A DNA stretch of 64,000 nt from Actinobacteria bacterium HGW-Actinobacteria-2 (GTDB taxonomy: Bacteria; Actinomycetota; Actinomycetes; Propionibacteriales; Propionibacteriaceae): contig PHEY01000009.1 in the NCBI GenBank assembly GCA_002841335.1, positions 124,001-188,000 on the forward strand, in the 5' to 3' direction. The translations under genes and the position numbers were made by a program. The notes beneath the pieces were generated by a model. It had not been told where the DNA came from. It saw nothing but the letters and a program-made list of their open reading frames with translations, and made no database searches. Shown piece after piece: positions 1 through 64,000 of this stretch (position 1 is the stretch's first letter; every line of letters begins with the position of its first letter).

Positions 1-1491
1 CCGGTGATCATCGGCGCCGGCCTGGCCGGGCTCACCGCCGCTTTGGAGTACAGCCCCCGACCCTGCGTGGTGCTGAGTGCCGGCGCGATCAGCACCGGCA
101 CCTCCACCGGCTGGGCACAAGGCGGCGTGGCGGCCGCCATCGGCCCCGACGATTCCGCCGAACTGCACACCGTCGACACCATCGCGGCCGGTGCCGGGTT
201 GTGTGAGCCGGACGTCGTGGCCGCGATCACCCAGGCAGCACCGCGGGCCATCGCCTGGCTGACCGAGCAGGGTGCCCGTTTCGACCACAACGCCGACGGA
301 TCGATCAAACTCGGCCTGGAGGGCGCCCACGGCCGTCGGCGCATCGTCCACGCCCTGGGCGATTCCACCGGTGCAGAACTGCTGCGCGCCGTGGTGACCG
401 CCGCCCGCGCCACCGCGTCGATCTCCCTGTGGGAGTACTCCGCGGCCACCAAGATCCTCACCGACGCCCACGGAGTGACCGGCGTGCGGGTGCGCACTCT
501 CGCCGGCGAGGTGGTTCTGCGTACCTCGACGGTGCTGCTGGCCACCGGCGGCATCGGCGGCCTGTTCCAGCACACCACCAACCCGCTGTCCTCCCGCGGC
601 CAGGGCCTCGCCTTGGCGCATCGCGCCGGCGCGACCCTGCGTGATGTCGAGATGGTGCAGTTCCATCCCACCGCCCTCAACGTCGGCATCGACCCGATGC
701 CCCTGGTCAGCGAGGCCGTCCGCGGCGAAGGCGCGATCCTGATCGACGAGACCGGCGCGCGAGTGATCGAGAACCCGCTGTCGGCCCGCGACGTCGTCTC
801 CCGCGCCGAATGGGCCGCTCTGCAGGCCGGCCACCAGGTGTTCCTGGACGCCCGCGAGGAGCCCGGCGCCCGCTTCGACGAGTTGTTCGCCTCCATCGCC
901 GCCACCGCTCGGGACGCCGGCTTCGACCCGGTCACCCAGCCGCTGCCGGTGCACCCGGCCGCGCACTACCACATGGGTGGGGTCCGGGTTGATCTGGCTG
1001 GACGCACCGACGTCCCCGGCCTGTACGCCGCCGGCGAGGTGGCCTCCACCGGCCTGCACGGCGCGAACCGGCTGGCGTCCAACTCGCTGCTGGAAGCGGT
1101 GGTCTGCGGGCGCTGGACCGCCCAACACTGGCTCAGCCTTCCGGCCGGCGGTGAGGTCGCGGCGGCGGCACCGTCCAGCCTGCACCCGGTGAGCGAGGCA
1201 CCGACCGACCCGGTCGCGGTGCAAGTGCGCGCCATCGTCTCCGAGGCCGCCGGCGTGCTGCGCGACCACGATCGACTCACCGTTGCCCTGGCCGAACTAG
1301 CTTCGCTGCGCCATCACGACGCCGGCCTGGTCGGCTACCTGCTGGTGCAGGCGGCGCTCACCCGTACCGAGTCCCGCGGCGGACACACCCGCACCGACTA
1401 CCCCGCAGCGTCCGAGCCGGCCGAGCACCTGTTGATCCCGGGCCAGGGCCACAACGTCGTCGTTGCCGAACCGATCGGAGCCGTTGCATGA
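1..1491 (+). CDS. nadB: L-aspartate oxidase, 5' end cut by window
   Basis: Flavoprotein that oxidises L-aspartate to iminoaspartate, the first step of de novo NAD synthesis; the product is used by quinolinate synthase (NadA), which would be expected just upstream. Visible features are the FAD-binding GAGLAGLTAAL at the very start, the GTSTGWAQGG segment, LEGAHGRRRIVHALGD, VQFHPTAL, and the C-terminal AAGEVASTGLHGANRLASNS typical of the fumarate-reductase/NadB flavoprotein family. The reading frame is open to base 1 and the Rossmann motif lies within the first ten residues, so only a short N-terminal piece is missing. Its last bases overlap the nadC start (ATGA), so the two are probably translationally coupled. 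Confidence 0.95.
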   Translation, partial: PVIIGAGLAGLTAALEYSPRPCVVLSAGAISTGTSTGWAQGGVAAAIGPDDSAELHTVDTIAAGAGLCEPDVVAAITQAAPRAIAWLTEQGARFDHNADGSIKLGLEGAHGRRRIVHALGDSTGAELLRAVVTAARATASISLWEYSAATKILTDAHGVTGVRVRTLAGEVVLRTSTVLLATGGIGGLFQHTTNPLSSRGQGLALAHRAGATLRDVEMVQFHPTALNVGIDPMPLVSEAVRGEGAILIDETGARVIENPLSARDVVSRAEWAALQAGHQVFLDAREEPGARFDELFASIAATARDAGFDPVTQPLPVHPAAHYHMGGVRVDLAGRTDVPGLYAAGEVASTGLHGANRLASNSLLEAVVCGRWTAQHWLSLPAGGEVAAAAPSSLHPVSEAPTDPVAVQVRAIVSEAAGVLRDHDRLTVALAELASLRHHDAGLVGYLLVQAALTRTESRGGHTRTDYPAASEPAEHLLIPGQGHNVVVAEPIGAVA

Positions 1492-2333
1492 GAACCCTCC
1501 CCCGCATCGTTATCGAACCGTTGGTTCGCGCCACCCTGCTGGAGGATCTCGGTCGCGCCGGCGACCTCACCACCGACTCGGTGATCAGCCCGGACGCCCG
1601 CGCCGAGGTGGCCCTGGTCGCCCGCGAGCCCGGGGTCATCGCCGGCGTCGACTGCGCCCGGTTGGCCTGGGAACTGGTCGACCCCCGCATCGAGGTGCGC
1701 GACCTGTTGCCCGACGGATCACGGGTGGAGCCCGGCACCGTGATCGGGACTGCGGTCGGCCCGGCCCGGGGGCTGCTCAGCGGCGAACGCACCGCGCTGA
1801 ACTTCCTGGGCCATCTGTCCGGCGTGGCCACCGGCACCGCCACCATCGCCGACGCGATCGCCCACACCAAAGCTCGGGTGGCCGACACCCGCAAGACGAT
1901 TCCGGGCCTGCGTGCCCTGCAGAAGCACGCCGTGGTCGCCGGCGGTGGCTCCAACCACCGCTTCGGGCTGGACGATGCGGTGCTGATCAAGGACAACCAC
2001 ATCGCCGTTGCCGGCGGGGTCACCGCGGCGGTGAAGGCCGCCAAGGCCCACGTCGGACACCTGGTGAAGATCGAGGTCGAGGTCGACAACCTCGACCAGC
2101 TCGCCGAACTGCTGGACGCCGGCGCCGACGCCGTCCTGCTGGACAACATGGGTCCCGACCTACTGCGGCAGGCAGTCGCCCTGGTCGCCGGCCGGATGAT
2201 CACCGAGGCGTCCGGACGGATCACCCCGCAGACCGCGGTACCGATCGCCGAAGCTGGGGTGGATCTGATCAGCGTCGGCTGGCTGACCCACTCCGCACGC
2301 GTGCTGGACATCGGCCTGGATTACGTCGGGTAG
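1488..2333 (+). CDS. nadC: Nicotinate-nucleotide pyrophosphorylase (quinolinate phosphoribosyltransferase)
   Basis: Converts quinolinate and PRPP to nicotinate mononucleotide. The 281-residue length is normal. Diagnostic stretches are the N-terminal LLEDLGRAGDLTTDSV, the central TRKTIPGLRALQKHAV followed by GGGSNHRFGLDDAVLIKDNH, and the C-terminal IDLISVGWLTHSA-like segment that closes the phosphate-binding barrel. The start ATG at 1488 overlaps the nadB stop by four bases. No terminator is obvious before glgP 68 bases downstream. Confidence 0.96.
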   Translation: MRTLPRIVIEPLVRATLLEDLGRAGDLTTDSVISPDARAEVALVAREPGVIAGVDCARLAWELVDPRIEVRDLLPDGSRVEPGTVIGTAVGPARGLLSGERTALNFLGHLSGVATGTATIADAIAHTKARVADTRKTIPGLRALQKHAVVAGGGSNHRFGLDDAVLIKDNHIAVAGGVTAAVKAAKAHVGHLVKIEVEVDNLDQLAELLDAGADAVLLDNMGPDLLRQAVALVAGRMITEASGRITPQTAVPIAEAGVDLISVGWLTHSARVLDIGLDYVG

Positions 2334-2401
2334 TCAATTCCTTCACCATCGGACACGGGACGGTTTCACGTCAGTAACCCGGGCCGGATAGCCTGCCCCC
2401 C

Positions 2402-4960
2402 ATGATCGGACAAAACGATTCACCCGCGTCGGACGTCCTCGCTGATGAAAGCCAGCTGAGCGCGCATCATCAGATCGGGCCGATGTCTCCCCCGACCCAC
2501 CCGTTGGCCGTGGGTCCGGTGGTGGCTCCGCCGCACTCGGTGGACGGTTTCGTCAAGGAGTTCCTGCGCGAACTCAACACCGGTCAGGGCGTGGCGCTGT
2601 CCCGTTCGACGGTGAACGATCAGTACCTCGCACTCGCCCGCACCGTGCGTCACTACCTGATGGCGCGGTGGCTGGAGACCATGAAGCATCAGCGGGCGTC
2701 CAAAGCCAAGACCGTGGGCTACCTGTCGGCGGAGTACCTGCTCGGGCGGCAGTTGGGTAATGCTCTGCTGGCCACCGATCTGAACGACATCGCCGACCAG
2801 GCGATGAAGTCCTGCGGCCTCGACCTGGCCACCCTGCGCGCCCAAGAGGTCGAGCCGGGCCTGGGTAACGGCGGCCTGGGCCGGTTGGCGGCCTGCTTCA
2901 TCGATTCGCTGGCCACCATGAGCGTGCCCTGCATCGGCTACGGGATTCGCTATGAGTACGGCATCTTCAAGCAGACCTTCGTCGAGGGTCGCCAGGTGGA
3001 GCAGCCCGACACCTGGCTGTCCTTCGGCAACCCGTGGGAGTTCCCGCACCCCGAGGCCGCCGTCCAGGTGGACTTCGGCGGCTACACCGAGACCTACGAC
3101 GATGAGGGCGTCCAGCGCAGCCGCTGGGTGCCCAGCTGGAACGTCCTCGGCGTGCCCTACAACTACATGGTCCCCGGCTACCAGAACGGACGGGTGAACA
3201 CCCTGCGGCTGTGGAGCGCGCAGGCCACCAAGGCGTTCGATCTGGCCATCTTCAACTCCGGCGACTACGCCGAGGCGGTGCGGGCTCAGACCTTCGCCGA
3301 GAACATCACCAAGGTGCTCTATCCCGAGGACTCCACCCCGCAGGGCAAGGAACTGCGCCTGCAGCAGCAGTACTTCTTCGTGGCCTGCTCGATTCGCGAC
3401 ATCATCGATCAGGGTCTGGAGGACGACTTCACCTGGTCCGAGCTGCCGCAGCGAGTCATCTTCCAGCTCAACGACACCCACCCGGTGATCGCGGTGCCCG
3501 AGTTGATGCGGGTGCTGGTCGATGAGGAGAAGCTGGAGTGGGAGCAGGCCTGGGAGATCACCCGGCAGTGCTTCGCCTACACCTGTCACACCCTGCTGCC
3601 GGAGGCGCTGGAGGTGTGGTCGGTCGAACTTCTGGGACGGCTGCTGCCGCGGCACCTGGAGATCATCTACCGGATCAACGACGAGTTCCTGGCCGAGGTG
3701 CGCACCCATTACGGCGACGACGAGCTCAAGGTGCGGGCGATGTCGATCATCACCGACTTCCCCGAGCGTCAGGTCCGGATGGCCTACCTGGCCACCGTCG
3801 CCTCGACCAAGGTCAACGGCGTCGCCGAGCTGCATTCTCAACTGCTGCGCGACAAGCTGCTGCCCGCGTTCAGCGAGTACTGGCCCGACAAGTTCACCAA
3901 TGTCACCAACGGGGTCACCCCGCGCCGGTTCATCCGGCTGGCCAACCCGTCGCTGTCGCAGCTGATCACCGACACTCTCGGCCCCGGCTGGGTCACCGAT
4001 CTGGACCGGCTCGCCGAGTTGGAGCCGTACGCCGAGGACGAGGACTTCCGCGTCGAGTTCCGCAAGGTGAAGCAGGCCAACAAGCAGCGCCTGTTCGACC
4101 TGCTGCGGGCCCGCGACGACATCGACCTGGCCAACCACCACTTGCTCGACGTGATGGTCAAGCGTTTGCACGAGTACAAGCGGCAGACGCTGAAGGTGCT
4201 GCACGTGGTCAGCCTGTACGAGCAGATCATCTCCGGCGCGGTCGACCCCGAAACGGTCACCCCGCGCACGGTGATCTTCGGCGCCAAGGCGGCCCCGGGC
4301 TATCGGATGGCCAAGGAGATCATCTTCTTGATCAACTCGGTGGCCGCGACCATCAACGCCGACCCGGTGATCGCCGGACGGCTGAACGTCGCCTTCCCGG
4401 CCAACTACAACGTCACCTTGGCCGAGAAGCTGATCCCGGCCGCCGACCTCAGCGAGCAGATTTCGCTGGCCGGTATGGAGGCCTCCGGCACCGGCAACAT
4501 GAAGTTCGCCCTCAATGGCGCGCTGACCATCGGCACCGATGACGGCGCGAACGTGGAGATCCGCAAGCTGGTCGGCGATGCCCACTTCTTCGGCTTCGGC
4601 ATGACCGAGCCCGAGGTGACCGCGCTGCAGATCGCCGGCTACCGTCCCACCGAGTATTACGAGAACAACCCGCTGCTGAAGCGCGCGATCGATCTGATTG
4701 CCTCCGGCGCGTTCTCCGGGGGCGACCGGGCCACCTTCGAGCCGATCGTGTCCAACCTGCTCTACGACGACCGGTTCATGGCACTGGCCGACTTCGAGTC
4801 CTACCTGGCGACCCAGGCCAAGGTGGAGGCCGCCTACGCCGACGAGGAGGGCTGGACGAAGTCCGCGATCCTCAACGTCGCCCGTACCGGCTTCTTCTCC
4901 TCCGACCGTTCGATGCGCGACTACCTGAGCCGCATCTGGCGAGCGGGCGCTGTGGTGTGA
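2402..4960 (+). CDS. glgP: Glycogen/starch phosphorylase (GT35)
   Basis: Removes glucose-1-phosphate from the ends of alpha-1,4 glucan chains; cytoplasmic, PLP-dependent. Family hallmarks include GNGGLGRLAACF, the NDTHP motif, the MVKRLHEYKRQ segment and the PLP-lysine region EASGTGNMKFALNGALTIGT. At 852 residues it is slightly longer than E. coli GlgP (about 815) because of an N-terminal extension of about 40 residues. The ATG at 2402 has no convincing ribosome-binding site, and the ATG near 2483 (MSPPTHPL) is an alternative start, so the N-terminus is uncertain. The stop overlaps the following HAD gene. Confidence 0.95.
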   Translation: MIGQNDSPASDVLADESQLSAHHQIGPMSPPTHPLAVGPVVAPPHSVDGFVKEFLRELNTGQGVALSRSTVNDQYLALARTVRHYLMARWLETMKHQRASKAKTVGYLSAEYLLGRQLGNALLATDLNDIADQAMKSCGLDLATLRAQEVEPGLGNGGLGRLAACFIDSLATMSVPCIGYGIRYEYGIFKQTFVEGRQVEQPDTWLSFGNPWEFPHPEAAVQVDFGGYTETYDDEGVQRSRWVPSWNVLGVPYNYMVPGYQNGRVNTLRLWSAQATKAFDLAIFNSGDYAEAVRAQTFAENITKVLYPEDSTPQGKELRLQQQYFFVACSIRDIIDQGLEDDFTWSELPQRVIFQLNDTHPVIAVPELMRVLVDEEKLEWEQAWEITRQCFAYTCHTLLPEALEVWSVELLGRLLPRHLEIIYRINDEFLAEVRTHYGDDELKVRAMSIITDFPERQVRMAYLATVASTKVNGVAELHSQLLRDKLLPAFSEYWPDKFTNVTNGVTPRRFIRLANPSLSQLITDTLGPGWVTDLDRLAELEPYAEDEDFRVEFRKVKQANKQRLFDLLRARDDIDLANHHLLDVMVKRLHEYKRQTLKVLHVVSLYEQIISGAVDPETVTPRTVIFGAKAAPGYRMAKEIIFLINSVAATINADPVIAGRLNVAFPANYNVTLAEKLIPAADLSEQISLAGMEASGTGNMKFALNGALTIGTDDGANVEIRKLVGDAHFFGFGMTEPEVTALQIAGYRPTEYYENNPLLKRAIDLIASGAFSGGDRATFEPIVSNLLYDDRFMALADFESYLATQAKVEAAYADEEGWTKSAILNVARTGFFSSDRSMRDYLSRIWRAGAVV

Positions 4961-5736
4961 CGCCACCGGCGTTGCGGGCGCTGCTGTTCGATGTGGACGG
5001 CACGCTGGCCGAGACCGAGCGGGACGGGCATCGTCCGGCCTACAACGCCACCTTTGCCGACTTCGGGCTGGATTGGGTCTGGGACGAGGCCACCTACGGC
5101 GAGCTGTTGGCCGTCACCGGGGGCAAGGAGCGGCTGCGCTTCTACCTGGAGCGCTACCGCCCTGCTGAGGCCTGCCGGGCCGATCTCGACGAGTTGATCG
5201 CAGCGGAGTACGCGGCCAAGACGGCGCGCTACCAGCAGCTGTTGGCTAGTGGCGCGATCGGCTTGCGTCCGGGAGTGCGGCGACTGATCACCGAAGCCCG
5301 CGAGGCCGGGGTCATCTTGGCCGTCACCACGACGACCAGCCCGGGCAACGTCACCGGACTGCTGGAGCACGCTCTGGCTCCTGGATCGAGCGAGTGGTTC
5401 GCGGTGATCGCCGCCGGTGATGTGGTGCCGACCAAGAAGCCCGCCCCCGACATCTACCTGTGGGCCTTGGCAGAGCTGGGCCTATCGTCGGACGAGTGCC
5501 TGGTCATCGAGGACTCCGCGGTCGGACTGCGGGCTGCGCGCGCGGCCGGATTGGCCACGGTCATCACGGTCAACGACTACACCGCCGAGGAGGACTTCGC
5601 CGGCGCGGTCGCCGTCCTCAGCGACCTGGGTGAGCCGGACGCCCCCGCCCGACGCCTGGACGCCCCTGCCGAGGTGGTCGTCGACCTCGACGTCCTGCGC
5701 GCCTGGCACGCAGCGGCCCTGTTGTCCGGCCGCTGA
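4957..5736 (+). CDS. HAD-superfamily phosphatase, CbbY/phosphoglycolate phosphatase-like
   Basis: A 259-residue haloacid-dehalogenase hydrolase. Motif I is LLFDVDGTLAETE, the cap follows with the CbbY-like WDEATYGELLAVTGGKER, motif II is the TTTTS region, motif III is KKPAPDIY and motif IV is EDSAVGLRAA. The HR…N cap signature resembles CbbY-type sugar-bisphosphate phosphatases. The GTG start overlaps the glgP stop as GTGA, implying coupling to glycogen breakdown; dephosphorylation of a sugar phosphate is the reasonable role, but the substrate cannot be read from sequence. Confidence 0.85.
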   Translation: MTPPALRALLFDVDGTLAETERDGHRPAYNATFADFGLDWVWDEATYGELLAVTGGKERLRFYLERYRPAEACRADLDELIAAEYAAKTARYQQLLASGAIGLRPGVRRLITEAREAGVILAVTTTTSPGNVTGLLEHALAPGSSEWFAVIAAGDVVPTKKPAPDIYLWALAELGLSSDECLVIEDSAVGLRAARAAGLATVITVNDYTAEEDFAGAVAVLSDLGEPDAPARRLDAPAEVVVDLDVLRAWHAAALLSGR

Positions 5737-5993
5737 TCGCGCTGCCACCGAGCCTTCCAAGACCGCAGGAGCGCAGCCCTCCTTGACTCAGGATGAAGAG
5801 TTCCACGGGAAGGACGCTCGACTATCCTTCCATTCGAAAGACCCTGCGATACAGTGAAACGGTCAGCGACGCCCGCCTTTCCATGACAAAACGCCGCTGA
5901 CCGCCCGTCAGCTTGGGGGTCCGGAACCCCCTTGCTGGCTTCCTTGAGAGGTTGGAAGAGCCATTGGTGGCCCTATTCCTCCGAAGGCAAGCC
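5737..5993. other. Gap between convergent HAD and DUF5343 genes
   Basis: No convincing gene. It holds an 8-bp inverted repeat (GGTCAGCG near 5861 and CGCTGACC near 5894) and the GGGGG…CCCCC hairpin listed separately. Composition is less GC-rich than the flanking housekeeping genes. Confidence 0.5.
5910..5936 (-). terminator. Probable terminator hairpin behind the DUF5343 gene
   Basis: A GGGGG (5915–5919) / CCCCC (5927–5931) stem with a 7-base loop, extended by AGC/GCT outside, lies about 60 bases past the DUF5343 stop on the minus strand. No long T-run follows, so rho-independent activity is uncertain. Confidence 0.45.
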
Positions 5994-6692
5994 TTAGCCC
6001 TCCCCTATCCCAAGGGCCTTCTCGATCCGATCAAGCAGCCCCGCTTGAGCAGCACCCTCGCCACCCTCCTTCTTGGCAAGTTCCATCAGCATCTCCACAT
6101 ATGCGGCCTTTTGCGCGTCGACGGTCACAAGTGGAGGGTTGTCACTCTGGTCCCCACCCTGCGGCGCCACCTTTCCCCGCCGGCGCTTGCTGGCGCCCGT
6201 GCTGCTAGCCACAGCACGACCTCGGCGGTAATGCGGGCTCAGCTCCACGCCGAGGTCAGTAGCCATGCCAAGAAAGAAGGCAATCGCCTTCTCCACAGTT
6301 GCTCCGGTTAGCCCTCGCTGGCGGAAGACCTCGGCCAGCTGGCCACTCGTTGCGCTTGCGCTAAGCGCCAAGGCGTCTGAGTACTTCTCATCGAAGATCA
6401 TCCGGAGCAGATCATTCTGGCTCTGCTCATCCTGCTCGACGAGGTCCTTCAGCAGGTCCGTCGGGCGCTTGTCGTCGTCGATCAGGTCGAGATACCTCAG
6501 TGCTCCACGAATCTGCGCGACGAGGCTGCCTGAGACGTTGCCGAAGTAGCTCCCGTCGAACCGGTCGGGCATCCCATTTGCGGCGAGGTTCGCCAAAAAG
6601 TTGCGGAACCCCTTGTAAGACATGTAGGGCGCGCCAGGGACGGTCTGCTTCGCCTCGGAACGCACACCAGGCTCTTCCTGTGAAGCTGACAT
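5994..6692 (-). CDS. DUF5343 family protein
   Basis: A 232-residue soluble protein. Residues about 23–150 match what I know of DUF5343: YMSYKGFRNFLANL, a GMPDRFDGSYF…SGS segment, ALRYLDLID, PTDLLKDLV, and the closing KAIAFFLGMATDLGVELSPH. The tail is basic (SKRRRGK) and then helical. The ATG at 6692 is chosen because GGAGAGGAGGT sits just upstream; the open frame runs 61 codons further but without that signal. The gene stands alone between convergent and tandem metabolic genes. The family has no established biochemical function, though members are often reported on accessory or mobile DNA. Its promoter region carries five CTTTACG copies, suggesting tight regulation. Confidence 0.8.
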   Translation of the reverse strand: MSASQEEPGVRSEAKQTVPGAPYMSYKGFRNFLANLAANGMPDRFDGSYFGNVSGSLVAQIRGALRYLDLIDDDKRPTDLLKDLVEQDEQSQNDLLRMIFDEKYSDALALSASATSGQLAEVFRQRGLTGATVEKAIAFFLGMATDLGVELSPHYRRGRAVASSTGASKRRRGKVAPQGGDQSDNPPLVTVDAQKAAYVEMLMELAKKEGGEGAAQAGLLDRIEKALGIGEG

Positions 6693-6709
6693 CAGGACAC
6701 ACCTCCTCT

Positions 6710-6838
6710 CCTTTACGGGATGCAACAATCGTAAAGGACACCGAACGTAGACGCAAGGCGCTTTACGGATTGGCTTTACGGGGTCTGCTGGGGCGCTCGC
6801 TGCGCCTGGGTGACGCGAAGCCGTGGATGTCCGTAAAG
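6710..6838. promoter_or_regulatory. Cluster of five CTTTACG motifs at the DUF5343 promoter
   Basis: CTTTACGG occurs at 6711–6718, 6761–6768 and 6774–6781 on the plus strand and as its complement at 6831–6838; a fifth copy (CGTAAAGG) lies at 6730–6737. The first and second form an 8-bp perfect inverted repeat, CCTTTACG and CGTAAAGG, with a 12-base spacer. On the minus strand a possible −10 (TACGAT, 6733–6728) overlaps the second copy, with a weak −35 (TTGCGT) 17 bases upstream. The pattern looks like operators for a repressor; the regulator is not identified. Confidence 0.6.
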
Positions 6839-6911
6839 AGGGACGCCCGCGGCTACTGGATGTGCGTAACGCCAACGAAAGAGCTAGTCCGAGCCGATGG
6901 CACGCAGCGGC

Positions 6912-8240
6912 TCAGTCGACCAACGCCTGATCGCGCTGTTCGGGTAGCGCCAGCGCCGCGAGTGCGGCCAGGGCGAACGCTGCCGCGAACACGACGAACA
7001 CCAGCGGCAAACCGCCCCCAGTGAGGAGGAACGGGACGCTGAGCGGGGCGATGATCGAAGCGATCCGGCCGAACGCCGCCGCTGCACCCGTCCCGGTGCC
7101 GCGAATGCCGGTCGGGTAGATCTCCGGGCCGATCGCATACAGCGCACCCCAGGCGCCGAGGTTGAAGAAGCTGAGCGCGCAGCCGGCCACCAGCAGCATG
7201 GTCTCGCTGGTCGCGAAGCCGAAGAACCCGGCCGACACCGCCGAGCCGAGCAGGAAGGTCGCCAGCGTCGGACGCCGTCCCCACTTCTCCACCAGGACGG
7301 CCGCAGCCAGGTAGCCGGGCAGCTGCGCTGCGGTGATGATCAGCGCATAGGTGAGGGTCGTGGTGAGGGTGAATCGGTCTTTGAGCAGACTGGGCAGCCA
7401 GGTGAACGCGCCGTAGTAGGACAGGTTGATCAGGAACCAGACCGCCCATAGCGCGGCGGTGCGGCGTCGCAGGCCCGCCGACCAGATCGAACGCTGACCG
7501 GCGATCTTCTCCGGAGCCACGTCCGGGCTGGCCACCGATTCAACCTTCGCCGACCGCTCGAAGGAGACCACCACCTGCTCAGCTTCGGCGAAGCGCCCCT
7601 TGCGCTCCAAGAACCGCACCGACTCCGGCAGCCCCCAGCGCACCACTGCGGCATAGATGGTGGGCACCACGCCGATGGCCAGCGCCCAACGCCAGCCCTG
7701 ACCGACGCTGGGGATCAGCAAGTAGCCGATCAGTGCCGCGGCCAGCCAGCCCACCGCCCAGAACGCCTCCAGCAGGACCACGATGCGACCCCGGATGCGT
7801 TTGGGGGCGAACTCGCTGACCAGAGTGGACGCCACCGGCAGTTCCGCACCAAGGCCGAGCCCGACCACGAAGCGCAGTGCGATCAGCATCGCCACCCCGG
7901 TCGACAACGCGGCTGCGCCGGTCGCCAGACCGTAGATCAGCAGGGTGATGGCGAAGGTCTGGCGGCGTCCGACCCGATCGGCGAGCAGGCCGCCGAGGGT
8001 GGCGCCCAGCGCCATGCCCACGAAGCCGATCGAGCCGATCCAGCTGAGCGTGCCGGGGTCGAGCTTCCATTCCAGCTTCAGCGCCAACATCACATATGAG
8101 ATGAGCCCGACGTCCATGGCGTCCAAGGCCCAGCCGATGCCGGAACCGGTGAGCAGTCGGAAGTGTTTGCCGGTGAACGGCAGCCGGTCCAGGCGCTGCG
8201 ACCTGGTCAGGGTTACTTCTTCGGCAGTGGGGGTGGCCAT
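6912..8240 (-). CDS. MFS transporter, aromatic-acid/sugar-porter type
   Basis: A 442-residue major facilitator protein with twelve predicted membrane segments. The signature ADRVGRRQ appears in the loop after TM2, and ELPVASTLVSEFAPKRIRGR follows TM4; the second half has the matching VEKWGRRPT and GPEIYPTGIRGTGTG. These features place it with proton-coupled symporters of the sugar porter / aromatic acid:H+ / NiaP-like group, so an organic acid or sugar is a likely substrate, without further resolution. The ATG at 8240 is preferred over the one at 8267 because AAGGGAAG lies in front of it. Confidence 0.85.
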   Translation of the reverse strand: MATPTAEEVTLTRSQRLDRLPFTGKHFRLLTGSGIGWALDAMDVGLISYVMLALKLEWKLDPGTLSWIGSIGFVGMALGATLGGLLADRVGRRQTFAITLLIYGLATGAAALSTGVAMLIALRFVVGLGLGAELPVASTLVSEFAPKRIRGRIVVLLEAFWAVGWLAAALIGYLLIPSVGQGWRWALAIGVVPTIYAAVVRWGLPESVRFLERKGRFAEAEQVVVSFERSAKVESVASPDVAPEKIAGQRSIWSAGLRRRTAALWAVWFLINLSYYGAFTWLPSLLKDRFTLTTTLTYALIITAAQLPGYLAAAVLVEKWGRRPTLATFLLGSAVSAGFFGFATSETMLLVAGCALSFFNLGAWGALYAIGPEIYPTGIRGTGTGAAAAFGRIASIIAPLSVPFLLTGGGLPLVFVVFAAAFALAALAALALPEQRDQALVD

Positions 8241-8293
8241 GTTCTTCCCTTCGTCCGCACTCGGCATCCTAGGCCGTCACGCGGACAGGCAAA

Positions 8294-8333
8294 GGGGGAG
8301 GCCCCGCACCTTTTCAGGTGCCGAACCTCCCCC
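8294..8333 (-). terminator. Terminator hairpin behind osmC
   Basis: Nested stem: GGGGGAGG (8294–8301) pairs with CCTCCCCC (8326–8333), and inside it GCACCT pairs with AGGTGC. It lies 17 bases past the osmC-family stop on the minus strand and is followed by TTT, so it probably separates that gene from the MFS gene. Confidence 0.65.
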
Positions 8334-8349
8334 AGAGCCTGCGAAGAAC

Positions 8350-8772
8350 TCAGACCAGCGCCGCGTCCAAGGTGATGGTCGTCCCGGTCAGCGCTGCTGA
8401 CACCGGACACCCGGTCTTGGCCTTCTCGGCGAAGGTGGCGAAATCTTCCGCGCTCAGGCCCGGCACCGATGCCCGGACGGTGAGCTGGATCCCGGTGATG
8501 CCCTGGCCCGGGACGAAGGTGACCTCGGCCTTGGTGTCGACCGAAGCCGGCGGCGTGCCGTTGCCCGCCAGCGCGTGGGAAAGGGCCATCGAGTAGCAGG
8601 CGGAGTGAGCGCCGGCGATCAGTTCCTCCGGAGTGGTGGTGTGGCCACCCTCACCGGCACGAGACTTCCAGTCGACCTCGACGCTGCCCAGAGCAGAGCT
8701 GAGGAACTCAACCTCGCCCTGACCCTCCATCAGGGAGCCTTCCCAGTGGGTCTGTGCGGAGCTAACGGTCAT
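8350..8772 (-). CDS. OsmC-family peroxiredoxin
   Basis: Thiol peroxidase that reduces organic hydroperoxides. The protein has 140 residues, normal for OsmC. The peroxidatic cysteine is C59 in AHSACYSMAL and the resolving cysteine is C122 in TGCPVSAAL, with the TTPEELIAGAHSACYSMALS helix typical of the OsmC (rather than Ohr) branch. The ATG at 8772 gives the standard N-terminus; the open frame upstream has no family similarity. Monocistronic, with its own downstream hairpin. Confidence 0.9.
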   Translation of the reverse strand: MTVSSAQTHWEGSLMEGQGEVEFLSSALGSVEVDWKSRAGEGGHTTTPEELIAGAHSACYSMALSHALAGNGTPPASVDTKAEVTFVPGQGITGIQLTVRASVPGLSAEDFATFAEKAKTGCPVSAALTGTTITLDAALV

Positions 8773-8885
8773 AACCTGCCTGCCTTTCGTTTGCCATGTC
8801 TGTGGGTTGATCCCACTCCAGCCAACCTGCCCGAGGCAACCCCTCATTCCAGCAATACCGATGATTAGGTAGATTCGGCCACCTC

Positions 8886-9602
8886 ATGAACCCCACCGAA
8901 ACCGAGCATCGCACCACCGGCTGGCAACGCAGCATCTGGATCGGGGCGCTCTGCTTCGTCGCCCTGCTCGTCGTCGACGTCCTGATCGTGACCTGGATGC
9001 GGACCGGCTCGGGGCTGGCGCAGTGGGACGAGCCGGTGCACCAGGCATTCCTGGACACCCGCACACCCACCGGGGACGCGCTGGTGACCGGCTTCACCAA
9101 CCTGGGCCAGACCCTGCCGATGGAGATCCTGGGCGTGGTGTTGTGCGCGGTGCTGTATCTGCGGTTTCGGCGCTGGTCGATCTGGGGGCTGCCGATCCTG
9201 ACCGCGGTGGGCTCGGTGGCCATCACCGAAGGGGCGAAGTTGCTGTTCGGGCGCCCCCGTCCGCCGTACGCCGAGGCTGTGCCGCCGTATGAGCCCAGCT
9301 TCTCCTTTCCGTCCGGACACACCCTGAACAGCACCGCGATCGCCGGAATCTTCGCCTACCTGGCGGTGTCGTTGGCACGGCGGACGTGGATCAAGGTGGC
9401 GGCAGTGATCGCCGCGGTCACCTGGTCGATCCTGATGGGTCTGAGCCGGCTCTACCTGGGCCACCACTGGCTCACCGACGTCAGCGCCGGCTGGGTCACC
9501 GGGCTGGCCTGGCTGGTGCTGGTGGTCACGATTCACCAGGCCGTGACCAGGCGTGATCCCGATCTCGACCCCGGCCCTCGGCCAGCCCCAGCGACGAGCT
9601 GA
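8886..9602 (+). CDS. PAP2-family membrane phosphatase
   Basis: A 238-residue membrane protein with about six hydrophobic segments and the three phosphatidic-acid-phosphatase motifs in order: K118…RPRP (120s), PSGH at 142–145 and SRLYLGHHWLTD at 187–198 containing the catalytic histidine and aspartate. Likely dephosphorylates a lipid phosphate such as phosphatidate or undecaprenyl pyrophosphate on the outer face of the membrane. Starts at ATG 8886, divergent from the OsmC gene. Confidence 0.88.
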   Translation: MNPTETEHRTTGWQRSIWIGALCFVALLVVDVLIVTWMRTGSGLAQWDEPVHQAFLDTRTPTGDALVTGFTNLGQTLPMEILGVVLCAVLYLRFRRWSIWGLPILTAVGSVAITEGAKLLFGRPRPPYAEAVPPYEPSFSFPSGHTLNSTAIAGIFAYLAVSLARRTWIKVAAVIAAVTWSILMGLSRLYLGHHWLTDVSAGWVTGLAWLVLVVTIHQAVTRRDPDLDPGPRPAPATS

Positions 9603-9661
9603 CCCCGATTTCCGTTTGCCGCGCTGGCTGGGTAAAGTGTGGCCTCGTCCTCAAGGACGCT

Positions 9662-9734
9662 GGGGCTATGGCGCAGTTGGTAGCGCGCTTCCATGGCATG
9701 GAAGAGGTCAGGGGTTCGAATCCCCTTAGCTCCA
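9662..9734 (+). tRNA. tRNA-Ala (GGC)
   Basis: A 73-base cloverleaf. The acceptor GGGGCTA pairs with TAGCTCC, the D-loop is normal, the anticodon stem is CTTCC/GGAAG with loop ATGGCAT (anticodon GGC), and the T-arm is GGGGTTCGAATCCCC. CCA is not encoded. Its 3' end is the edge of the accessory region to the right. Confidence 0.97.
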
Positions 9735-9738
9735 CTCA
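9723..9738 (+). repeat. Left 16-bp direct repeat at the IS481 insertion
   Basis: CCCTTAGCTCCACTCA covers the last twelve bases of tRNA-Ala plus four bases beyond and recurs exactly at 11005–11020, on the other side of the insertion sequence. This is best read as the target-site duplication, so the tRNA stayed intact. Confidence 0.85.
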
Positions 9739-10932
9739 TGTGATGAGTCGGGACATGTGTCTCAGATGAGTCGAGACATAGGTCTCAGTGTTGAAGGGTC
9801 CCTGGCCATCGGCCAGGGGCCTTTTGCGTGTTTGGCCGATCTCGCCGGTGTCCAGGGCGATGGTGGTGATGGTGGTGTCGTCGGCGATGGCCAGGACGCG
9901 GGTGCCTTTGTGGGCGGCTGCGATGTGGAGGTGGTGCAGGCGGCCTGCTCTGCGCAGGGTGATGCGTCCGGTTTTGTCGATGCGGTCGTAGCGGATGCGG
10001 TAGTGGCTGGTGGTGGTTGTGGTGGCTGGTGTGGCTTTGGGGCTGGCGTGGTAGGCGTCGGCTGGGGTGGTGCGGTTGAGGGCTCGGTGGGGTCGGTGAT
10101 GGTTGTAGTGGCCGGTGAAGGTGTCGAGTTGGTGTTGGAGAGCGGTCAGGGTGGCTGGGGCGGGTTGAGCGGCCAGCCAGCGTTTCAGGGTTTGGTGGAA
10201 GCGTTCGATCTTGCCTTGGGTTTGGGGATGGTTGGGTGAGCCGTTCTTCTGGATCACGCCGAGCAGGGGCAGCAGGTACTCGAACGCGTTACGTCCGCCG
10301 GTGAACCGGGAGGTGTATACCGCTCCGTTGTCGGTGAGGGTCGAGGCGGGGACGCCATAGGTGTCGCAGCTGGTCAGGAAGGTGTTGACCACATCGTCGC
10401 CGGTGACTCTGGTGAACGCGACACAAGCCAGCAGGTAGCGGGAGTGGTCATCGAGCCAGTTCAGGATCTCGACCCCGCTACCGTCAGCCAACTGCCAGTG
10501 CGTGAAGTCGGACTGCCAGCACCGGTTGGGCAGGTCGGCCTCAAACCGGACATAGGAGGCCTTGGGTCGTTTCCTCGGCTGCGGGGTGACCAGCCCGGCA
10601 GCGTGCAGGACCCGGCGGATCGTGGAGATTGCCGGTGGCCGGATCTGTTCTTGTTCGAGATGCCAACCGATCGTGGCCGGCCCGGCATCCAACCCTGAGG
10701 CAGTCAGCTCGCGGCGTAGCTCCACGATCCGAGCCCGAACCGCTTCGCTGGTCGTTGACGGGTTCGATCTCGGTCTTCGCGACCGCGGTTCTAACCCAGC
10801 CAAGCCTTCCGCCCGGTACCTGGCCAGCAGCCGGTGAACATGCCGGCGCGACACCCCATAGGCCGCTGCGGCCTCGCTCACACTCAACTGCCCGGCCACG
10901 ATCTTCAACACCACAACCCGATGCTTCGACAT
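9736..10932 (-). CDS. IS481-family transposase
   Basis: DDE recombinase of 398 residues. The N-terminus has a helix-turn-helix (SVSEAAAAYGVSRRHVHRLL), then a second HTH-like region, then the rve core with CWQSDFTHW, LDDHSRYL, TDNGAVY and the final glutamate in GKIERFHQTLKRW. The last ~90 residues after HRALNRTTPADAY resemble the C-terminal extension of IS481 relatives. It appears intact. The reading frame runs through the left terminal repeat, and its stop codon (bases 9736–9738) lies in the target-site duplication rather than in the element. Confidence 0.93.
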   Translation of the reverse strand: MSKHRVVVLKIVAGQLSVSEAAAAYGVSRRHVHRLLARYRAEGLAGLEPRSRRPRSNPSTTSEAVRARIVELRRELTASGLDAGPATIGWHLEQEQIRPPAISTIRRVLHAAGLVTPQPRKRPKASYVRFEADLPNRCWQSDFTHWQLADGSGVEILNWLDDHSRYLLACVAFTRVTGDDVVNTFLTSCDTYGVPASTLTDNGAVYTSRFTGGRNAFEYLLPLLGVIQKNGSPNHPQTQGKIERFHQTLKRWLAAQPAPATLTALQHQLDTFTGHYNHHRPHRALNRTTPADAYHASPKATPATTTTTSHYRIRYDRIDKTGRITLRRAGRLHHLHIAAAHKGTRVLAIADDTTITTIALDTGEIGQTRKRPLADGQGPFNTETYVSTHLRHMSRLIT

Positions 10933-11004
10933 GCACCCGACTGTGACCTATGTCCCGACTCACCAGAGACCTATCACTAGAGACCTATGTCGTGAACTCA
11001 GACA
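9739..11004. mobile_element. IS481-family insertion sequence, apparently complete
   Basis: A 1266-bp element with TGT ends. The left end begins TGTGATGAGTCGGGACATG and the right end, read inward, begins TGTCTGAGTTCACGACATAG. Aligned with small gaps they share TGAGT, GACAT, GTCTC and TGA. Further copies of GAGTCGRGACATAGGTC lie near both ends (about 9767–9786 and 10935–10955), probably transposase binding sites. It is flanked by 16-bp direct repeats and carries one full-length transposase gene. Confidence 0.88.
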
Positions 11005-11020
11005 CCCTTAGCTCCACTCA
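11005..11020 (+). repeat. Right 16-bp direct repeat at the IS481 insertion
   Basis: Exact copy of 9723–9738 (CCCTTAGCTCCACTCA). It joins the insertion to the original sequence behind tRNA-Ala, which continues into the tRNA terminator. Confidence 0.85.
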
Positions 11021-11053
11021 CTCTAGGTGACGTGTGCCCGCCAGTTGGCGGGC
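11013..11053 (+). repeat. Left attachment-like repeat (copy A)
   Basis: 41 bases starting in the tRNA-Ala 3' end region (TCCACTCACTCT…GGCGGGC), matching copy C at 15544–15584 at 34 of 41 positions. Part of it also forms the tRNA terminator stem. A shorter relative (copy B, 11121–11143) matches 20 of 23 bases of its right half. Confidence 0.7.
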
Positions 11054-11058
11054 ATTTT
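11036..11058 (+). terminator. Original tRNA-Ala terminator, now separated by the IS
   Basis: GCCCGCC–AGTT–GGCGGGC stem-loop followed by ATTTT, a clear rho-independent terminator. Before the IS481 insertion it would have stood about 15 bases behind the tRNA gene. Confidence 0.85.
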
Positions 11059-11120
11059 CGTTCCGTCGTCATATGTGGGGGAGACACCGTTCACCCTCCC
11101 GACCCCCGGACTCCTCGCGG

Positions 11121-11143
11121 CGTGTGCCCGCCCGTCGGCGGAC
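11121..11143 (+). repeat. Third copy of the terminator/att stem (copy B)
   Basis: CGTGTGCCCGCC followed by a 4-base loop and GGCGGAC; 20 of 23 bases equal 11031–11053. It may be a scar of an earlier integration at the same tRNA or simply a duplicated terminator. Confidence 0.5.
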
Positions 11144-11265
11144 ACCTTGGTCTTCGTCAACGCGCGAAGGCTCAACGACCGGGCTCCCGAAGATCAGCTC
11201 TCCATCGTTGTCAGTGGCCGCCCGTACGCTGAGCCCCACCAACAGGACCGACCAAGGAGGGCTTC

Positions 11266-11982
11266 GTGGCGAACACCCAGCGCATCGGAGATAACAGCAG
11301 CGGCAACCAGCAGATCTACACGCACGGCGACGTCACGGCTCCGTTCGCCGAAGGTGGCAGCATCTCCATCGGCGGGGACAATCACGGCATCGTGATCACC
11401 TCAGTGCCAACGCCGGAAGAGCCGCAGCACACCTTCGACATCATCAAGAAGACCCGGATTCCGACCCCGGCTACGCTCATCGGCGTTGTCTCCAGCCTGA
11501 TCACTATCGCCGGGTTCGTCACGGGTGGCTTCTCTGTCAAGCAGCTCATCGATGTGTACAAGTCGGGTGGTGGCTTCCATGGCTCGAGTGCGGTGCCTAC
11601 TGAGTACTGGTGGCTTTTCGGCTCCCTGCTCGCGGTCTTCGTCAGCTTGATTGGTTGGTCGTTCGCACGGTTCCTTCGGCGGAACGTCCTCCGTCTGCCG
11701 AAGCAGTGGTTCTTCCGTGCGTGGGCAGGCATCAAGGAGGCCAACGGCAGAACGTACCCGTACTCGCTTCGCCTTTCGATGCGGTGTCCAAAGTGCAAGA
11801 ACCAGAAGCTCCGCTTCCAACAGATACCGGAGAAGTGGGTCGACTTCTACGACGGCAACGGCACACACACTAAGCGGGATGTGACGAAGTGGGCATCGAT
11901 GGCTGTCTGCCCACGCAACGAAGATCATTCGCTTCGGGTTGATATCTCAGGCAACGACTTTGACGAGGCGCTACCGCGGTAG
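11266..11982 (+). CDS. Two-helix membrane protein with C-terminal zinc-ribbon-like motif, unknown function
   Basis: I do not recognise the family. The 238 residues divide into a Gly/Asp/Asn-rich N-terminus (IGDNSSGNQQIYTHGDV…GGSISIGGDNHG, 7–41), two hydrophobic helices (about 68–88 and 113–135) separated by a short loop, a basic amphipathic stretch (RFLRRNVLRLPKQW), and a cytoplasmic-type C-terminus with C174-P-K-C177 and C215…H221 that could bind zinc. The GTG start at 11266 follows AAGGAGG at five bases. It converges on the Gabija-like operon inside the island, so a role in defence or signalling is possible but unproven. Confidence 0.7.
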   Translation: MANTQRIGDNSSGNQQIYTHGDVTAPFAEGGSISIGGDNHGIVITSVPTPEEPQHTFDIIKKTRIPTPATLIGVVSSLITIAGFVTGGFSVKQLIDVYKSGGGFHGSSAVPTEYWWLFGSLLAVFVSLIGWSFARFLRRNVLRLPKQWFFRAWAGIKEANGRTYPYSLRLSMRCPKCKNQKLRFQQIPEKWVDFYDGNGTHTKRDVTKWASMAVCPRNEDHSLRVDISGNDFDEALPR

Positions 11983-12174
11983 CGGTTCGGACGGGCTGTT
12001 CTCGCTCGCCGCAGGTGCTGGACGCGCCACGCCAGCCGTGTCCGCAGGGCATCCCTCACGAATCTCGACTTCAGTGCGCGGCCTTCTTGGTTGCTCGCAA
12101 CAACAGCAGAGGTCATCACGGCCGGGCCAGATCTATCAGTCGCAGCGTGGTCCCGCCAGCGGCCCCCGCTTGGT
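11983..12174. other. Gap between convergent island genes
   Basis: 192 bases between the membrane protein stop and the helicase stop. No gene, terminator-grade hairpin or repeat stands out. Confidence 0.4.
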
Positions 12175-13248
12175 TCACGGAGTCCAACGCGGCAGCAAGT
12201 GGTGGCTCGAATCGGATACGACGAAGGCAACCGAGTGCTTTGCCCTCGTGACTGCGACGTACAGGCGTGCAGCTGACGTGTCCGCGAGTAGCGCGCCGGT
12301 CAGCAGGAAGGCTTCGATTGGTTTCGTCGGATAGATCAGCACGCGTTCGACAGTGATGCCTTTCGCCTGCCCGAAGTTGGTGGCTGTGCATCCTTCGTGG
12401 ATCTTGGATGTGCTCTTGTCGCGCAACACCTCCGGACTGAACTTCTCCAGGTACTCAGGGACGTGGTCCCAGGTGACAACGAACACGCCGTCGTGGCCCG
12501 TCCTCACGCTCTGATGAGACGTTGTGTTCGGCAGGCTGAAGCGGACGGGTACGACGCTGTCTGCGAAATCGATGATCTCCTGGGTGCAGCGCCAAGTTGC
12601 GGTTCGATACTCGATGAGGCAGAGGGTCTTCCTTTCCATCTCTCGGAACCACTCGACCTTGTTCATCCCCTGGTACTTCTTGTTCTTCGTGTCAGACCGA
12701 CTGGTCGAGAAGACCGACTGGCGCACATCACCCACCAATGTGATATTCATCTTGGACCTCAGCATGAGCTCGAGTACCCCGAGGTCATTTCCGGTGAGAT
12801 CCTGCACTTCATCGATGTAGATCTCATCGAAGATGCGCTCAAGGCGATCGACGACCGCGCCGTGGCTCGCGATCGCGATGTCATAGGCGAGCTTCCCAAG
12901 GCGGTGGCTGTAGACCCGGCCTTCCGGATCGATGTATCGGTCCGCACCACGCGCGAACCGAGCCGGATCTGCACCTTCAACCCAGTGGAGGCCTGTGACC
13001 GATCTTCCTGGATACACGTCTGGCAGGTACGGCCGTACGACGTGGTTGAGGAGGAAGGAGAACCACCCGCTCACCTCGGGCATTGCCTCGGGTGAGCAAT
13101 CTTGGCGAAGTCGTGAGCGCAGCACGTCCTGCCCCGTGGTTGCGAACGACACCACTAGTCGTCGAGCATCTGTGGATGAAGCGCAACAATCGACGATGTG
13201 CTGGGTCTTGCGGCCCCCGGCCGCGGCAAGGATGACGGTGTTCATCAC
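12175..13248 (-). CDS. Compact UvrD-like SF1 helicase, GajB-like
   Basis: 357 residues with a nearly full SF1A motif set: a degenerate Walker A AAAGGRKTQ (8–16), Walker B YIDEVQD (144–150), motif III LVGDVRQ (171–177), the motif IV-like YRTATWRCTQEIIDFAD (214–230), motif V NFGQAKGITVERV (291–303) and motif VI LYVAVTRAKH (329–338). It is far shorter than UvrD (about 720) and also shorter than the B. cereus GajB (about 490), so the 1B/2B inserts are largely missing. It overlaps the OLD nuclease gene by four bases (ATGA), the gene order of class 2 OLD/Gabija loci. The expected role is to sense or process phage nucleic acid with GajA; this is inferred from the family. Confidence 0.82.
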   Translation of the reverse strand: MMNTVILAAAGGRKTQHIVDCCASSTDARRLVVSFATTGQDVLRSRLRQDCSPEAMPEVSGWFSFLLNHVVRPYLPDVYPGRSVTGLHWVEGADPARFARGADRYIDPEGRVYSHRLGKLAYDIAIASHGAVVDRLERIFDEIYIDEVQDLTGNDLGVLELMLRSKMNITLVGDVRQSVFSTSRSDTKNKKYQGMNKVEWFREMERKTLCLIEYRTATWRCTQEIIDFADSVVPVRFSLPNTTSHQSVRTGHDGVFVVTWDHVPEYLEKFSPEVLRDKSTSKIHEGCTATNFGQAKGITVERVLIYPTKPIEAFLLTGALLADTSAARLYVAVTRAKHSVAFVVSDSSHHLLPRWTP

Positions 13249-14843
13249 TTACGAATGAAGGTAATCGCTTTAGTGATGTAGCCCGGGTACTTGATCTGTC
13301 TTGCGCTCGTCGCGATCCTCCACGCCGACTCCGTCTTGTTGTCCGTCAGGTGGTCCGTCAGATCCTCGCCGTCCGGGCAACCGACGATGGTGCCGAGGGT
13401 GGCAAGGTCGGCGTTGTTAGCCGAGACAAGTTGCGGCTCGAGGGTTGAGCCTTCTCCCGGGTCACCAACGAACATCTCACGGACGCCATCCTCGAGGTAT
13501 GGCTTCGCCTGGTCCTTCCAATGCTGAGGGGTTCGCTTGTCGACGTCGCGCAAGATGGCTACTCGCCGGTCTAGAAGGTGGCATAGCTCAAGCGGACGCC
13601 GATTCTGAGTGCCATAGGTGAGGACGTCAATCCCGTCATCAACCGGGTCCTGTCCGGTCTGGTCCTTGTATGCACGATTAAAGATCATCTCGTCCGATGG
13701 GCCCTCGACGATGACGACCTTCCGTGCCAGCACCACTCGGAGTGTGTCGTAGCCCGACTGCTTCTTGAAGTAGCTCACCGTCTCCGCATCGAGGCCACGA
13801 AATTCCTTCACCTTCCCTTGGTGCATCAGGTGTATCCGGTCTAGCCCTAAGCGGTTCATGACGTAGGAACTGTGTGTGACAACGAAAGTTTGTCGACCGC
13901 CCGCCAGCTTCTCGATGGATGCGATGACGGACATAAGCCCGGTGTGGGACAAGTGATTCTCGGGCTCCTCTACGAGCACGAAGCTCGTTTTGCCCGACGT
14001 TGCCTGAAGCGCCAGCGCAGTTTTCATGATGACCTGCTGTCCCTGGCCAGCCATGGCGAAGGGCACGCTGCCAACCTGCGGGATCACCGCGGCTTCCCAA
14101 CCAGAGGACGCGGATTGGTCGAGGTGCAATTCGATTTGCCCGGTAAGCAGACCTTGCGTCATTGTTCGGATCTTCTGATTGACTCCGGCCAAGACCGACT
14201 GGGTGAGTTCGTGTCGCGACTGACGAAACGCAACTGAGATTGCTGCGCCATCCCGCTTGTCAACGGCATCGGCCAGCATCTGCCGCGTGTGATTGTCGAC
14301 TCCGCTCGACGAACGCACGGTCCTGCCATCGATGAACGCCACACCAAACTCGGGCGGACGCCGCTGGAGTTGCAGCTCCCGGAAGTCCAGCCATCGAGCT
14401 CGGAAGTACTCTGCTGGCAGCACAGGCGGGTGCGAGCTTCGAAGATACTGATCGAACTCCGGCTCAAAGTCTGGGTCAAGCTCAATCACAAGGCGCAGAC
14501 CCGGGCAGTCCTCATGCCGTGAGTTGACCTTGCCACGCAGGGTCTGCGGCTGGTCGTCTTTCGCGAAGTAAACCTCAATGAGGATCTGAGGCGGTTCAAG
14601 CTTGTCGCCACCTGCGATCGCCGTGAAGTACTCCGCGACTGCCTCGGTGTTAAACCAGAAAGGGTTGATTTCTTCTCCGGGGCGCCGACCGTTCACCCTG
14701 CCAGTCAGCACAAGACCGAGCGCTTCGAGGAGCGTGGACTTGCCAGCCTCATTGTCCCCTACGACAATGTTCATGCCATCCAGTGGCACGAAATCAAGAT
14801 GCCTAAGGCACCGATAGTTTTGAACGATTACACGGGTGATCAT
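13245..14843 (-). CDS. OLD-family ATPase/TOPRIM nuclease, GajA-like
   Basis: 532-residue class 2 OLD protein. The N-terminal ABC-type ATPase has Walker A VVGDNEAGKST (27–37), a signature-like AMAGQGQQ region (263–270), Walker B SFVLVEEPENH (287–297) and the H-loop VVTHSS (321–326). The C-terminal TOPRIM domain has VVIVEGPSDE (376–385, E380) and the metal-binding D433-V-D435, with E469 as a possible third acidic site. Gabija GajA proteins are DNA nickases held in check by nucleotides and activated in infection; length and domain order fit (B. cereus GajA about 580). It is the first gene of a two-gene minus-strand operon with the short helicase. Confidence 0.88.
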   Translation of the reverse strand: MITRVIVQNYRCLRHLDFVPLDGMNIVVGDNEAGKSTLLEALGLVLTGRVNGRRPGEEINPFWFNTEAVAEYFTAIAGGDKLEPPQILIEVYFAKDDQPQTLRGKVNSRHEDCPGLRLVIELDPDFEPEFDQYLRSSHPPVLPAEYFRARWLDFRELQLQRRPPEFGVAFIDGRTVRSSSGVDNHTRQMLADAVDKRDGAAISVAFRQSRHELTQSVLAGVNQKIRTMTQGLLTGQIELHLDQSASSGWEAAVIPQVGSVPFAMAGQGQQVIMKTALALQATSGKTSFVLVEEPENHLSHTGLMSVIASIEKLAGGRQTFVVTHSSYVMNRLGLDRIHLMHQGKVKEFRGLDAETVSYFKKQSGYDTLRVVLARKVVIVEGPSDEMIFNRAYKDQTGQDPVDDGIDVLTYGTQNRRPLELCHLLDRRVAILRDVDKRTPQHWKDQAKPYLEDGVREMFVGDPGEGSTLEPQLVSANNADLATLGTIVGCPDGEDLTDHLTDNKTESAWRIATSARQIKYPGYITKAITFIRK

Positions 14844-15155
14844 TAACTATCCCATTATCTCGCAGAGCCAGCGTGGTGACCATAGAACTTTAGGCGGGCC
14901 ACTTAGCAGCGGTGGCCTGCCACGCCGATGTCGATAGCATCTTCGACACGCCAACTGGCACGCGACGACCACTCGGCCTGCGTGCCAAGGTGTCCGTCCA
15001 CGCCTGGAACGCAGTGCCGCCGGATGCGCTGACCCTGCCTTACCGAAGACGCATCTAGGACGACCAGCTACTCGGATGCCTGCCACAAGGGGTCGCGCGA
15101 CTCTGCTTCAGGCACCCCATGAGGCCCGGAGAGTATCCGCGATGATCGAGCCCTA
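14844..15155. other. 312-bp gap upstream of the Gabija-like operon, with a possible gene remnant
   Basis: This region must hold the promoter of the minus-strand OLD gene; the A/T-richer first 50 bases (around 14843–14890) fit that. On the plus strand an open stretch of about 55 codons ending at the TAG at 15056–15058 reads …GLRAKVSVHAWNAVPPDA… but has no start codon. It may be the 3' remnant of a lost gene. No family was recognised. Confidence 0.35.
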
Positions 15156-15548
15156 TCAAGACCAAGACTGCCGCCTTCCGCCTTGTCGCGCCCTGATCGC
15201 CACTCCCTGCGCCGCAATGGCCTTCCGCACGCACCACGCGTCGACGCCAAACTCCTCACCAGCGCGGGCAAGCGACCAGCCCGACTCGCACAACGCGGCG
15301 GCGCGTCCAACATGATCGGGCAGGAGACCTCGCGGCTTCGGCTCCAACCCTGCAACCTTGGCGATCTCACGCACCGTCTTGCGATGCACTCCAAACCGTG
15401 CAGCGATCCCCTTGGCCGGCACGCCGTCCCGATATAGCTCCACCACTTGCTGGCGTTTCACCCTGCCAAGGGGCACCTGTGATTGTTGGAGATAATCCAT
15501 CTGTGCCGTAGCCGAACCCAGGATCGCCTCTGAACTATCTACGTCCAT
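15156..15548 (-). CDS. Small protein with two helix-turn-helix segments
   Basis: 130 residues, soluble. Two HTH-like units are visible: QQVVELYRDGVPAKGIAARF…HRKTVREIAK (about 33–64) and AAALCESGWSLARAGEEFGVDAWCVRKAIAAQG (about 83–116). This tandem resembles the DNA-binding tails of serine recombinases and small proteins found next to them, but no catalytic domain is present. The ATG at 15548 lies inside the right attachment-like repeat and lacks a clear ribosome-binding site; ATG 15500 (MDYLQQSQ) is an alternative. It could be a regulator or a recombinase remnant. Confidence 0.6.
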   Translation of the reverse strand: MDVDSSEAILGSATAQMDYLQQSQVPLGRVKRQQVVELYRDGVPAKGIAARFGVHRKTVREIAKVAGLEPKPRGLLPDHVGRAAALCESGWSLARAGEEFGVDAWCVRKAIAAQGVAIRARQGGRRQSWS

Positions 15549-15584
15549 TCACTCTGTGTGACGCGCGCCCGTCGGTTGGCGGGC
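15544..15584 (+). repeat. Right attachment-like repeat (copy C)
   Basis: Matches 11013–11053 at 34 of 41 positions, including TCA-CTCT, GTGACG, GCCCG and GTTGGCGGGC. Similarity weakly extends left into the part equivalent to the tRNA 3' end (TA..TCCA). It marks the probable right end of the island. Confidence 0.65.
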
Positions 15585-15588
15585 TAGC

Positions 15589-16068
15589 TCATACCCCAGG
15601 CCGTGGCGCTCTGCGCGTCCGGGCTTGCCACTGGGCGAGCAGGCCCACGACGAGGCCCAGGGTGGGGATGCGGATTGCATTGAATGCTGTGGCCGTCGCG
15701 AGATAGCGAAGGGGGTCACTGATTCCGGTGAACATTTTGGACGGCACTTCGATGACCAGGGTCATGAACACCATCAGGACAAGGCTGAACACGAACGCCT
15801 TCGCCACCAGATTGCGACCCATCAGGCTTTCGGGAAACCGGGTGAGGACGAAACTCACCACGAAACCGAGAACCAGCCCGCCCGCGAGCGCCTGCAGCTG
15901 CATCGGAACATAGGCGATCGACAACCCCGCTCGATACTCCGCCGCAAACGGCGTCAGCGAGATCACCAGGTTCGCCAGCCAGAAGGCGGCCGCCCCGGCC
16001 ACCGTGAGGACAGCCACGACTCCCCAACCGGCTCGCTGGTGAGGGCCGAACTGCCGCGGCGGCCTCAT
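15589..16068 (-). CDS. Four-helix membrane protein, unknown function
   Basis: 159 residues with hydrophobic segments at about 15–38, 52–76, 89–107 and 122–144, and a basic C-terminus (QWQARTRRAPRP). GAGGT sits about seven bases before the ATG at 16068. I do not recognise the family; the segment containing VIEVPSKMFTGISDP between helices is the most distinctive part. It is the first chromosomal gene right of the island and its stop is five bases from the att-like repeat. Confidence 0.65.
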   Translation of the reverse strand: MRPPRQFGPHQRAGWGVVAVLTVAGAAAFWLANLVISLTPFAAEYRAGLSIAYVPMQLQALAGGLVLGFVVSFVLTRFPESLMGRNLVAKAFVFSLVLMVFMTLVIEVPSKMFTGISDPLRYLATATAFNAIRIPTLGLVVGLLAQWQARTRRAPRPGV

Positions 16069-16423
16069 AGCGATGACCTCACCGATTCCTCGGACCGGGT
16101 GCCTGCGAGCCGAGAATTTCCGCGGGACGAACCGCGCCCAGCAATGTCGAGAGACATGACCACCCCTTTTGTGGTTTCAGCCTTCGAGCTCTCCACGCTA
16201 TACCTGCCTGCGTCGCGGCGATAGGCACCAGCCTCCGCTGGCGCAATCGTCCGGCGCCGCTTGAGGCAAATCCGACCACGAAGATCCCGGCCCCCGATAA
16301 GGCACCGCTTATCGGTACAGCGCCGTCGGACGGACTGGCTATCCTTTCCATGCCGGACCCACCCGCGCACCACCGGCTTGGTCCGGTTGCATGCGTGGTT
16401 TCACACGACTGAGGGGAGACAGC
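16069..16423. other. 355-bp intergenic region between divergent genes
   Basis: No gene is supported. It should hold promoters for both neighbours. A perfect 8-bp inverted repeat, CCGATAAG (16294–16301) and CTTATCGG (16308–16315) with a 6-base spacer, is the main structure; it could be an operator or a small hairpin in the leader of the acidic protein gene. Confidence 0.45.
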
Positions 16424-18157
16424 GTGGCCAGGAAGAAGAAGGATCCGACGCCGAAGGCCGCCGAGCCGACGGTCGATACGCCTGCCTCCGAGGACACCGA
16501 GTTGGCCGAACTGGCCGAACTGGCCGGCGAACAGGTCACCGATCCCACTCCTTCCGAGCAGGCTGCCGACGACAAGACCCCGGCCGACGTCGAGCCCGAC
16601 GATGCCACCCCGGACGCCAGTGACGGCGCCGGCGAGGATGAGCCGACCGCCGAGGATCCGGACGAAGAGACCCCTGCCGACGATGCCGCACCCACCGAAG
16701 CCGACGATCCGGCCGAGGACGATGAGTCGGCCGAAGACGAAGCGCTGAGCGAGGACGACGAACCAGTCGAAGACGAGACCGTCGAAGGCGACGAACCCGT
16801 CGAAGAAGTTGAACCCGTTGGCGACGAACCGGACGAAGATGACGAGCCGGACGCAGGCGACGTCTCCGACGAGGATGACGAGCCGCTCACCGATCTGGAC
16901 GACGCTGACGACGATGCGGTGCTCGCCGCCCTCGACCCCCAAGCCTCCTTCGATGACGACCTCGATCTCCCCTGGTCCGACGAAGACGAACTCGCCGATG
17001 ACTCCGCGTCCGCAGCGGCCTATGCGCCGATCCCGGTCAGCCCCTCCTCGCCGGCCGACACCACCTACCCGCCGCCACCGCCCTACGATCCAAACGTTCT
17101 GCCCAAGGCCACCCGCCGCTCGGCCCGCAGCGCGGCGGCAGCGGAGGTCACTGCGCCTGGCGGAGGCGCGGACTACATGCTCGCCGACGCCATGAACACC
17201 CCGCCAAAGAAGGCCAAGCACACGCCACTGCTTGTCGGCGCCGCAGTCCTCGTGCTGGCCCTCATCGGCGGCATCATCTGGGCAGCCCCCAGCTTGTTCC
17301 CCGGCATGTTCGCCCCGCCGCGTACCGCCACTCCGAAGGGGGCGGTCGAGGCCTACCTCAGCGCCTTGGCCAGCGGCGACTCCGCGACCGCCTTGAAGGC
17401 GGCCGTAGCACCGCCGACCGACACCACCCTGCTCACCGATGAGGTCCTCAAGTCCTCCCAGCAGCGTGCGCCGATCACCGACATCGTCGTCAAGGACGCG
17501 TCCGGCTCGACTTCGGCGATCGTCCCGGTGACCTACAGCATCGGCGGCAAGCCGGTGACCGCCAGCTTCCCCACCCAGAAGGTCGGCAACGAGTGGCGCC
17601 TGGTGACCATCACGCGCGACGTCCAGCTCAGCGGCATCGACTACGTGTCGGTGACGCTCAACGGCACCCCGGTCACCAAAGCCGATCACCTCACCTTGTT
17701 CCCCGGCAGCTACGTACTGGCCAGCGCGAACGACCGCCTGGCGGTCAGCGGCGGTGAGTTCGTCGTCCAGTCGCCGTCGGACTTCGCCAACCCGACTTTG
17801 AGCGCGACCATCAGCGACAAGGGCATGGCTGAGGCGCGCACCGCCGCACAGGCCTTCCTGACCGCCTGCGTCAAGAAGAAGGAGATGGTCCCCAGCGGGT
17901 GCGGCTTCGGCGTCAGCTCGTCCGGGGTCAAGGTGAAGTCGGTCACGTGGCGGGTCACCAGCGGCGCCAAGGCACTCAAGACCGCCATCTTCAAAACCGA
18001 GGCCAGTCAGCCGTACGTCGCGACGGTGTACCCCTACATTCAGTTGGAGGCCACCGTCTTTGACGCCAGTGGACGCCGTTACACCGGCCCCGCCGTGATC
18101 ACGGTCGCCAAGGCCGACCTCAGCGGCTCGGACGTGGTGGTCACTTTTAACCACTGA
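16424..18157 (+). CDS. Single-pass membrane protein with long acidic cytoplasmic domain
   Basis: 577 residues from the GTG at 16424 (VARKKKDPTPK), chosen because GAGGGGAGA precedes it. Residues about 10–195 are extremely rich in Asp and Glu with EDDEP-like repeats and are surely disordered. A Pro/Ala linker (YPPPPPYDP) follows, then one transmembrane helix at about 270–290 (PLLVGAAVLVLALIGGIIW). The extracytoplasmic part (297–577) starts with a DUF4878-like unit (PKGAVEAYLSALASGDSATAL) and a second β-rich domain with two cysteines near its middle. The arrangement resembles actinobacterial envelope anchors; the precise role is unknown. Confidence 0.75.
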   Translation: MARKKKDPTPKAAEPTVDTPASEDTELAELAELAGEQVTDPTPSEQAADDKTPADVEPDDATPDASDGAGEDEPTAEDPDEETPADDAAPTEADDPAEDDESAEDEALSEDDEPVEDETVEGDEPVEEVEPVGDEPDEDDEPDAGDVSDEDDEPLTDLDDADDDAVLAALDPQASFDDDLDLPWSDEDELADDSASAAAYAPIPVSPSSPADTTYPPPPPYDPNVLPKATRRSARSAAAAEVTAPGGGADYMLADAMNTPPKKAKHTPLLVGAAVLVLALIGGIIWAAPSLFPGMFAPPRTATPKGAVEAYLSALASGDSATALKAAVAPPTDTTLLTDEVLKSSQQRAPITDIVVKDASGSTSAIVPVTYSIGGKPVTASFPTQKVGNEWRLVTITRDVQLSGIDYVSVTLNGTPVTKADHLTLFPGSYVLASANDRLAVSGGEFVVQSPSDFANPTLSATISDKGMAEARTAAQAFLTACVKKKEMVPSGCGFGVSSSGVKVKSVTWRVTSGAKALKTAIFKTEASQPYVATVYPYIQLEATVFDASGRRYTGPAVITVAKADLSGSDVVVTFNH

Positions 18158-18266
18158 TCACCGCTTTCCTGAGAAGCCTCTTCACCAAATTCTCAGCAAC
18201 GGCTAGGGTCTGAGTCACCAAGGGCACCCTCCCCCTGGGTGAGCCAGTCAGCCAAAGGCGGCCATC

Positions 18267-19877
18267 GTGGACACCAGTAGCACCCCCGACACGACGTCAG
18301 ACCTGACGACCGACCGACGCCAGCTGTTCGGCCTCACGGTCGGCGGCGGCTTGGCCCTCGCCAGTCTGGCCACTCCGACGCCCGCAGCGGCGGTACCGCT
18401 GCCGTCCGCGCCGGTCCTGCCTGAGCGCATCAGCACCCTCTCCGGCACGCTGGAGCTGAACTCGACGCTCGCCTGGCACCTGGCTCGGCGCGTGTGCCCA
18501 GCCCCCACTCCATCGATCGTCGCCGACATCAACAAGCGCGGCTACAACGCCTGGATCGAGCGACAACTCTCCTGGTCCAAGATCAAGGACACCCAGGCCA
18601 AAGCCCTGGTGAAGAAGCATCTCAGCTGGGCAACCAAGACCACCAAGGAGGTCGACAAGGCCAGCCACGGCCAGTCCTGGCGCGCCGGCAAGGCGATGAG
18701 TGTCTCGCGGACCATCTGGCAGATCTACACCAAGCGCTACCTGTACGAGTCGATGGTCGACACCATGGCCGACCAGCTCTACATCTCGGCCGACGGAAAG
18801 GCCGGTTCCTTCGTCGGTTGGTTCGACTGGAAGGTGCTACGCAAACACGCGCTGGGCAAGTACTCCGACATGCTTTACGCCGCCATCACCCACCCGGCGA
18901 TGCAGATCTACCTGGACAACCACCTCAACTCCGTCACCAACCCGAACGAGAACCTCGGCCGAGAACTCCTCGAACTGCACACCGTCGGTGTGGGCAACTA
19001 CACCGAGGACGACGTGCGCCAGTCGGCGCTGCTGCTGACCGGCCACGGCCTGGACTGGAAGAAGTACACCTACAAGTTCTGGGAGTGGAACCACTACGTC
19101 GGCCCGCTGAAGATCATGGACTTCACCCACCCCAACGCCAGCCGCAAGGCCGGACCGGACGCGCTGCGCAAGTACCTGTGGTACCTGGCGCACCATCCGG
19201 CCACGGCTCGCCGGATCGCCCGGCGGCTGGCCGTCCGCTACGTCTCCGACTCTCCCTCCGACGCCTTGGTGGAGTCGCTGGCGCAGGTGTACTTGGCCAA
19301 CAACACCTCACTACGGGCCACCATGCGCGCCCTGCTCCACAGCGACGAGTTCAAGAACTCCGTCGGCGAGAAGTGGCGCCGCCCGCAGGAGACGATGGCC
19401 GCCATGATCAAGGCCCAGAAGCCCGGCACCATCAAGCCGAAGGGCAAGCAGTCGGGCAACCTGTGGGACATCCTGGGCACCGTCGAATGGCTGCTGTCGA
19501 CCGGCGGTCACGTGCCGCGGATGTGGCCGGTGGTCAACGGCTACCCCGACCAAGCCCGCGACTGGATGGCCACCCAAGACATGCTGGCCCACTTCGACGC
19601 CGCGTTCGCCCGGGTGAACTGGAAGGACAAGGAGATACCGGTGAAGTCGTGGGCCTCCGCCCTCGGCGTGACCACCTCGATGACCGCAGAACAGGCCGCG
19701 TCCCGGATCACCTACCGGCTCACCGGCTACAGCTGGAACGCCGCCGACCTGGCGGTGATCACCGCCCGACTGCGCGGTGGCTACACCGGTTCCACGCTCA
19801 CGAAGAACCAGATCAAGAACCGACTTCCCCTGGCGGTCCATCTGGTGTTCTGCTCCCCCTACTTCATGCTTCGGTGA
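18267..19877 (+). CDS. DUF1800 family secreted protein (Tat-type signal)
   Basis: 536 residues. The N-terminus has a twin-arginine motif (DRRQLFG, 16–22) and a hydrophobic stretch ending in PAAA, so export by Tat is likely. The body is DUF1800: LAWHLARRVCPAP near the start, ENLGRELLELHTVGVGNYTEDDVRQSALLLTG in the middle and VFCSPYFMLR at the end. DUF1800 proteins are regularly encoded beside DUF1501 proteins, as here (13 bases apart). Function is not established; a cell-surface or polymer-related role has been suggested for the pair. GTG start with AAAGGCGG upstream. Confidence 0.88.
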   Translation: MDTSSTPDTTSDLTTDRRQLFGLTVGGGLALASLATPTPAAAVPLPSAPVLPERISTLSGTLELNSTLAWHLARRVCPAPTPSIVADINKRGYNAWIERQLSWSKIKDTQAKALVKKHLSWATKTTKEVDKASHGQSWRAGKAMSVSRTIWQIYTKRYLYESMVDTMADQLYISADGKAGSFVGWFDWKVLRKHALGKYSDMLYAAITHPAMQIYLDNHLNSVTNPNENLGRELLELHTVGVGNYTEDDVRQSALLLTGHGLDWKKYTYKFWEWNHYVGPLKIMDFTHPNASRKAGPDALRKYLWYLAHHPATARRIARRLAVRYVSDSPSDALVESLAQVYLANNTSLRATMRALLHSDEFKNSVGEKWRRPQETMAAMIKAQKPGTIKPKGKQSGNLWDILGTVEWLLSTGGHVPRMWPVVNGYPDQARDWMATQDMLAHFDAAFARVNWKDKEIPVKSWASALGVTTSMTAEQAASRITYRLTGYSWNAADLAVITARLRGGYTGSTLTKNQIKNRLPLAVHLVFCSPYFMLR

Positions 19878-19890
19878 CCGGAGGAACGAC

Positions 19891-21321
19891 ATGTCACAGT
19901 CCCTGGACGACAGCCTCACCCGTGGTGAAGCACTGCTGCACGAAGACCTGATCACTCCCCTGCACGACCACGACGAGGCACGAAATCGGCTGCTGGCCAA
20001 GATCGACGGCGCCACCCGCGTGGTCAGCCCCGAACAAGCCAACAGCTACGCCACCACGGTTGAACCGAATCTCGGGATCGACGAGGTCGAGCACGATGCC
20101 GACGGGCCCAAGACCGGACGCCGCGGCCTGTTCAAAGGCACGCTGATCGGGCTGGGCGGCCTATTGGCGGCCTCGGCGATGCCGCGATACTCCTTCGCCC
20201 AGACCAACGGCGATCTGCTGATCTGCGTGTTCCTGCGCGGAGGTTTCGACGGGCTGTCGGCGATCGGACGTCCCGACGATGCCGACTACCTCAAGGCACG
20301 CAAGGCGATGGCGGTGAACGACGCCAGCAAGAGCAAGTCGCTCGGCGGCGGGTTCCTGCTCAGCCCGTCCCTCGGCGCGCTCGGCCCGATCTGGGACGCC
20401 GGTCAGCTGGCCGTCGTCCGGGCGTCCGGGCATCCGAAGGTCTCCCGGTCACACTTCGAGGACCAGGCCATGTGCGAGCGAGCCGCAGCGGCCAACGTCC
20501 GCTCGGGCTGGCTGGGTCGCCACATCGCCACCTCGTCGGCCACCTCCGGCACCTTCCGGGCGATCACCATCGGCGACCGGGTGGTGTTGTCGCTGACCAC
20601 CACCGCGCACCAGTCGCTGGCCATGTCCTCGGTGGAGAGCTTCGATCTGTGGTCGGCCTGGAACGGCCGCGACGCCTTGGTCAGCGACATCGCCAAGCTG
20701 TACGGCAGCGCCGGCGGCGTGATCGAGAACCAGGTCAAGGGCACCGTCGACGCGGTGAACGCATTGCGCACGGTGCGGGAAACCAAGTACACCCCGGCCA
20801 ACGGAGCCAAATACCCCAAGACCAGCTTCGGTGACGGCCTGAAGGACATCGCCCGGCTGGCCAAGGCCGGGGTCGGCATGGAGGTCGCCTGCATCGACTA
20901 CGACGGCTGGGATCTGCACCAGGCCTCGGGTTCGCCCTACCAAGCCAAGGGCGCGTTCTCGACGATGGCCGCCGATCTGGCCAGCGCGATCGCCGCACTG
21001 CGCACCGATCTGGGCTCCCGCTGGAACAGCGTCACCGTGGTCACCATGAGCGAGTTCGGACGGCGGGTGGCGATCAACGGCGCCGGTGGCACCGATCACG
21101 GCCACGGCAACGTCCAGTTCATCATGGGCGGCTCGATCCGCGGCGGGCTGTATGGCGAGATGCCGCTGCTCAGCTCCGGCAACCTCGTCCAGGGCGACGT
21201 GCCGATTCTGACCGACTACCGGCAGGCGCTGTCCGAGGTGGTCAGCAAGCGGTTGGGCAACAGCAAGATCGATGAGGTGTTCCCCGGATTCACGCCCGCG
21301 ACCGCGCTCGGGGTGGCCTGA
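19891..21321 (+). CDS. DUF1501 family secreted protein (Tat-type signal)
   Basis: 476 residues from the ATG at 19891, preceded by GGAGGAACGAC. An unusual ~75-residue hydrophilic leader comes before the twin-arginine signal GRRGLFKG…LAASAMPRYSFA (76–103). The mature part shows the alkaline-phosphatase-like fold typical of DUF1501: LLICVFLRGGFDGLSA, LSPSLGALGPIWDAGQLAVV, HFEDQAMCERA, YDGWDLHQ and TMSEFGRRVAINGAGGTDHGHGN with candidate metal ligands. Probably co-exported and co-acting with the DUF1800 protein encoded just upstream. Confidence 0.9.
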   Translation: MSQSLDDSLTRGEALLHEDLITPLHDHDEARNRLLAKIDGATRVVSPEQANSYATTVEPNLGIDEVEHDADGPKTGRRGLFKGTLIGLGGLLAASAMPRYSFAQTNGDLLICVFLRGGFDGLSAIGRPDDADYLKARKAMAVNDASKSKSLGGGFLLSPSLGALGPIWDAGQLAVVRASGHPKVSRSHFEDQAMCERAAAANVRSGWLGRHIATSSATSGTFRAITIGDRVVLSLTTTAHQSLAMSSVESFDLWSAWNGRDALVSDIAKLYGSAGGVIENQVKGTVDAVNALRTVRETKYTPANGAKYPKTSFGDGLKDIARLAKAGVGMEVACIDYDGWDLHQASGSPYQAKGAFSTMAADLASAIAALRTDLGSRWNSVTVVTMSEFGRRVAINGAGGTDHGHGNVQFIMGGSIRGGLYGEMPLLSSGNLVQGDVPILTDYRQALSEVVSKRLGNSKIDEVFPGFTPATALGVA

Positions 21322-21425
21322 GAACTGCAGCAGGGGTCCAGCCTTGGGGGCGCCGGGGTGGACAACCTCGACCCCGGTCGACGTATGGTGAAACCAGCCC
21401 AACCCCGCTTTGGAAGGCCGTCACG

Positions 21426-22712
21426 GTGTCACGAGCCCTGCCTATCTCCACCGCCATCTTCGCCACGCTTGCGTTGACTCTCACGCTGGCGCAGCCGGCC
21501 AGCGCAAAGACGCTTGCCCCCAGCGGTGAACCGGTGGCCAATCAGACGGGCCAGACCTTCCGGGTGCTCGGTCACCGCGGTGGGGCGTTGCAATGGCCGG
21601 AGAACTCCGTGGAGGCGTTCACCGGAGCGGCCGAGGCCGGGTTCGACGGCATCGAGACCGACGTCTCCTTCACCGCCGACGGCGTGGCCGTGATGAGCCA
21701 CTACGACAAGCTCCCCTCACGCTGCACGATGGCCGGCTCCAAGATCCACAAGATGACCCTGCTGGAGGTGCAGCAGGTGCTCTGCCAGGACCTCAGCGGC
21801 CAGTTCACCGTCCCGATCCCCACCTTCGACCAGCTCGCCGAGGTACTGAAGGCGCACCCGGACGTGTGGCTCACCTTGGACATCAAGAGCTACTCCGGCC
21901 AGTCGTCCGCGGGCAAGCGCAGCTACGCCAGCCGGGCGATCCAGCTGTTGCAGCAGCACGGCCTGCTGGAGCGCAGCCGGATCATCAGCTTCAACTGGGC
22001 CTACAGCCTGCCGACGATCCGCAAGCTGGCCCCCAAGATCTACGTGACCGCCTACGACCACTCCAGTTTCGACTACGACCGGGTACGCCTGGCCGCCAAG
22101 CTGGGGGCGTCGGCCTATGGCACCGAAAGCAAGTACACCTCGGTGACGGCGGCCACCTACACCCGCGCCAAGGGGATGGACTCGGTGCCGTGGAACGTGA
22201 CCACCAGCCAAGGCCAGGCGATGTCGATCTACTACGGCCCCAAGACCTACTGGTTCATCACCGACTCGCCGTCCGCGATGGTGAAGAGGCTCATCGGCGG
22301 CACGGCACAGTTGGACTGGACCGCCAGCGATCAGGTGACCACTCTGGCCGCTCCGGTGAAGGTCACCAAGAAGACGTTCAAGGCCAAGAAGAGCTACTTC
22401 CCCACGGTCGTGGGCAAGTCGGTTCCCGGGACCGCCCGGCTGGCGCTGAAGACGGTCAACCTGTCGGTCACCATCACCAAGGGCGCCGCGAAGAACTACC
22501 TGTACTACGCCGCCCGCTCCTCGGCCACCTCCAGCAACAAGAAGATCGCCCTGCCGGTAGGCAGCGGCACGATCCTGATCTCGGTGCCGGTGGGTGATGC
22601 CGGCCAGGTGCGCCTGAAGACCTCGAAGAAGTCCAAGCTCACCGTCAACACGGTGAGCTACACCAACGAGGTCTACACCGCGGTCGCGCCGGCGAACCCG
22701 ACCGGACGCTGA
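21426..22712 (+). CDS. Secreted glycerophosphodiester phosphodiesterase
   Basis: 428 residues with a Sec signal peptide (cleavage after QPASA). The GDPD catalytic region shows VLGHRGGALQWPENSVEAF, then GIETDVSFTADGVAVMSHYD, which supplies the histidine pair and the metal-binding E/D residues; LTLDIKSY matches the later glutamate/lysine strand, here with D for the usual E. The C-terminal ~120 residues are a Lys/Ser/Thr-rich β domain, possibly binding cell wall. It would release glycerol-3-phosphate from glycerophosphodiesters outside the cell. Start GTG 21426. Its stop directly abuts that of the convergent histidine phosphatase gene. Confidence 0.87.
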   Translation: MSRALPISTAIFATLALTLTLAQPASAKTLAPSGEPVANQTGQTFRVLGHRGGALQWPENSVEAFTGAAEAGFDGIETDVSFTADGVAVMSHYDKLPSRCTMAGSKIHKMTLLEVQQVLCQDLSGQFTVPIPTFDQLAEVLKAHPDVWLTLDIKSYSGQSSAGKRSYASRAIQLLQQHGLLERSRIISFNWAYSLPTIRKLAPKIYVTAYDHSSFDYDRVRLAAKLGASAYGTESKYTSVTAATYTRAKGMDSVPWNVTTSQGQAMSIYYGPKTYWFITDSPSAMVKRLIGGTAQLDWTASDQVTTLAAPVKVTKKTFKAKKSYFPTVVGKSVPGTARLALKTVNLSVTITKGAAKNYLYYAARSSATSSNKKIALPVGSGTILISVPVGDAGQVRLKTSKKSKLTVNTVSYTNEVYTAVAPANPTGR

Positions 22713-23318
22713 TCAGCTGCGGTTGTAGGTGACCAGCCGCCAATGCGGCTGGGCGGGACGTAGCACCAGCCAGTGGCAGTTGCCCAGGCCCTCGAACGAC
22801 CAGGCGTGGCCGTAGTCGAGACCCATCAGCAGCAGCGAGGCGACCCGCGTGGTCAGGCCGTGGCCGACCACCAGCACACTCTCGCCGTCGACGGCGTTCT
22901 CGGCGTACTCGGTCAGGGCAGCTGCGACTCGCCGTCCGGCCCCGGTCGCGGTCTCGCCGGTGGACGAGTGTCGGCCGTCCTGACCGGCCCGCAGCGGCTC
23001 CCACAAGTCTGGATCCTGCTGCGCCACCTCATCGGGGGTGAGCCCGGCCCAGGTGCCCACGTTGATCTCTTGCAGCCGCGGGTCCAACTGCACCGGCAGG
23101 TCGAGCCGTGCCGCGACCGACTGCGCGGTCACCGCGGCACGCTGCAGGTCGGAGCTGAAGATCCGGGCGATGCCCTGGCCGAGCAGTTTGTCGGCCACCG
23201 TGGCCGCCTGCGCCAGCCCGACCTCGTTCAACGGCACGTCGGCCTGACCCTGGAAGCGCCTGGCGTGGTTCCAGTCGGTCAGCCCGTGCCGCAGCAGGAT
23301 CAGCTGGTGAGCGGTCAT
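22713..23318 (-). CDS. Histidine phosphatase (phosphoglycerate mutase-like)
   Basis: 201 residues. The phosphoacceptor motif LLRHGLTDWNHARRFQGQADVPLNEVG is at the N-terminus, the catalytic acid region is DPRLQEINVGTWAGLTPDEV, and the second histidine is in VVGHGLTTRVASLLL. The ATG at 23318 overlaps the rsfS stop (ATGA), so it is translated from the nadD–rsfS transcript. Homologues in this position are often annotated as phosphoglycerate mutases, but activity on small phosphate esters is as likely. Confidence 0.88.
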   Translation of the reverse strand: MTAHQLILLRHGLTDWNHARRFQGQADVPLNEVGLAQAATVADKLLGQGIARIFSSDLQRAAVTAQSVAARLDLPVQLDPRLQEINVGTWAGLTPDEVAQQDPDLWEPLRAGQDGRHSSTGETATGAGRRVAAALTEYAENAVDGESVLVVGHGLTTRVASLLLMGLDYGHAWSFEGLGNCHWLVLRPAQPHWRLVTYNRS

Positions 23319-23695
23319 CCGGCCTCGACGGCAGGCTCCAGCTCGCCCAGGTCGATCGCCGGGCAGTCCTTCCACAGCCGCTCCAGGGCGTACAAGGTGC
23401 GCTCCTCGGAGTGCTGGACGTGGACGACGACGTCGAGGTAGTCCAGCAGCACCCAGCGGTTCTCCCGGTCGCCCTCGCGCCGGACGGGCTTGCGGTCGAT
23501 CTTCAGCAGCGATTCCTCGATGCCGTCCACGACCGCGCCCACCTGGCGCTCATTGGTGGCGGTCACGACCAAGAAGATGTCGGTGATCGCCAACCGCTCC
23601 GAGACGTCGAACGCGACGGGGTCGAGGGCCTTCTTCGCGACCGCGGCTTTCGCCGCCAGGATCGCCAGTTCAACAGCCCCAGCTTCGGCACTCAC
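23315..23695 (-). CDS. rsfS: Ribosome silencing factor (RsfS/Iojap)
   Basis: 126 residues. It binds L14 on the 50S subunit and blocks subunit joining when nutrients are scarce. Family segments are LAITDIFLVVTATNERQVGAVVDGIEE, RENRWVLLDYLDVVVHV and the following HSEERTLYALERLW. It sits directly after nadD (three-base gap), the usual actinobacterial arrangement. Confidence 0.95.
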   Translation of the reverse strand: MSAEAGAVELAILAAKAAVAKKALDPVAFDVSERLAITDIFLVVTATNERQVGAVVDGIEESLLKIDRKPVRREGDRENRWVLLDYLDVVVHVQHSEERTLYALERLWKDCPAIDLGELEPAVEAG

Positions 23696-23698
23696 GTC

Positions 23699-24340
23699 TC
23701 AACCTTCCCCGCGGTACAAGCCCCGCTTTGCGATGTACTGCACGATGCCGTCCGGCACCAGGTACCAAATCGGCAAACCCTGCGCCACTCGGTCACGGCA
23801 GGCTGTCGAGCTTATCGCCAGTGCCGGCACTTCCAACAATGTGACCTTGTCTTCCGGCAGATGAGTGATGTCGTCCTCACCGAGTTGCACCCCGGGCCGC
23901 GACACCCCCACGAAGTGCGCGAGATCGAACAACTCCTCCACACCCTTCCAGGTGAGGATGCGGCTGAGCGCGTCGGCGCCGGTGATGAAGTACAGCTCCA
24001 CATCTTCACCACGCAGTGCCCGGACGTCTTTGAGCGTGTCGACGGTGTAGGTCATTCCGGGACGCTCGATGTCGACCCGACTGACCGAGAACCGCGGGTT
24101 GGACGCGGTCGCGATGGTGGTCATCAGGTAGCGGTCTTCGGACTGGGAGACCTTCTTGCCCACCTTCTGCCACGGTTGGCCGGTCGGCACGAACATCACC
24201 TCGTCGAGGTCGAAGCGCGCCTGAACCTCGCTGGCGGCCACCAGGTGCCCATGATGGATGGGGTCGAAGGTGCCACCCATCACGCCCAGGCGAAGCGGCC
24301 GGGACCCCTGTCCGTGCCACGCAATCGGGGTATCGCTCAT
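23699..24340 (-). CDS. nadD: Nicotinate-nucleotide adenylyltransferase
   Basis: 213 residues. Adenylates nicotinate mononucleotide to deamido-NAD. The nucleotidyltransferase motif [15 protein letters not shown] is near the N-terminus and the [13 protein letters not shown] signature near the C-terminus, followed by the usual [12 protein letters not shown]. The ATG at 24340 leaves a 20-residue lead before the motif; the ATG at residue 21 (MGGTFDP) is too late. It links to nadB/nadC and nadE elsewhere in the window. Confidence 0.95.
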
Positions 24341-24406
24341 CTGCGATGCACCTTTCCGATCCGGTCGGACGAGCCTGTCCGCCCCAAAATGCTACTTCAC
24401 CACCCC

Positions 24407-24483
24407 TGGGACACCGGGGACGGTTCCCAGCGCCCCAGCGTTTTCGATCAGGTGGGACAGCAGGAACCGTCCCCGGCGTCCCA
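24407..24483. repeat. Palindromic intergenic element, family 1 copy
   Basis: Two 21-bp arms (24407–24427 and 24463–24483) are inverted copies differing at one position; each contains CCGGGGACGGTTCC or its complement, with a 35-base loop. The same arms occur at 45593–45723. The element lies between proA and nadD and resembles REP- or MITE-type repeats. Confidence 0.75.
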
Positions 24484-24507
24484 ACGGCGGTTTGCTGCTC
24501 GCGCAGC

Positions 24508-24552
24508 GCACGCAGCGAGCGGAGCGAGCGTGTCGAAACCACTCGCCACCAG
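24508..24552. repeat. Intergenic repeat, GTCGAAACC family fragment
   Basis: A run of GCGAGCGGAGCGAGCG followed by TGTCGAAACC. The same words recur near 55527 and in the palindrome at 60379–60483, where they are joined to GGTTGAGC. Here the GGTTGAGC half is missing. Confidence 0.55.
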
Positions 24553-24559
24553 CAAAGGA

Positions 24560-25801
24560 TCAGCCGCGCGTCTGGCCGGCGCCGTCGATGACGTACTTGG
24601 TGGAGGTCATCTCCGGCAAGGCCATCGGGCCACGAGCATGCAGCTTCTGGGTGGAGATGCCGATCTCGGCGCCGAAGCCGAACTCTCCCCCGTCGACGAA
24701 GCGGGACGACGCATTCACCAACACCGCGGCGGCATCCACCTCGGCGACGAAGCGCTCCGCCGCCCGACGGTCTTCGGTGATGATGGTCTCGGAATGCCCG
24801 GTGGTGTGGCGCCGAATGTGCGCCAGCGCCGCGTCGAGCGAATCCACGATGTCGCAGGCCAGATCCAGCGACAGATACTCCTCACTGAACTCGTCCTCAT
24901 CGGCCAGGACGACCGCGTCGGAGTAGGCCACTACTGCCCCGGTGCCATGAACGGTGACCCCGGCATCGGCCAGCGCAGCCAGCGCCTTGGGCAGGAATTC
25001 GGCGGCGATGTCGGCATGCACCAACAGCGTCTCCAGCGCGTTGCACACGCTCGGACGCTGCACCTTGGCGTTCAGCATGATGTCGATGGCCATCTGCTGG
25101 TCGGCGGCGGCATCGACGAACAGGTGGCAGTTGCCCGTCCCCGTTTCGATCACCGGCACCTTGGAGCCCTCCACCACCGCATTGATCAGTCCAGCACCGC
25201 CGCGCGGGATCAGCACGTCCACGAGGCCGCGCGCGGCCATCATCTCGGCGGTCACTTCGCGCCCACCCTCGACCAACTGGACGGCGTCGGCCGGCAACCC
25301 GGCCTCCACCAGGCCGGTTTGCAGTGCGGCGACCACGGCCCGATTGGAGTTGATCGCCGAGCTCGAGCCGCGCAGCAGGGCCGCGTTGCCCGACTTCAGG
25401 CAGATGCCACCGGCGTCAGCGGTCACGTTCGGACGGGCCTCGTAGATGATGCCGATCACACCCAGTGGCACCCGCACCTGGCGCACCCGGACGCCGTTGG
25501 CGTTGGTCCACCCCCGCACCACATCACCGACCGGATCGGGCAGCGCAGCCAGCGACCGAAGCCCGGCCACCATCGAACCGATCCGGGCCGGGGTGAGGGT
25601 GAGCCGATCAATCAGCGACTCGGCCGTGCCCGCAGCGCGAGCGGCTTCGACGTCGAGGGTGTTGGCGGCCAACACCTCACCGGCGGCCATCGACAGCGCG
25701 TGCGCCATCGACTCCAAAGCGGCATCCTTCGCGGCCCGGGTGAGGGTGGCGAGCGTACGGCTGGCGTCCTTGGCCCGCAGGGCCTGCTCGGTGAAAGTCA
25801 T
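24560..25801 (-). CDS. proA: Gamma-glutamyl phosphate reductase
   Basis: 413 residues. Reduces glutamyl-5-phosphate to the semialdehyde in proline synthesis. Aldehyde-dehydrogenase fold: [48 protein letters not shown] and the catalytic cysteine in [14 protein letters not shown]. Its partner proB lies on the same strand but is separated by a PQ-loop transporter gene. Confidence 0.96.
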
Positions 25802-25828
25802 GCCGCACAGGATAACTCTCCGCGGGGC

Positions 25829-26467
25829 TCAGCCTTCGGCGAGTTCGGGGACGGGCTGCCGCTCCGGATACGGGAAGAAGGCCCGCGTCCCGGCGCGACG
25901 CACCGCCCACCAGATCAGGTTGAACGCGGTGACCACGATCGCCACGCTGGCGGCGATGATCGTGCCCACCTCGGGCACCAGCAGCGCCCAGCTCAGCCAC
26001 AGCGCCTGGTTGAGCACCGCGCCGACCAGGAAAGCCGGGGAGACCCCGACGATGGAGCGCGAACGAATCAGCTCCACCGACTGGGCGGCGTTCACCATGG
26101 TGCCCGGCACCAGCGCGGCGACTCCGAAGGCGGCCGCCCCGAAGCCGAGGTCGATGGCGACCACAACCGCCGCTCCTAACAAGCTGGGCAGCAGCGTTCG
26201 CACCAGACTGAGCCCGCGATGGCGGCACATCAGCACCAGGATCGGCACGGTGGTGAGCAGCGCGAACACATTGGTGGTGATCATGTTCCACTGATTGATG
26301 AGCACGCCGTGGACGGCCCACATCAGGTTCAGCAGCAACAGCGTCTGCCACGCGATCAGCGAGACGCCTTCGGTATGGCGGGTGCGGATCAGGTGAACCA
26401 GCTGGGGCAGCCCCAACAGGATTCCCACCAATGCCGCCACCCATCCCAGGATGGTGACCAGACTCAT
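25829..26467 (-). CDS. Seven-helix PQ-loop (SWEET/MtN3-like) transporter
   Basis: 212 residues with about seven hydrophobic segments. Two PQ-loop-like signatures occur: LGLPQLVHLIRTRHTEGVSL (18–37) and NAAQSVELIRSRSIVGVSPA (about 125–144). Bacterial SemiSWEETs usually have one three-helix unit of about 90 residues; here two units are joined in one chain, as in eukaryotic SWEETs. The ATG overlaps the proB stop (ATGA) and the stop is 28 bases from proA, so it is probably co-transcribed with proline genes. Substrate unknown; sugars or amino acids are possible. Confidence 0.8.
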   Translation of the reverse strand: MSLVTILGWVAALVGILLGLPQLVHLIRTRHTEGVSLIAWQTLLLLNLMWAVHGVLINQWNMITTNVFALLTTVPILVLMCRHRGLSLVRTLLPSLLGAAVVVAIDLGFGAAAFGVAALVPGTMVNAAQSVELIRSRSIVGVSPAFLVGAVLNQALWLSWALLVPEVGTIIAASVAIVVTAFNLIWWAVRRAGTRAFFPYPERQPVPELAEG

Positions 26468-27591
26468 GACGACTTCGGCTTCTTCACGATGAGGTCGTCG
26501 CGGTGGACCACTTCACGTTCGAAATGCTCGCCCAGATTCGCGGCCAGCTCACGGGTCGAGCGTCCGATCATCGCCGGGAGTTCGCCGGCGTCGTAGTTCA
26601 CCAGCCCGCGGGCCACCACTCGTCCGACCTCATTGACCAGCTTCACCGGGTCCCCGGCCTCGAAGGAGCCGCGCACCTCGGTGATGCCGGCGGGCAGCAG
26701 GGACGCCTTGCGTTCGGTGACGGCCTTCACCGCACCGGCGTCCAGCACCAACTCACCGCGGGTCACCGAGGCATAAGCCAGCCACAGCAGCTTGCGCGCG
26801 CGCCGTTTGCCGGTGGGCAGGAACAAGGTGCCGATCGGCTCGCCGGCCAGCAACTCGGCGGCCACTTCGGCTGAGCCCAGCACCACCGGGATTCCGGAGG
26901 TGGTGGCGATCCGTGCCGCTTGAAGCTTGGTCGCCATGCCGCCGGTGCCGATCTCAGCACCCTTGCCGTCGGTGTCGACGTCCAGCAGGTCGATGTCGGT
27001 CACTTCGTTGATCCGACTCGCCCCCGGCGAGGACGGATGGGCGGTGTAGAGCGCGTCGACGTCCGACAGCAGCACCAACGCGTCCGCCCCGACCAAGTGC
27101 GCCACCAGCGCGGCCAGTCGGTCGTTGTCGCCGAAGCGGATCTCGTGGGTGGCCACGGTGTCGTTCTCGTTGACGATCGGCACCACGCCGAGTTCGAGCA
27201 GCCGAGTGAAGGTACGCAGGGCGTTGCGGTAGTGGTCTTGGCGGGCCACGTCCTCCACGGTCAGCAGCACCTGGCCGACGGTGAGTCCGTGGTGGCCGAA
27301 GTACCTCCCGTAGTGGCCGACCAGTTGACTCTGCCCCACTGCAGCCGCGGCTTGCTTGCTGGCCAGGTCGGTCGGACGGCGCTTCAACTTCAGCGGCTTC
27401 ATACCGGCGGCCATGGCACCAGACGACACCAGCACCACGTCCTGACCGCGAGCGCGCAGCGCCGCCAGCGCCTCGACCAGCCGCTCCACGCGTGCCGGGT
27501 CGAGCGCACCACGGGCGTCGGTGAGCGAGGAAGAACCCACCTTGACCACCACGCGCCGGGCACCGGTGATCTGGTCTCGCAGCTCACTCAT
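26464..27591 (-). CDS. proB: Glutamate 5-kinase with PUA domain
   Basis: 375 residues. Phosphorylates glutamate, the first step to proline. The amino-acid-kinase domain shows [33 protein letters not shown]-like ([11 protein letters not shown]), [10 protein letters not shown] and [12 protein letters not shown]; the C-terminal ~100 residues ([13 protein letters not shown]…) form a PUA domain. ATG 27591 (MSELRDQ) is preferred; ATG 27603 is possible. The start lies inside the end of obg, so the two are coupled. Confidence 0.95.
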
Positions 27592-29092
27592 TGCGGTCAC
27601 CATCTCGGGTCAGCCCTTCGCTGGCCAACCGGGTGAACTGCTCGGCTTCGGCTTCGGCCGCCTTGTGAGCGTGATACTCCGCGTCCAGCGCTCGGCGCCG
27701 GGTCGCAGCCGGACGTTCGCCGGCGAGGCGCTGATCCTCACCACGACGCGCCAGGATCTCGGCACCGGCCTCGATCTGTGGGGCGAAGTCGAACACCACC
27801 GGATCGTCCCCGCCTCCGATGGCCACCGCATCGCCGGCCACCGCACCGAGTTCGAGCAGCTCGTCCTCAATGCCCAGGCGGGCGAACCGATCGGCCAGGT
27901 AGCCGACAGCCTCGGCGTTGTTGAAGTCGGTCTGTCGCACCCAGCGTTCGGGCTTCTCGCCGCGGACCCGCCAGACGAAGCCGCCCTCGCCGTCGCCCTG
28001 CTTGGCGACGCTGAACTCCGGCCCGCCGGCTACCGGCTTGGGTCGGATCACGATGCGCTTCGGCGCCGGCGGCGGGGCCGCTGCGCGGCGGGCGGCGACA
28101 AGTTCGGCCATGGCGAACTTCAGCGCGTTCAAGCCCTCGCCGGACTTGGTCGAGATGGTGAACACCGGCCAGCCGCGGGCGGCCACGTCCTCGGTCACCA
28201 GAGCGGCCAACTCGGCGGCATCGGGGATGTCGACCTTGTTCAGCGCCACCATTCGCGGACGATCCTCCAGGCCGCCGTGCGCGACCAGTTCGGCCTCGAT
28301 CACGTCCAAGTCGGTGAGCGGGTCGCGTCCGGGCTCGTAGGTGGCGCAGTCGACCACATGGACGATGGCCTGGCAGCGCTCGATGTGGCGCAGGAAGTCA
28401 TGGCCGAGACCGCGGCCCTCGCTGGCACCCTCGATCAGCCCGGGCACGTCGGCCACGGTGAACGTGGTGGCACCGGCCACGACCACCCCGAGGTTGGGGA
28501 TCAACGTGGTGAACGGGTAGTCGGCGATCTTGGGCCGCGCGCGGGAGATGGCCGCGATCAGCGACGACTTGCCGGCACTCGGGAAACCGACCAGGCCGAT
28601 GTCGGCCATCACCTTCAGTTCGAGCTTGATCTTGCGGCTCTCACCCTCCTCGCCGAGCAGGGCGAAGCCGGGAGCCTTGCGGGTGGGCGAGGCCAGGGCA
28701 GCGTTGCCGAGTCCGCCGCGGCCGCCGGCCGCGATCACCGCCTCGGCGTCAGGGGTGTCCAGGTCGGCGAGCAGTTCACCGGTCTCGGCATCGGTGACGA
28801 CGGTGCCTTGGGGCACCAGCAGGATCACGTCCGCGCCGTTGGCGCCGCTGTTGTAGTCACCCTTGCCGGGCTGACCGTTCTCGGCGCGACGCACCGACTG
28901 GCGGTGGTATTCGACAAGCGTGGTCAAGCCGGCATCGACCTTGAGGATCACCGACCCGCCGTTGCCACCGTTGCCGCCGTCCGGTCCGCCGAGCGGTTTG
29001 AACTTCTCCCGGTGCACCGAGGCGCACCCGTGCCCGCCGTTACCGGCGGACAAGGTCAGCACCGTCTGATCGACGAAAGAGGGAATGGCCAC
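27584..29092 (-). CDS. obg: Obg-family GTPase (ObgE/CgtA)
   Basis: 502 residues. Ribosome-assembly GTPase. The Gly-rich Obg fold covers about 1–160 ([27 protein letters not shown]). The G domain has [11 protein letters not shown] (G1), the switch [20 protein letters not shown] (G3) and LNKVDIPD (G4). The C-terminal OCT domain (about 335–420) contains [18 protein letters not shown]. It follows rplU–rpmA as in most bacteria. Confidence 0.96.
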
Positions 29093-29177
29093 AGCAGTTG
29101 CCTTGCACTAGGAGAGTCGGCGGGCAGCGTGACGCCGGCACCGATCGAGGAAGATTCTACCGTCCTCGTGCCGCACG

Positions 29178-29277
29178 CCCCGTCGAGGGCTCGCGTTAGC
29201 CACCGACAGCTCGCCTTGACCACCGAGGGCTCGTCCTCACGAGAGGCTTTCGGCATCAGCGCGAGCCCTCGACGGGG
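29178..29277. repeat. 100-bp palindromic element
   Basis: Perfect 18-bp inverted arms: CCCCGTCGAGGGCTCGCG at 29178–29195 and its complement at 29260–29277. Two further GGGCTCG/AGCTCG words lie in the 64-base centre. It sits between the rpmA terminator and obg. Size and form fit a MITE-like or REP-like element; no second copy was found in the window. Confidence 0.7.
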
Positions 29278-29364
29278 ACGAGGTAGGTGGCGGGGGCGGA
29301 GGCGACGGAGTGGGCGGTAGGACGGAGGTGGGGCGGACGGGACGAGGTGAGCGGGAATGCGAAA

Positions 29365-29384
29365 GGGCGGCCCGAAGGCCGCCC
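29365..29384 (-). terminator. rplU–rpmA terminator
   Basis: Perfect 8-bp stem GGGCGGCC/GGCCGCCC with a CGAA (TTCG on the minus strand) loop, 16 bases past the rpmA stop and followed by TTTCG. A strong tetraloop hairpin. Confidence 0.8.
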
Positions 29385-29400
29385 CTCACGAAAAGCTGGA

Positions 29401-29661
29401 CTACTCGGCGGCCTCGACGGCTACGTTGATGACCTTGCGGCCGCGACGGGTGCCGAACTCGACCTTGCCGGCGCGCAGCGCGAACAGGGTGTCGTCGCCA
29501 CCACGTCCCACACCCTCACCGGGGTGGAAGTGGGTGCCGCGCTGACGGACCAGGATCTCACCGGCGTTCACCTGCTGGCCGCCGAAACGCTTCACACCCA
29601 GACGCTGGGAGTTGGAATCGCGACCGTTACGGGAGGACGATGCGCCCTTTTTATGTGCCAT
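29401..29661 (-). CDS. rpmA: 50S ribosomal protein L27
   Basis: 86 residues. It begins [20 protein letters not shown] and continues with [28 protein letters not shown] and [12 protein letters not shown]. The N-terminus starts directly at the conserved A-H-K-K-G, with no Firmicutes-type cleaved leader. Ten bases downstream of rplU. Confidence 0.98.
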
Positions 29662-29671
29662 CTGTTCTACC

Positions 29672-29980
29672 TCAGCCCTTGATTCCGGTGACCTTGACCT
29701 GGGTGTAGCGCTGGCGATGGCCCTGACGCTTCTTGTACCCGGTCTTGTTCTTGAACTTGATGATCTTGATCTTCGGGCCCTTGGTTTCGGCGATCACCTC
29801 AGCGGTGACACTCGCCTTGCCCAGCGCCTTGACGTCAACGGTGATCTTGTCACCGTCGACCAGCATCAGCGGGGTCAGGGCAACGCTGTCACCGGCCTTG
29901 GCTTCGACCTTGTCGATTTCCAGGACGTCGCCGACCGCAACCTTGTGCTGACGGCCACCGCTGCGAACGATCGCGTACAC
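29672..29980 (-). CDS. rplU: 50S ribosomal protein L21
   Basis: 102 residues, full length. [18 protein letters not shown] at the start, then [20 protein letters not shown] and the final YTQVKVTGI. Starts at GTG 29980 with AGG-containing sequence before it. First gene of rplU–rpmA; about 220 bases of untranslated sequence lie upstream before the divergent LysE gene. Confidence 0.98.
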
Positions 29981-30201
29981 GCCTGACCTACTTCCCTAAG
30001 CTTCCGTTTGTGCAACGCCACATCGGTAGATGTTTCGCGTTGTGGTGGGGTTCGCGCGCAGCAGAAGGCGCGGCAAACACCGATGGACAAGACTACGGCT
30101 CCTCACTGGGGAGGGTCAAACCGGAGGCCAGCAGAGCGACTCGACGGCTCCCCCACTATCGGCTGAGCTAGCCTCGGACACAACCTGCGGACGGAGACGA
30201 C

Positions 30202-30810
30202 ATGACCTGGGCTTTTTGGCTGACCACCCTGATCGTGGTGGCCACCCCCGGCACCGGAGCGGTCTACACCATCTCCGCCGGACTTTCGCGAGGGTTCAAG
30301 GCCGGGCTGGTCGCTGCGTTCGGCTGCACTCTGGGCGTGGTGCCGCACATGATCGCCGCGATCACCGGACTGGCCGCCCTGCTCAACGCCAGCGCACTCG
30401 CGTTCTCGGCGCTGAAGTGGGCCGGAGTGGCCTACCTGCTCTACCTAGCCGTCCAGACCTGGCGCGACCACAGTGACCTCGTCGCCACCGAGACCGCACC
30501 CCAATCGTTTTGGCAGGTGATCCGCACCGCCGTGCTGATCAACCTGCTCAATCCAAAGCTGACCATCTTCTTCTTCGCCTTCCTCCCCCAGTTCGTGCCG
30601 GTCGCCGACCCGTCGCCGACGGTGACGATGGTCGGGTTGAGCCTGGCGTTCATGGCGGCCACGTTCGCGGTGTTCGCCGTGTACGGCAGCTTCGCGGCGT
30701 CCGTCCGAGATCACGTCCTGCGCCGCCCGCGGGTCGTAACCTGGCTGCGTCGGACTTTTGCCGCCACGTATGTACTGCTGGCCGGACGCCTCGCGGTGCA
30801 GGAGCACTGA
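30202..30810 (+). CDS. LysE/RhtB-family amino acid exporter
   Basis: 202 residues with six hydrophobic segments. The N-terminal VATPGTGAVYTISAGLSRGFKAGLVAAFGCTLG is the conserved LysE signature (usually TPGP), and INLLNPKLTIFFFAFLPQFV is the second conserved block. Homologues export homoserine, threonine or similar amino acids. A GGAG precedes the ATG closely. Confidence 0.88.
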   Translation: MTWAFWLTTLIVVATPGTGAVYTISAGLSRGFKAGLVAAFGCTLGVVPHMIAAITGLAALLNASALAFSALKWAGVAYLLYLAVQTWRDHSDLVATETAPQSFWQVIRTAVLINLLNPKLTIFFFAFLPQFVPVADPSPTVTMVGLSLAFMAATFAVFAVYGSFAASVRDHVLRRPRVVTWLRRTFAATYVLLAGRLAVQEH

Positions 30811-30942
30811 ACGACAACAACACTGAACCGCTGACTCGACGCCATGTGGTGTTGACCTGCGGGCCACCCGCTGGATACCTGACCTGCCTAGCGTGACGAA
30901 GGAGCTGAACCGGCACGTTCGGCCTTACCCACAGGAGAGGTA

Positions 30943-32241
30943 ATGCTTCGTCACACATCTGTCTTCGCCGCTGCCAGCCTGGCTCTGGCCGGCACCATGC
31001 TGAGCTTCCAACCCGCACCGGCCCAGGCCGAACCGACCATCGCGGTCAAGGACGTCGTACTCACCGTGGGCAGCAAGTCCAGCCAGCGCAACCTGACCTG
31101 GCTCGGCGGGGTGGGCGTCGAGGACTACGTCCAACTCGTCCAGCACAAGAAGGGCAAGACGCTGTCGTGGACGAGCGCGAAGCTGATCCGTCCGTTCTCG
31201 GCCGGGGCAGCTGGCGAGGAGACCGGCTGGGAGTACAACAAGGTCGCCCTGACCAAGCTCAAGGTGGGCGTCACCTACAGCTACCGGATCTGCACCGCCA
31301 CCGCCTGCGCCGACGAGCACCAGTTCAAGACGGCGAAGGCGGGCAACTTCTCGTTCCTGGTCTACGGCGACCCGCAGGTCTACCTGGGCACCAAGACCGG
31401 GCAGAACGGTGTCGTCGAGAACCCCTCCGCCGGCTGGGCTGCGACCCTGTCCGAGTCAGTCGGCAAGGTGAGCAACGCCGCCTTCCTGATGACCGCGGGC
31501 GACAACGTCGACAGCTACACCATCTCCAAGCAGCCCGGCGAGTGGGATGCCTTCCTGGCTCCGAGCCAGGTGTCCACCTATCCGATGGCGCCGGCAGTCG
31601 GCAACCACGACAACGCCTCGAACGGCGGCTACCTGTTCAACCAGCACTTCGCCCTGCCGAACGTGAGCAACCTGGGCACCACCGCTGCCGGCACCGGTGA
31701 CTACTGGTACACCTACAACGGCGTGCTGTTCATGACGCTGAACACCAACAGCCTGGACTTCGCCGCACACACCACGTTCATGAAGCAGGCCATCAAGGCC
31801 AACCCGCGGGCCACCTGGCGCGTGGTCACGCTGCACCACGCACCGTTCAGCTCGGCCGACCACCCCAATGACGCCGACGTGACTGCGATCCGCACCACCT
31901 TGACCCCGGCATTCAGCGCACTGAAGGTCAACCTGGTGATCGGCGGCCACGACCACGACTACACCCGCAGCTACCTGATGAACGGGGCGTCCATCGCCTC
32001 CGCCGATGCCGACGGCGCGCTCAAGCCCAAGCGCGGACAGGTCCTGTACCTGGCCACCAACTCCGCCTCGGGCGGCAAGTTCTACGACCTCACCGGCCCC
32101 TACCCGTGGGCCGCGGTCAAGGATCAGAGCCTCAAGGCCAACTACACCGCCATCGAGGTCAAGGCCAAGAACCTGATCGCCACCACCTACGAGGTCGGTG
32201 GACGGGTCATCGATCGCGTTGATCTGACGCGTGCTCACTAG
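30943..32241 (+). CDS. Secreted purple-acid-phosphatase-like metallophosphoesterase
   Basis: 432 residues. Signal peptide ending AQA at about residue 28. A fibronectin-like N-terminal domain (about 30–130) precedes the metallophosphatase core with all ligands in order: FLVYGDPQVY, LMTAGDNVD, AVGNHDNA, VTLHHAPF and VIGGHDHDYTRS. This domain order is that of purple acid phosphatases. Likely a secreted phosphatase for phosphate scavenging. GGAGAGG precedes the ATG and a strong hairpin follows the stop. Confidence 0.9.
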   Translation: MLRHTSVFAAASLALAGTMLSFQPAPAQAEPTIAVKDVVLTVGSKSSQRNLTWLGGVGVEDYVQLVQHKKGKTLSWTSAKLIRPFSAGAAGEETGWEYNKVALTKLKVGVTYSYRICTATACADEHQFKTAKAGNFSFLVYGDPQVYLGTKTGQNGVVENPSAGWAATLSESVGKVSNAAFLMTAGDNVDSYTISKQPGEWDAFLAPSQVSTYPMAPAVGNHDNASNGGYLFNQHFALPNVSNLGTTAAGTGDYWYTYNGVLFMTLNTNSLDFAAHTTFMKQAIKANPRATWRVVTLHHAPFSSADHPNDADVTAIRTTLTPAFSALKVNLVIGGHDHDYTRSYLMNGASIASADADGALKPKRGQVLYLATNSASGGKFYDLTGPYPWAAVKDQSLKANYTAIEVKAKNLIATTYEVGGRVIDRVDLTRAH

Positions 32242-32259
32242 TCGTCTGTTCGCCATCAT

Positions 32260-32285
32260 GCCCCGGGGGATTCGTCCCCCGGGGC
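32260..32285 (+). terminator. Terminator behind the secreted phosphatase
   Basis: Perfect 11-bp stem GCCCCGGGGGA/TCCCCCGGGGC around a TTCG loop, 18 bases past the stop. No T-run follows, which is common in high-GC genomes. Confidence 0.75.
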
Positions 32286-32369
32286 GCCCCCCATTCCGGG
32301 GAGGGCGGCGCCAGGGCCAGGTCCGATTTCCGCTAGCCAGGGCCGTCCACTGCTGCCAGGCTGGACGTT

Positions 32370-33842
32370 ATGGACTTCGAGCAGCGCTACCGGGCAGCGA
32401 GCGCCCGCGACGCCCGCTTCGACGGGGTGTTCTTCCTCGCCGTCCGCACGACCGGCATCTACTGCCGGCCGTCCTGCCCGGCGCGGACGCCGCTACGGGC
32501 CAACGTGGAGTTCTTCGACACCGCTGCAGCCGCCCACGAGCACGGCTTTCGGGCGTGCAAACGATGCCTTCCCGATACCGTTCCCGGCTCGCCGGAATGG
32601 AACCTGCGCGCTGACGTCGCCGCCCGGGCGATGCGCCTGGTCACCGACGGAATCGTCGATCGCGAAGGGGTGACCGGCCTGGCCCGACGCCTGGGCTACA
32701 CCTCACGCCATTTGAACCGCCTGCTGAGCACCGAACTCGGTGCCGGACCGCTGGCACTCGCCCGCGCGCATCGCGCCCAGGTGGCGCGCGAACTCCTGGT
32801 CGGCACCGATCTGCCGATCAGCGATGTCGCCTTCGCCGCCGGCTTCGGCAGCATCCGCCAGTTCAACGACACCGTCACCGCCGTCTACGCCCTCACCCCC
32901 ACCGCGCTGCGGGCCGGACGGCGACGGTCACACACTCCGCACGCGCCGACGACCGCCGGGTGGATCACGGTGAACCTGCAGCTCCCCGTACGTCTGCCCT
33001 GGGATGCGGCCGGCACGTTCGCCTGGCTGGCGGCCCGCGCCATTCCCGGAGTGGAGGTGGCCACTGCCGAGTCCTACGCCCGCACCGTGCGGCTGCCCGG
33101 CGGTCCGGCCTGGTTCACCGTGGCCGCCGCGGCCGCGAGCCTGCGTCTGCAGGCCGGGCTCACCCGGCTATCCGATCTGGCCCCACTGGTGGCCAGGGTG
33201 CGGCGGCTCTTCGACGCCGACGCCGATCCGGTGGGCATCGATGCCGCGCTGTCGTCGGACCCTCGCCTGGCCGCGTCCGTGGCCGCGACTCCCGGCATCC
33301 GGCTGCCGGGCGCGATCGACCCGTCGGAGATGCTGGTGCGCGCCATGGTCGGCCAACAGATCTCGGTGTCCGCCGCCCGCACCCACCTGCATCGACTGAC
33401 TCAGCACGCCGGTGAACCCGTCGCAGCAGCCCCCGAAGGGTTGACACTGCTGTTCCCCACCCCGGCCGCGATCGCCGCCTGCGGCGCTGACGTCCTGACC
33501 GGGCCCCGTGCCCGGATCACCAGCCTGGTCGGCGTCGCCGGGCGTCTCGACTCCGGCGAGCTGAGCCTGGACTGGGCCGACGATCCGATCGAACAACGCA
33601 CCCGACTGCTCGCCCAACCAGGCATCGGCCCGTGGACGGCCGACTACCTGGCCATGCGAGTGCTGGGCGACCCGGACGTGCTGCCCGTCGGCGATGTGGC
33701 ACTTCGCACCGGGGCTGCTCGACTCGGCGCACCGGACTCCCCCACCGCGCTCACCGCCTGGGGCTCGACCCTGACCCCGTGGCGTTCCTACGCCAGCCTG
33801 CATCTGTGGCGCGCCGCCGCCACCAAGGAGGAACCTCGATGA
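32370..33842 (+). CDS. Ada regulatory domain–AraC HTH–AlkA glycosylase fusion
   Basis: 490 residues. Residues 1–75 are the Ada zinc domain with C32, C36, C63 and C66; C32 corresponds to the methylphosphotriester acceptor Cys38 of E. coli Ada. An AraC-type HTH pair follows (about 90–185). The C-terminal half is AlkA N-domain plus HhH-GPD glycosylase, with [16 protein letters not shown] and catalytic aspartate D442 in LPVGDVALR. It should sense methylation damage, activate transcription and excise alkylated bases. The methyltransferase is encoded separately by the overlapping next gene. Confidence 0.93.
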
Positions 33843-34339
33843 AGATCACTACCGTGAACACCCCTGATGGCCCGTTCACCGTGCTCGCCGATGCCGGCGT
33901 CGTCCTCGCTTCGGGGTGGACCGACGCACCCGATGTCGTCGCGGCCCGGGTGCGAACGCCAGATCGTCCGGGCGCCTTCGAGGTCGTGGCCACGAATGAC
34001 CCCGACCTCGCTGCGATCATCGAGGCCGTCGAGCGCTACTACGCCGGTGAGCTTGCCGCCATCGACGACGTGCCGGTGCGGCAGTTCGGCACGGCCCTGC
34101 AGCAGGTCGGCTGGGCGGCGCTGCGGGAGATCGCTCCCGGTGCGCCACTGAGCTATGCCCGCTTTGCCGCCGCGTTGGGGCACCCCTCCGCGGTGCGGGC
34201 AGCTGCTGCGATCTGCGCGCGCAATGCCCCCGCGCTGTTCGTCCCTTGCCATCGCGTGCTGCGCACAGACGGCAGCCTGGGCGGCTTCGCCTGGGGTCTG
34301 AACGTCAAACGCTCACTGCTGAGCCGCGAAGCGCACTGA
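33839..34339 (+). CDS. ogt: Methylated-DNA–protein-cysteine methyltransferase
   Basis: 166 residues. Removes methyl groups from O6-methylguanine in a suicide reaction. The acceptor cysteine is C137 in [20 protein letters not shown]. The ATG at 33839 overlaps the stop of the Ada–AlkA gene by four bases and follows AAGGAGG, so the pair is coupled. Together the two proteins provide the functions of classic Ada plus AlkA. Confidence 0.94.
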
Positions 34340-34497
34340 CCAACCGAAATGGTTGTTATCGCCGACCCGATGTCGCGTTCGCGGGCGCGGCCAACCGATT
34401 CTGTTGTTATGACGATCGAAGAGGGCCTCATAACGACCGTTTCGATTGGCTGATCTTGGCCGGCGAGGCGCACCGGCTCCATAACGACAAGATCGCT
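34340..34497. repeat. Four-copy inverted motif cluster between ogt and the hydrolase gene
   Basis: A ~22-bp word, approximately CCAACCGAAATGGTTGTTAT, occurs at 34340–34361 and 34391–34412 on the plus strand and inverted at 34428–34449; a shortened inverted copy lies at 34478–34495 (GTCGTTATGG on the minus strand). The two orientations face each other. It may be a binding-site cluster or a small palindromic element; both neighbouring genes end here, which argues against a promoter. Confidence 0.6.
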
Positions 34498-34500
34498 AGG

Positions 34501-35160
34501 TCAAGACCGTCCGGCATCGATGAAAGCGGCCACCGACCACGTCAGCAGCCGCTCTGCCTCGGCGATCTGCTCGTCGGTCGCCTTGGCCTTCGGCGCCAGC
34601 GTGTGGCCGGCCGCCGGCATGGCCACCACCCGGACGTCCGCACGCCCAGCCGTAGCAAGAGCGGCGCTGACCTGATCGGGGGCCCCGAAGGTGTCCTTCT
34701 CGCCTTGGACGATGACCGTCGGCGCCGCCGCGTCGACCAGTTCGGCGAGTCGAGACTTGTCCGGCTTGCCGGGCGGATGCAAGGGGAAGGCCAGCAGCAC
34801 CAGGCCGGTCTGACCTGAGCCGAAGCCCCGGCAGGCCGTGCGCGCACCGGCGCTGCGACCACCGACGAACAACGGCAGACCTGGCCAGCGACGGGTCGCC
34901 TCGGCCACCGCCATCTGCCAGGCACGATCAAGGGCCGGCGCCGAGCTGAAGACCTTACGTCCGGCCACCCGGTAGGGCTGACGGAAGCGGGCCACGTTCA
35001 CCCCGAGAGTCGGCAGCCGATCGGCCAGCAGCGCGAGATCCCAGGCGTCCACATCTCCGCCGGCGCCGTGGCCGAGCAGCAGGACCGCCGCCGGTTCCTC
35101 GGCTTCGTCGATGATCAGTTCGGCCGGACCGTCTGGAGTATCGATGGTGATGGTGCTCAC
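34501..35160 (-). CDS. Alpha/beta hydrolase (KANL3/Tex30-like)
   Basis: 219 residues. The oxyanion region GHGAGGD, nucleophile elbow GGRSAGA, acid in VIVQGEKDTFG and histidine in PAAGHTL make a full catalytic triad. This layout is that of the short dienelactone-hydrolase-like KANL3/Tex30 family. GTG 35160 is chosen because GAGGCG precedes it; the ATG at 35232 would overlap the divergent nadE start. Substrate unknown. Confidence 0.8.
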   Translation of the reverse strand: MSTITIDTPDGPAELIIDEAEEPAAVLLLGHGAGGDVDAWDLALLADRLPTLGVNVARFRQPYRVAGRKVFSSAPALDRAWQMAVAEATRRWPGLPLFVGGRSAGARTACRGFGSGQTGLVLLAFPLHPPGKPDKSRLAELVDAAAPTVIVQGEKDTFGAPDQVSAALATAGRADVRVVAMPAAGHTLAPKAKATDEQIAEAERLLTWSVAAFIDAGRS

Positions 35161-35230
35161 CGCCTCAGTCTGACAGCCCGAAGCCGGGCACGCGTGGCAT
35201 GCTGAGCGCGTACACCGAATCAGGAGTGCC

Positions 35231-37270
35231 ATGGATTTCTACAACCTCTACGAGCACGGGTTCGCCCGGGTGGCGGTCTGCACGACGCCGATCACCTTGG
35301 TGCAGCCCCAGGTCAACGCCGAAGCCGCCCTCGCCCAAGCGCGCGAGGCTGCGGCTGCGGGCGCCTGCTTGGCGGTCTTCCCCGAGCTGGGCCTGACCGG
35401 CTACTCCATCGAGGACCTGCTGCTGCAGGACACCGTGCTTGCGGCCGTCGAGGACGCCCTGGCCTGGCTGGTGCCCGCCACCGCCGACCTGGGCTGCGTG
35501 CTGGTCGTCGGTGCCCCGCTGGCCAGCCTCAACCGCATCTACAACTGCGCGGTGGTGATCCATCGCGGGCAGGTGTTGGGCGTGGTGCCCAAGTCGTATC
35601 TGCCGACGTATCGGGAGTTCTACGAGTCCCGCCAGATCGGACGCGGCGATGACGTCACCGGCGACATCCGCGTCGCCGGTCAGGACGCCCCCTTCGGTTC
35701 CGATCTGCTGTTCGCCGCCGAGGACCTGCCCGGCTTCGTGCTCAGCGTCGAGATCTGCGAGGACATGTGGGTGCCGATCCCTCCGTCGGCTGAGGCCGCG
35801 TTGGCCGGCGCGACGGTGATCGCCAACTTGTCCGGCAGCCCGATCACGGTGGCCAAGGCCGAGGAGCGCAAGCTGCTGTGCGCGTCCGGATCGTCCCGGC
35901 TGCTGTGCGCCTACCTGTACGCCGCCGCCGGCGAGGGCGAGTCGTCCACCGATCTGAGCTGGGATGGCCAGACCCTGATCTACGAGAACGGCAGCCTGCT
36001 GGCCGAGTCCGAGCGCTTCCCGGACGGCCCGCGCACCTCGATGGCCGACCTCGACGTCGGCACTCTTGTGCAGGAGCGGCTGCGGCAAGGCACCTTCGAC
36101 GACAACCGCCGCACCCATGCCGAGCGCACCGGCGAGTACCGGACGGTCAGCTTCGCCCTCAACCCACCCGGCGGCGATCTGGGGCTGATGCGGGAGGTGG
36201 CGCGGTTCCCTTTCGTGCCCGATGATCCCGCTCGCCTGGCCCAGGACTGCTTCGAGGCCTACAACATTCAGGTGGCGGGCTTGGAGCAGCGGCTGCGAGA
36301 GATCGGCCAGCCCAAGATCGTCATCGGCGTCTCCGGCGGCCTGGATTCCACCCACGCGCTGATTGTGGCGGCCCGGGCGATGGATCGGCTGGGTCGCCCG
36401 CGCACCGACATCTTGGCCTACACGATGCCGGGCTTTGCGACGTCCGATCACACCAAGGGCAATGCCACCGCGCTGGCCACCGCATTGGGGGTGAGCTTCG
36501 CCACCCTCGACATCACCCAGACCGCCAAGCTGATGCTGGACAACCTCGATCATCCGTTCAGCGATGGCGAAGCCACGTATGACGTGACCTTCGAGAACGT
36601 CCAGGCCGGCCTGCGCACCGACTACCTGTTCCGGATCGCCAACCACCGCGGCGGCATCGTGCTGGGCACCGGAGACCTGTCGGAGTTGGCGCTGGGCTGG
36701 TGCACCTACGGTGTGGGCGATCAGATGAGCCACTACAACGTCAACGGCGGGGTGCCCAAGACGTTGATGCAGCACCTGATCCGTTGGGTGATCTCGGCCG
36801 AACTGTTCAGCGCGGACGTCTCGTCCACCCTGCAGGCGATTCTCGACACCGAGATCACCCCGGAGCTCGTGCCGGTCGGCGAGGGCGAGACCCCGCAGTC
36901 GACGCAGGCCAAGATCGGCCCGTACGCGCTGCAGGACTTCACCCTGTTCCATGTGTTGCGCCGCGGCATGAAGCCGTCCAAGATCGCCTTCCTGGCCTGG
37001 CACGCCTGGCGTGACGCCGAAGCCGGCCATTGGCCCGAGGGCTTCCCCGCCGACGAGCGGACGGCCTACGACCTGGCCGAGATCAAGAAGTGGCTGGGCG
37101 TGTTCGTCTCTCGCTTCTTCGGCTTCGCCCAGTTCAAGCGCTCAGCGTTGCCGAACGGGCCGAAGGTGGTGCGCGGTGGCTCACTCAGCCCGCGCGGCGA
37201 CTGGCGTGCGCCGTCGGACACCTCAGCGAAGCTGTGGCTGGCCGAACTGGAGAACGTCCCGGACGCCTGA
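35231..37270 (+). CDS. nadE: Glutamine-dependent NAD+ synthetase
   Basis: 679 residues, two fused domains. The N-terminal nitrilase-type glutaminase has the [16 protein letters not shown] glutamate, the [15 protein letters not shown] lysine region and the [10 protein letters not shown] cysteine. The C-terminal ATP-pyrophosphatase synthetase domain shows [22 protein letters not shown] and the following [16 protein letters not shown]. This is the long actinobacterial type that makes its own ammonia. Final step of NAD synthesis. Confidence 0.97.
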
Positions 37271-37383
37271 TTCCAACGGGCAGTTTGCCTCGGCGTACTC
37301 TCCGGCTCGCCACCGTTGTTTTCCGGCCGTCGACGGGCAAGATGGGGCGCGAACATTGTTCACCGCCTCCACGAAAGGTCGCC

Positions 37384-37851
37384 ATGCGCGCCGCCGTTCC
37401 CGTAGCCCTGATCCTTGCCAGTCTGACGCTCACGGCCTGCGCCGGTGGCCTCGCCAGCAGTACCTCGGCACCGTCCAGCCCCGCAGCGACACCCAGCTCG
37501 GCCACGTCACCGAGTCCCTCGGCCACCCCGTTCACCTTCCCAGATCGGACCAAGGACGAGTTGGCTCGTTCGGAGTACCGCAACGGCACCGTGTCGGGCC
37601 AGGTGTGGCACAAGGCGACCAAGTCGGGAACCTATGTGGTGCGGGCAGCCTGTGCCGGCGGTGGCGAGGTCTTCGGCTACGAGGTGCGGATCAATGGACG
37701 CCGGATCAACAGCGGCGAGTTCGACTGCGGGGGGACCCTGCAGAACACAGTCGGCAAGGTCTCGGTCGGCGACCGCATCCAGGTCGGCCTCACCAAGATC
37801 GTGGCCCCCATCGAGGCCTGGGCGATCGTCGTCCCCGAGCAGGACGCCTAA
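37384..37851 (+). CDS. Predicted lipoprotein
   Basis: 155 residues. Lipobox LTLTACAG with the lipid-anchoring cysteine about residue 19, a Ser/Thr/Pro-rich tether, then a small β domain of about 100 residues with two cysteines (AACAGGG and EFDCGGTL) that could form a disulfide. ATG 37384 is preceded by AAAGGT. No family recognised. It converges with rne. Confidence 0.75.
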   Translation: MRAAVPVALILASLTLTACAGGLASSTSAPSSPAATPSSATSPSPSATPFTFPDRTKDELARSEYRNGTVSGQVWHKATKSGTYVVRAACAGGGEVFGYEVRINGRRINSGEFDCGGTLQNTVGKVSVGDRIQVGLTKIVAPIEAWAIVVPEQDA

Positions 37852-37876
37852 CGGCGTCCGCCGGGTCGACCGGGGT

Positions 37877-40612
37877 TCACTCCTGAGTCGGGGCCTCAGC
37901 CACCGGTTCGCTGACAGACTCGACCACGGACACCGACTCAGCGGCAGCCACCGTCTCGACTACGACGACCGGCTCGGCAACGACGACCGGCTCGGCAACT
38001 GCGACCGGCTCGCTAGTCTGCTCGATCGGCAGTTCCACCGCCGCCTCGATCACCTCAGTGGCCGGAGCCTCGACCTTCGCCTTACGGCTCCGCGAGGTCC
38101 GCTTCGCGGGCTCCGCGGCAGCCTTCGCCGGCTTCGGCGCGACCGCAGCCTTGGGAGCCTTCGGGGTCGGACGACGTCGCGACTCGCGCTCGCCGCCATC
38201 GGCCGGAGCCTGGGAGGCCACCGGGGCGTCATGGACGTGGTAGCCGCGGCCCTTGCAGGTCTCGCAGGCCACGGTGAACGCCTCGGCCAGCCCGGTGCCG
38301 ATCTTCTTGCGGGTCATTTGCACCAAGCCGAGCGAGGTGACCTCGGCCACCTGGTGGCGGGTGCGGTCACGGCCCAGGCATTCGACCAGGCGGCGCAGCA
38401 GCAGCTCACGGTTGGCCGGGAGCACCATGTCGATGAAGTCGATGACGATGATGCCACCGATATCACGCAGCCGCAGCTGGCGCACGATCTCCTCGGCTGC
38501 CTCCAAGTTGTTGGAGGTCACCGTGGCTTCGAGGTTGCCCGAGGTTCCGGTGAACTTGCCGGTGTTGACGTCGATGACTGTCATGGCTTCAGTGCGGTCG
38601 ATGATCAGCGAGCCGCCTGAGGGCAGGAACACCTTGCGCTCGAGTGCCTTGGATACCTGCTCGTGCACCCGGAAGGCGCTGAAGATGTCGCCCTTCTCGG
38701 TGCGATCCCAACGCTCCAGACGCTCAGCCATGTGCGGCGCGACGTGGGCGACATAGGCGTCCACGGTGTCGTAGGCGTCATCGGCCTGGCCGTTACCGTC
38801 GATCACCAGGGAGTTGAAGTCCTCGGTGAACAGGTCACGGACGATCCGGACGGTCAGGTCGGGCTCGGCGTAGAGCAGCTGCGGGGCGGTCGAGCTGGAC
38901 GACTTCTTCTCCAGCACCTCCCACTGGGCCTTGAGCCGGTTGACGTCGCGGACAAGCTCTTCTTCGCTAGCACCTTCGGCGGCCGTCCGGACGATCACCG
39001 ACGCGCTCGGGTCGATCAGTTCGTCGAGGATGCCCTTGAGGCGACGACGCTCCCCTTCGGGCAGCTTGCGGGAGATGCCCGACAAGTGACCACCGGGTGA
39101 GTAGACGATGTAGCGGCCGGGAATCGACAGGTGCGAGGTCAGCCGGGCGCCCTTGGCACCGACCGGGTCCTTGCTGACCTGGACGACGACCTGCTGGCCG
39201 GACTTGAAGACCTTCTCGACCTTCTTGTCGGCACCGGTGACACCGAAGGAGTCCCAATCGACCTCACCGGCGTACAGCACGGCGTTGCGGCCGCGGCCGA
39301 TGTCGACGAAGGCGGCTTCCATGCTGGGCAGCACGTTCTGCACGCGGCCGAGGTAGATGTTGCCGATCATCGAGGTGGCCGAGGCCCGGTCGACGTAGTG
39401 CTCGACCAGGATGTTGTCTTCCAACACCGCGATCTGGGAGTAGTCCTCGGTCTGACGGATCAGCATCTTGCGATCGACCGATTCGCGGCGGGCCAGGAAC
39501 TCCGACTCGCTCAGGATCGGGGTACGGCGGCGACCGGCGGCGCGACCCTCACGGCGACGCTGCTTCTTGGCCTCCATCCGGGTGGAGCCTTCGATGCCGG
39601 TGACCTCGTCGCTGACGTTGGCGCGGCGGCGCGGCTCACGGACTCGGACGACCACGTCGACCGAATCGTCGTCGCTGTCACCGGTGTCCTCACCGCGACG
39701 GCGGCGACGCCGACGGCGACGCGAGGAGGTGGATTCAGCAGCGCCTTCTTCGGTGGCCTCGCCATCGGCGACAGCCTCGGTGTCACCGGCAGGTTCGCCG
39801 TCGGCTTCGTCGGTGTCATCGGCGTCACCATCGGTCTCGGCATCGCCACCGGCACCACCACGACGACGGCGACGTCCGCCACGGCGACGGCGACGGCGAC
39901 GCGGCGCATCGCTGTCGTCCTCGGCGCCATCGGCCTCGGTGTCGACGTCGGTGACTTCTTCTTCGTCCTCTTCGCCCAGCAGGCCGCCGATCGCGGCCGC
40001 CAGCGAGTCGAGCACCTCGTCAGGGCTGGCTTCGTCGCTCATGCCGAAGGTTTCGGCGATCGCAGGCTTGCGGGTGCGACGCCGTCCGGGGGTGCGAGCC
40101 AGGTCTTCCAGGCTGGCCGCGAGATCGGGCTCGGCGGCCTCACTGGGCTCGGCCACGGGTTCTGCGGCCCCGCGACGACGGCGGCTTCGCGCCGGTGCGG
40201 CCGGCGGGGCGTCGTCGGTTGGGGTGGGCTCTTCGATCGGGGTGGGGTCGTCAGCCGGGGTGTTCTCAGCGTCGACCGCAGCGGGCTCCTCGACGACCTT
40301 GGCGCGACGGGTGCGCTTGGGCTTGGTCACTTCCGGCTCGGGTGCGGCCTCGACGACCGGCTCTTCGGCGGGCAGTTCGGGCTCGACCACGGTCTCCTCG
40401 ACCACGGCCTCTTCGACCAGCTCGGCCTCGATGACCTCTTCGACCTCTTCCTCAGCGACCGGCTCGAGCTCGAGCTCGGGCACGGGAGTCGGCTCGGGAG
40501 CCACCACCACAGCCGGCGGCCCGGCCGGACGGCTCGCCGCGCGCCGACGGGGCGGACGAGCGGGTTCAGCCGACGCGGCCGCAGGAGTGTTCTGATCTTC
40601 GGAATCGAGCAT
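37877..40612 (-). CDS. rne: Ribonuclease E/G
   Basis: 911 residues from the ATG at 40612, chosen because AAGGAG lies directly before it (the open frame starts five codons earlier at a GTG containing that site). About 370 disordered acidic/basic residues with Arg-rich patches (RRRRRRRGG-type) form an N-terminal extension as in other actinobacterial RNase E. The S1 domain follows (NIYLGRVQNVLPSMEAAFVD), then the catalytic core with DVNTGKF and IDFIDM aspartates and the zinc-link CETCKGRGYH. The C-terminal tail is Val/Glu/Pro-rich. Degrades mRNA and matures rRNA. Confidence 0.95.
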   Translation of the reverse strand: MLDSEDQNTPAAASAEPARPPRRRAASRPAGPPAVVVAPEPTPVPELELEPVAEEEVEEVIEAELVEEAVVEETVVEPELPAEEPVVEAAPEPEVTKPKRTRRAKVVEEPAAVDAENTPADDPTPIEEPTPTDDAPPAAPARSRRRRGAAEPVAEPSEAAEPDLAASLEDLARTPGRRRTRKPAIAETFGMSDEASPDEVLDSLAAAIGGLLGEEDEEEVTDVDTEADGAEDDSDAPRRRRRRRGGRRRRRGGAGGDAETDGDADDTDEADGEPAGDTEAVADGEATEEGAAESTSSRRRRRRRRRGEDTGDSDDDSVDVVVRVREPRRRANVSDEVTGIEGSTRMEAKKQRRREGRAAGRRRTPILSESEFLARRESVDRKMLIRQTEDYSQIAVLEDNILVEHYVDRASATSMIGNIYLGRVQNVLPSMEAAFVDIGRGRNAVLYAGEVDWDSFGVTGADKKVEKVFKSGQQVVVQVSKDPVGAKGARLTSHLSIPGRYIVYSPGGHLSGISRKLPEGERRRLKGILDELIDPSASVIVRTAAEGASEEELVRDVNRLKAQWEVLEKKSSSSTAPQLLYAEPDLTVRIVRDLFTEDFNSLVIDGNGQADDAYDTVDAYVAHVAPHMAERLERWDRTEKGDIFSAFRVHEQVSKALERKVFLPSGGSLIIDRTEAMTVIDVNTGKFTGTSGNLEATVTSNNLEAAEEIVRQLRLRDIGGIIVIDFIDMVLPANRELLLRRLVECLGRDRTRHQVAEVTSLGLVQMTRKKIGTGLAEAFTVACETCKGRGYHVHDAPVASQAPADGGERESRRRPTPKAPKAAVAPKPAKAAAEPAKRTSRSRKAKVEAPATEVIEAAVELPIEQTSEPVAVAEPVVVAEPVVVVETVAAAESVSVVESVSEPVAEAPTQE

Positions 40613-40920
40613 TTCGCTCTCCTTCACGCGACGGACACCGTCGCATCAAGCCGCTCGATCTGGCGCAAAATTCCTACGCTGCTCGAGCAGCAAAGCCTGT
40701 TGAACGAACACCGGTACTCGGGCCCCCGCGGTCGACTGGCGTCGCGGTGAAGCTGGAGCGCCTGCCCGGTCTGTCACACCGGTCGTGGCATTCGAAAGGT
40801 GAAGTCGGGGTGACCTCACTGAAATGAAGTATCGCACACCGACCAACAATCGGCCTTATGGATCGCCTATCAGGACGCCAATCCCGCTCAACGCACCGCA
40901 ATGGCGCGCTCCCTGATTAG
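40613..40920. other. 308-bp leader/promoter region of rne
   Basis: No gene. The region should contain the rne promoter and a long 5' untranslated leader. A possible extended −10 (TGCGATACT on the minus strand, 40836–40828) is visible without a good −35. Long leaders are common for rne, which often regulates its own mRNA; no specific structure was proved here. Confidence 0.4.
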
Positions 40921-41619
40921 CTACTCCGCGGCCAACGGATCGCGCACATCGCGACCGTCCCAGGGGCCTTGAGCCAGTCTGGTGAACAGGGCCGGCGTGG
41001 CGGGCAACTCCGGGCGCAACTGCCGCAATGCGGCCACCACGTCGTCGGGACGCACCAACGGCTCGCTGGTGCGTACGGTCACCACGAAGCCGTCTTCTGC
41101 GGGCGCCAGCGCAAGCACAGCCCCCCGGACGTCAAAGCTGCGCAGCCCCGATTTCGCCTGGCGCTGCACCAGCACCTCGTCGGCGGCCAACAGCGTCGCG
41201 ATCGCCGCCTCCAGCACCTCGCCGACGGACCAGGCCACCTGCCAGGTGGACGCGGCCAACAGCTCCGGCAGCGATCCCCCGGCGGCCTCGACCACCTCGA
41301 TGATGGCCAGCCCGTCGGGCATGGCGGCGTTCAGGTCGTCCCGCACTCGGGCCGGGTCGCGCACCTCGGCCAACCCGATCTCCAGATACTCGGCCTCGCT
41401 GGCTGCGCCGGTAGGTGCGGCGTTGACGTAGCTGATCCGCGGGTGCGGATGGAATCCCGACGAGAACGCCATCGGCACACCGGCCCGCCGCAGTGCCCGC
41501 TCGAAGGCGCGTCCGAAATCACGGTGCGATGCGAAGCGAGCCCGTCCACGCTTGGCGTAACGCACGCGCAGCCGTTGGACGGGCGGCGGCTGCTGCGGGG
41601 GCTGCTTTCGGGCACTCAC
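40921..41619 (-). CDS. DUF2344/TIGR03936 radical-SAM-associated protein
   Basis: 232 residues. Characteristic text: LRVRYAKRGRARFASHRDFGRAFERALRRAG, FSSGFHPHPRISYVNAAPTG and the following ASEAEYLEIGL. This family is normally fused to, or encoded next to, the B12-type radical SAM protein found here at 45727–47658. Together they are thought to act in RNA modification, but no activity is established. Here about 4.1 kb separates the two. Confidence 0.9.
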   Translation of the reverse strand: MSARKQPPQQPPPVQRLRVRYAKRGRARFASHRDFGRAFERALRRAGVPMAFSSGFHPHPRISYVNAAPTGAASEAEYLEIGLAEVRDPARVRDDLNAAMPDGLAIIEVVEAAGGSLPELLAASTWQVAWSVGEVLEAAIATLLAADEVLVQRQAKSGLRSFDVRGAVLALAPAEDGFVVTVRTSEPLVRPDDVVAALRQLRPELPATPALFTRLAQGPWDGRDVRDPLAAE

Positions 41620-41661
41620 AACCGAAGAGCCTAGCGGCCAAGCCCCGGCGGAGTGCGAGCG

Positions 41662-42297
41662 TCAGCCCTTCGCGAAGTAGGTCACCGTGACGTCGGCTAC
41701 GCAACCTTCGGTGGGCCGAATCTGTTTGGGTGGCTCGTCCAGGGTCAGCATCATGGCCATGGCCGGCCCACTGGAGGCTTCGTCGTGGCTGTCCGCCTCA
41801 ACAACCTGGATCGAGAAGCGATCGCTTCCGTTACCCATCTCGATGCTGCCCTTGTCGCGGCACCCGATCGACACCCAGGCGGAGCTCGCCTCGGCAGGGT
41901 GCCCACTCAAGTCGAGGGTGGTCGCCTCGGTGACGACCAGCTGTTGCCGGGAGAGTTCGCGCAGGCGCTTGTCCCATTGGTAGTCGATGTGGAGCTTCCC
42001 CGATCCGGCATCAGTGGTGACAGTCACCGACCCCCCACCCGCACCAGAGGAGTCGCTGGCGTCCGAGCCGATGACCACCACCGAGCCGGGAGTGTCCTGA
42101 CCGCCCGGCGTCGGCGACGAGTCCTTCACCAGACTGTTGGCGAACGCCGCGGTGGTCGCGCCGCTGCCGACCAATGCTCCGGCCAGGACCAGGATCAGCC
42201 CGCGCCAGGGACGCCGCTGCCGCGTAGCCGGGACCGCCTCGGCGACCAAGCCGGCGCGAATCGCTTCAGAACGCTGTGAATCAAATCCGATGCTCAT
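41662..42297 (-). CDS. Single-pass membrane protein coupled to a sigma factor
   Basis: 211 residues. A short cytoplasmic N-terminus (1–30), a transmembrane helix at about 33–53 and an external domain with a Gly/Ser-rich tether and two cysteines (IGCRDKGS and EGCVADV). The ATG overlaps the sigma-factor stop (ATGA). The layout suggests an anti-sigma-like or sigma-controlled membrane protein, but no zinc-binding anti-sigma motif is present in the short N-terminus, so that role is only an inference. Confidence 0.7.
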   Translation of the reverse strand: MSIGFDSQRSEAIRAGLVAEAVPATRQRRPWRGLILVLAGALVGSGATTAAFANSLVKDSSPTPGGQDTPGSVVVIGSDASDSSGAGGGSVTVTTDAGSGKLHIDYQWDKRLRELSRQQLVVTEATTLDLSGHPAEASSAWVSIGCRDKGSIEMGNGSDRFSIQVVEADSHDEASSGPAMAMMLTLDEPPKQIRPTEGCVADVTVTYFAKG

Positions 42298-42854
42298 GCC
42301 AGTTCTCCTTCGGCAAGCAATTGGTCATCAATCGAGGTGTGCAGACGTTTGCGCGTCCTGCTCAGCCGCATCTTGGCTGCGGCCTCAGTCAGTCCCAGAA
42401 CCTCGGCGGCCTCGGCCACTGAGAAGCCTTCGACGGCGGTGAGCATCAGCAGTTGGCGGTCGAGTCGGCCGACGGACGGCCAACTGCGCGCCAACGCCTC
42501 CCCACGCTGTGAGGACGGCTCCGCCTCCGGCCCGTCGGTGGACTCAGGCTTCGGCAACCGCGCCAGAAACGCCTGGTAGCGCCGCTGGGAGCGAGTCGCG
42601 TTGCGGGCCACATTGCTGGCCGTCACCAGCAGCCACGGCAGCAGCGAGTCGTCCACGAAGCGCACCGCCGTACGTCGACGCCACAGCTCCAGGAAGGTGA
42701 CGGCGGTCAGGTCCTCGGCTTCGGTCGTCCCGGCGCCGGCCCCGCGAAGGTGCCGGAACACCCGGTCGCGGTGCCGATCCCAGATCACGCCCATCCCGTC
42801 CGGCTCACCGGCCAGCACCTCGGCCCAGATGGCTGCATCGCTGATGGTCTCCAC
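42294..42854 (-). CDS. ECF-type RNA polymerase sigma factor
   Basis: 186 residues from the GTG at 42854 (GTG 42890 possible). Region 2 is visible as VIWDRHRDRVFRHL…AEDLTAVTFLELWRRR and region 4 as RQLLMLTAVEGFSVAEAAEVLGLTEAAAKMRLSRTRKRL, the HTH that reads the −35 element. It lies 38 bases behind sulP and overlaps the membrane-protein gene, so the three form one operon. Confidence 0.87.
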   Translation of the reverse strand: METISDAAIWAEVLAGEPDGMGVIWDRHRDRVFRHLRGAGAGTTEAEDLTAVTFLELWRRRTAVRFVDDSLLPWLLVTASNVARNATRSQRRYQAFLARLPKPESTDGPEAEPSSQRGEALARSWPSVGRLDRQLLMLTAVEGFSVAEAAEVLGLTEAAAKMRLSRTRKRLHTSIDDQLLAEGELA

Positions 42855-42892
42855 GTCTGAGAATGTCCGATCCGGGCCGGGAGGTAACACGA

Positions 42893-44647
42893 TCAGTGCT
42901 CGGAATCGGGTTTGAGCTGCGGCACGCCGGCCGGACGGATGCCGTAACGCTCCACATGCCAGGCCACGTAGGCCTCCACCGCGGTGGGCAAGGTGGCGAA
43001 CAAGTGGTCGTCGCCGACGTCGGCGATGAAGCCGGCCGCGGTCAGCTGTTCGCGCACTTCCCACTTCACCCGGGCCATCGCGAAGACCACCCCGGCCTCG
43101 CTCAAGGTGCGACGCAGTTCGGCCAAGGCGTCCACCGCGGTGAGGTCGACTTCGGTGTTGGCTTCGGCGTTCAGCAGGAACCACTCCGCGGACGGCTCGG
43201 CATCGCGGGCTGCGGCCAGGGCGCGGGAAAGGAAGTCGTCGGCATTGGCGAAGAACAGTGGCGAGTCGTAGCGGTAGACCACCAGCCCCGGCACCCGGGT
43301 GGCGGTGGGATAGTCGGCCACGTCGTGCATCCCGGCCAACCCCGGCACGTAGCCGAGGATGCCGTCGTGAGGATGGGCGATCCGACGGATCAGATCCAAC
43401 AGGGACAACCCCACCGCGATCCCAATGCCGGGCAGCAGGCCAAACACCAGGACGCCGACGAAGGTGACCAGCGCCAGCACCAGCTCGCTGCGACGGAAGG
43501 CGGCGATCCGACGGATCTCGGAGATCTCAATCAGCCGAAGCCCGGCGTAGACCACCACTCCGCTCAGCGCGGCCTGCGGGAAGGCGGCCAGCACCGGGGC
43601 GAACACGAAGATGGTGGCAAGCACCATCGCCGCGGCCACCAGGGAGTGCAGTTGGGTGCGGCTGCCCGCGGCGTCGCCGATCACCGTCCGGCTGGCCGAG
43701 GACGAGATCGGGAAGCCGGCCAGCAGGCCGTTGGCCAGGTTGCCGGCGCCGACCGCCAACAGCTCGGCGTTGGCGTCGATGCGCTCCTCGCGTCGGGCGG
43801 CGAAACCTCGTCCGGTCAAGATCGCGTCGCTGTAGCCGACCACGGCGATCCCGAGTGCCGCCGGCAACAGCGCGAAGACGTCCACACCCGCCAGGCTGGG
43901 CAGCGACGGGGTCGGGACGGTCGCCGGAATCGCGCCGATGACGTTGAGGCCCAGCGACCCCAGCGGCGTCCAGGCGACCAGACCCGCCGCGACCAGCATC
44001 ACCAGCAGCGGTCCCGGCCAGGACGGCAGCCAGGCGCGGAGGGCGAACAGCACCGCCGCCACGCCCAGGCCCAGGCCCAGGGTGGGCAGGTGCACCGCCG
44101 ACAGCTGACCGGCCAACGACACCGTCTCCTGCCACGGGTTGTCACCGGTGATAGTGAGCTTGGTCAGTCGTCCGTACTGGCTGACCATCATCAGCAATCC
44201 GATGCCTGCCATGTAGCCGACCAGCACCGGCTTGGACAGCAATCGGGCCACGAACCCGAGCCGGGCGATCCGCCCCACGATCAGCATCACGCCGACCGCC
44301 ACCGCGATCAGCGCTGCCACCGAAGCCCGCTGGCCCCCGCCGACCTGCCCAGCGACCGCGCCGATGGCAGCCGCGGACATCAACGCGGTGGTCGCCTCCG
44401 GGCCCACCGACAGCTGGCGCGATGAGCCGAGGATGGCGTAGATCGCCATCGGAGCCAGCACCGCCCACAACCCCGACACCGGCGGCAGACCCACGATCTC
44501 GGCGTAGGCCATCACCTGGGGCACCAGGTAGGCCGACACGGTGACCCCGGCGATCAGGTCACCGCGCAGCCAGGACCGCTGATAGGAGTTCAACACGGCC
44601 AGTCCCGGCGCCCAGCGCCGCCAGCCGCTCACCTCGGCCTCGCCCAT
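42893..44647 (-). CDS. SulP-family anion transporter with STAS domain
   Basis: About 584 residues. Ten or more hydrophobic segments follow the SulP start LRGDLIAGVTVSAYLVPQVMAYAEIVGLPP; QLSVGPEATTALMS and FPISSSASRTVIGDAAG are conserved SulP stretches. The C-terminal ~120 residues, with LVVYRYDSPLFFANADDF, are a STAS domain. Substrate may be sulfate, bicarbonate or a dicarboxylate. Start ATG 44647 (GTG 44653 possible). First gene of the sulP–sigma–membrane-protein operon. Confidence 0.88.
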   Translation of the reverse strand: MGEAEVSGWRRWAPGLAVLNSYQRSWLRGDLIAGVTVSAYLVPQVMAYAEIVGLPPVSGLWAVLAPMAIYAILGSSRQLSVGPEATTALMSAAAIGAVAGQVGGGQRASVAALIAVAVGVMLIVGRIARLGFVARLLSKPVLVGYMAGIGLLMMVSQYGRLTKLTITGDNPWQETVSLAGQLSAVHLPTLGLGLGVAAVLFALRAWLPSWPGPLLVMLVAAGLVAWTPLGSLGLNVIGAIPATVPTPSLPSLAGVDVFALLPAALGIAVVGYSDAILTGRGFAARREERIDANAELLAVGAGNLANGLLAGFPISSSASRTVIGDAAGSRTQLHSLVAAAMVLATIFVFAPVLAAFPQAALSGVVVYAGLRLIEISEIRRIAAFRRSELVLALVTFVGVLVFGLLPGIGIAVGLSLLDLIRRIAHPHDGILGYVPGLAGMHDVADYPTATRVPGLVVYRYDSPLFFANADDFLSRALAAARDAEPSAEWFLLNAEANTEVDLTAVDALAELRRTLSEAGVVFAMARVKWEVREQLTAAGFIADVGDDHLFATLPTAVEAYVAWHVERYGIRPAGVPQLKPDSEH

Positions 44648-44717
44648 GACCACACGCTAATGCGCGAAGTCGGCTGCGAACTCGTTTCCCGTCCGAAACC
44701 CTGGTAGACCGGGTGTC

Positions 44718-45575
44718 ATGACCGAAACCGTCGCCGTCGCCGGGGCCTCCGGCTATCTGGGTCGCCATGTAGTGGCCGCGCTCGCCGCCCACGGCTACCG
44801 GGTGCGAGCACTGGTGCGATCCCAGGATGCCGCCGAGAAGCCCGGCCGGTTCGGCGCACCCACCCTGGCGGGCGTGGTGGCGGAATGGCAGATCGTCGAC
44901 TACCTGCTCCCCCGCACCCTCGACGGAGTCTTCGACGGCGTGGATCGGGTGGTTTCCACCCTCGGAGTCACCCGCCAGAAGGCGGACCCGTGGGACGTCG
45001 ACTTTCTGGGCAACCTGCGTCTCCTGGAAGAGGCCGAAGCCTCGCAGGTGCACAGTTTCAGCTACGTCAACGTGATCCACTCCCACACCGGCACCTCGAC
45101 GACGATGCGATCGAAGCACGCCTTCAGCCAGGTGCTACGCCGTAGCGCGGTGGCCGGCCACCTGGTGAACCCGTCAGGCTACTTCTCCGACATGACCGAC
45201 TTCTGGTTGTTGGCCCGCAAGGGGTGGGGCTTCGTGGTCGGCGACGGTGACGCGCAGCTCAATCCGATTCACGGCGCCGACCTGGCTGAGTTCATCGTGA
45301 GCAAGCTGACCGAACCAGCCGGGGAATGGGATGTCGGCGGCCCCGACGTCTTCACCTACCGTTCGCTGCAGCAGCTGATGTTCGAGCTCGCCGGACGTCC
45401 AGGGCGCGTTGTGAAGCTCGGACCCCGGGCGACGAAGACCATGATCGGCCTGGCCGATCACAGCTCACCTCAGGCCAGCAACCTGGCCCGCTTCTTCCTC
45501 GAAGGGCTTCAGATCGACGCCGCGGGGACTCCGTTCGGCACCCATCATCTGGCCGACTTCCTCCGCGATCAGTAG
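44718..45575 (+). CDS. NAD(P)-binding NmrA/SDR-like protein
   Basis: 285 residues. N-terminal Rossmann motif VAVAGASGYLGRHVVAAL, then a YVNVIHSH region where SDRs would carry the active site, without the usual YxxxK. This fits atypical NmrA-like proteins that bind nucleotide and may act as sensors or reductases. Transcribed opposite to its neighbours; the repeats at 45593–45723 follow. Confidence 0.78.
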   Translation: MTETVAVAGASGYLGRHVVAALAAHGYRVRALVRSQDAAEKPGRFGAPTLAGVVAEWQIVDYLLPRTLDGVFDGVDRVVSTLGVTRQKADPWDVDFLGNLRLLEEAEASQVHSFSYVNVIHSHTGTSTTMRSKHAFSQVLRRSAVAGHLVNPSGYFSDMTDFWLLARKGWGFVVGDGDAQLNPIHGADLAEFIVSKLTEPAGEWDVGGPDVFTYRSLQQLMFELAGRPGRVVKLGPRATKTMIGLADHSSPQASNLARFFLEGLQIDAAGTPFGTHHLADFLRDQ

Positions 45576-45592
45576 CAGCGGCTCGTGGCGGG

Positions 45593-45723
45593 TGGGACAC
45601 CGGGGACGATTCCCGTGTCCCAGCCCCGCGGCGCACCCAGGGTTGCGCATCGGGGACACGTGAGGCAGTGGGACAGCAAGAACCGTCCCCGGTGTCCCAG
45701 CAGGAACCGTCCCCGGTGTCCCA
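45593..45723. repeat. Palindromic intergenic element, family 1, with duplicated right arm
   Basis: Left arm at 45593–45613 and two tandem right arms at 45679–45699 and 45703–45723. The arms match those at 24407–24483 (CCGGGGACGRTTCC and complement). The double right arm suggests repeated internal duplication. It lies in the convergent gap between the NmrA-like and radical SAM genes. Confidence 0.75.
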
Positions 45724-45726
45724 GGC

Positions 45727-47658
45727 TCAGTGGGTGGAGACCACCTGCAGCGGCAGCAGAGAACGTCCCGTGGGGCCGATCTGGATCTCGGTGCCCTGAG
45801 CGGGGCAAACGCCGCAGTTGTAGCAACCGGACCAGCGGCAGTCGGGCACGTCGGCCTCGGCGATCGCGTCCTCGTAGTCCTGCCACAGCCACTCGCGGTC
45901 CAGGCCGGCGTCCAGGTGATCCCAGGGCAGCACCTCGCGGTGCCGACGCTCCCGGGTGGTGTACCAGGCCAGGTCGATGCCGTGCGGGGCCAGCTCGCGT
46001 TCCGCGGCGGCCTCCCAACGGTCGTAGGAGAAGTGCTCGCTCCAGCCGTCCAACTTGCCGCCGTCGCGCCACACCGACTCGATCACCGGGCCGAGACGGC
46101 GGTCACCGCGGCTGAGCAGGCCTTCGATCTGGCCGGGCTTGCCGTCGTGATAGCGGACGGTGACGAATCGGCCGTAGCGACGATCGGAGCGCACCTTGTC
46201 CTTCAGCGCGCGCAGGCGTCGATCGATGGTCTCCACGTCGGCCTGCGCGGCCCACTGGAACGGCGTGTGCGCCTTGGGGACGAAGCCGCCGATCGAAATC
46301 GTGCAGCGGATGTCGCGGGTGCCGGCGGCCTGGCGGCCGGTCTCGATCACTCGGAAGGCCATGTCGGCGATGGCCAGCACATCCTCGTCGGTCTCGGTGG
46401 GCAGCCCGCACATGAAGTAGAGCTTCACCTGGCGCCAGCCACGACCGAAGGCAGCAGCCACCGTGGCGATCAGATCGTCCTCGCTGACTTGCTTGTTGAT
46501 CACCTTGCGCAGCCGCTCCGATCCGCCTTCGGGGGCGAAGGTGAGCCCTGAGCGGCGTCCATTGCGGCTGAGTTCGTCGGCCAGGTCGATGTTGAACGCG
46601 TCCACTCGGGTGCTGGGCAGCGACAGCGACACGAAGGAGTCGGAGTACCGCTCGGCGAGCTGGCTGGTGATCGGGCCGATCTCGCTGTGGTCGGCGCTCG
46701 ACAGGCTGAGCAGGCCCACCTCGTCCAAGCCGGTGGCGGCGATGCCGCCTTCAACCATGCGTCCAATGGTCTCGATGTTCCGCTCGCGCACCGGGCGGGT
46801 GATCATGCCCGCCTGGCAGAACCGGCAGCCGCGCGTGCAGCCGCGGAAGATCTCCACCGAGTAGCGCTCGTGCACGGTCTCGGCCAGCGGCACGATCGGA
46901 CGCGACGGGTAGGGCCACTCGTCGAGCTCCATCAGGGTGTGCTTGGCGACCGTGTCCGGCACCGTCGCCTCGATCGGGGTGACGGCAGCCAGCTCACCGT
47001 TGTCGGCGTAGCTGACCTCGTACAGCGACGGGACGTACGCGACCCGGCTGGCTGCCAATCGGCGAAGCACCCCGGCGCGCCCGCCCGGACGTCCCTCGGT
47101 TTTCCATTGGCGAACGATCGCCGAGACCTTCAAAGCGGCCTCTTCGCCATCGCCCAGGACGGCCGCGTCGATGAAGTCGGCGATCGGCTCGGGGTTGAAC
47201 GCGGCATGCCCACCGGCGATCACCAGCGGTTCGTCCTCGCCGCGGTCGGCGGCGTGCAGCGCGATCTGGGCCAGGTCGAGGGCTTCCAGCAGGTTGGTGT
47301 AGCCCAGTTCGGTGGAGAAGCTCACCCCGAGCACGTCGAAGTCGCGCACCGGCAGATGGTTCTCCCAAGTGAACTGCGGCACCCCGGCCTCGCGCATCAG
47401 CGCCGCCAGGTCGGGCCAGATGCTGAAGCTGCGTTCGGCCAGCAGCCAGTCGCGCTCGTTCAGCAGTTCGTACAAGATCGCCAGACCCTGGTTGGGCTGA
47501 CCCACCTCGTAGGTGTCGGGGTACATCAGCACCCAGCGGACCTCGGCGTCGGCGAACGGCTTGCTGACCGAGTTCACCTCGCCGCCGATGTATTGCACCG
47601 GTTTGGCCACCTGGGTCAGCAGTGGCTCCAGGCGTGGGTACAGGGAGGTGACGGTCAT
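45727..47658 (-). CDS. B12-binding-type radical SAM protein (TIGR03960 family)
   Basis: 643 residues from the ATG at 47658. N-terminal segment VNSVSKPFADAEVRWVLMYPDTYEVG, a cobalamin-binding-like region (about 60–190) and the radical SAM core with C-x3-C-x2-C in RGCTRGCRFCQAGMITRPVRER. The C-terminus has an extra cysteine group, DCRWSGCYNCGVCPAQGTE, which could bind a second cluster. Usually adjacent to DUF2344 and rne in actinobacteria. Function unknown, RNA modification suspected. Confidence 0.92.
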   Translation of the reverse strand: MTVTSLYPRLEPLLTQVAKPVQYIGGEVNSVSKPFADAEVRWVLMYPDTYEVGQPNQGLAILYELLNERDWLLAERSFSIWPDLAALMREAGVPQFTWENHLPVRDFDVLGVSFSTELGYTNLLEALDLAQIALHAADRGEDEPLVIAGGHAAFNPEPIADFIDAAVLGDGEEAALKVSAIVRQWKTEGRPGGRAGVLRRLAASRVAYVPSLYEVSYADNGELAAVTPIEATVPDTVAKHTLMELDEWPYPSRPIVPLAETVHERYSVEIFRGCTRGCRFCQAGMITRPVRERNIETIGRMVEGGIAATGLDEVGLLSLSSADHSEIGPITSQLAERYSDSFVSLSLPSTRVDAFNIDLADELSRNGRRSGLTFAPEGGSERLRKVINKQVSEDDLIATVAAAFGRGWRQVKLYFMCGLPTETDEDVLAIADMAFRVIETGRQAAGTRDIRCTISIGGFVPKAHTPFQWAAQADVETIDRRLRALKDKVRSDRRYGRFVTVRYHDGKPGQIEGLLSRGDRRLGPVIESVWRDGGKLDGWSEHFSYDRWEAAAERELAPHGIDLAWYTTRERRHREVLPWDHLDAGLDREWLWQDYEDAIAEADVPDCRWSGCYNCGVCPAQGTEIQIGPTGRSLLPLQVVSTH

Positions 47659-47782
47659 AGCCGGACAAGCGTAAGTCACCACCTCAGCGGTGGCGAACCT
47701 GGCGGCCTGACACGAATTGCGCTCTCGATGCCCCACGGCGCCCGAAACTGGCCGATTCTTCACATCTGGCGCGCAATTCGTC

Positions 47783-48508
47783 TCATCGTCGCCCCAAGCC
47801 GAGCCGGACGAGTACCGCTTCGCTGCGCAATTCGCGTAGGGCGTCGTTGGCGATCCAGCGAGCCGACGGCGTGTCTTGGGCCCGGATCCGCTCAGCCGCG
47901 GCAACCGCGGGGCCATGGCAGTCGGCCGACCGCTTTCCGATCTGGCGCAGCGCCCAGTTAACGGCTTTCTTGACGAAGTTGCGGTCGTCGTCGGCGTGCC
48001 GTTCGATCAGCGGCAAGAACTCCACAAGCCGCTCATCCGGGGCGGCCTTGTCGTGGACGGCGAGCGAACACATCACCACGAAGCCGGAGCGTTTGATGAA
48101 GGTCTCCTCGGCCTCGGCCCACTCGACCGCCTTGGCGTAGGCGAAATCGGTGGCTGCCCACAGGTTCGCCGACTGATCGCAGGTGTCCCAGGAATCGAGG
48201 TCGGCCACCCACGCATCGGCCTGAGCCGGGGTGACCAGGGCCGGCACGTCGATGAAAGTGGCCAGGATCTGGCCCTCATGCACTCCGGACGCCCACAGTT
48301 CCGCGGCCAGCGCATGCAGGTGAGCCGGGTCACTGCGGCGCAGCGGACGCAGTTCGCGGGCGATCCCCCGCAACACCGGGATCGAGACCCCCAATGTGCC
48401 GGTCGAACTGATCCCGAAACGAGCCATCCCGGCCACGTTGTCCGGGTTGGCGTGCGTCCGGAGTCGATCAAGCAGGGCTGCCGCTTGCGTCCGGGCAGCC
48501 GCGGTCAT
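47783..48508 (-). CDS. DNA alkylation repair protein (AlkD-like HEAT repeat)
   Basis: 241 residues built of HEAT-like helical repeats. The key segment DLDSWDTCDQSANLW matches the AlkD active-site region (…NWD..D), and the later DRNFVKKAVNWALRQIGK is also typical. AlkD removes N3- and N7-alkylpurines without flipping the base. The ATG overlaps the stop of the upstream kinase gene. It adds to the Ada–AlkA and Ogt genes elsewhere in the window. Confidence 0.87.
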   Translation of the reverse strand: MTAAARTQAAALLDRLRTHANPDNVAGMARFGISSTGTLGVSIPVLRGIARELRPLRRSDPAHLHALAAELWASGVHEGQILATFIDVPALVTPAQADAWVADLDSWDTCDQSANLWAATDFAYAKAVEWAEAEETFIKRSGFVVMCSLAVHDKAAPDERLVEFLPLIERHADDDRNFVKKAVNWALRQIGKRSADCHGPAVAAAERIRAQDTPSARWIANDALRELRSEAVLVRLGLGRR

Positions 48509-49185
48509 GCCTCGTCTGCCGGCACCTGCGGTCCGGAGGTGTCCACGACCAGGTCGGCATGCTTCTCGGGTTGGCAGTTCGCCAGGTAGAGCTGCTGGCC
48601 TTGGTAATGACGCTCGTTGACCGGGTCGTCCAGGTTCGGGCTGCCGCCGTCGCGCTCGGCCAGCCGGCGGAAGCCTTCAGTGAACGGCACATCCAGCCAG
48701 ACCGAGAAGTCCCACAGCTTGCGGCCACTCTCAGGGCACCAGGCTTTGCGGTGCATGAACAACCCGTCCACGATCACCACCGCATCGTCGGGAGCCACCC
48801 GCCACGGCGAGCACACTTCGCACTCTTGGCTGACGTCATAGGCAGCGGTGCGATAGCGCCCCGAACCGTCCTGCGACAGCGGTTCAAGCACTTCATCGGT
48901 GAACTTGTCGTAGTCGTAGCTGTCCTCGAAGTACCCCTTGCCGGAGTAACGCCCCTGGGCGTACCGGATGGAGGTCGGGTTGAGGTAGTTGTCCAGCGTG
49001 ATCCGAATCACCGTGAAGCCCGATTCGGTCAGCAGATCGCCCAGATCGTTGGCGAAAGTCGTCTTGCCCGAACCGTCGATGCCGTCGATGGCCACCAGGA
49101 TCCGTCCGGTACGAGGCCGGATTCGCGCCCGCAACGTCTTGAGTGCGCCAGCCCGATCTACCTTGTCAATCACCACGGTCGTCAT
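48505..49185 (-). CDS. Uridine-kinase-like P-loop kinase
   Basis: 226 residues. Walker A AIDGIDGSGKTTFAN, a substrate-site RITLDNYLNPTSIRYAQGRYSGKGYFEDSYDYD, and the Walker-B-like VVIVDGLFMHR. The architecture fits small nucleoside kinases of the uridine-kinase group, but the true substrate is uncertain. ATG 49185 is preferred because GAAGG lies five bases upstream; ATG 49188 is adjacent. Coupled to the AlkD-like gene. Confidence 0.82.
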   Translation of the reverse strand: MTTVVIDKVDRAGALKTLRARIRPRTGRILVAIDGIDGSGKTTFANDLGDLLTESGFTVIRITLDNYLNPTSIRYAQGRYSGKGYFEDSYDYDKFTDEVLEPLSQDGSGRYRTAAYDVSQECEVCSPWRVAPDDAVVIVDGLFMHRKAWCPESGRKLWDFSVWLDVPFTEGFRRLAERDGGSPNLDDPVNERHYQGQQLYLANCQPEKHADLVVDTSGPQVPADEA

Positions 49186-49237
49186 CATCGCCTTCGTCGT
49201 CGTCCCCACGACTCACCGAGTCCCACCTGGCCGGGGT

Positions 49238-50356
49238 TCAGACCTGGGTGGCGGCTGCAGGGGCGGCGGTTCGCACCATCCCCAGCCGGGAAGACTGCCA
49301 CAACAGTAAGCCACCCACCAGTAGTACGGCGCCCATCTGGATCAAAATACTGGGGTCACCCACTCCGGCCTGGCGGTTGAAGATCGTGGACAACTGGTCG
49401 GGTTGGAAGGGCAAGAGCATCTCGCTGATCACGTTGTTGGCGATGTGCATGGCTACCGCAGCCTCCAGGCCACCCGAACGCCAGACCAGGGTTGCGAAGA
49501 GCCCGCCGACGATCAGGTAGAAGGCGTTCAGCCAGGGGTCGCCGGCGCCATGCAGCAACATGAAGGCCACCGAACTCACCACCATGCCCACGGCCAACCC
49601 CACCCGCGGGTTAGCGAACCATGACCCCACTCCACGGAAAAGAAGGCCTCGCACCGAGTACTCCTCGGCCGCGCATTGGAACGGCGTGGTGAGCACGATG
49701 GTGGCGATCAGGACCAGCGATGAGCCGTTCCAGGTCAGCTCCCCGAAACCACCGGTGAGCAGCGCCTGCGCCACCGTGGACGCCAGAAGCCCTACGCCGG
49801 CGATGGCCAGGAACCGCCAGAACGGGCCCCAGCGGAAGCCCCCGACCACCGAGGACAGCCACCGCGGACGCTGTCGGAACACGATCCGGTGGACCAGAAA
49901 GGCAATCGGTAACCCGGCCGCGACGCCGACGTTGTTGACAATGAAAAGGGACGCCGGGTCGAAGTCGACCACCTCCTGGGGCAGCGGGTTCCCCGATGCG
50001 AGCGTGCCCACGACCCAGACCACGCCCAACACCACGATGAAGGCAACCTCAAGCACCGCGAACAGCAGGACGGCGACAACGGGCTTCCACCAGCGAAAAG
50101 CCGGCGCCCGGTAGAACTGGTGGTATTCCCTCGGCTCGGCCGGCAGCGGCTCGGGCCGGGCGGCCGCCAGGGCAACCGGCGGTTCGGCGTAGCCCGGCAC
50201 GGGATATCCGGGGTAGGCCAGGTATCCGGGAGGGACCGACGAAGCGTCCGGCGCCATCGACGGCCAGGACTGCGGGTACTCCGCAGCAACCGGCGGCTCA
50301 GCCGGCCGGGGATCCTGCTGCGGGGCGGGCGGGTTCAGCTCAGGTTCGGGAACCAC
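49238..50356 (-). CDS. CPBP-family intramembrane metalloprotease
   Basis: 372 residues. A Pro-rich cytoplasmic N-terminus of about 95 residues is followed by about eight hydrophobic helices. Catalytic motifs are EEYSVRGLLFRG (EExxxR), MLLHGAG and AMHIANNVIS. Such CAAX-protease relatives process peptides or play a role in envelope stress. The GTG start at 50356 uses AAGGAG and lies inside the end of ndk (22-base overlap), so it is coupled to ndk. Confidence 0.87.
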   Translation of the reverse strand: MVPEPELNPPAPQQDPRPAEPPVAAEYPQSWPSMAPDASSVPPGYLAYPGYPVPGYAEPPVALAAARPEPLPAEPREYHQFYRAPAFRWWKPVVAVLLFAVLEVAFIVVLGVVWVVGTLASGNPLPQEVVDFDPASLFIVNNVGVAAGLPIAFLVHRIVFRQRPRWLSSVVGGFRWGPFWRFLAIAGVGLLASTVAQALLTGGFGELTWNGSSLVLIATIVLTTPFQCAAEEYSVRGLLFRGVGSWFANPRVGLAVGMVVSSVAFMLLHGAGDPWLNAFYLIVGGLFATLVWRSGGLEAAVAMHIANNVISEMLLPFQPDQLSTIFNRQAGVGDPSILIQMGAVLLVGGLLLWQSSRLGMVRTAAPAAATQV

Positions 50357-50751
50357 AATCCAATCTCCTTAGCCGCAGACGCCGGCGAGTCCGACGCGTG
50401 CACGAGGTTTTCGCGGTTCGACAATGACAGGTCGCCGCGGATCGTGCCGGGCGCGGCCACCGCAGAGTTCGTCGCGCCGTTCATCAGCCGCACCACCTCG
50501 ATCACCGACGGCCCGGCGAGCACCACCGCCACCAGTGGACCGGAGGTGATGTAGTCGCGCAGCGGCGGGTACCAAGGTTGATCCACGTGGTCGGCGTAGT
50601 GCCGGTCGGCCATCTCGGCATCGATCTGACGCAGTTCGACGGCGACCGGGGCCAGGCCCTTGCTCTCGTAGCGGGCGAGGATCGTGCCCACCAGGCCGCG
50701 GCGCACCGCGTCCGGCTTGAGCAAAACGAGGGTCTGTTCAAGATCAGTCAT
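50335..50751 (-). CDS. ndk: Nucleoside diphosphate kinase
   Basis: 138 residues, full length. Phospho-acceptor histidine H118 in RENLVHASDS, and the opening TLVLLKPDAVRRGLVG. Equilibrates nucleoside tri- and diphosphates. It lies downstream of folC on the same strand, the common actinobacterial order valS–folC–ndk. Confidence 0.97.
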   Translation of the reverse strand: MTDLEQTLVLLKPDAVRRGLVGTILARYESKGLAPVAVELRQIDAEMADRHYADHVDQPWYPPLRDYITSGPLVAVVLAGPSVIEVVRLMNGATNSAVAAPGTIRGDLSLSNRENLVHASDSPASAAKEIGLWFPNLS

Positions 50752-50804
50752 GATTGCGACCCTACCGGCTCGACCAGGCCGGTTTCACCACCGCCTGTGG
50801 ATGG

Positions 50805-52145
50805 TTACTGCGCCGATTCCGGCGACGGATGCACCAGCAGCGCCCGCGCCTCGCCGGCGGCGTAGACCGACCCGGCGATCAGCACCCCCGCGGTCGGTCC
50901 GGCCTCATCGGCCAACCTCACGGCCAGTTCGATCGCAGTGGCCATGTCGGCGGCCTGATGGACCCGCTCGACGCCGAAGACGTCGGCAGCGCGTCCGGCC
51001 AGGTCGGCGGTGGACAGCGCCCGCGACGAGCCGGTGATCGAGGTACAAACCACCGGACCCATGCCCTCGGCGAAGGCCTCCAGGACCCCGGTGATGTCCT
51101 TGTCACCCATCATCGCCACCACGCCGATCAGTGGCTCGAAGGCGAATGCCTCCTCCACTGCGGCGACCGTGGCCCGCGCACCGTGGGGGTTGTGGCAGGT
51201 GTCCAGCAGCACCGTCGGTGAGCGTCGCACGATCTCCATCCGACCCGGCGCCTTCACCTGCTCGAACGCAGCCGTGGTCACCTCGGGCGGCAGAGCCCGT
51301 CCGCCTAGGAAGGCTTCAGCCGCGGCCAATGCCAATGCAGCGTTGCGGGCCAGATGCTCACCGAACAGCGGCAGCAGGATGTCACCCAACGGCCCGTCGG
51401 CGGTCTCCAGCCGGATCAGCTGGCCACCCACGCCCGGGGTGCGATCGATCAGGCCGAACTCGACGCCCTCCCGGCGTACCTCGGCGCCGACCTCCGCGCA
51501 GCGGGCCAGCAGGACGCGCGCCGCCTCGGGAGTCTGCGCAGCCAGCACCGCACGCGATCCGGCCTTGATGATGCCGGCCTTCTCGGTGGCGATCTCGGCG
51601 ATGGTGTCACCGAGCAAGGCGGTGTGGTCCAGGTCGATCGGGGCCACCACGGCGACCTCGGCGTCGACGATGTTGGTGGCGTCCCACTCCCCACCCATGC
51701 CGACCTCGACCACGGCAACGTCCACCGGCGCATCGGCGAAGGCGGCGTAGGCCAGGCCGGTCATCACTTCGAAGAAGGTCATCGAGATGCCGTCGATGGC
51801 CTGGGCATCGACCAGGTCGATCATCGGAGACACCTGGGCCACCAGCTCGTCGAAGACCTCGTCGGCGATCGGTTCACCGTCGATGCAGATCCGCTCGGTG
51901 AGGTGGACCAGGTGCGGGCTGGAGAAGCGCCCCACCCGCAACCCCAGGTGGCGCAGCAGCGCGTCGATCATGATCGCGGTGCTGCCCTTGCCGTTGGTTC
52001 CGGTGATCAAAATCACCGGGCAGGAACGCTCCGGGTTGCCCAACAAGTCGCACAGCGCCTGAATCCGGGCCTGGCTGCGTCCGACCTGGTGTTCGGGCCA
52101 TCGCGACTGAAGCTGGGCAACGATCTCGGCATGGGTGAGGCTCAT
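50805..52145 (-). CDS. folC: Folylpolyglutamate/dihydrofolate synthase
   Basis: 446 residues from the ATG at 52145. The ATP loop is ILITGTNGKGSTAIMID, followed by VGRFSSPHLVHLTERICIDG, and later VVEVGMGGEWDATN. It adds glutamates to folates and may also make dihydrofolate. The frame stays open far upstream but the start at MSLTHAEIVAQLQSRWP gives the standard protein. Divergent from valS with 72 bases between. Confidence 0.94.
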   Translation of the reverse strand: MSLTHAEIVAQLQSRWPEHQVGRSQARIQALCDLLGNPERSCPVILITGTNGKGSTAIMIDALLRHLGLRVGRFSSPHLVHLTERICIDGEPIADEVFDELVAQVSPMIDLVDAQAIDGISMTFFEVMTGLAYAAFADAPVDVAVVEVGMGGEWDATNIVDAEVAVVAPIDLDHTALLGDTIAEIATEKAGIIKAGSRAVLAAQTPEAARVLLARCAEVGAEVRREGVEFGLIDRTPGVGGQLIRLETADGPLGDILLPLFGEHLARNAALALAAAEAFLGGRALPPEVTTAAFEQVKAPGRMEIVRRSPTVLLDTCHNPHGARATVAAVEEAFAFEPLIGVVAMMGDKDITGVLEAFAEGMGPVVCTSITGSSRALSTADLAGRAADVFGVERVHQAADMATAIELAVRLADEAGPTAGVLIAGSVYAAGEARALLVHPSPESAQ

Positions 52146-52217
52146 GGAGCACAACCCTAACTCCCCCGGCGGGCGGTCAATTCTGAGCAACCCCACACGG
52201 CTCAATAGGATGCCCTC

Positions 52218-54782
52218 ATGACTGAACTGCCCGACCAGACCACGATGCCCGCGCCGACCACTCAGGACGGCGTACCGGAGCGTCCGGTACTGGAGGGGCT
52301 GGAGGCCAAATGGTCGGCCACCTGGGCCGAGCAGGGCACCTACCGGTTCGACCCGCCGGCCAGCCGCGAGCAGGTGTTCAGCATCGACACCCCGCCGCCG
52401 ACGGTGTCGGGTTCGCTGCACGTGGGTCACGTGTTCAGCTACACCCACACCGACGTGATCGCCCGCTATCAGCGGATGCAGGGCAAGCAGGTGTTCTACC
52501 CGATGGGTTGGGACGACAACGGCCTGCCCACCGAACGCCGGGTGCAGAACTTCTATGGCGTGCGCTGCGACACCTCGCTGCCGTACGACCCGGATTTCAC
52601 TCCCCCGGCCAACCCCGACCCGAAGCGGCAGCAGCCGGTGAGTCGACGCAACTTCGTCGAGCTTTGTCATGAACTCACCGCCGTCGACGAGCAGGTCTTC
52701 GAAAGCCTGTGGCGCACGCTCGGCCTGAGCGTGGACTGGAACCACCTCTACACCACCATCTCCGATGAGTCGCAAGCGGTGGCGCAGAAGGCGTTCTTGC
52801 GGAACTTCGCCCGCGGTGAGGCTTACCTGTCCGAGGCGCCGACCCTGTGGGACATCACCTTCGGCACCGCCGTGGCTCAGGCCGAGTTGGAAGCCCGCGA
52901 CTACCCCGGCGCCTACCACCGGGTCGCCTTCCACGCGTCCGACTCCTCGCCGATCTACATCGAGACCACCCGTCCGGAGCTGATTCCGGCGGTGTGCGCG
53001 CTGATCGCTCACCCCGACGACGAGCGCTACCAGGCGCTGTTCGGCACCACCGTCACCTCGCCGATCTTCGGGGTCGAGATTCCGGTGCTGGCGCACCCGG
53101 CCGCCGAACCCGACAAGGGCGCCGGCATCGCGATGTGCTGCACCTTCGGCGACCTCACCGACGTCCAGTGGTGGCGGGAGCTGCGGTTGCCCACCCGCAC
53201 GGTGATCGGACGCGACGGCCGCCTGCACGCCGAGACCCCGGCTTGGCTGACCAACGCCGAGCCGTACGCCGAACTGGCCGGCAAGACCACGTTCAGCGCC
53301 CGCGAGGCCATGGTGGCTCTGCTGCGCGCCTCCGGCGACCTGGACGGCGAGCCGAAGCCCACTCAGCGCAAGGCGAACTTCTATGAGAAGGGCGACAAGC
53401 CGCTGGAGATCGTCTCCACCCGGCAGTGGTACATCCGCAACGGCGGTCGCGACGACGACCTGAAGGCGGCGCTGCTGGCCCGCGGGGACGAGCTGGATTG
53501 GGTGCCCGATCACATGCGGCACCGTTACTCCAACTGGGTCAACGGTCTCAACGGTGACTGGCTGATCAGCCGCCAGCGCTTCTTCGGGGTGCCCTTCCCG
53601 GTCTGGTACACCCTGGACGCCGAAGGCGAGCCTGACTACGAGAACCCCCTGGTGCCGACCGAGGCCGAGTTGCCCGTCGACCCGTCCAGCGATGTGCCGG
53701 TCGGCTTCACCGCCGAGCAGCGCGGCGTGCCGGGTGGCTTCATCGGTGACCCCGATGTCATGGACACCTGGGCCACCTCGTCACTGACCCCGCAGATCGC
53801 CTGTGGTTGGGAGACCGATCCGGCGCTGTGGGAGCTCACCTTCCCGATGGACATGGCTCCCCAAGCCCACGACATCATCCGCACCTGGCTTTTCTCCCGG
53901 GTGGTGCGTTCGCACTTCGAGCACGACGCATTGCCGTGGAAGCGCGCCACGATCTCCGGCTTCGTGGTCGACCCCGACCGCAAGAAGATGAGCAAGTCGA
54001 AGGGCAACGTGGTGGTGCCCACCGAGATCCTCGACAAGTTCGGTTCCGATGCCGTCCGCTGGCGGGCCGCGATGGCCCGTCCGGGCATGGATTCGCCGTT
54101 CGACGAGACCCAGATGAAGGTGGGTCGCCGTCTGGCCATGAAGGTGCTCAATGCGAGCAAGTTCATTTTGGGTATTCCGGCCGGCACTGGCGAGGTCACC
54201 GAGCCGGTCGACCTGGCAATGCTGGCGAGTCTGTCCACGGTGATTTCTGGCGCGACGACGGCATTCGACGAGTTCGACTACTCAACTGCTCTGGAGACCG
54301 CAGAGAAGTTCTTCTGGCAGTTCTGCGACGACTACCTCGAACTGGTCAAGGAGCGCGCCTACGGCGCCGACGGCCAGGCCGGCAGCGACTCGGCCCGGTC
54401 TGCCCTGCGGCTCGCCCTGGATGTCCAACTGCGCCTGTTCGCGCCGTTCCTGCCGTTCGTCACCGAGGAAGTGTGGTCGTGGTGGCGTACCGGATCGGTG
54501 CACACCTCGCCGTGGCCGACGTCGGGCGAACTCCCCGCCGGCGGCGAGGTGGCCCTGATCGAGGACGTGGCCGCCGCTCTGATCGGAATCCGTGGCGCCA
54601 AGTCGAATGCGAAAGCCTCGATGAAGGCCGAAGTCTCCCGAGCGGAGTTCAGCGGGCCGGCCGAGGCATTGGCGCGGCTGCAATTGTCCGAGTCAGACCT
54701 GCGCGCTGTTGGGCGAATCACTGGTTCGCTAGAGTTTCGGCCTTCGGAGGGAGCGCTGCAGGTCAGCGTTGCACTCGTCTAG
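52218..54782 (+). CDS. valS: Valyl-tRNA synthetase
   Basis: 854 residues. Class I signature HVGH within [21 protein letters not shown] and KMSKS in [18 protein letters not shown]. The CP1 editing domain lies between (about 210–430). The C-terminal coiled-coil found in many ValS proteins seems short here. No T-box leader fits in the 72-base gap upstream. Confidence 0.96.
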
Positions 54783-54800
54783 GGAGAGGACGAAGAAGCA

Positions 54801-55268
54801 ATGCAGGGAAAGATCCTTTTGGGCGCGGCCCTGGTGGCCGTGCTGCTCACGTCGGGTTGCGGTGGCGCACCCCGCAACGACGCCGGTCAGGTCACCGCAC
54901 CCGCCACCACTGATGCCTTCCAGGTAAAGGTAGGCGACTGCACCGGCGATCTGTCCACTGGGACGGTGTCCGATGTCGGCTTGATCCCGTGCGACCAGCC
55001 GCACTACTACGAGGCGTACGCCTCCAAGCAGATGACCGACACCACCTACCCCGGCGAGACGGACACGCAGGATCAGGCGAACACGTTCTGCGCTGATGCG
55101 TTCAAGCCGTGGATGGGCATTTCGATCGACGACTCCAAGTACGGAGATGGCGTGAGGTTCTTCAACCCCACGTCGAGCAGTTGGGAGATGAAGGACCGCG
55201 AGATTCTGTGCTTCGTCGGTTCCAGCGATGGTGGCATCAAGGGCAGCCTGAAGGGCGCCAAGAAGTAA
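54801..55268 (+). CDS. Lipoprotein, septum-formation-domain-like
   Basis: 155 residues. Lipobox LLTSGCGG with C20. The mature part reads VKVGDCTGDL, LIPCDQPHYYEAYASKQM, FCADAFKPW and REILCFVGSS, the cysteine spacing and words of the actinobacterial septum-formation-like domain (PF13845 type). Probably membrane-anchored outside the cell. It begins 18 bases behind valS, with GGGAGAGGA before the ATG. Confidence 0.8.
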   Translation: MQGKILLGAALVAVLLTSGCGGAPRNDAGQVTAPATTDAFQVKVGDCTGDLSTGTVSDVGLIPCDQPHYYEAYASKQMTDTTYPGETDTQDQANTFCADAFKPWMGISIDDSKYGDGVRFFNPTSSSWEMKDREILCFVGSSDGGIKGSLKGAKK

Positions 55269-55274
55269 CACGTC

Positions 55275-55332
55275 ACAGATCCCCCGCTCCTGCTCGAACC
55301 CGGCGTCCTTCCCGCAGGAGTGGGGGATCTGT
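55275..55332 (+). terminator. Long terminator hairpin behind the lipoprotein gene
   Basis: ACAGATCCCCC and CTCCTGC on the left pair with GCAGGAG and GGGGGATCTGT on the right, interrupted by one G·T position, around a ~20-base loop. It lies seven bases past the stop and probably ends the valS–lipoprotein transcript. Confidence 0.75.
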
Positions 55333-55389
55333 CATGTCCGGACCCATCCCCCGCTCGTCGGACAGACCACGCAGCGGCGGGACCCTTTG

Positions 55390-55540
55390 CTGGTTGAGCA
55401 GGCCGCACAGCAGCCGGGTCCCCTCGCTGGTTGAGCAGGCCGCGCAGCGGCCGGGTCCCCTTGCTGGTTGAGCAGGCCGCGCAGCGGCCGGGTCCCCTTG
55501 CTGGTTGAGCAGGCCGCGCAGCGGCCGTGTCGAAACCCCT
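55390..55540. repeat. Tandem array of a 37-bp repeat
   Basis: Units start at 55390, 55427, 55464 and 55501, each beginning CTGGTTGAGCAGGCCGC; units 2 and 3 are identical, unit 1 has a few changes, and the last turns into GTGTCGAAACC. A degenerate partial unit precedes them. The unit core GGCCGCGCAGCGGCC is palindromic. No spacers are present, so this is a minisatellite and not CRISPR. Confidence 0.85.
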
Positions 55541-55556
55541 GCCCTCCCCGGCTACC

Positions 55557-57242
55557 TCACAGCAGGTCGGCCAGCACCGGAGCGGCCATCGCCATCACCG
55601 CAGCCTTCGCCTCGGCAGCAGTGATCGACGCCCGAGCCGCCGCAGCCATCTGCTGACAGGTCTCCATCGTGTGCGCAGCCAAAGCGGTACGCACCGCCGG
55701 CACCTTGCCCGGGGCCATCGACAGACTCTTGACGCCCAATCCGGCCAGCACCAGCGCCAACACCGGATCGCCACCGGCTTCGCCGCACACACCGATGGGC
55801 TTGCCCATGGCCTGTCCACCCTCGCAGGCCAGCGCGATCACATCGAGCAGCGCCGGCTCCCAGGGGTTCAGCAGCTCGGCCAACTCCCCCTGCATCCGGT
55901 CGGCGGCCATCGTGTACTGCTGCAGGTCGTTGGTGCCCAGTGAGGCGAAATCCACGTGATAGAGAATGCCGCGACTACGGATCGCCGCTGCCGGCACCTC
56001 GATCATCACGCCGACCTTCGGCAACCCGAGAGCACGGACGCGTTGGGCGAACCACATCGCCTCGGCCTGGGTGGCCACCATCGGTGCCATCACCCGGACG
56101 TCGGCCTTGGTGGCCTGGTAGGCCGCGGCCAACGCCTCCAGCTGCGCATCGAGAATGTCGGTACGGACCATGCCCAGCCGCAACCCGCGGCGACCGAGGG
56201 CGGGGTTCTCCTCCGGCCCGAGGTCAGCGAACTTCAGCGGCTTGTCGGCGCCGGCGTCCAGGGTGCGCACCACGATCCGGCGGTCACCAAATGCCTCGAA
56301 CACCTCGGTGTAGGTGGCGGTCTGTTCGGCGACGGTCGGCATGGTGTCGCGGTCCAGGAAAAGGAACTCGGTGCGGAACAGACCCACACCCTCCACCGGC
56401 TGAGCCGCGGCCTTGCGGGCGTCCTCGGCGGTGCCGATGTTGGCCAGCAACGCGATCGGCGCACCGTCCTTGGTACAGCCCTTGCCGGTCCCGCCGGCCA
56501 GCGCGGCCTCGCGGCGCCGCTTGCGCTCGGTGAGCAAAGCGACTTCAGCTTCGGTGGGGCTGATGGTGATCTCGCCGACTCCCCCGTCGATGGCCACCAC
56601 CGTGCCAGCGGGAACATCGAGGATCCCCACGGCCTGGACGATGGCCGGGATGCCCAACTGCGCGGCCAGAATCGCGGTGTGGCTGGTCGGCCCTCCGGCG
56701 GCGGTGATGATGCCCAGGCAGGTGTCGGCGGTCAGGGTCGCAGTCTCGGCCGGAGCCAGGTCATGCGCGGCCAGAACGCTGGGGACGGTGAGCGACGGCA
56801 CGCCCGGCTCAGGTTGTCCCAGCAGCCGGGCCACGGCCCGATCGCGGACGTCGCGCAGGTCGGTGACGCGTTCGGCCATGTAGCCGCCCATCGACTCGAA
56901 CAGCGCGCAATACTCCTCGACGGCGGCGCTGACCGCGTGGGTGATGCCCGCGCCGCTAGCCAGGTGGCCGTCGATCCCGGTGACCAGACCGGGGTCGCGG
57001 GCCATCATCGCCCCGGCTTCCAGAATGGGCTTGGCGTGGGCGTCGGCCATTGCGGCGCGCGCCTGAAGGCCGGCAGCGACCGCCTCAAGAACCTCGCGCA
57101 CCTGCGCGCCGGCAGCGGCTGCGTCGGTGGTCGCCGGTTCGTCGGCCGGAGGTGTGGGCGCGGCCGCCACCAGCACCAGCGGTCCTACCGCCGTGCCGGC
57201 GCTGACGCCGATTCCGTGGAATGTTCCAGGGGCGTCGGACAT
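55557..57242 (-). CDS. ptsI: Phosphoenolpyruvate–protein phosphotransferase (PTS enzyme I)
   Basis: 561 residues. Takes phosphate from PEP and passes it to HPr. Active-site histidine H188 in GGPTSHTAILAAQLGIPAIV; PEP-binding segments VGLFRTEFLFL, NPALGRRGLR, PMVATQAE and GTNDLQQYT are present. Starts at ATG 57242, six bases behind ptsH. General PTS function implies sugar-specific EII proteins elsewhere. Confidence 0.96.
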   Translation of the reverse strand: MSDAPGTFHGIGVSAGTAVGPLVLVAAAPTPPADEPATTDAAAAGAQVREVLEAVAAGLQARAAMADAHAKPILEAGAMMARDPGLVTGIDGHLASGAGITHAVSAAVEEYCALFESMGGYMAERVTDLRDVRDRAVARLLGQPEPGVPSLTVPSVLAAHDLAPAETATLTADTCLGIITAAGGPTSHTAILAAQLGIPAIVQAVGILDVPAGTVVAIDGGVGEITISPTEAEVALLTERKRRREAALAGGTGKGCTKDGAPIALLANIGTAEDARKAAAQPVEGVGLFRTEFLFLDRDTMPTVAEQTATYTEVFEAFGDRRIVVRTLDAGADKPLKFADLGPEENPALGRRGLRLGMVRTDILDAQLEALAAAYQATKADVRVMAPMVATQAEAMWFAQRVRALGLPKVGVMIEVPAAAIRSRGILYHVDFASLGTNDLQQYTMAADRMQGELAELLNPWEPALLDVIALACEGGQAMGKPIGVCGEAGGDPVLALVLAGLGVKSLSMAPGKVPAVRTALAAHTMETCQQMAAAARASITAAEAKAAVMAMAAPVLADLL

Positions 57243-57248
57243 GGCGGG

Positions 57249-57518
57249 CTACTCCGCGTCCAGGTCCCGGGAGAGAAGCTCGACGAGGCTGTCCAGGGCG
57301 GCTTCGGCTCCATCGCCTTCAGCAGTGAGGGTGACCACTTCGCCGTGCTTAGCGCCCAGCGCCATCACGGCCAGGATGCTGCGAGCGTCGACGGCCGGCT
57401 GCCCCTCTTTGGCGATGGTCACCGGCAATCCGGTCACGGTAGCCGCTTGCACGAAAAGTGAAGCGGGACGGGCATGCAGTCCAATCGAGGACGCAATACT
57501 GACTTGCCTGGTTGCCAT
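57249..57518 (-). CDS. ptsH: Phosphocarrier protein HPr
   Basis: 89 residues from the ATG at 57518, preceded by AAGGAG. H15 and R17 lie in GLHARPAS, and the regulatory-type serine is S47 in ARSILAVMALGAKHGE. Operon ptsH–ptsI. The open frame extends 25 codons upstream but that part has no HPr similarity. Confidence 0.95.
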   Translation of the reverse strand: MATRQVSIASSIGLHARPASLFVQAATVTGLPVTIAKEGQPAVDARSILAVMALGAKHGEVVTLTAEGDGAEAALDSLVELLSRDLDAE

Positions 57519-57609
57519 CTTCACTCCTTGCGACGCTGCGGATAGTGAGGCCCACTTTGCCATATCCGCCAGCGGACTGCGGCAGGTATCCACCTGCGCA
57601 GTTCAGGCC

Positions 57610-58905
57610 TTAGGCAGAACGTTCGCGACGCTCAGAACGTGCTACAGCGGCCCGACTGATCAACTGCGGCGAGGCGCCGGCGGTAACCACGTCGGCGTCC
57701 ACGATCACCTGGGCGATCTGGTCGTCGCTGGGCACGTGGTACATCACGTTGAGCAGGATCTCTTCCAGGATCGAGCGCAATCCGCGAGCGCCGATGCCGC
57801 GGGCAAGGGCCATATCTGCCACGGCGTCGATCGCCGCCGGAGTGAACTCCAGGTCGACGCCGTCCAGCTCGAAGAGTTTGCGGAACTGCTTGATCAAGGC
57901 GTTCTTCGGTTCGACGAGAATGCGGATCAATGACTCCCGATCGAGTTGCTCGACGGTCGAGATCATCGGCAGACGGCCGATGAACTCCGGGATCAGGCCG
58001 TAGGAGTGCAGATCCTCGGGACGGACTTCGGCGAACGGGTTCATGGTCTTCGGTGCCCGCACCGCGGCTGCGTTGTTGAAGCCGAGCGGACGCTTGCCGA
58101 CGCGGGCGTTGATGATCTCCTCCAGGCCGGCGAAGGCGCCACCGACGATGAACAAGATGTTGGTGGTGTCGATCTGGATGAACTCCTGGTGGGGATGCTT
58201 GCGGCCCCCCTGCGGCGGCACCGAGGCGGTGGTGCCTTCCAGGATCTTCAGCAGCGCCTGCTGGACGCCCTCGCCCGAGACATCACGGGTGATCGAGGGG
58301 TTCTCGCTCTTGCGGGCCACCTTGTCGATCTCGTCGATGTAGATGATGCCGGTCTCGGCCTTCTTCACGTCGAAGTCGGCGGCTTGGATCAGCTTCAGCA
58401 GGATGTTCTCCACATCCTCACCGACGTAGCCGGCTTCGGTGAGCGCGGTGGCGTCGGCCATCGCGAACGGCACGTTCAGCATCCGCGCCAGGGTCTGGGC
58501 CAGGTAGGTCTTGCCACAGCCGGTGGGGCCGATCAGCAGGATGTTCGACTTGCCGAGCTCAACCAACTCGTCGTCGGCGACCCGGCGTCCGGGGGCGGCG
58601 GAGTTCTGCGCCTGCACTCGCTTGTAGTGGTTGTAGACCGCCACAGCCAATGCCTTCTTGGCGACGTCCTGGCCGATCACGTAGGTGTCGAGGAAGGTGC
58701 GAATCTCCTTCGGCTTGGGCAGCTCGTCGAGCAGGCCGGAGTCGGTGGTCTCGGCGAACTCCTCTTCAATGATCTCGTTGCACAAGTCGATGCACTCATC
58801 ACAGATGTAGACACCCGGTCCAGCGATGAGCTTCTTGACCTGCTTCTGGCTCTTCCCGCAGAAGGAGCACTTCAGCAGATCCGAGGTTTCTCCGATTCGC
58901 GCCAC
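57610..58905 (-). CDS. clpX: ATP-dependent Clp protease ATP-binding subunit ClpX
   Basis: 431 residues from the GTG at 58905 (VARIGETSD), which fits other actinobacterial ClpX N-termini and lies nine bases behind AGAAGGG; the TTG three codons upstream is less likely. Zinc domain C13-x2-C16 and C35-x2-C38, Walker A GPTGCGKT, Walker [10 protein letters not shown], and the IGF-type loop (LGFNNAA region). Unfolds substrates for ClpP1P2 encoded just upstream. Confidence 0.96.
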
Positions 58906-58930
58906 TTCGTTCAACCCTTCTGACTTGGTT

Positions 58931-58982
58931 ATTCACCTTAACTCGACCCCCCAACGATTCGATGGAGGGTCGAGGAGTGAAT
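58931..58982 (-). terminator. Hairpin between clpP2 and clpX
   Basis: CTCGACCC (58942–58949) pairs with GGGTCGAG (58967–58974), with an outer ATTCAC/GTGAAT pair reaching the clpP2 stop codon. It may be a terminator, a processing site or an attenuator that lets clpP2 and clpX differ in level. Confidence 0.5.
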
Positions 58983-59626
58983 TACGCGGGGAGGTCCTTC
59001 AAGGACGTCAGGATGTCGTCCACGATGCCGTACTCGACGGCCTCCTGGGCGGTGAGGTACTTGTCACGCTCGATGTCGAGAGTGACCTTCTCGATCGGCT
59101 GACCGGTGCTCTCGGCGAGCATGGTCTCCATCTGAGTGCGGATGCGCATGATCTCGCGGGCCTGAATCTCCAGATCGGACGACTGGCCGTAGTTGCCTTC
59201 GGCGGCCGGCTGATGAATCAGAATGCGGCTGTTCGGCAGCGCCAAGCGCTTGCCCTTGGTGCCAGCGGCCAGGATCACCGCAGCGGCCGAGGCGGCCTGA
59301 CCCAGGCAGACGGTCTGCACGTCCGGCTTGATGTAGCGCATGGTGTCGTAGATCGCGGTCAGCGCGGTGAACGAGCCACCCGGGGAGTTCAGGTAGATGC
59401 TGATCGGACGCTCGGGATCCATCGACTGCAGGCAGAGCAGCTGGGCCATCACCGCATTGGCGATGTCGTCGCTGATCGGGGTGCCCAAGAAGATGATCCG
59501 ATCCTCGAAGAGCTTGGTGTACGGGTCGACGCGGCGCACGCCGTAGCTGGTGCGCTCTTCCCACTGAGGGATGTAGTAATCCATCCGCGGGCTGGCCGGG
59601 GCGATGGAGGTCGGCAAGGTGTTCAC
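58982..59626 (-). CDS. clpP2: ATP-dependent Clp protease proteolytic subunit (ClpP2 type)
   Basis: 214 residues from the GTG at 59626, placed behind the GAGG next to the clpP1 stop. Catalytic serine in GQAASAAAVILAAGTKGKR and histidine in SRILIHQP; family start …YYIPQWEERTSYGVRRVDPYTKLF. Actinobacteria carry two unlike ClpP proteins that form a mixed tetradecamer; this is the second. The GTG four codons upstream, overlapping the clpP1 stop, is an alternative. Confidence 0.94.
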   Translation of the reverse strand: MNTLPTSIAPASPRMDYYIPQWEERTSYGVRRVDPYTKLFEDRIIFLGTPISDDIANAVMAQLLCLQSMDPERPISIYLNSPGGSFTALTAIYDTMRYIKPDVQTVCLGQAASAAAVILAAGTKGKRLALPNSRILIHQPAAEGNYGQSSDLEIQAREIMRIRTQMETMLAESTGQPIEKVTLDIERDKYLTAQEAVEYGIVDDILTSLKDLPA

Positions 59627-59634
59627 GGAGGTCC

Positions 59635-60264
59635 TCACTTGTTCGGCGAACTGGTCTTGATCTGAGACGCCCGCTCGTAGACGTGGTCGATGAAGCCGTA
59701 GGCCAGCGCCTCTTCGGCGGTGAACCAACGGTCGCGATCGGAGTCCTTCTCGATCTGCTCGATGGTCTGACCGGTGTGCTCGGCGATCAACCGACCCATG
59801 GTCTTCTTGATGTGCATGGACTGCTCGGCCTGAATACGGATGTCGGACGCGGTGCCGCCCAGACCACCGGACGGCTGGTGCATCATGATCCGGCTGTGCG
59901 GCAGCGCGAAGCGCTTGCCCTTCTGGCCGGCCGACAGCAGGAACTGACCCATCGACGCTGCCAGGCCCATGGCCACCGTGGCCACGTCGTTGGAGATCCA
60001 CTGCATGGTGTCGAAGATCGCCATGCCGGAGTCGACAGAGCCGCCGGGTGAGTTGATGTAGAGGTAGATGTCGGCGTCGGGATCCTCTGCGTTCAGCAGC
60101 AGCATCTGGGCGCAGATCGCGTTGGCGTTCTCATCGCGCACTTCGGAGCCGAGAAAGATGATCCGGTTCTTCAACAGGGACTGGTAGACCGAATCGGTCA
60201 TGCCGGCCGCACCTGGACCGCCGGCCATCCGGAGGCCGCGCTCGTTGGAAAGTAGTTCGCTCAC
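59635..60264 (-). CDS. clpP1: ATP-dependent Clp protease proteolytic subunit (ClpP1 type)
   Basis: About 209 residues. Serine in [20 protein letters not shown], histidine in [11 protein letters not shown], aspartate in [16 protein letters not shown] 60264 ([10 protein letters not shown]) gives ~22 residues before [20 protein letters not shown], similar to other ClpP1 proteins; ATG 60228 is possible. First gene of clpP1–clpP2–clpX. Confidence 0.93.
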
Positions 60265-60378
60265 GAAGCCGAAACTACCCGTTTGCCTCCCGTTTTCCGA
60301 CCACTTTGCATCAGTGTTCGCTGTCGGCGCACCGCGCGCCGCTGGGTGAGCTCTCGAAAGCCCTGATGCCCGCACAGT

Positions 60379-60483
60379 GGTTTCGACACGCTCGCTACCG
60401 CTCGCTGCTCAACCAGCAGGACACCGCACGCTCGCTGCTCAACCACAGGGGAAGGAACGCCGCTGGTTGAGCTCGTCGAAACC
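60379..60483. repeat. Palindromic element of the GGTTGAGC/GTCGAAACC family
   Basis: GGTTTCGAC (60379–60387) and GCTCAACCAGC (60407–60417) on the left are mirrored by GCTGGTTGAGC (60462–60472) and GTCGAAACC (60475–60483) on the right. A partial copy (GCTCGCTGCTCAACCA) lies between. The same words build the arrays at 55390 and 24508. Located between tig and clpP1. Confidence 0.8.
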
Positions 60484-60504
60484 CGGCGCGGCAGCAGAAA
60501 CCAA

Positions 60505-60536
60505 CAGCGGGCGCTACCCGAAGGTAACGCCCGCTG
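60505..60536 (-). terminator. tig terminator
   Basis: A 14-bp stem with one mismatch (CAGCGGGCGCTACC against its complement) and a CGAA/TTCG tetraloop, 13 bases behind the tig stop, followed by TTGGTTTC on the minus strand. It separates tig from the clp operon. Confidence 0.85.
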
Positions 60537-60549
60537 CGGAAGCGACTAC

Positions 60550-61914
60550 TCAGTGCTCGTGGTCGTGCTCTTCAACCTCGACGGCCTCGCCTTCACGCAG
60601 GGTGATGTCGACGACCTTGCCGTTGGTGTCGGTGACGGTGGCCTTCGCCACGACCTCGCCCATGGCCTTGTTGCGACGGATCTCCGCCATCCAGGCACCC
60701 AGGTGGTTGTGCTCCATCATGTGCTGGGCTTCCTGCTCCGGCGTGGTGCCGTTGCGCATCGCCTTCTGCACGATCAGCTTCGACAGGTCGGCCTGATCGA
60801 CGCTCACCTCGGTGTCGTCGGCGATCTGATCGAGGATCAGCTGCGCCTTCAGGCCCTTGACCGTGTTGGCTTCGAGCTCGGCCCAGAAGTCCTCAGCGGT
60901 GCGGCTGGCTTCCTCCGGGGTCTGATCGAGGTAGCGCTGCAGGGTCAGTCCGGCCTGCGCGAGCTGGTCGTTGATCTGCTGCTTGCGGGCGTCCACCTCA
61001 GCGGCGACCACACCGGCGGGCACCTCGAAGTCGGTGGCCTCGACCAGCGCTTCGATGATCTTGTCCCGGCCCGCGGCGACCTGCTCGGCCTCCAGGCTGG
61101 CCTCGACACCCTTGGCCAGGTCGGCCTTCATCTCATCAACGGTGTCGAACTCGGAAATCATCGAGGCGAACTCATCGTCGACCTCGGGCAGGATCTGCTC
61201 GGAGACCTTCTTGACCGTGACGTGGATGTCGGCGGCCTCACCCTCCAGCGCCCCACCGACCAGGGTGGACGCGAAATCGGCCTCGTCGCCGGCCTTCAGC
61301 CCGGTGACCGCCTCGTCCAGCCCGTCGATCATGCCGCCCACGCCGATCACGTAGGTGACGTCGGTGGCGGTGCCATCCTCCAGGGCCTCGCCGTCACGGC
61401 TGGCCACCAGGTCGATGGTCACCCGATCACCCTCGGCGGCAGCGCGGTCAACCTCGGACGTGGTGGCGAAGCGGCTGCGGAGCATCTCGATGCGCTCGTC
61501 CACCTCGGCGTCGACCGACTTGGTGGCCTCCACCTCAGCGGTGAGCGTGCTGAAGTCCGGCACGGTGAACTCCGGACGGACGTCCACCTCGGCGGTGAAC
61601 TCGATCACGTCGCCGTCTTCGAGCTTGGTGACCTCCACCTCGGGATCGGCCAGCGGGATGATCTTCGCCTCGTTGACCGCGGCCTCGTAGGCGCTCGGCA
61701 GAGCGGAGTTGATGGCCTCCTGCAGCACCGCGCCACGACCGAAGCGCTGATCGATGACCAGCGGCGGCACCTTGCCCTTGCGGAAGCCGGGGATCGTCAC
61801 CGACGCAGCGATGTCGGCGTACGCCTTGTCGAGGTGCGGGGCGAGGTCGGCGAAGGGAATCTCAACGGTGAGCTTGACCCGGGACGGACCGAGCTTCTCG
61901 ACAGTGCTGGACAA
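60550..61914 (-). CDS. tig: Trigger factor
   Basis: 454 residues from the TTG at 61914, which follows AGGAG at a normal distance and begins (M)SSTVEKLGPSRVKLTVEIPF, the usual start. Ribosome-binding domain with GFRKGKVPPLVI, central FKBP-type domain (GDRVTIDLVASRDGEAL…) and helical C-terminal arms. Chaperone and prolyl isomerase at the exit tunnel. The C-terminus is acidic and His-containing (EVEEHDHEH). Confidence 0.94.
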   Translation of the reverse strand: MSSTVEKLGPSRVKLTVEIPFADLAPHLDKAYADIAASVTIPGFRKGKVPPLVIDQRFGRGAVLQEAINSALPSAYEAAVNEAKIIPLADPEVEVTKLEDGDVIEFTAEVDVRPEFTVPDFSTLTAEVEATKSVDAEVDERIEMLRSRFATTSEVDRAAAEGDRVTIDLVASRDGEALEDGTATDVTYVIGVGGMIDGLDEAVTGLKAGDEADFASTLVGGALEGEAADIHVTVKKVSEQILPEVDDEFASMISEFDTVDEMKADLAKGVEASLEAEQVAAGRDKIIEALVEATDFEVPAGVVAAEVDARKQQINDQLAQAGLTLQRYLDQTPEEASRTAEDFWAELEANTVKGLKAQLILDQIADDTEVSVDQADLSKLIVQKAMRNGTTPEQEAQHMMEHNHLGAWMAEIRRNKAMGEVVAKATVTDTNGKVVDITLREGEAVEVEEHDHEH

Positions 61915-62001
61915 TGCAGGCTCCTGAGTGGACGAAAGACAGACTTGGCAATCGTAGTGGACGCGCGCGTTGGTCCCGAATCGGCCCCTCACACCTCGCC
62001 C

Positions 62002-62085
62002 CCATCACCCACTTTGCGCCCGATGCTGTCACCTTGCACGCGAAACTTCGGGCGCAGAGTCACAGCTTCGGGCGCGGAGTGATGG
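62002..62085. repeat. Imperfect 84-bp palindrome near tRNA-Gly
   Basis: Outer CCATCAC/GTGATGG arms enclose long imperfect arms in which TGCGCCCGA and CTGTCAC on the left face GTCACAG and TCGGGCGC on the right. Almost no loop remains, so the whole element can fold as a hairpin. It lies in the 243-base gap between tig and tRNA-Gly; no other element is clear there. Confidence 0.65.
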
Positions 62086-62157
62086 ATGCGGGTGCACCGC
62101 CCAGTTCGGCGGGTGGGGCGCACTTCCACTACTGTGGGCTGCGCACTTCCGGTGCAC

Positions 62158-62231
62158 GCGGATGTAGCTCAATGGTAGAGCCCCAGTCTTCCAAACTGGC
62201 TACGCGGGTTCGATTCCCGTCATCCGCTCCA
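62158..62231 (+). tRNA. tRNA-Gly (TCC)
   Basis: Acceptor GCGGATG pairs with CATCCGC; the anticodon loop CTTCCAA gives anticodon TCC; the T-arm is CGGGTTCGATTCCCG. The 3' CCA is encoded (62229–62231). No island features follow it. Confidence 0.96.
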
Positions 62232-62260
62232 TCCGGCCCCTCAGGCCGACGGAGTCCCGA

Positions 62261-62458
62261 TCAGGCGTAGAACCAGCTGTCGCGGCTCAGTGCGGCGCCG
62301 AGCAGGCTGGCCACCAAGAAGCCGACGAAGACCGAGACTCCACTGATACCCAAAGTGAGGCCGGCGCTCGCCACGGCCCACATCAGTCCGGCGGCAAGCG
62401 CAGCGCTGCCAGCCAGGACGATTGCAATCATTCCCCCGATACGCACGAAATAGTGCAT
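62261..62458 (-). CDS. Small two-helix membrane protein
   Basis: 65 residues with two hydrophobic segments (about 8–32 and 36–55) and a polar end DSWFYA. GGGGGGAGA stands a suitable distance before the ATG. No family recognised, but start signal and codon pattern support a real gene. Confidence 0.6.
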   Translation of the reverse strand: MHYFVRIGGMIAIVLAGSAALAAGLMWAVASAGLTLGISGVSVFVGFLVASLLGAALSRDSWFYA

Positions 62459-62898
62459 GTGCTCGTCTCCCCCCGAAAATGAGCTAACAAGGCCATGGTA
62501 TCCGCGCTGCCGCCGTCGTCAACTGCGCTACGCGACACTCCCCATGTGCTCTTCGGGGTGAGCCTCCGACAAACACCGCACCACTAGGGCGTCCGGCGGA
62601 CAGCCTCGGTTGGCCATTGCGGCGATGATCACCTATCCTCAAGCTTCCAGTGCCGGATCATCCACCGATGAGTCCGGCACTTCTGCTGTCACCACGCGTC
62701 TCACCAGACCGCGGACACCGCAGGAGCCCGACCCGGCGACCATCGTCACGCCGAAGGGCGCATCTGACATCCCGGACGTCCGCAGCAAAAAAGGCCCTCC
62801 TTGCCCAGCTTCTGAGGGACAATGCAGCTGTAGTCCACGCAGCTTGCCGACTCCACCGGTGTGGAGATCGGTCAACCAAACAGCCGAGGAGATACGCA
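62459..62898. other. 440-bp intergenic region upstream of the GltD-like gene
   Basis: No convincing gene; a possible 142-codon frame through it has a composition unlike a natural protein and overlaps the next gene. A perfect 8-bp inverted repeat, GTGCCGGA (62650–62657) and TCCGGCAC (62673–62680), could be a terminator or operator. The region probably holds promoters for both divergent neighbours. Confidence 0.45.
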
Positions 62899-64000
62899 GT
62901 GACCACGGATTTCGCTCCCGCCGACATGGACGTCATCGGCGTCCTCTCCCGGCCGGCGCCGACCTCAGGAGAGCCCTTCACCGACGACGAGTTGGCGGGT
63001 ATCACCGAGGCCCTCAAGCAGCCCGAGTTCAGCCTTGAGTTCACCAACACGCTCTGGGCTGCCCTGCTGCGCGACGATGCCGCCAGCATCAAGCTGATGG
63101 CGACCTTGTGGGACCTGCCGATGTCGCGCAAGCGCGGCTTCATGAAGGCTGTCGACACCCAGCTTTCCGAGCGCTACCCGATGTTCGCCGGCACCAGCGA
63201 GAAGTGGCCGGCCCTCAACGGCATCGGCCCCTACATTCGCGAACCCGAAGCCCGCAACGCCGACTTCGAGCTGGTCAACAAGGGCTACCTGGGCTACATG
63301 GACCTGGGCTACAGCCGTCGCGAGATCGAGCTGTTCGTCTGGCTGGAGGCGCTGCGCGACATGCAGTGCAACAAGCAGCCGTGCGTGCTCGGTGTGCTCG
63401 CCGCCGGCGCTGAGGAGCCCACCGGTGGCTGCCCGGTGAGCGTCGAGATCCCCAAGATGTTCGAACTGATCGGCACCGGACGCTTCCGCGAAGCGCTGGA
63501 GGCGCTGGAGGCGGTCAACCCGCTGCCCAACGTGACCGGACGCGTCTGCCCGCAGGAACTGCAGTGCCAGAGCCACTGCGTCCACAAGCATTCGATGAGC
63601 ATCGGTCAGCTGGAGTGGTTCCTGCCGCAGTGGGAGAAGGTGGCCGAGCCCGAGCAGCTCAAGGCGCGCTTCTCCGGCCGTCCGAACCCGTGGCAGCAGG
63701 CCACCCGTCCGCCGGTGGCGATCGTCGGTTCCGGCCCGGCCGGCCTGATCACCGCCTACCTGCTGGCCGCTGACGGCTTCCCGGTGACGGTCTTCGAGGC
63801 CTTCCACGAGCTCGGTGGCGTGCTGCGCTACGGCATCCCCGAGTTTCGCCTGCCCAACGAGTTGATCGACGACGTCGTGGCCAAGATCAAGGCCCTCGGC
63901 GGTCGCTTCGTGACCAGCTTCGTGGTCGGCAAGACCGCCACCATCGAACAGCTGCGCGACGCCGGCTTCGTGAAGGTGTTCGTCGGTTCGGGTGCCGGTC
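62899..64000 (+). CDS. GltD/NfnL-like FAD oxidoreductase, 3' end cut by window
   Basis: At least 367 residues from the GTG at 62899 (GAGGAGATAC upstream). An N-terminal region of about 150 residues that I do not recognise comes first. Then a Fe–S domain like that of glutamate synthase small subunit and NfnL: C157, C162, C178 (GGCPVSVEIPK), and C217, C223, C227 in GRVCPQELQCQSHC. The FAD-binding VAIVGSGPAGLITAYLLA follows at 274–291, with GGVLRYGIPEFRLP. The first cysteine of the usual CxxCxxxxCxxxCP cluster is Asp, and about 12 residues are inserted before GCP. Likely transfers electrons between NAD(P)H and a partner subunit encoded beyond the window. Confidence 0.82.
   Translation, partial: MTTDFAPADMDVIGVLSRPAPTSGEPFTDDELAGITEALKQPEFSLEFTNTLWAALLRDDAASIKLMATLWDLPMSRKRGFMKAVDTQLSERYPMFAGTSEKWPALNGIGPYIREPEARNADFELVNKGYLGYMDLGYSRREIELFVWLEALRDMQCNKQPCVLGVLAAGAEEPTGGCPVSVEIPKMFELIGTGRFREALEALEAVNPLPNVTGRVCPQELQCQSHCVHKHSMSIGQLEWFLPQWEKVAEPEQLKARFSGRPNPWQQATRPPVAIVGSGPAGLITAYLLAADGFPVTVFEAFHELGGVLRYGIPEFRLPNELIDDVVAKIKALGGRFVTSFVVGKTATIEQLRDAGFVKVFVGSGAG

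Follow-up and report, generated by a model that had tools for sequence, protein, structure and literature searches.

A predicted Gabija operon of the compact branch beside an actinobacterial tRNA-Ala gene

The Gabija system of B. cereus VD045 (PDB 8SM3, 8J4T, 8JQB) joins an OLD ATPase-Toprim protein, GajA, to an SF1A motor, GajB. In B. cereus, GajA tetramerises and GajB docks onto it through its 1A and 1B subdomains, the N-terminal region of GajB binding and the C-terminal region not; changes at the interface abolish defence and both genes are required (PMC10781630, PMC10822852, PMC10681800). Yet this GajB shows neither helicase activity nor unwinding in vitro (PMC10681800, PMC10822852, PMC10781630), which raises the question of what such a motor contributes to a defence that cannot do without it, and whether it needs to unwind DNA at all. 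The Gabija system of P. aeruginosa targets linear DNA that lacks RecBCD (PMC12407980).

Here we describe a gene pair from a 64-kb window, that is, the whole stretch of DNA that was analysed. The pair shares with the B. cereus system its gene order, its overlapping genes and its OLD ATPase-Toprim plus SF1A motor composition, in a smaller format: GajB has about 356 residues as against 494, and GajA 532 as against 578. We consider it probable that these two genes are a Gabija defence operon from a compact branch, acquired as a small islet, in which GajA forms the nuclease core and GajB is a docked ATPase that licenses it.

Family assignment of the gene pair

Two adjacent full-length ORFs, both on the minus strand, span exactly positions 12175-14843 of the window, where a preliminary description had placed an OLD/TOPRIM gene and a helicase; its coordinates proved exact for the pair, whose strand it had left unstated. 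The gajA-like gene (13245..14843) starts with ATG and encodes a 532-aa OLD-type ABC ATPase with a Toprim nuclease, as judged from family models, fold and conserved catalytic residues. All the motifs listed in that description are found in this protein, namely GDNEAGKST (with K35), EEPEN (292-296), VEGPSDE (379-385) and DVD (433-435), and they stand well beyond chance, given their conservation across 84 pairs and the end-to-end PADLOC GajA and GajB matches. The 357-aa product of the gajB-like gene (12175..13248) carries the SF1 motifs and is a predicted SF1A helicase-like ATPase that lacks the 2B subdomain. The junction is not the ATGA overlap that had been claimed; it reads ...AAG TGA TGAAC, with the gajA stop TGA at 13247-13245. 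A gajB start at GTG 13248 gives 357 aa and a 4-nt overlap (GTGA), and a start at ATG 13245 gives 356 aa and a 1-nt overlap (TGATG). Translation from ATG 13245 appears more likely, because aligned relatives begin MNK. Upstream of gajA, a consensus scan picks out a weak promoter-like site (14854..14882, minus strand) whose -10-like hexamer ends 11 nt before the ATG; four such sites were found in the region, with 0.9 expected.

Searches with the PADLOC GajA and GajB models matched both proteins over their full length. Residues 1-529 of GajA match PDLC00098 (E 2.7e-159) and PDLC00102 (E 3.2e-157), and GajB matches PDLC00140 (E 3.4e-110) and PDLC00148 (E 7e-102) end to end. These models are themselves short (534 and 532 aa for GajA, 365 and 369 positions for GajB), of the same sizes as the proteins of the locus, and we see no evident difference between them and the locus; distant members of the branch also gave full-length GajA and GajB matches in every case tested. 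Outside the branch, the nearest models are again a GajA (PDLC00078) and a GajB (PDLC00120), both ahead of Old and RTasHel. In Pfam, GajA matches AAA_15, AAA_21 and OLD-like_TOPRIM above cut-off and GajB matches UvrD-helicase; in NCBIfam neither protein was named at the family's own cut-off. Readings as Retron, Septu, MADS or AriA (PARIS) were rejected, the family scores being against them.

The Gabija architecture first proposed for the pair thus stands, the best PADLOC models being full-length GajA and GajB and the folds matching solved Gabija structures. The accompanying suggestion of a distinct subtype, made from helicase size, survives in part. The difference in size is real and a conserved trait of the whole branch, not a quirk of one locus; for that branch, however, PADLOC already has model pairs of its own (PDLC00098/00102 and PDLC00140/00148). 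With two GajB models only 365-369 aa long, the defence databases already cover the short-GajB form, and since relatives also lie on over 1,600 plasmid records, no new system has been discovered: the locus belongs to a compact Gabija branch that is known and catalogued. A search of mainly open-access literature returned no named Gabija subtypes, and in the open-access papers searched we found no description of 2B loss and a shortened Toprim tail as branch traits. Within this scope, we regard the two traits as a structural observation of moderate interest and not as a new system.

The Toprim tail of GajA and the 2B subdomain of GajB

On the evidence of its sequence and its structural model (mean pLDDT 86.1), GajA combines an ABC ATPase with a site for a Toprim nuclease. 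In its Walker A motif (G29-T37, including K35; 14733..14759, minus strand), G29 and K35 are invariant in 84 proteins and S36 is kept in 83; E292, E293 and H324 are likewise invariant across the 84 pairs. The Toprim active site (Glu, DxD, Lys) is complete, with E380, D433, D435, E469 and K503 invariant in the same 84 proteins, and this E/D/D/K set is shared with the B. cereus system. The catalytic residues E380, D384, D433, D435, T467, E469 and K503 (13335..13706, minus strand) correspond to E379/E383/D432/D434/D511/D513/K541 in BcGajA and to E400/E404/D455/D457/T506/E508/K562 in BpOLD (residue lists from PMC10822852), so that the third acidic site, T467/E469, resembles T506/E508 of BpOLD and not D511/D513 of BcGajA. 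At residue 434 the locus has V (DVD), where 79 of 84 relatives have N (DND). The spacing from the Glu to the DxD is 55 in both GajA and BcGajA, and the DxD lies only 68 residues from the catalytic Lys in GajA, as against 107 in BcGajA and 105 in BpOLD. The Toprim tail is therefore some 38 residues shorter than in these class 2 references, which hints that the helical insert of about 50 aa that marks the class 2 Toprim domain relative to class 1 is missing; since class 1 P2 Old, the product of the phage P2 old gene, is long too (96), the two classes cannot be told apart by Toprim spacing alone.

Could the pair then be a separate system, in which a class 1-like OLD nuclease was independently paired with a small SF1 motor and lumped into Gabija by PADLOC? 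The short tail would fit, and in both profile score (62 vs 48 bits) and VIA score (Z 24.4 vs 21.1) the class 1 OLD of Thermus scotoductus (TsOLD, 6P74) matches GajA at least as well as BcGajA does. Identities among OLD proteins are near 15-20%, and few GajA sequences from outside the branch were in the sample. TsOLD is also similar in length (528 aa) and matches the fold over its whole length (438 residues aligned, rmsd 6.7). On the GajB side, a profile of 53 sequences scores BcGajB, its best solved relative, at 66.8 bits, almost equal to Rep (66.2) and UvrD (65.4). Foldseek, on the other hand, ranks BcGajA first for the GajA model (2.6e-20) and TsOLD third (1.1e-18), and its first match for the GajB model is a Gabija GajB chain (8tk1_F, E 3e-14). 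For both proteins, the PADLOC models that come closest from outside the branch are those of GajA and GajB, and the gene order and overlap are Gabija-like. TsOLD, moreover, is encoded alone, as is typical of class 1 OLD, whereas the GajA of the locus is overlapped by a conserved helicase-like partner. We therefore find a separate origin improbable and keep the assignment to Gabija.

The compaction of GajB can be followed in the alignment. The GajB profile aligns with BcGajB in two collinear pieces (4-247 on 11-250 and 286-357 on 418-480), skipping the 2B subdomain, which occupies residues 306-416 of BcGajB (PMC10822852); in the branch, about 38 residues replace the segment of roughly 250-418 that contains 2B. 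The Walker A Lys lies 132 residues from motif II at the locus (branch median 135) and, as counted in the alignment, about 139 in BcGajB, a similar distance that shows 1A and 1B to be retained. Sequence and AlphaFold2 model (mean pLDDT 96.2) agree in showing an SF1A motor with 1A, 1B and 2A, the subdomains common to B. cereus GajB and to the UvrD/Rep/PcrA helicases, and without 2B; VIA aligns 328 of 356 residues of the model to Rep with a Z of 25.7, the highest reached among these helicases, with which the SF1 motifs are also shared. GajB differs from them in its missing 2B and in its OLD nuclease partner. The four-subdomain UvrD layout, a trait of the BcGajB type structure that is not stated as a requirement of the family, is thus absent here, and the 365-369-aa PADLOC GajB models likewise fall below four-subdomain length. 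The Walker A motif, AAGGRKT (13204..13224, minus strand), and motif II, DEVQD (residues 145-149 in ATG numbering; 12799..12813, minus strand), contribute residues to a set that is invariant across 84 pairs: G10, K13, D145, E146, Q148, D149, D173, Q176, R219, K295, G296 and R334. Within the Walker A motif, GajB residue 12 is Arg at the locus and not Gly, as in 17 of 84.

Relatives and a proposed mechanism

A scan of genome contigs with single proteins returned no relatives; an alignment-based scan returned 80 loci in bacteria and archaea, which makes the branch a widespread one. A short helicase accompanies GajA at 87 of 88 loci, normally just downstream, again in both domains, and over these 88 loci the median lengths are 540 aa for GajA and 365 aa for GajB, with an 8-nt overlap as the median junction. 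Distances among GajA and GajB proteins correlate at r = 0.91 over 84 pairs (maximum 0.20 in 2,000 permutations), a value to which shared ancestry contributes. An even sample of 396 genomes of the phylum yielded only one further member, and close relatives occur in only 2 of 29 sampled genomes of the same genus. Both genes are present in four genomes from the same order or genus, with GajA identities of 45-53% and a different setting each time; inspection of translations placed one pair next to a tyrosine integrase and another next to a type I restriction gene. A search for a conserved third partner among the 142 nearest neighbour ORFs found no Pfam family in more than five and no PADLOC family in more than two, a heterogeneity that argues against any conserved third component. 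The closest GajA found (57%) lies on a contig named as a Firmicute, Asaccharospora irregularis (L057), the next best being actinobacterial; horizontal transfer or a mixed assembly could possibly explain it. At another locus (L129, 6647-9797), an IS21-type element with transposase and ATPase ORFs separates gajA from the remaining gajB frame, and at two more (L062, L122) the mini-helicase frame downstream of gajA is split or interrupted, possibly reflecting inactivated systems or sequencing errors.

Relatives of this GajA appear on 1,719 plasmid records, dominated by Klebsiella (787) and Escherichia (662), and 1,101 of the records are predicted to be conjugative. In the enterobacterial records that we read (L137 4995-7567, L138 4995-7564, L147 2995-5564), a 340-aa GajB overlaps GajA and vapBC lies directly upstream. 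One such pair (WP_001128474.1 and WP_000361402.1; 521 and 340 aa, overlapping genes) falls in the same PADLOC branch, although it is only 29%/27% identical to our locus and is flanked by vapBC. The annotation of the E. coli pair goes no further than AAA ATPase and helicase UvrD, but the PADLOC models assign it to the compact Gabija branch. Plasmid carriage on this scale, the proximity of vapBC and the report that LsGajA is a non-specific nuclease degrading plasmids (PMC13304284) might suggest that the main targets of the pair are plasmids or other mobile DNA and not phages, or that it serves mobile elements in competing with one another. We think this unlikely, since tested Gabija systems restrict phages (PMC12407980, PMC10781630) and plasmid carriage is common for defence genes. 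The papers searched contained no published phage assay on a member of this exact branch, and we infer an antiphage activity for the operon.

How might a Gabija operon of this kind work? By analogy with B. cereus, GajA would assemble into a multimeric nuclease core, onto which GajB would dock through its retained 1A/1B half. Because 2B, whose rotation activates UvrD and Rep, is missing, UvrD-type unwinding is unlikely; GajB is therefore most simply seen as an ATPase stimulated by DNA or DNA ends that would license, or gate, the GajA nuclease. The trigger could be the DNA of an invading phage, or DNA ends that host repair enzymes leave unprotected. GajA would then nick or degrade the sensed DNA, and infection would stop. 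More tentatively, the branch could be a mechanistically distinct, minimal Gabija, in which 2B loss and the short Toprim tail would mean that GajB never unwinds DNA in the UvrD manner and serves as an ATPase sensor or switch alone; this stronger version strikes us as conceivable and somewhat doubtful. On this reading, nature would have carried out a deletion experiment on the role of GajB. Natural loss of 2B across a large branch, with all SF1 motifs and the GajA-binding half kept, narrows that role to ATP-driven sensing or gating. The compact branch also supplies smaller proteins for structural work. Among enterobacteria it is found on well over a thousand plasmid records, and there it may influence susceptibility to phages and competition between plasmids.

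A tRNA-side islet

The operon sits within a low-GC islet of about 4.5 kb (GC 0.60, with gajA at 0.583 and the window at 0.667) beside a tRNA-Ala(GGC) gene (9662..9735, plus strand) that anchors a variable site. The pairing of PAP2 and tRNA-Ala is conserved in the genus, being found in 11 same-genus regions examined, but the DNA downstream of it differs. In two genomes (G008, G022), the window gene at 16391 has its homologue within about 1.8-2.6 kb after the tRNA gene, and no Gabija lies there; the operon is absent from the equivalent tRNA-Ala site in relatives. The islet is bounded by a 41-nt tRNA-flank/terminator repeat, with a left copy at 11013..11053 and a right copy at 15544..15584 (both plus strand; 83% of 41 nt), whose core hairpin occurs at these two sites only in the 2.92-Mb genome. 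These features fit the view that the operon arrived with the islet at a variable site next to the tRNA gene.

Between the tRNA gene and the left repeat lies an IS481-family insertion sequence (9739..11004; transposase 10932-9736 on the minus strand), the only full copy in the genome. A 16-bp target duplication, CCCTTAGCTCCACTCA, borders it at 9723-9738 and 11005-11020, and its insertion point coincides exactly with the tRNA-Ala 3' end. This insertion at the tRNA end of the islet, the lack of an integrase within the islet and the V at GajA residue 434 could be read as signs of a decaying, inactive remnant. Against this, both ORFs are full length with their catalytic residues intact, and residue 434 lies outside the metal ligands in the BcGajA and BpOLD lists (PMC10822852); we hold decay to be very improbable.

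Two further ORFs share the islet. One (11266..11982, plus strand), convergent with gajB, encodes 238 aa that match no family at curated threshold; the N terminus of the protein is rich in Gly (IYTHGDVTAPFAEGGSISIGGDN), its middle is hydrophobic, and it carries cysteines in the pattern CPKC...CPRN. The other (15156..15548, minus strand) starts inside the right repeat and encodes a 130-aa HTH protein (HTH_23, E 3e-9). Both were rejected as extra components of the system because no fetched relative has them. Further along the window, on the plus strand, adjacent DUF1800 and DUF1501 genes occupy 18267-21321, and these also lie downstream of the tRNA in two relatives examined (L039, L041).
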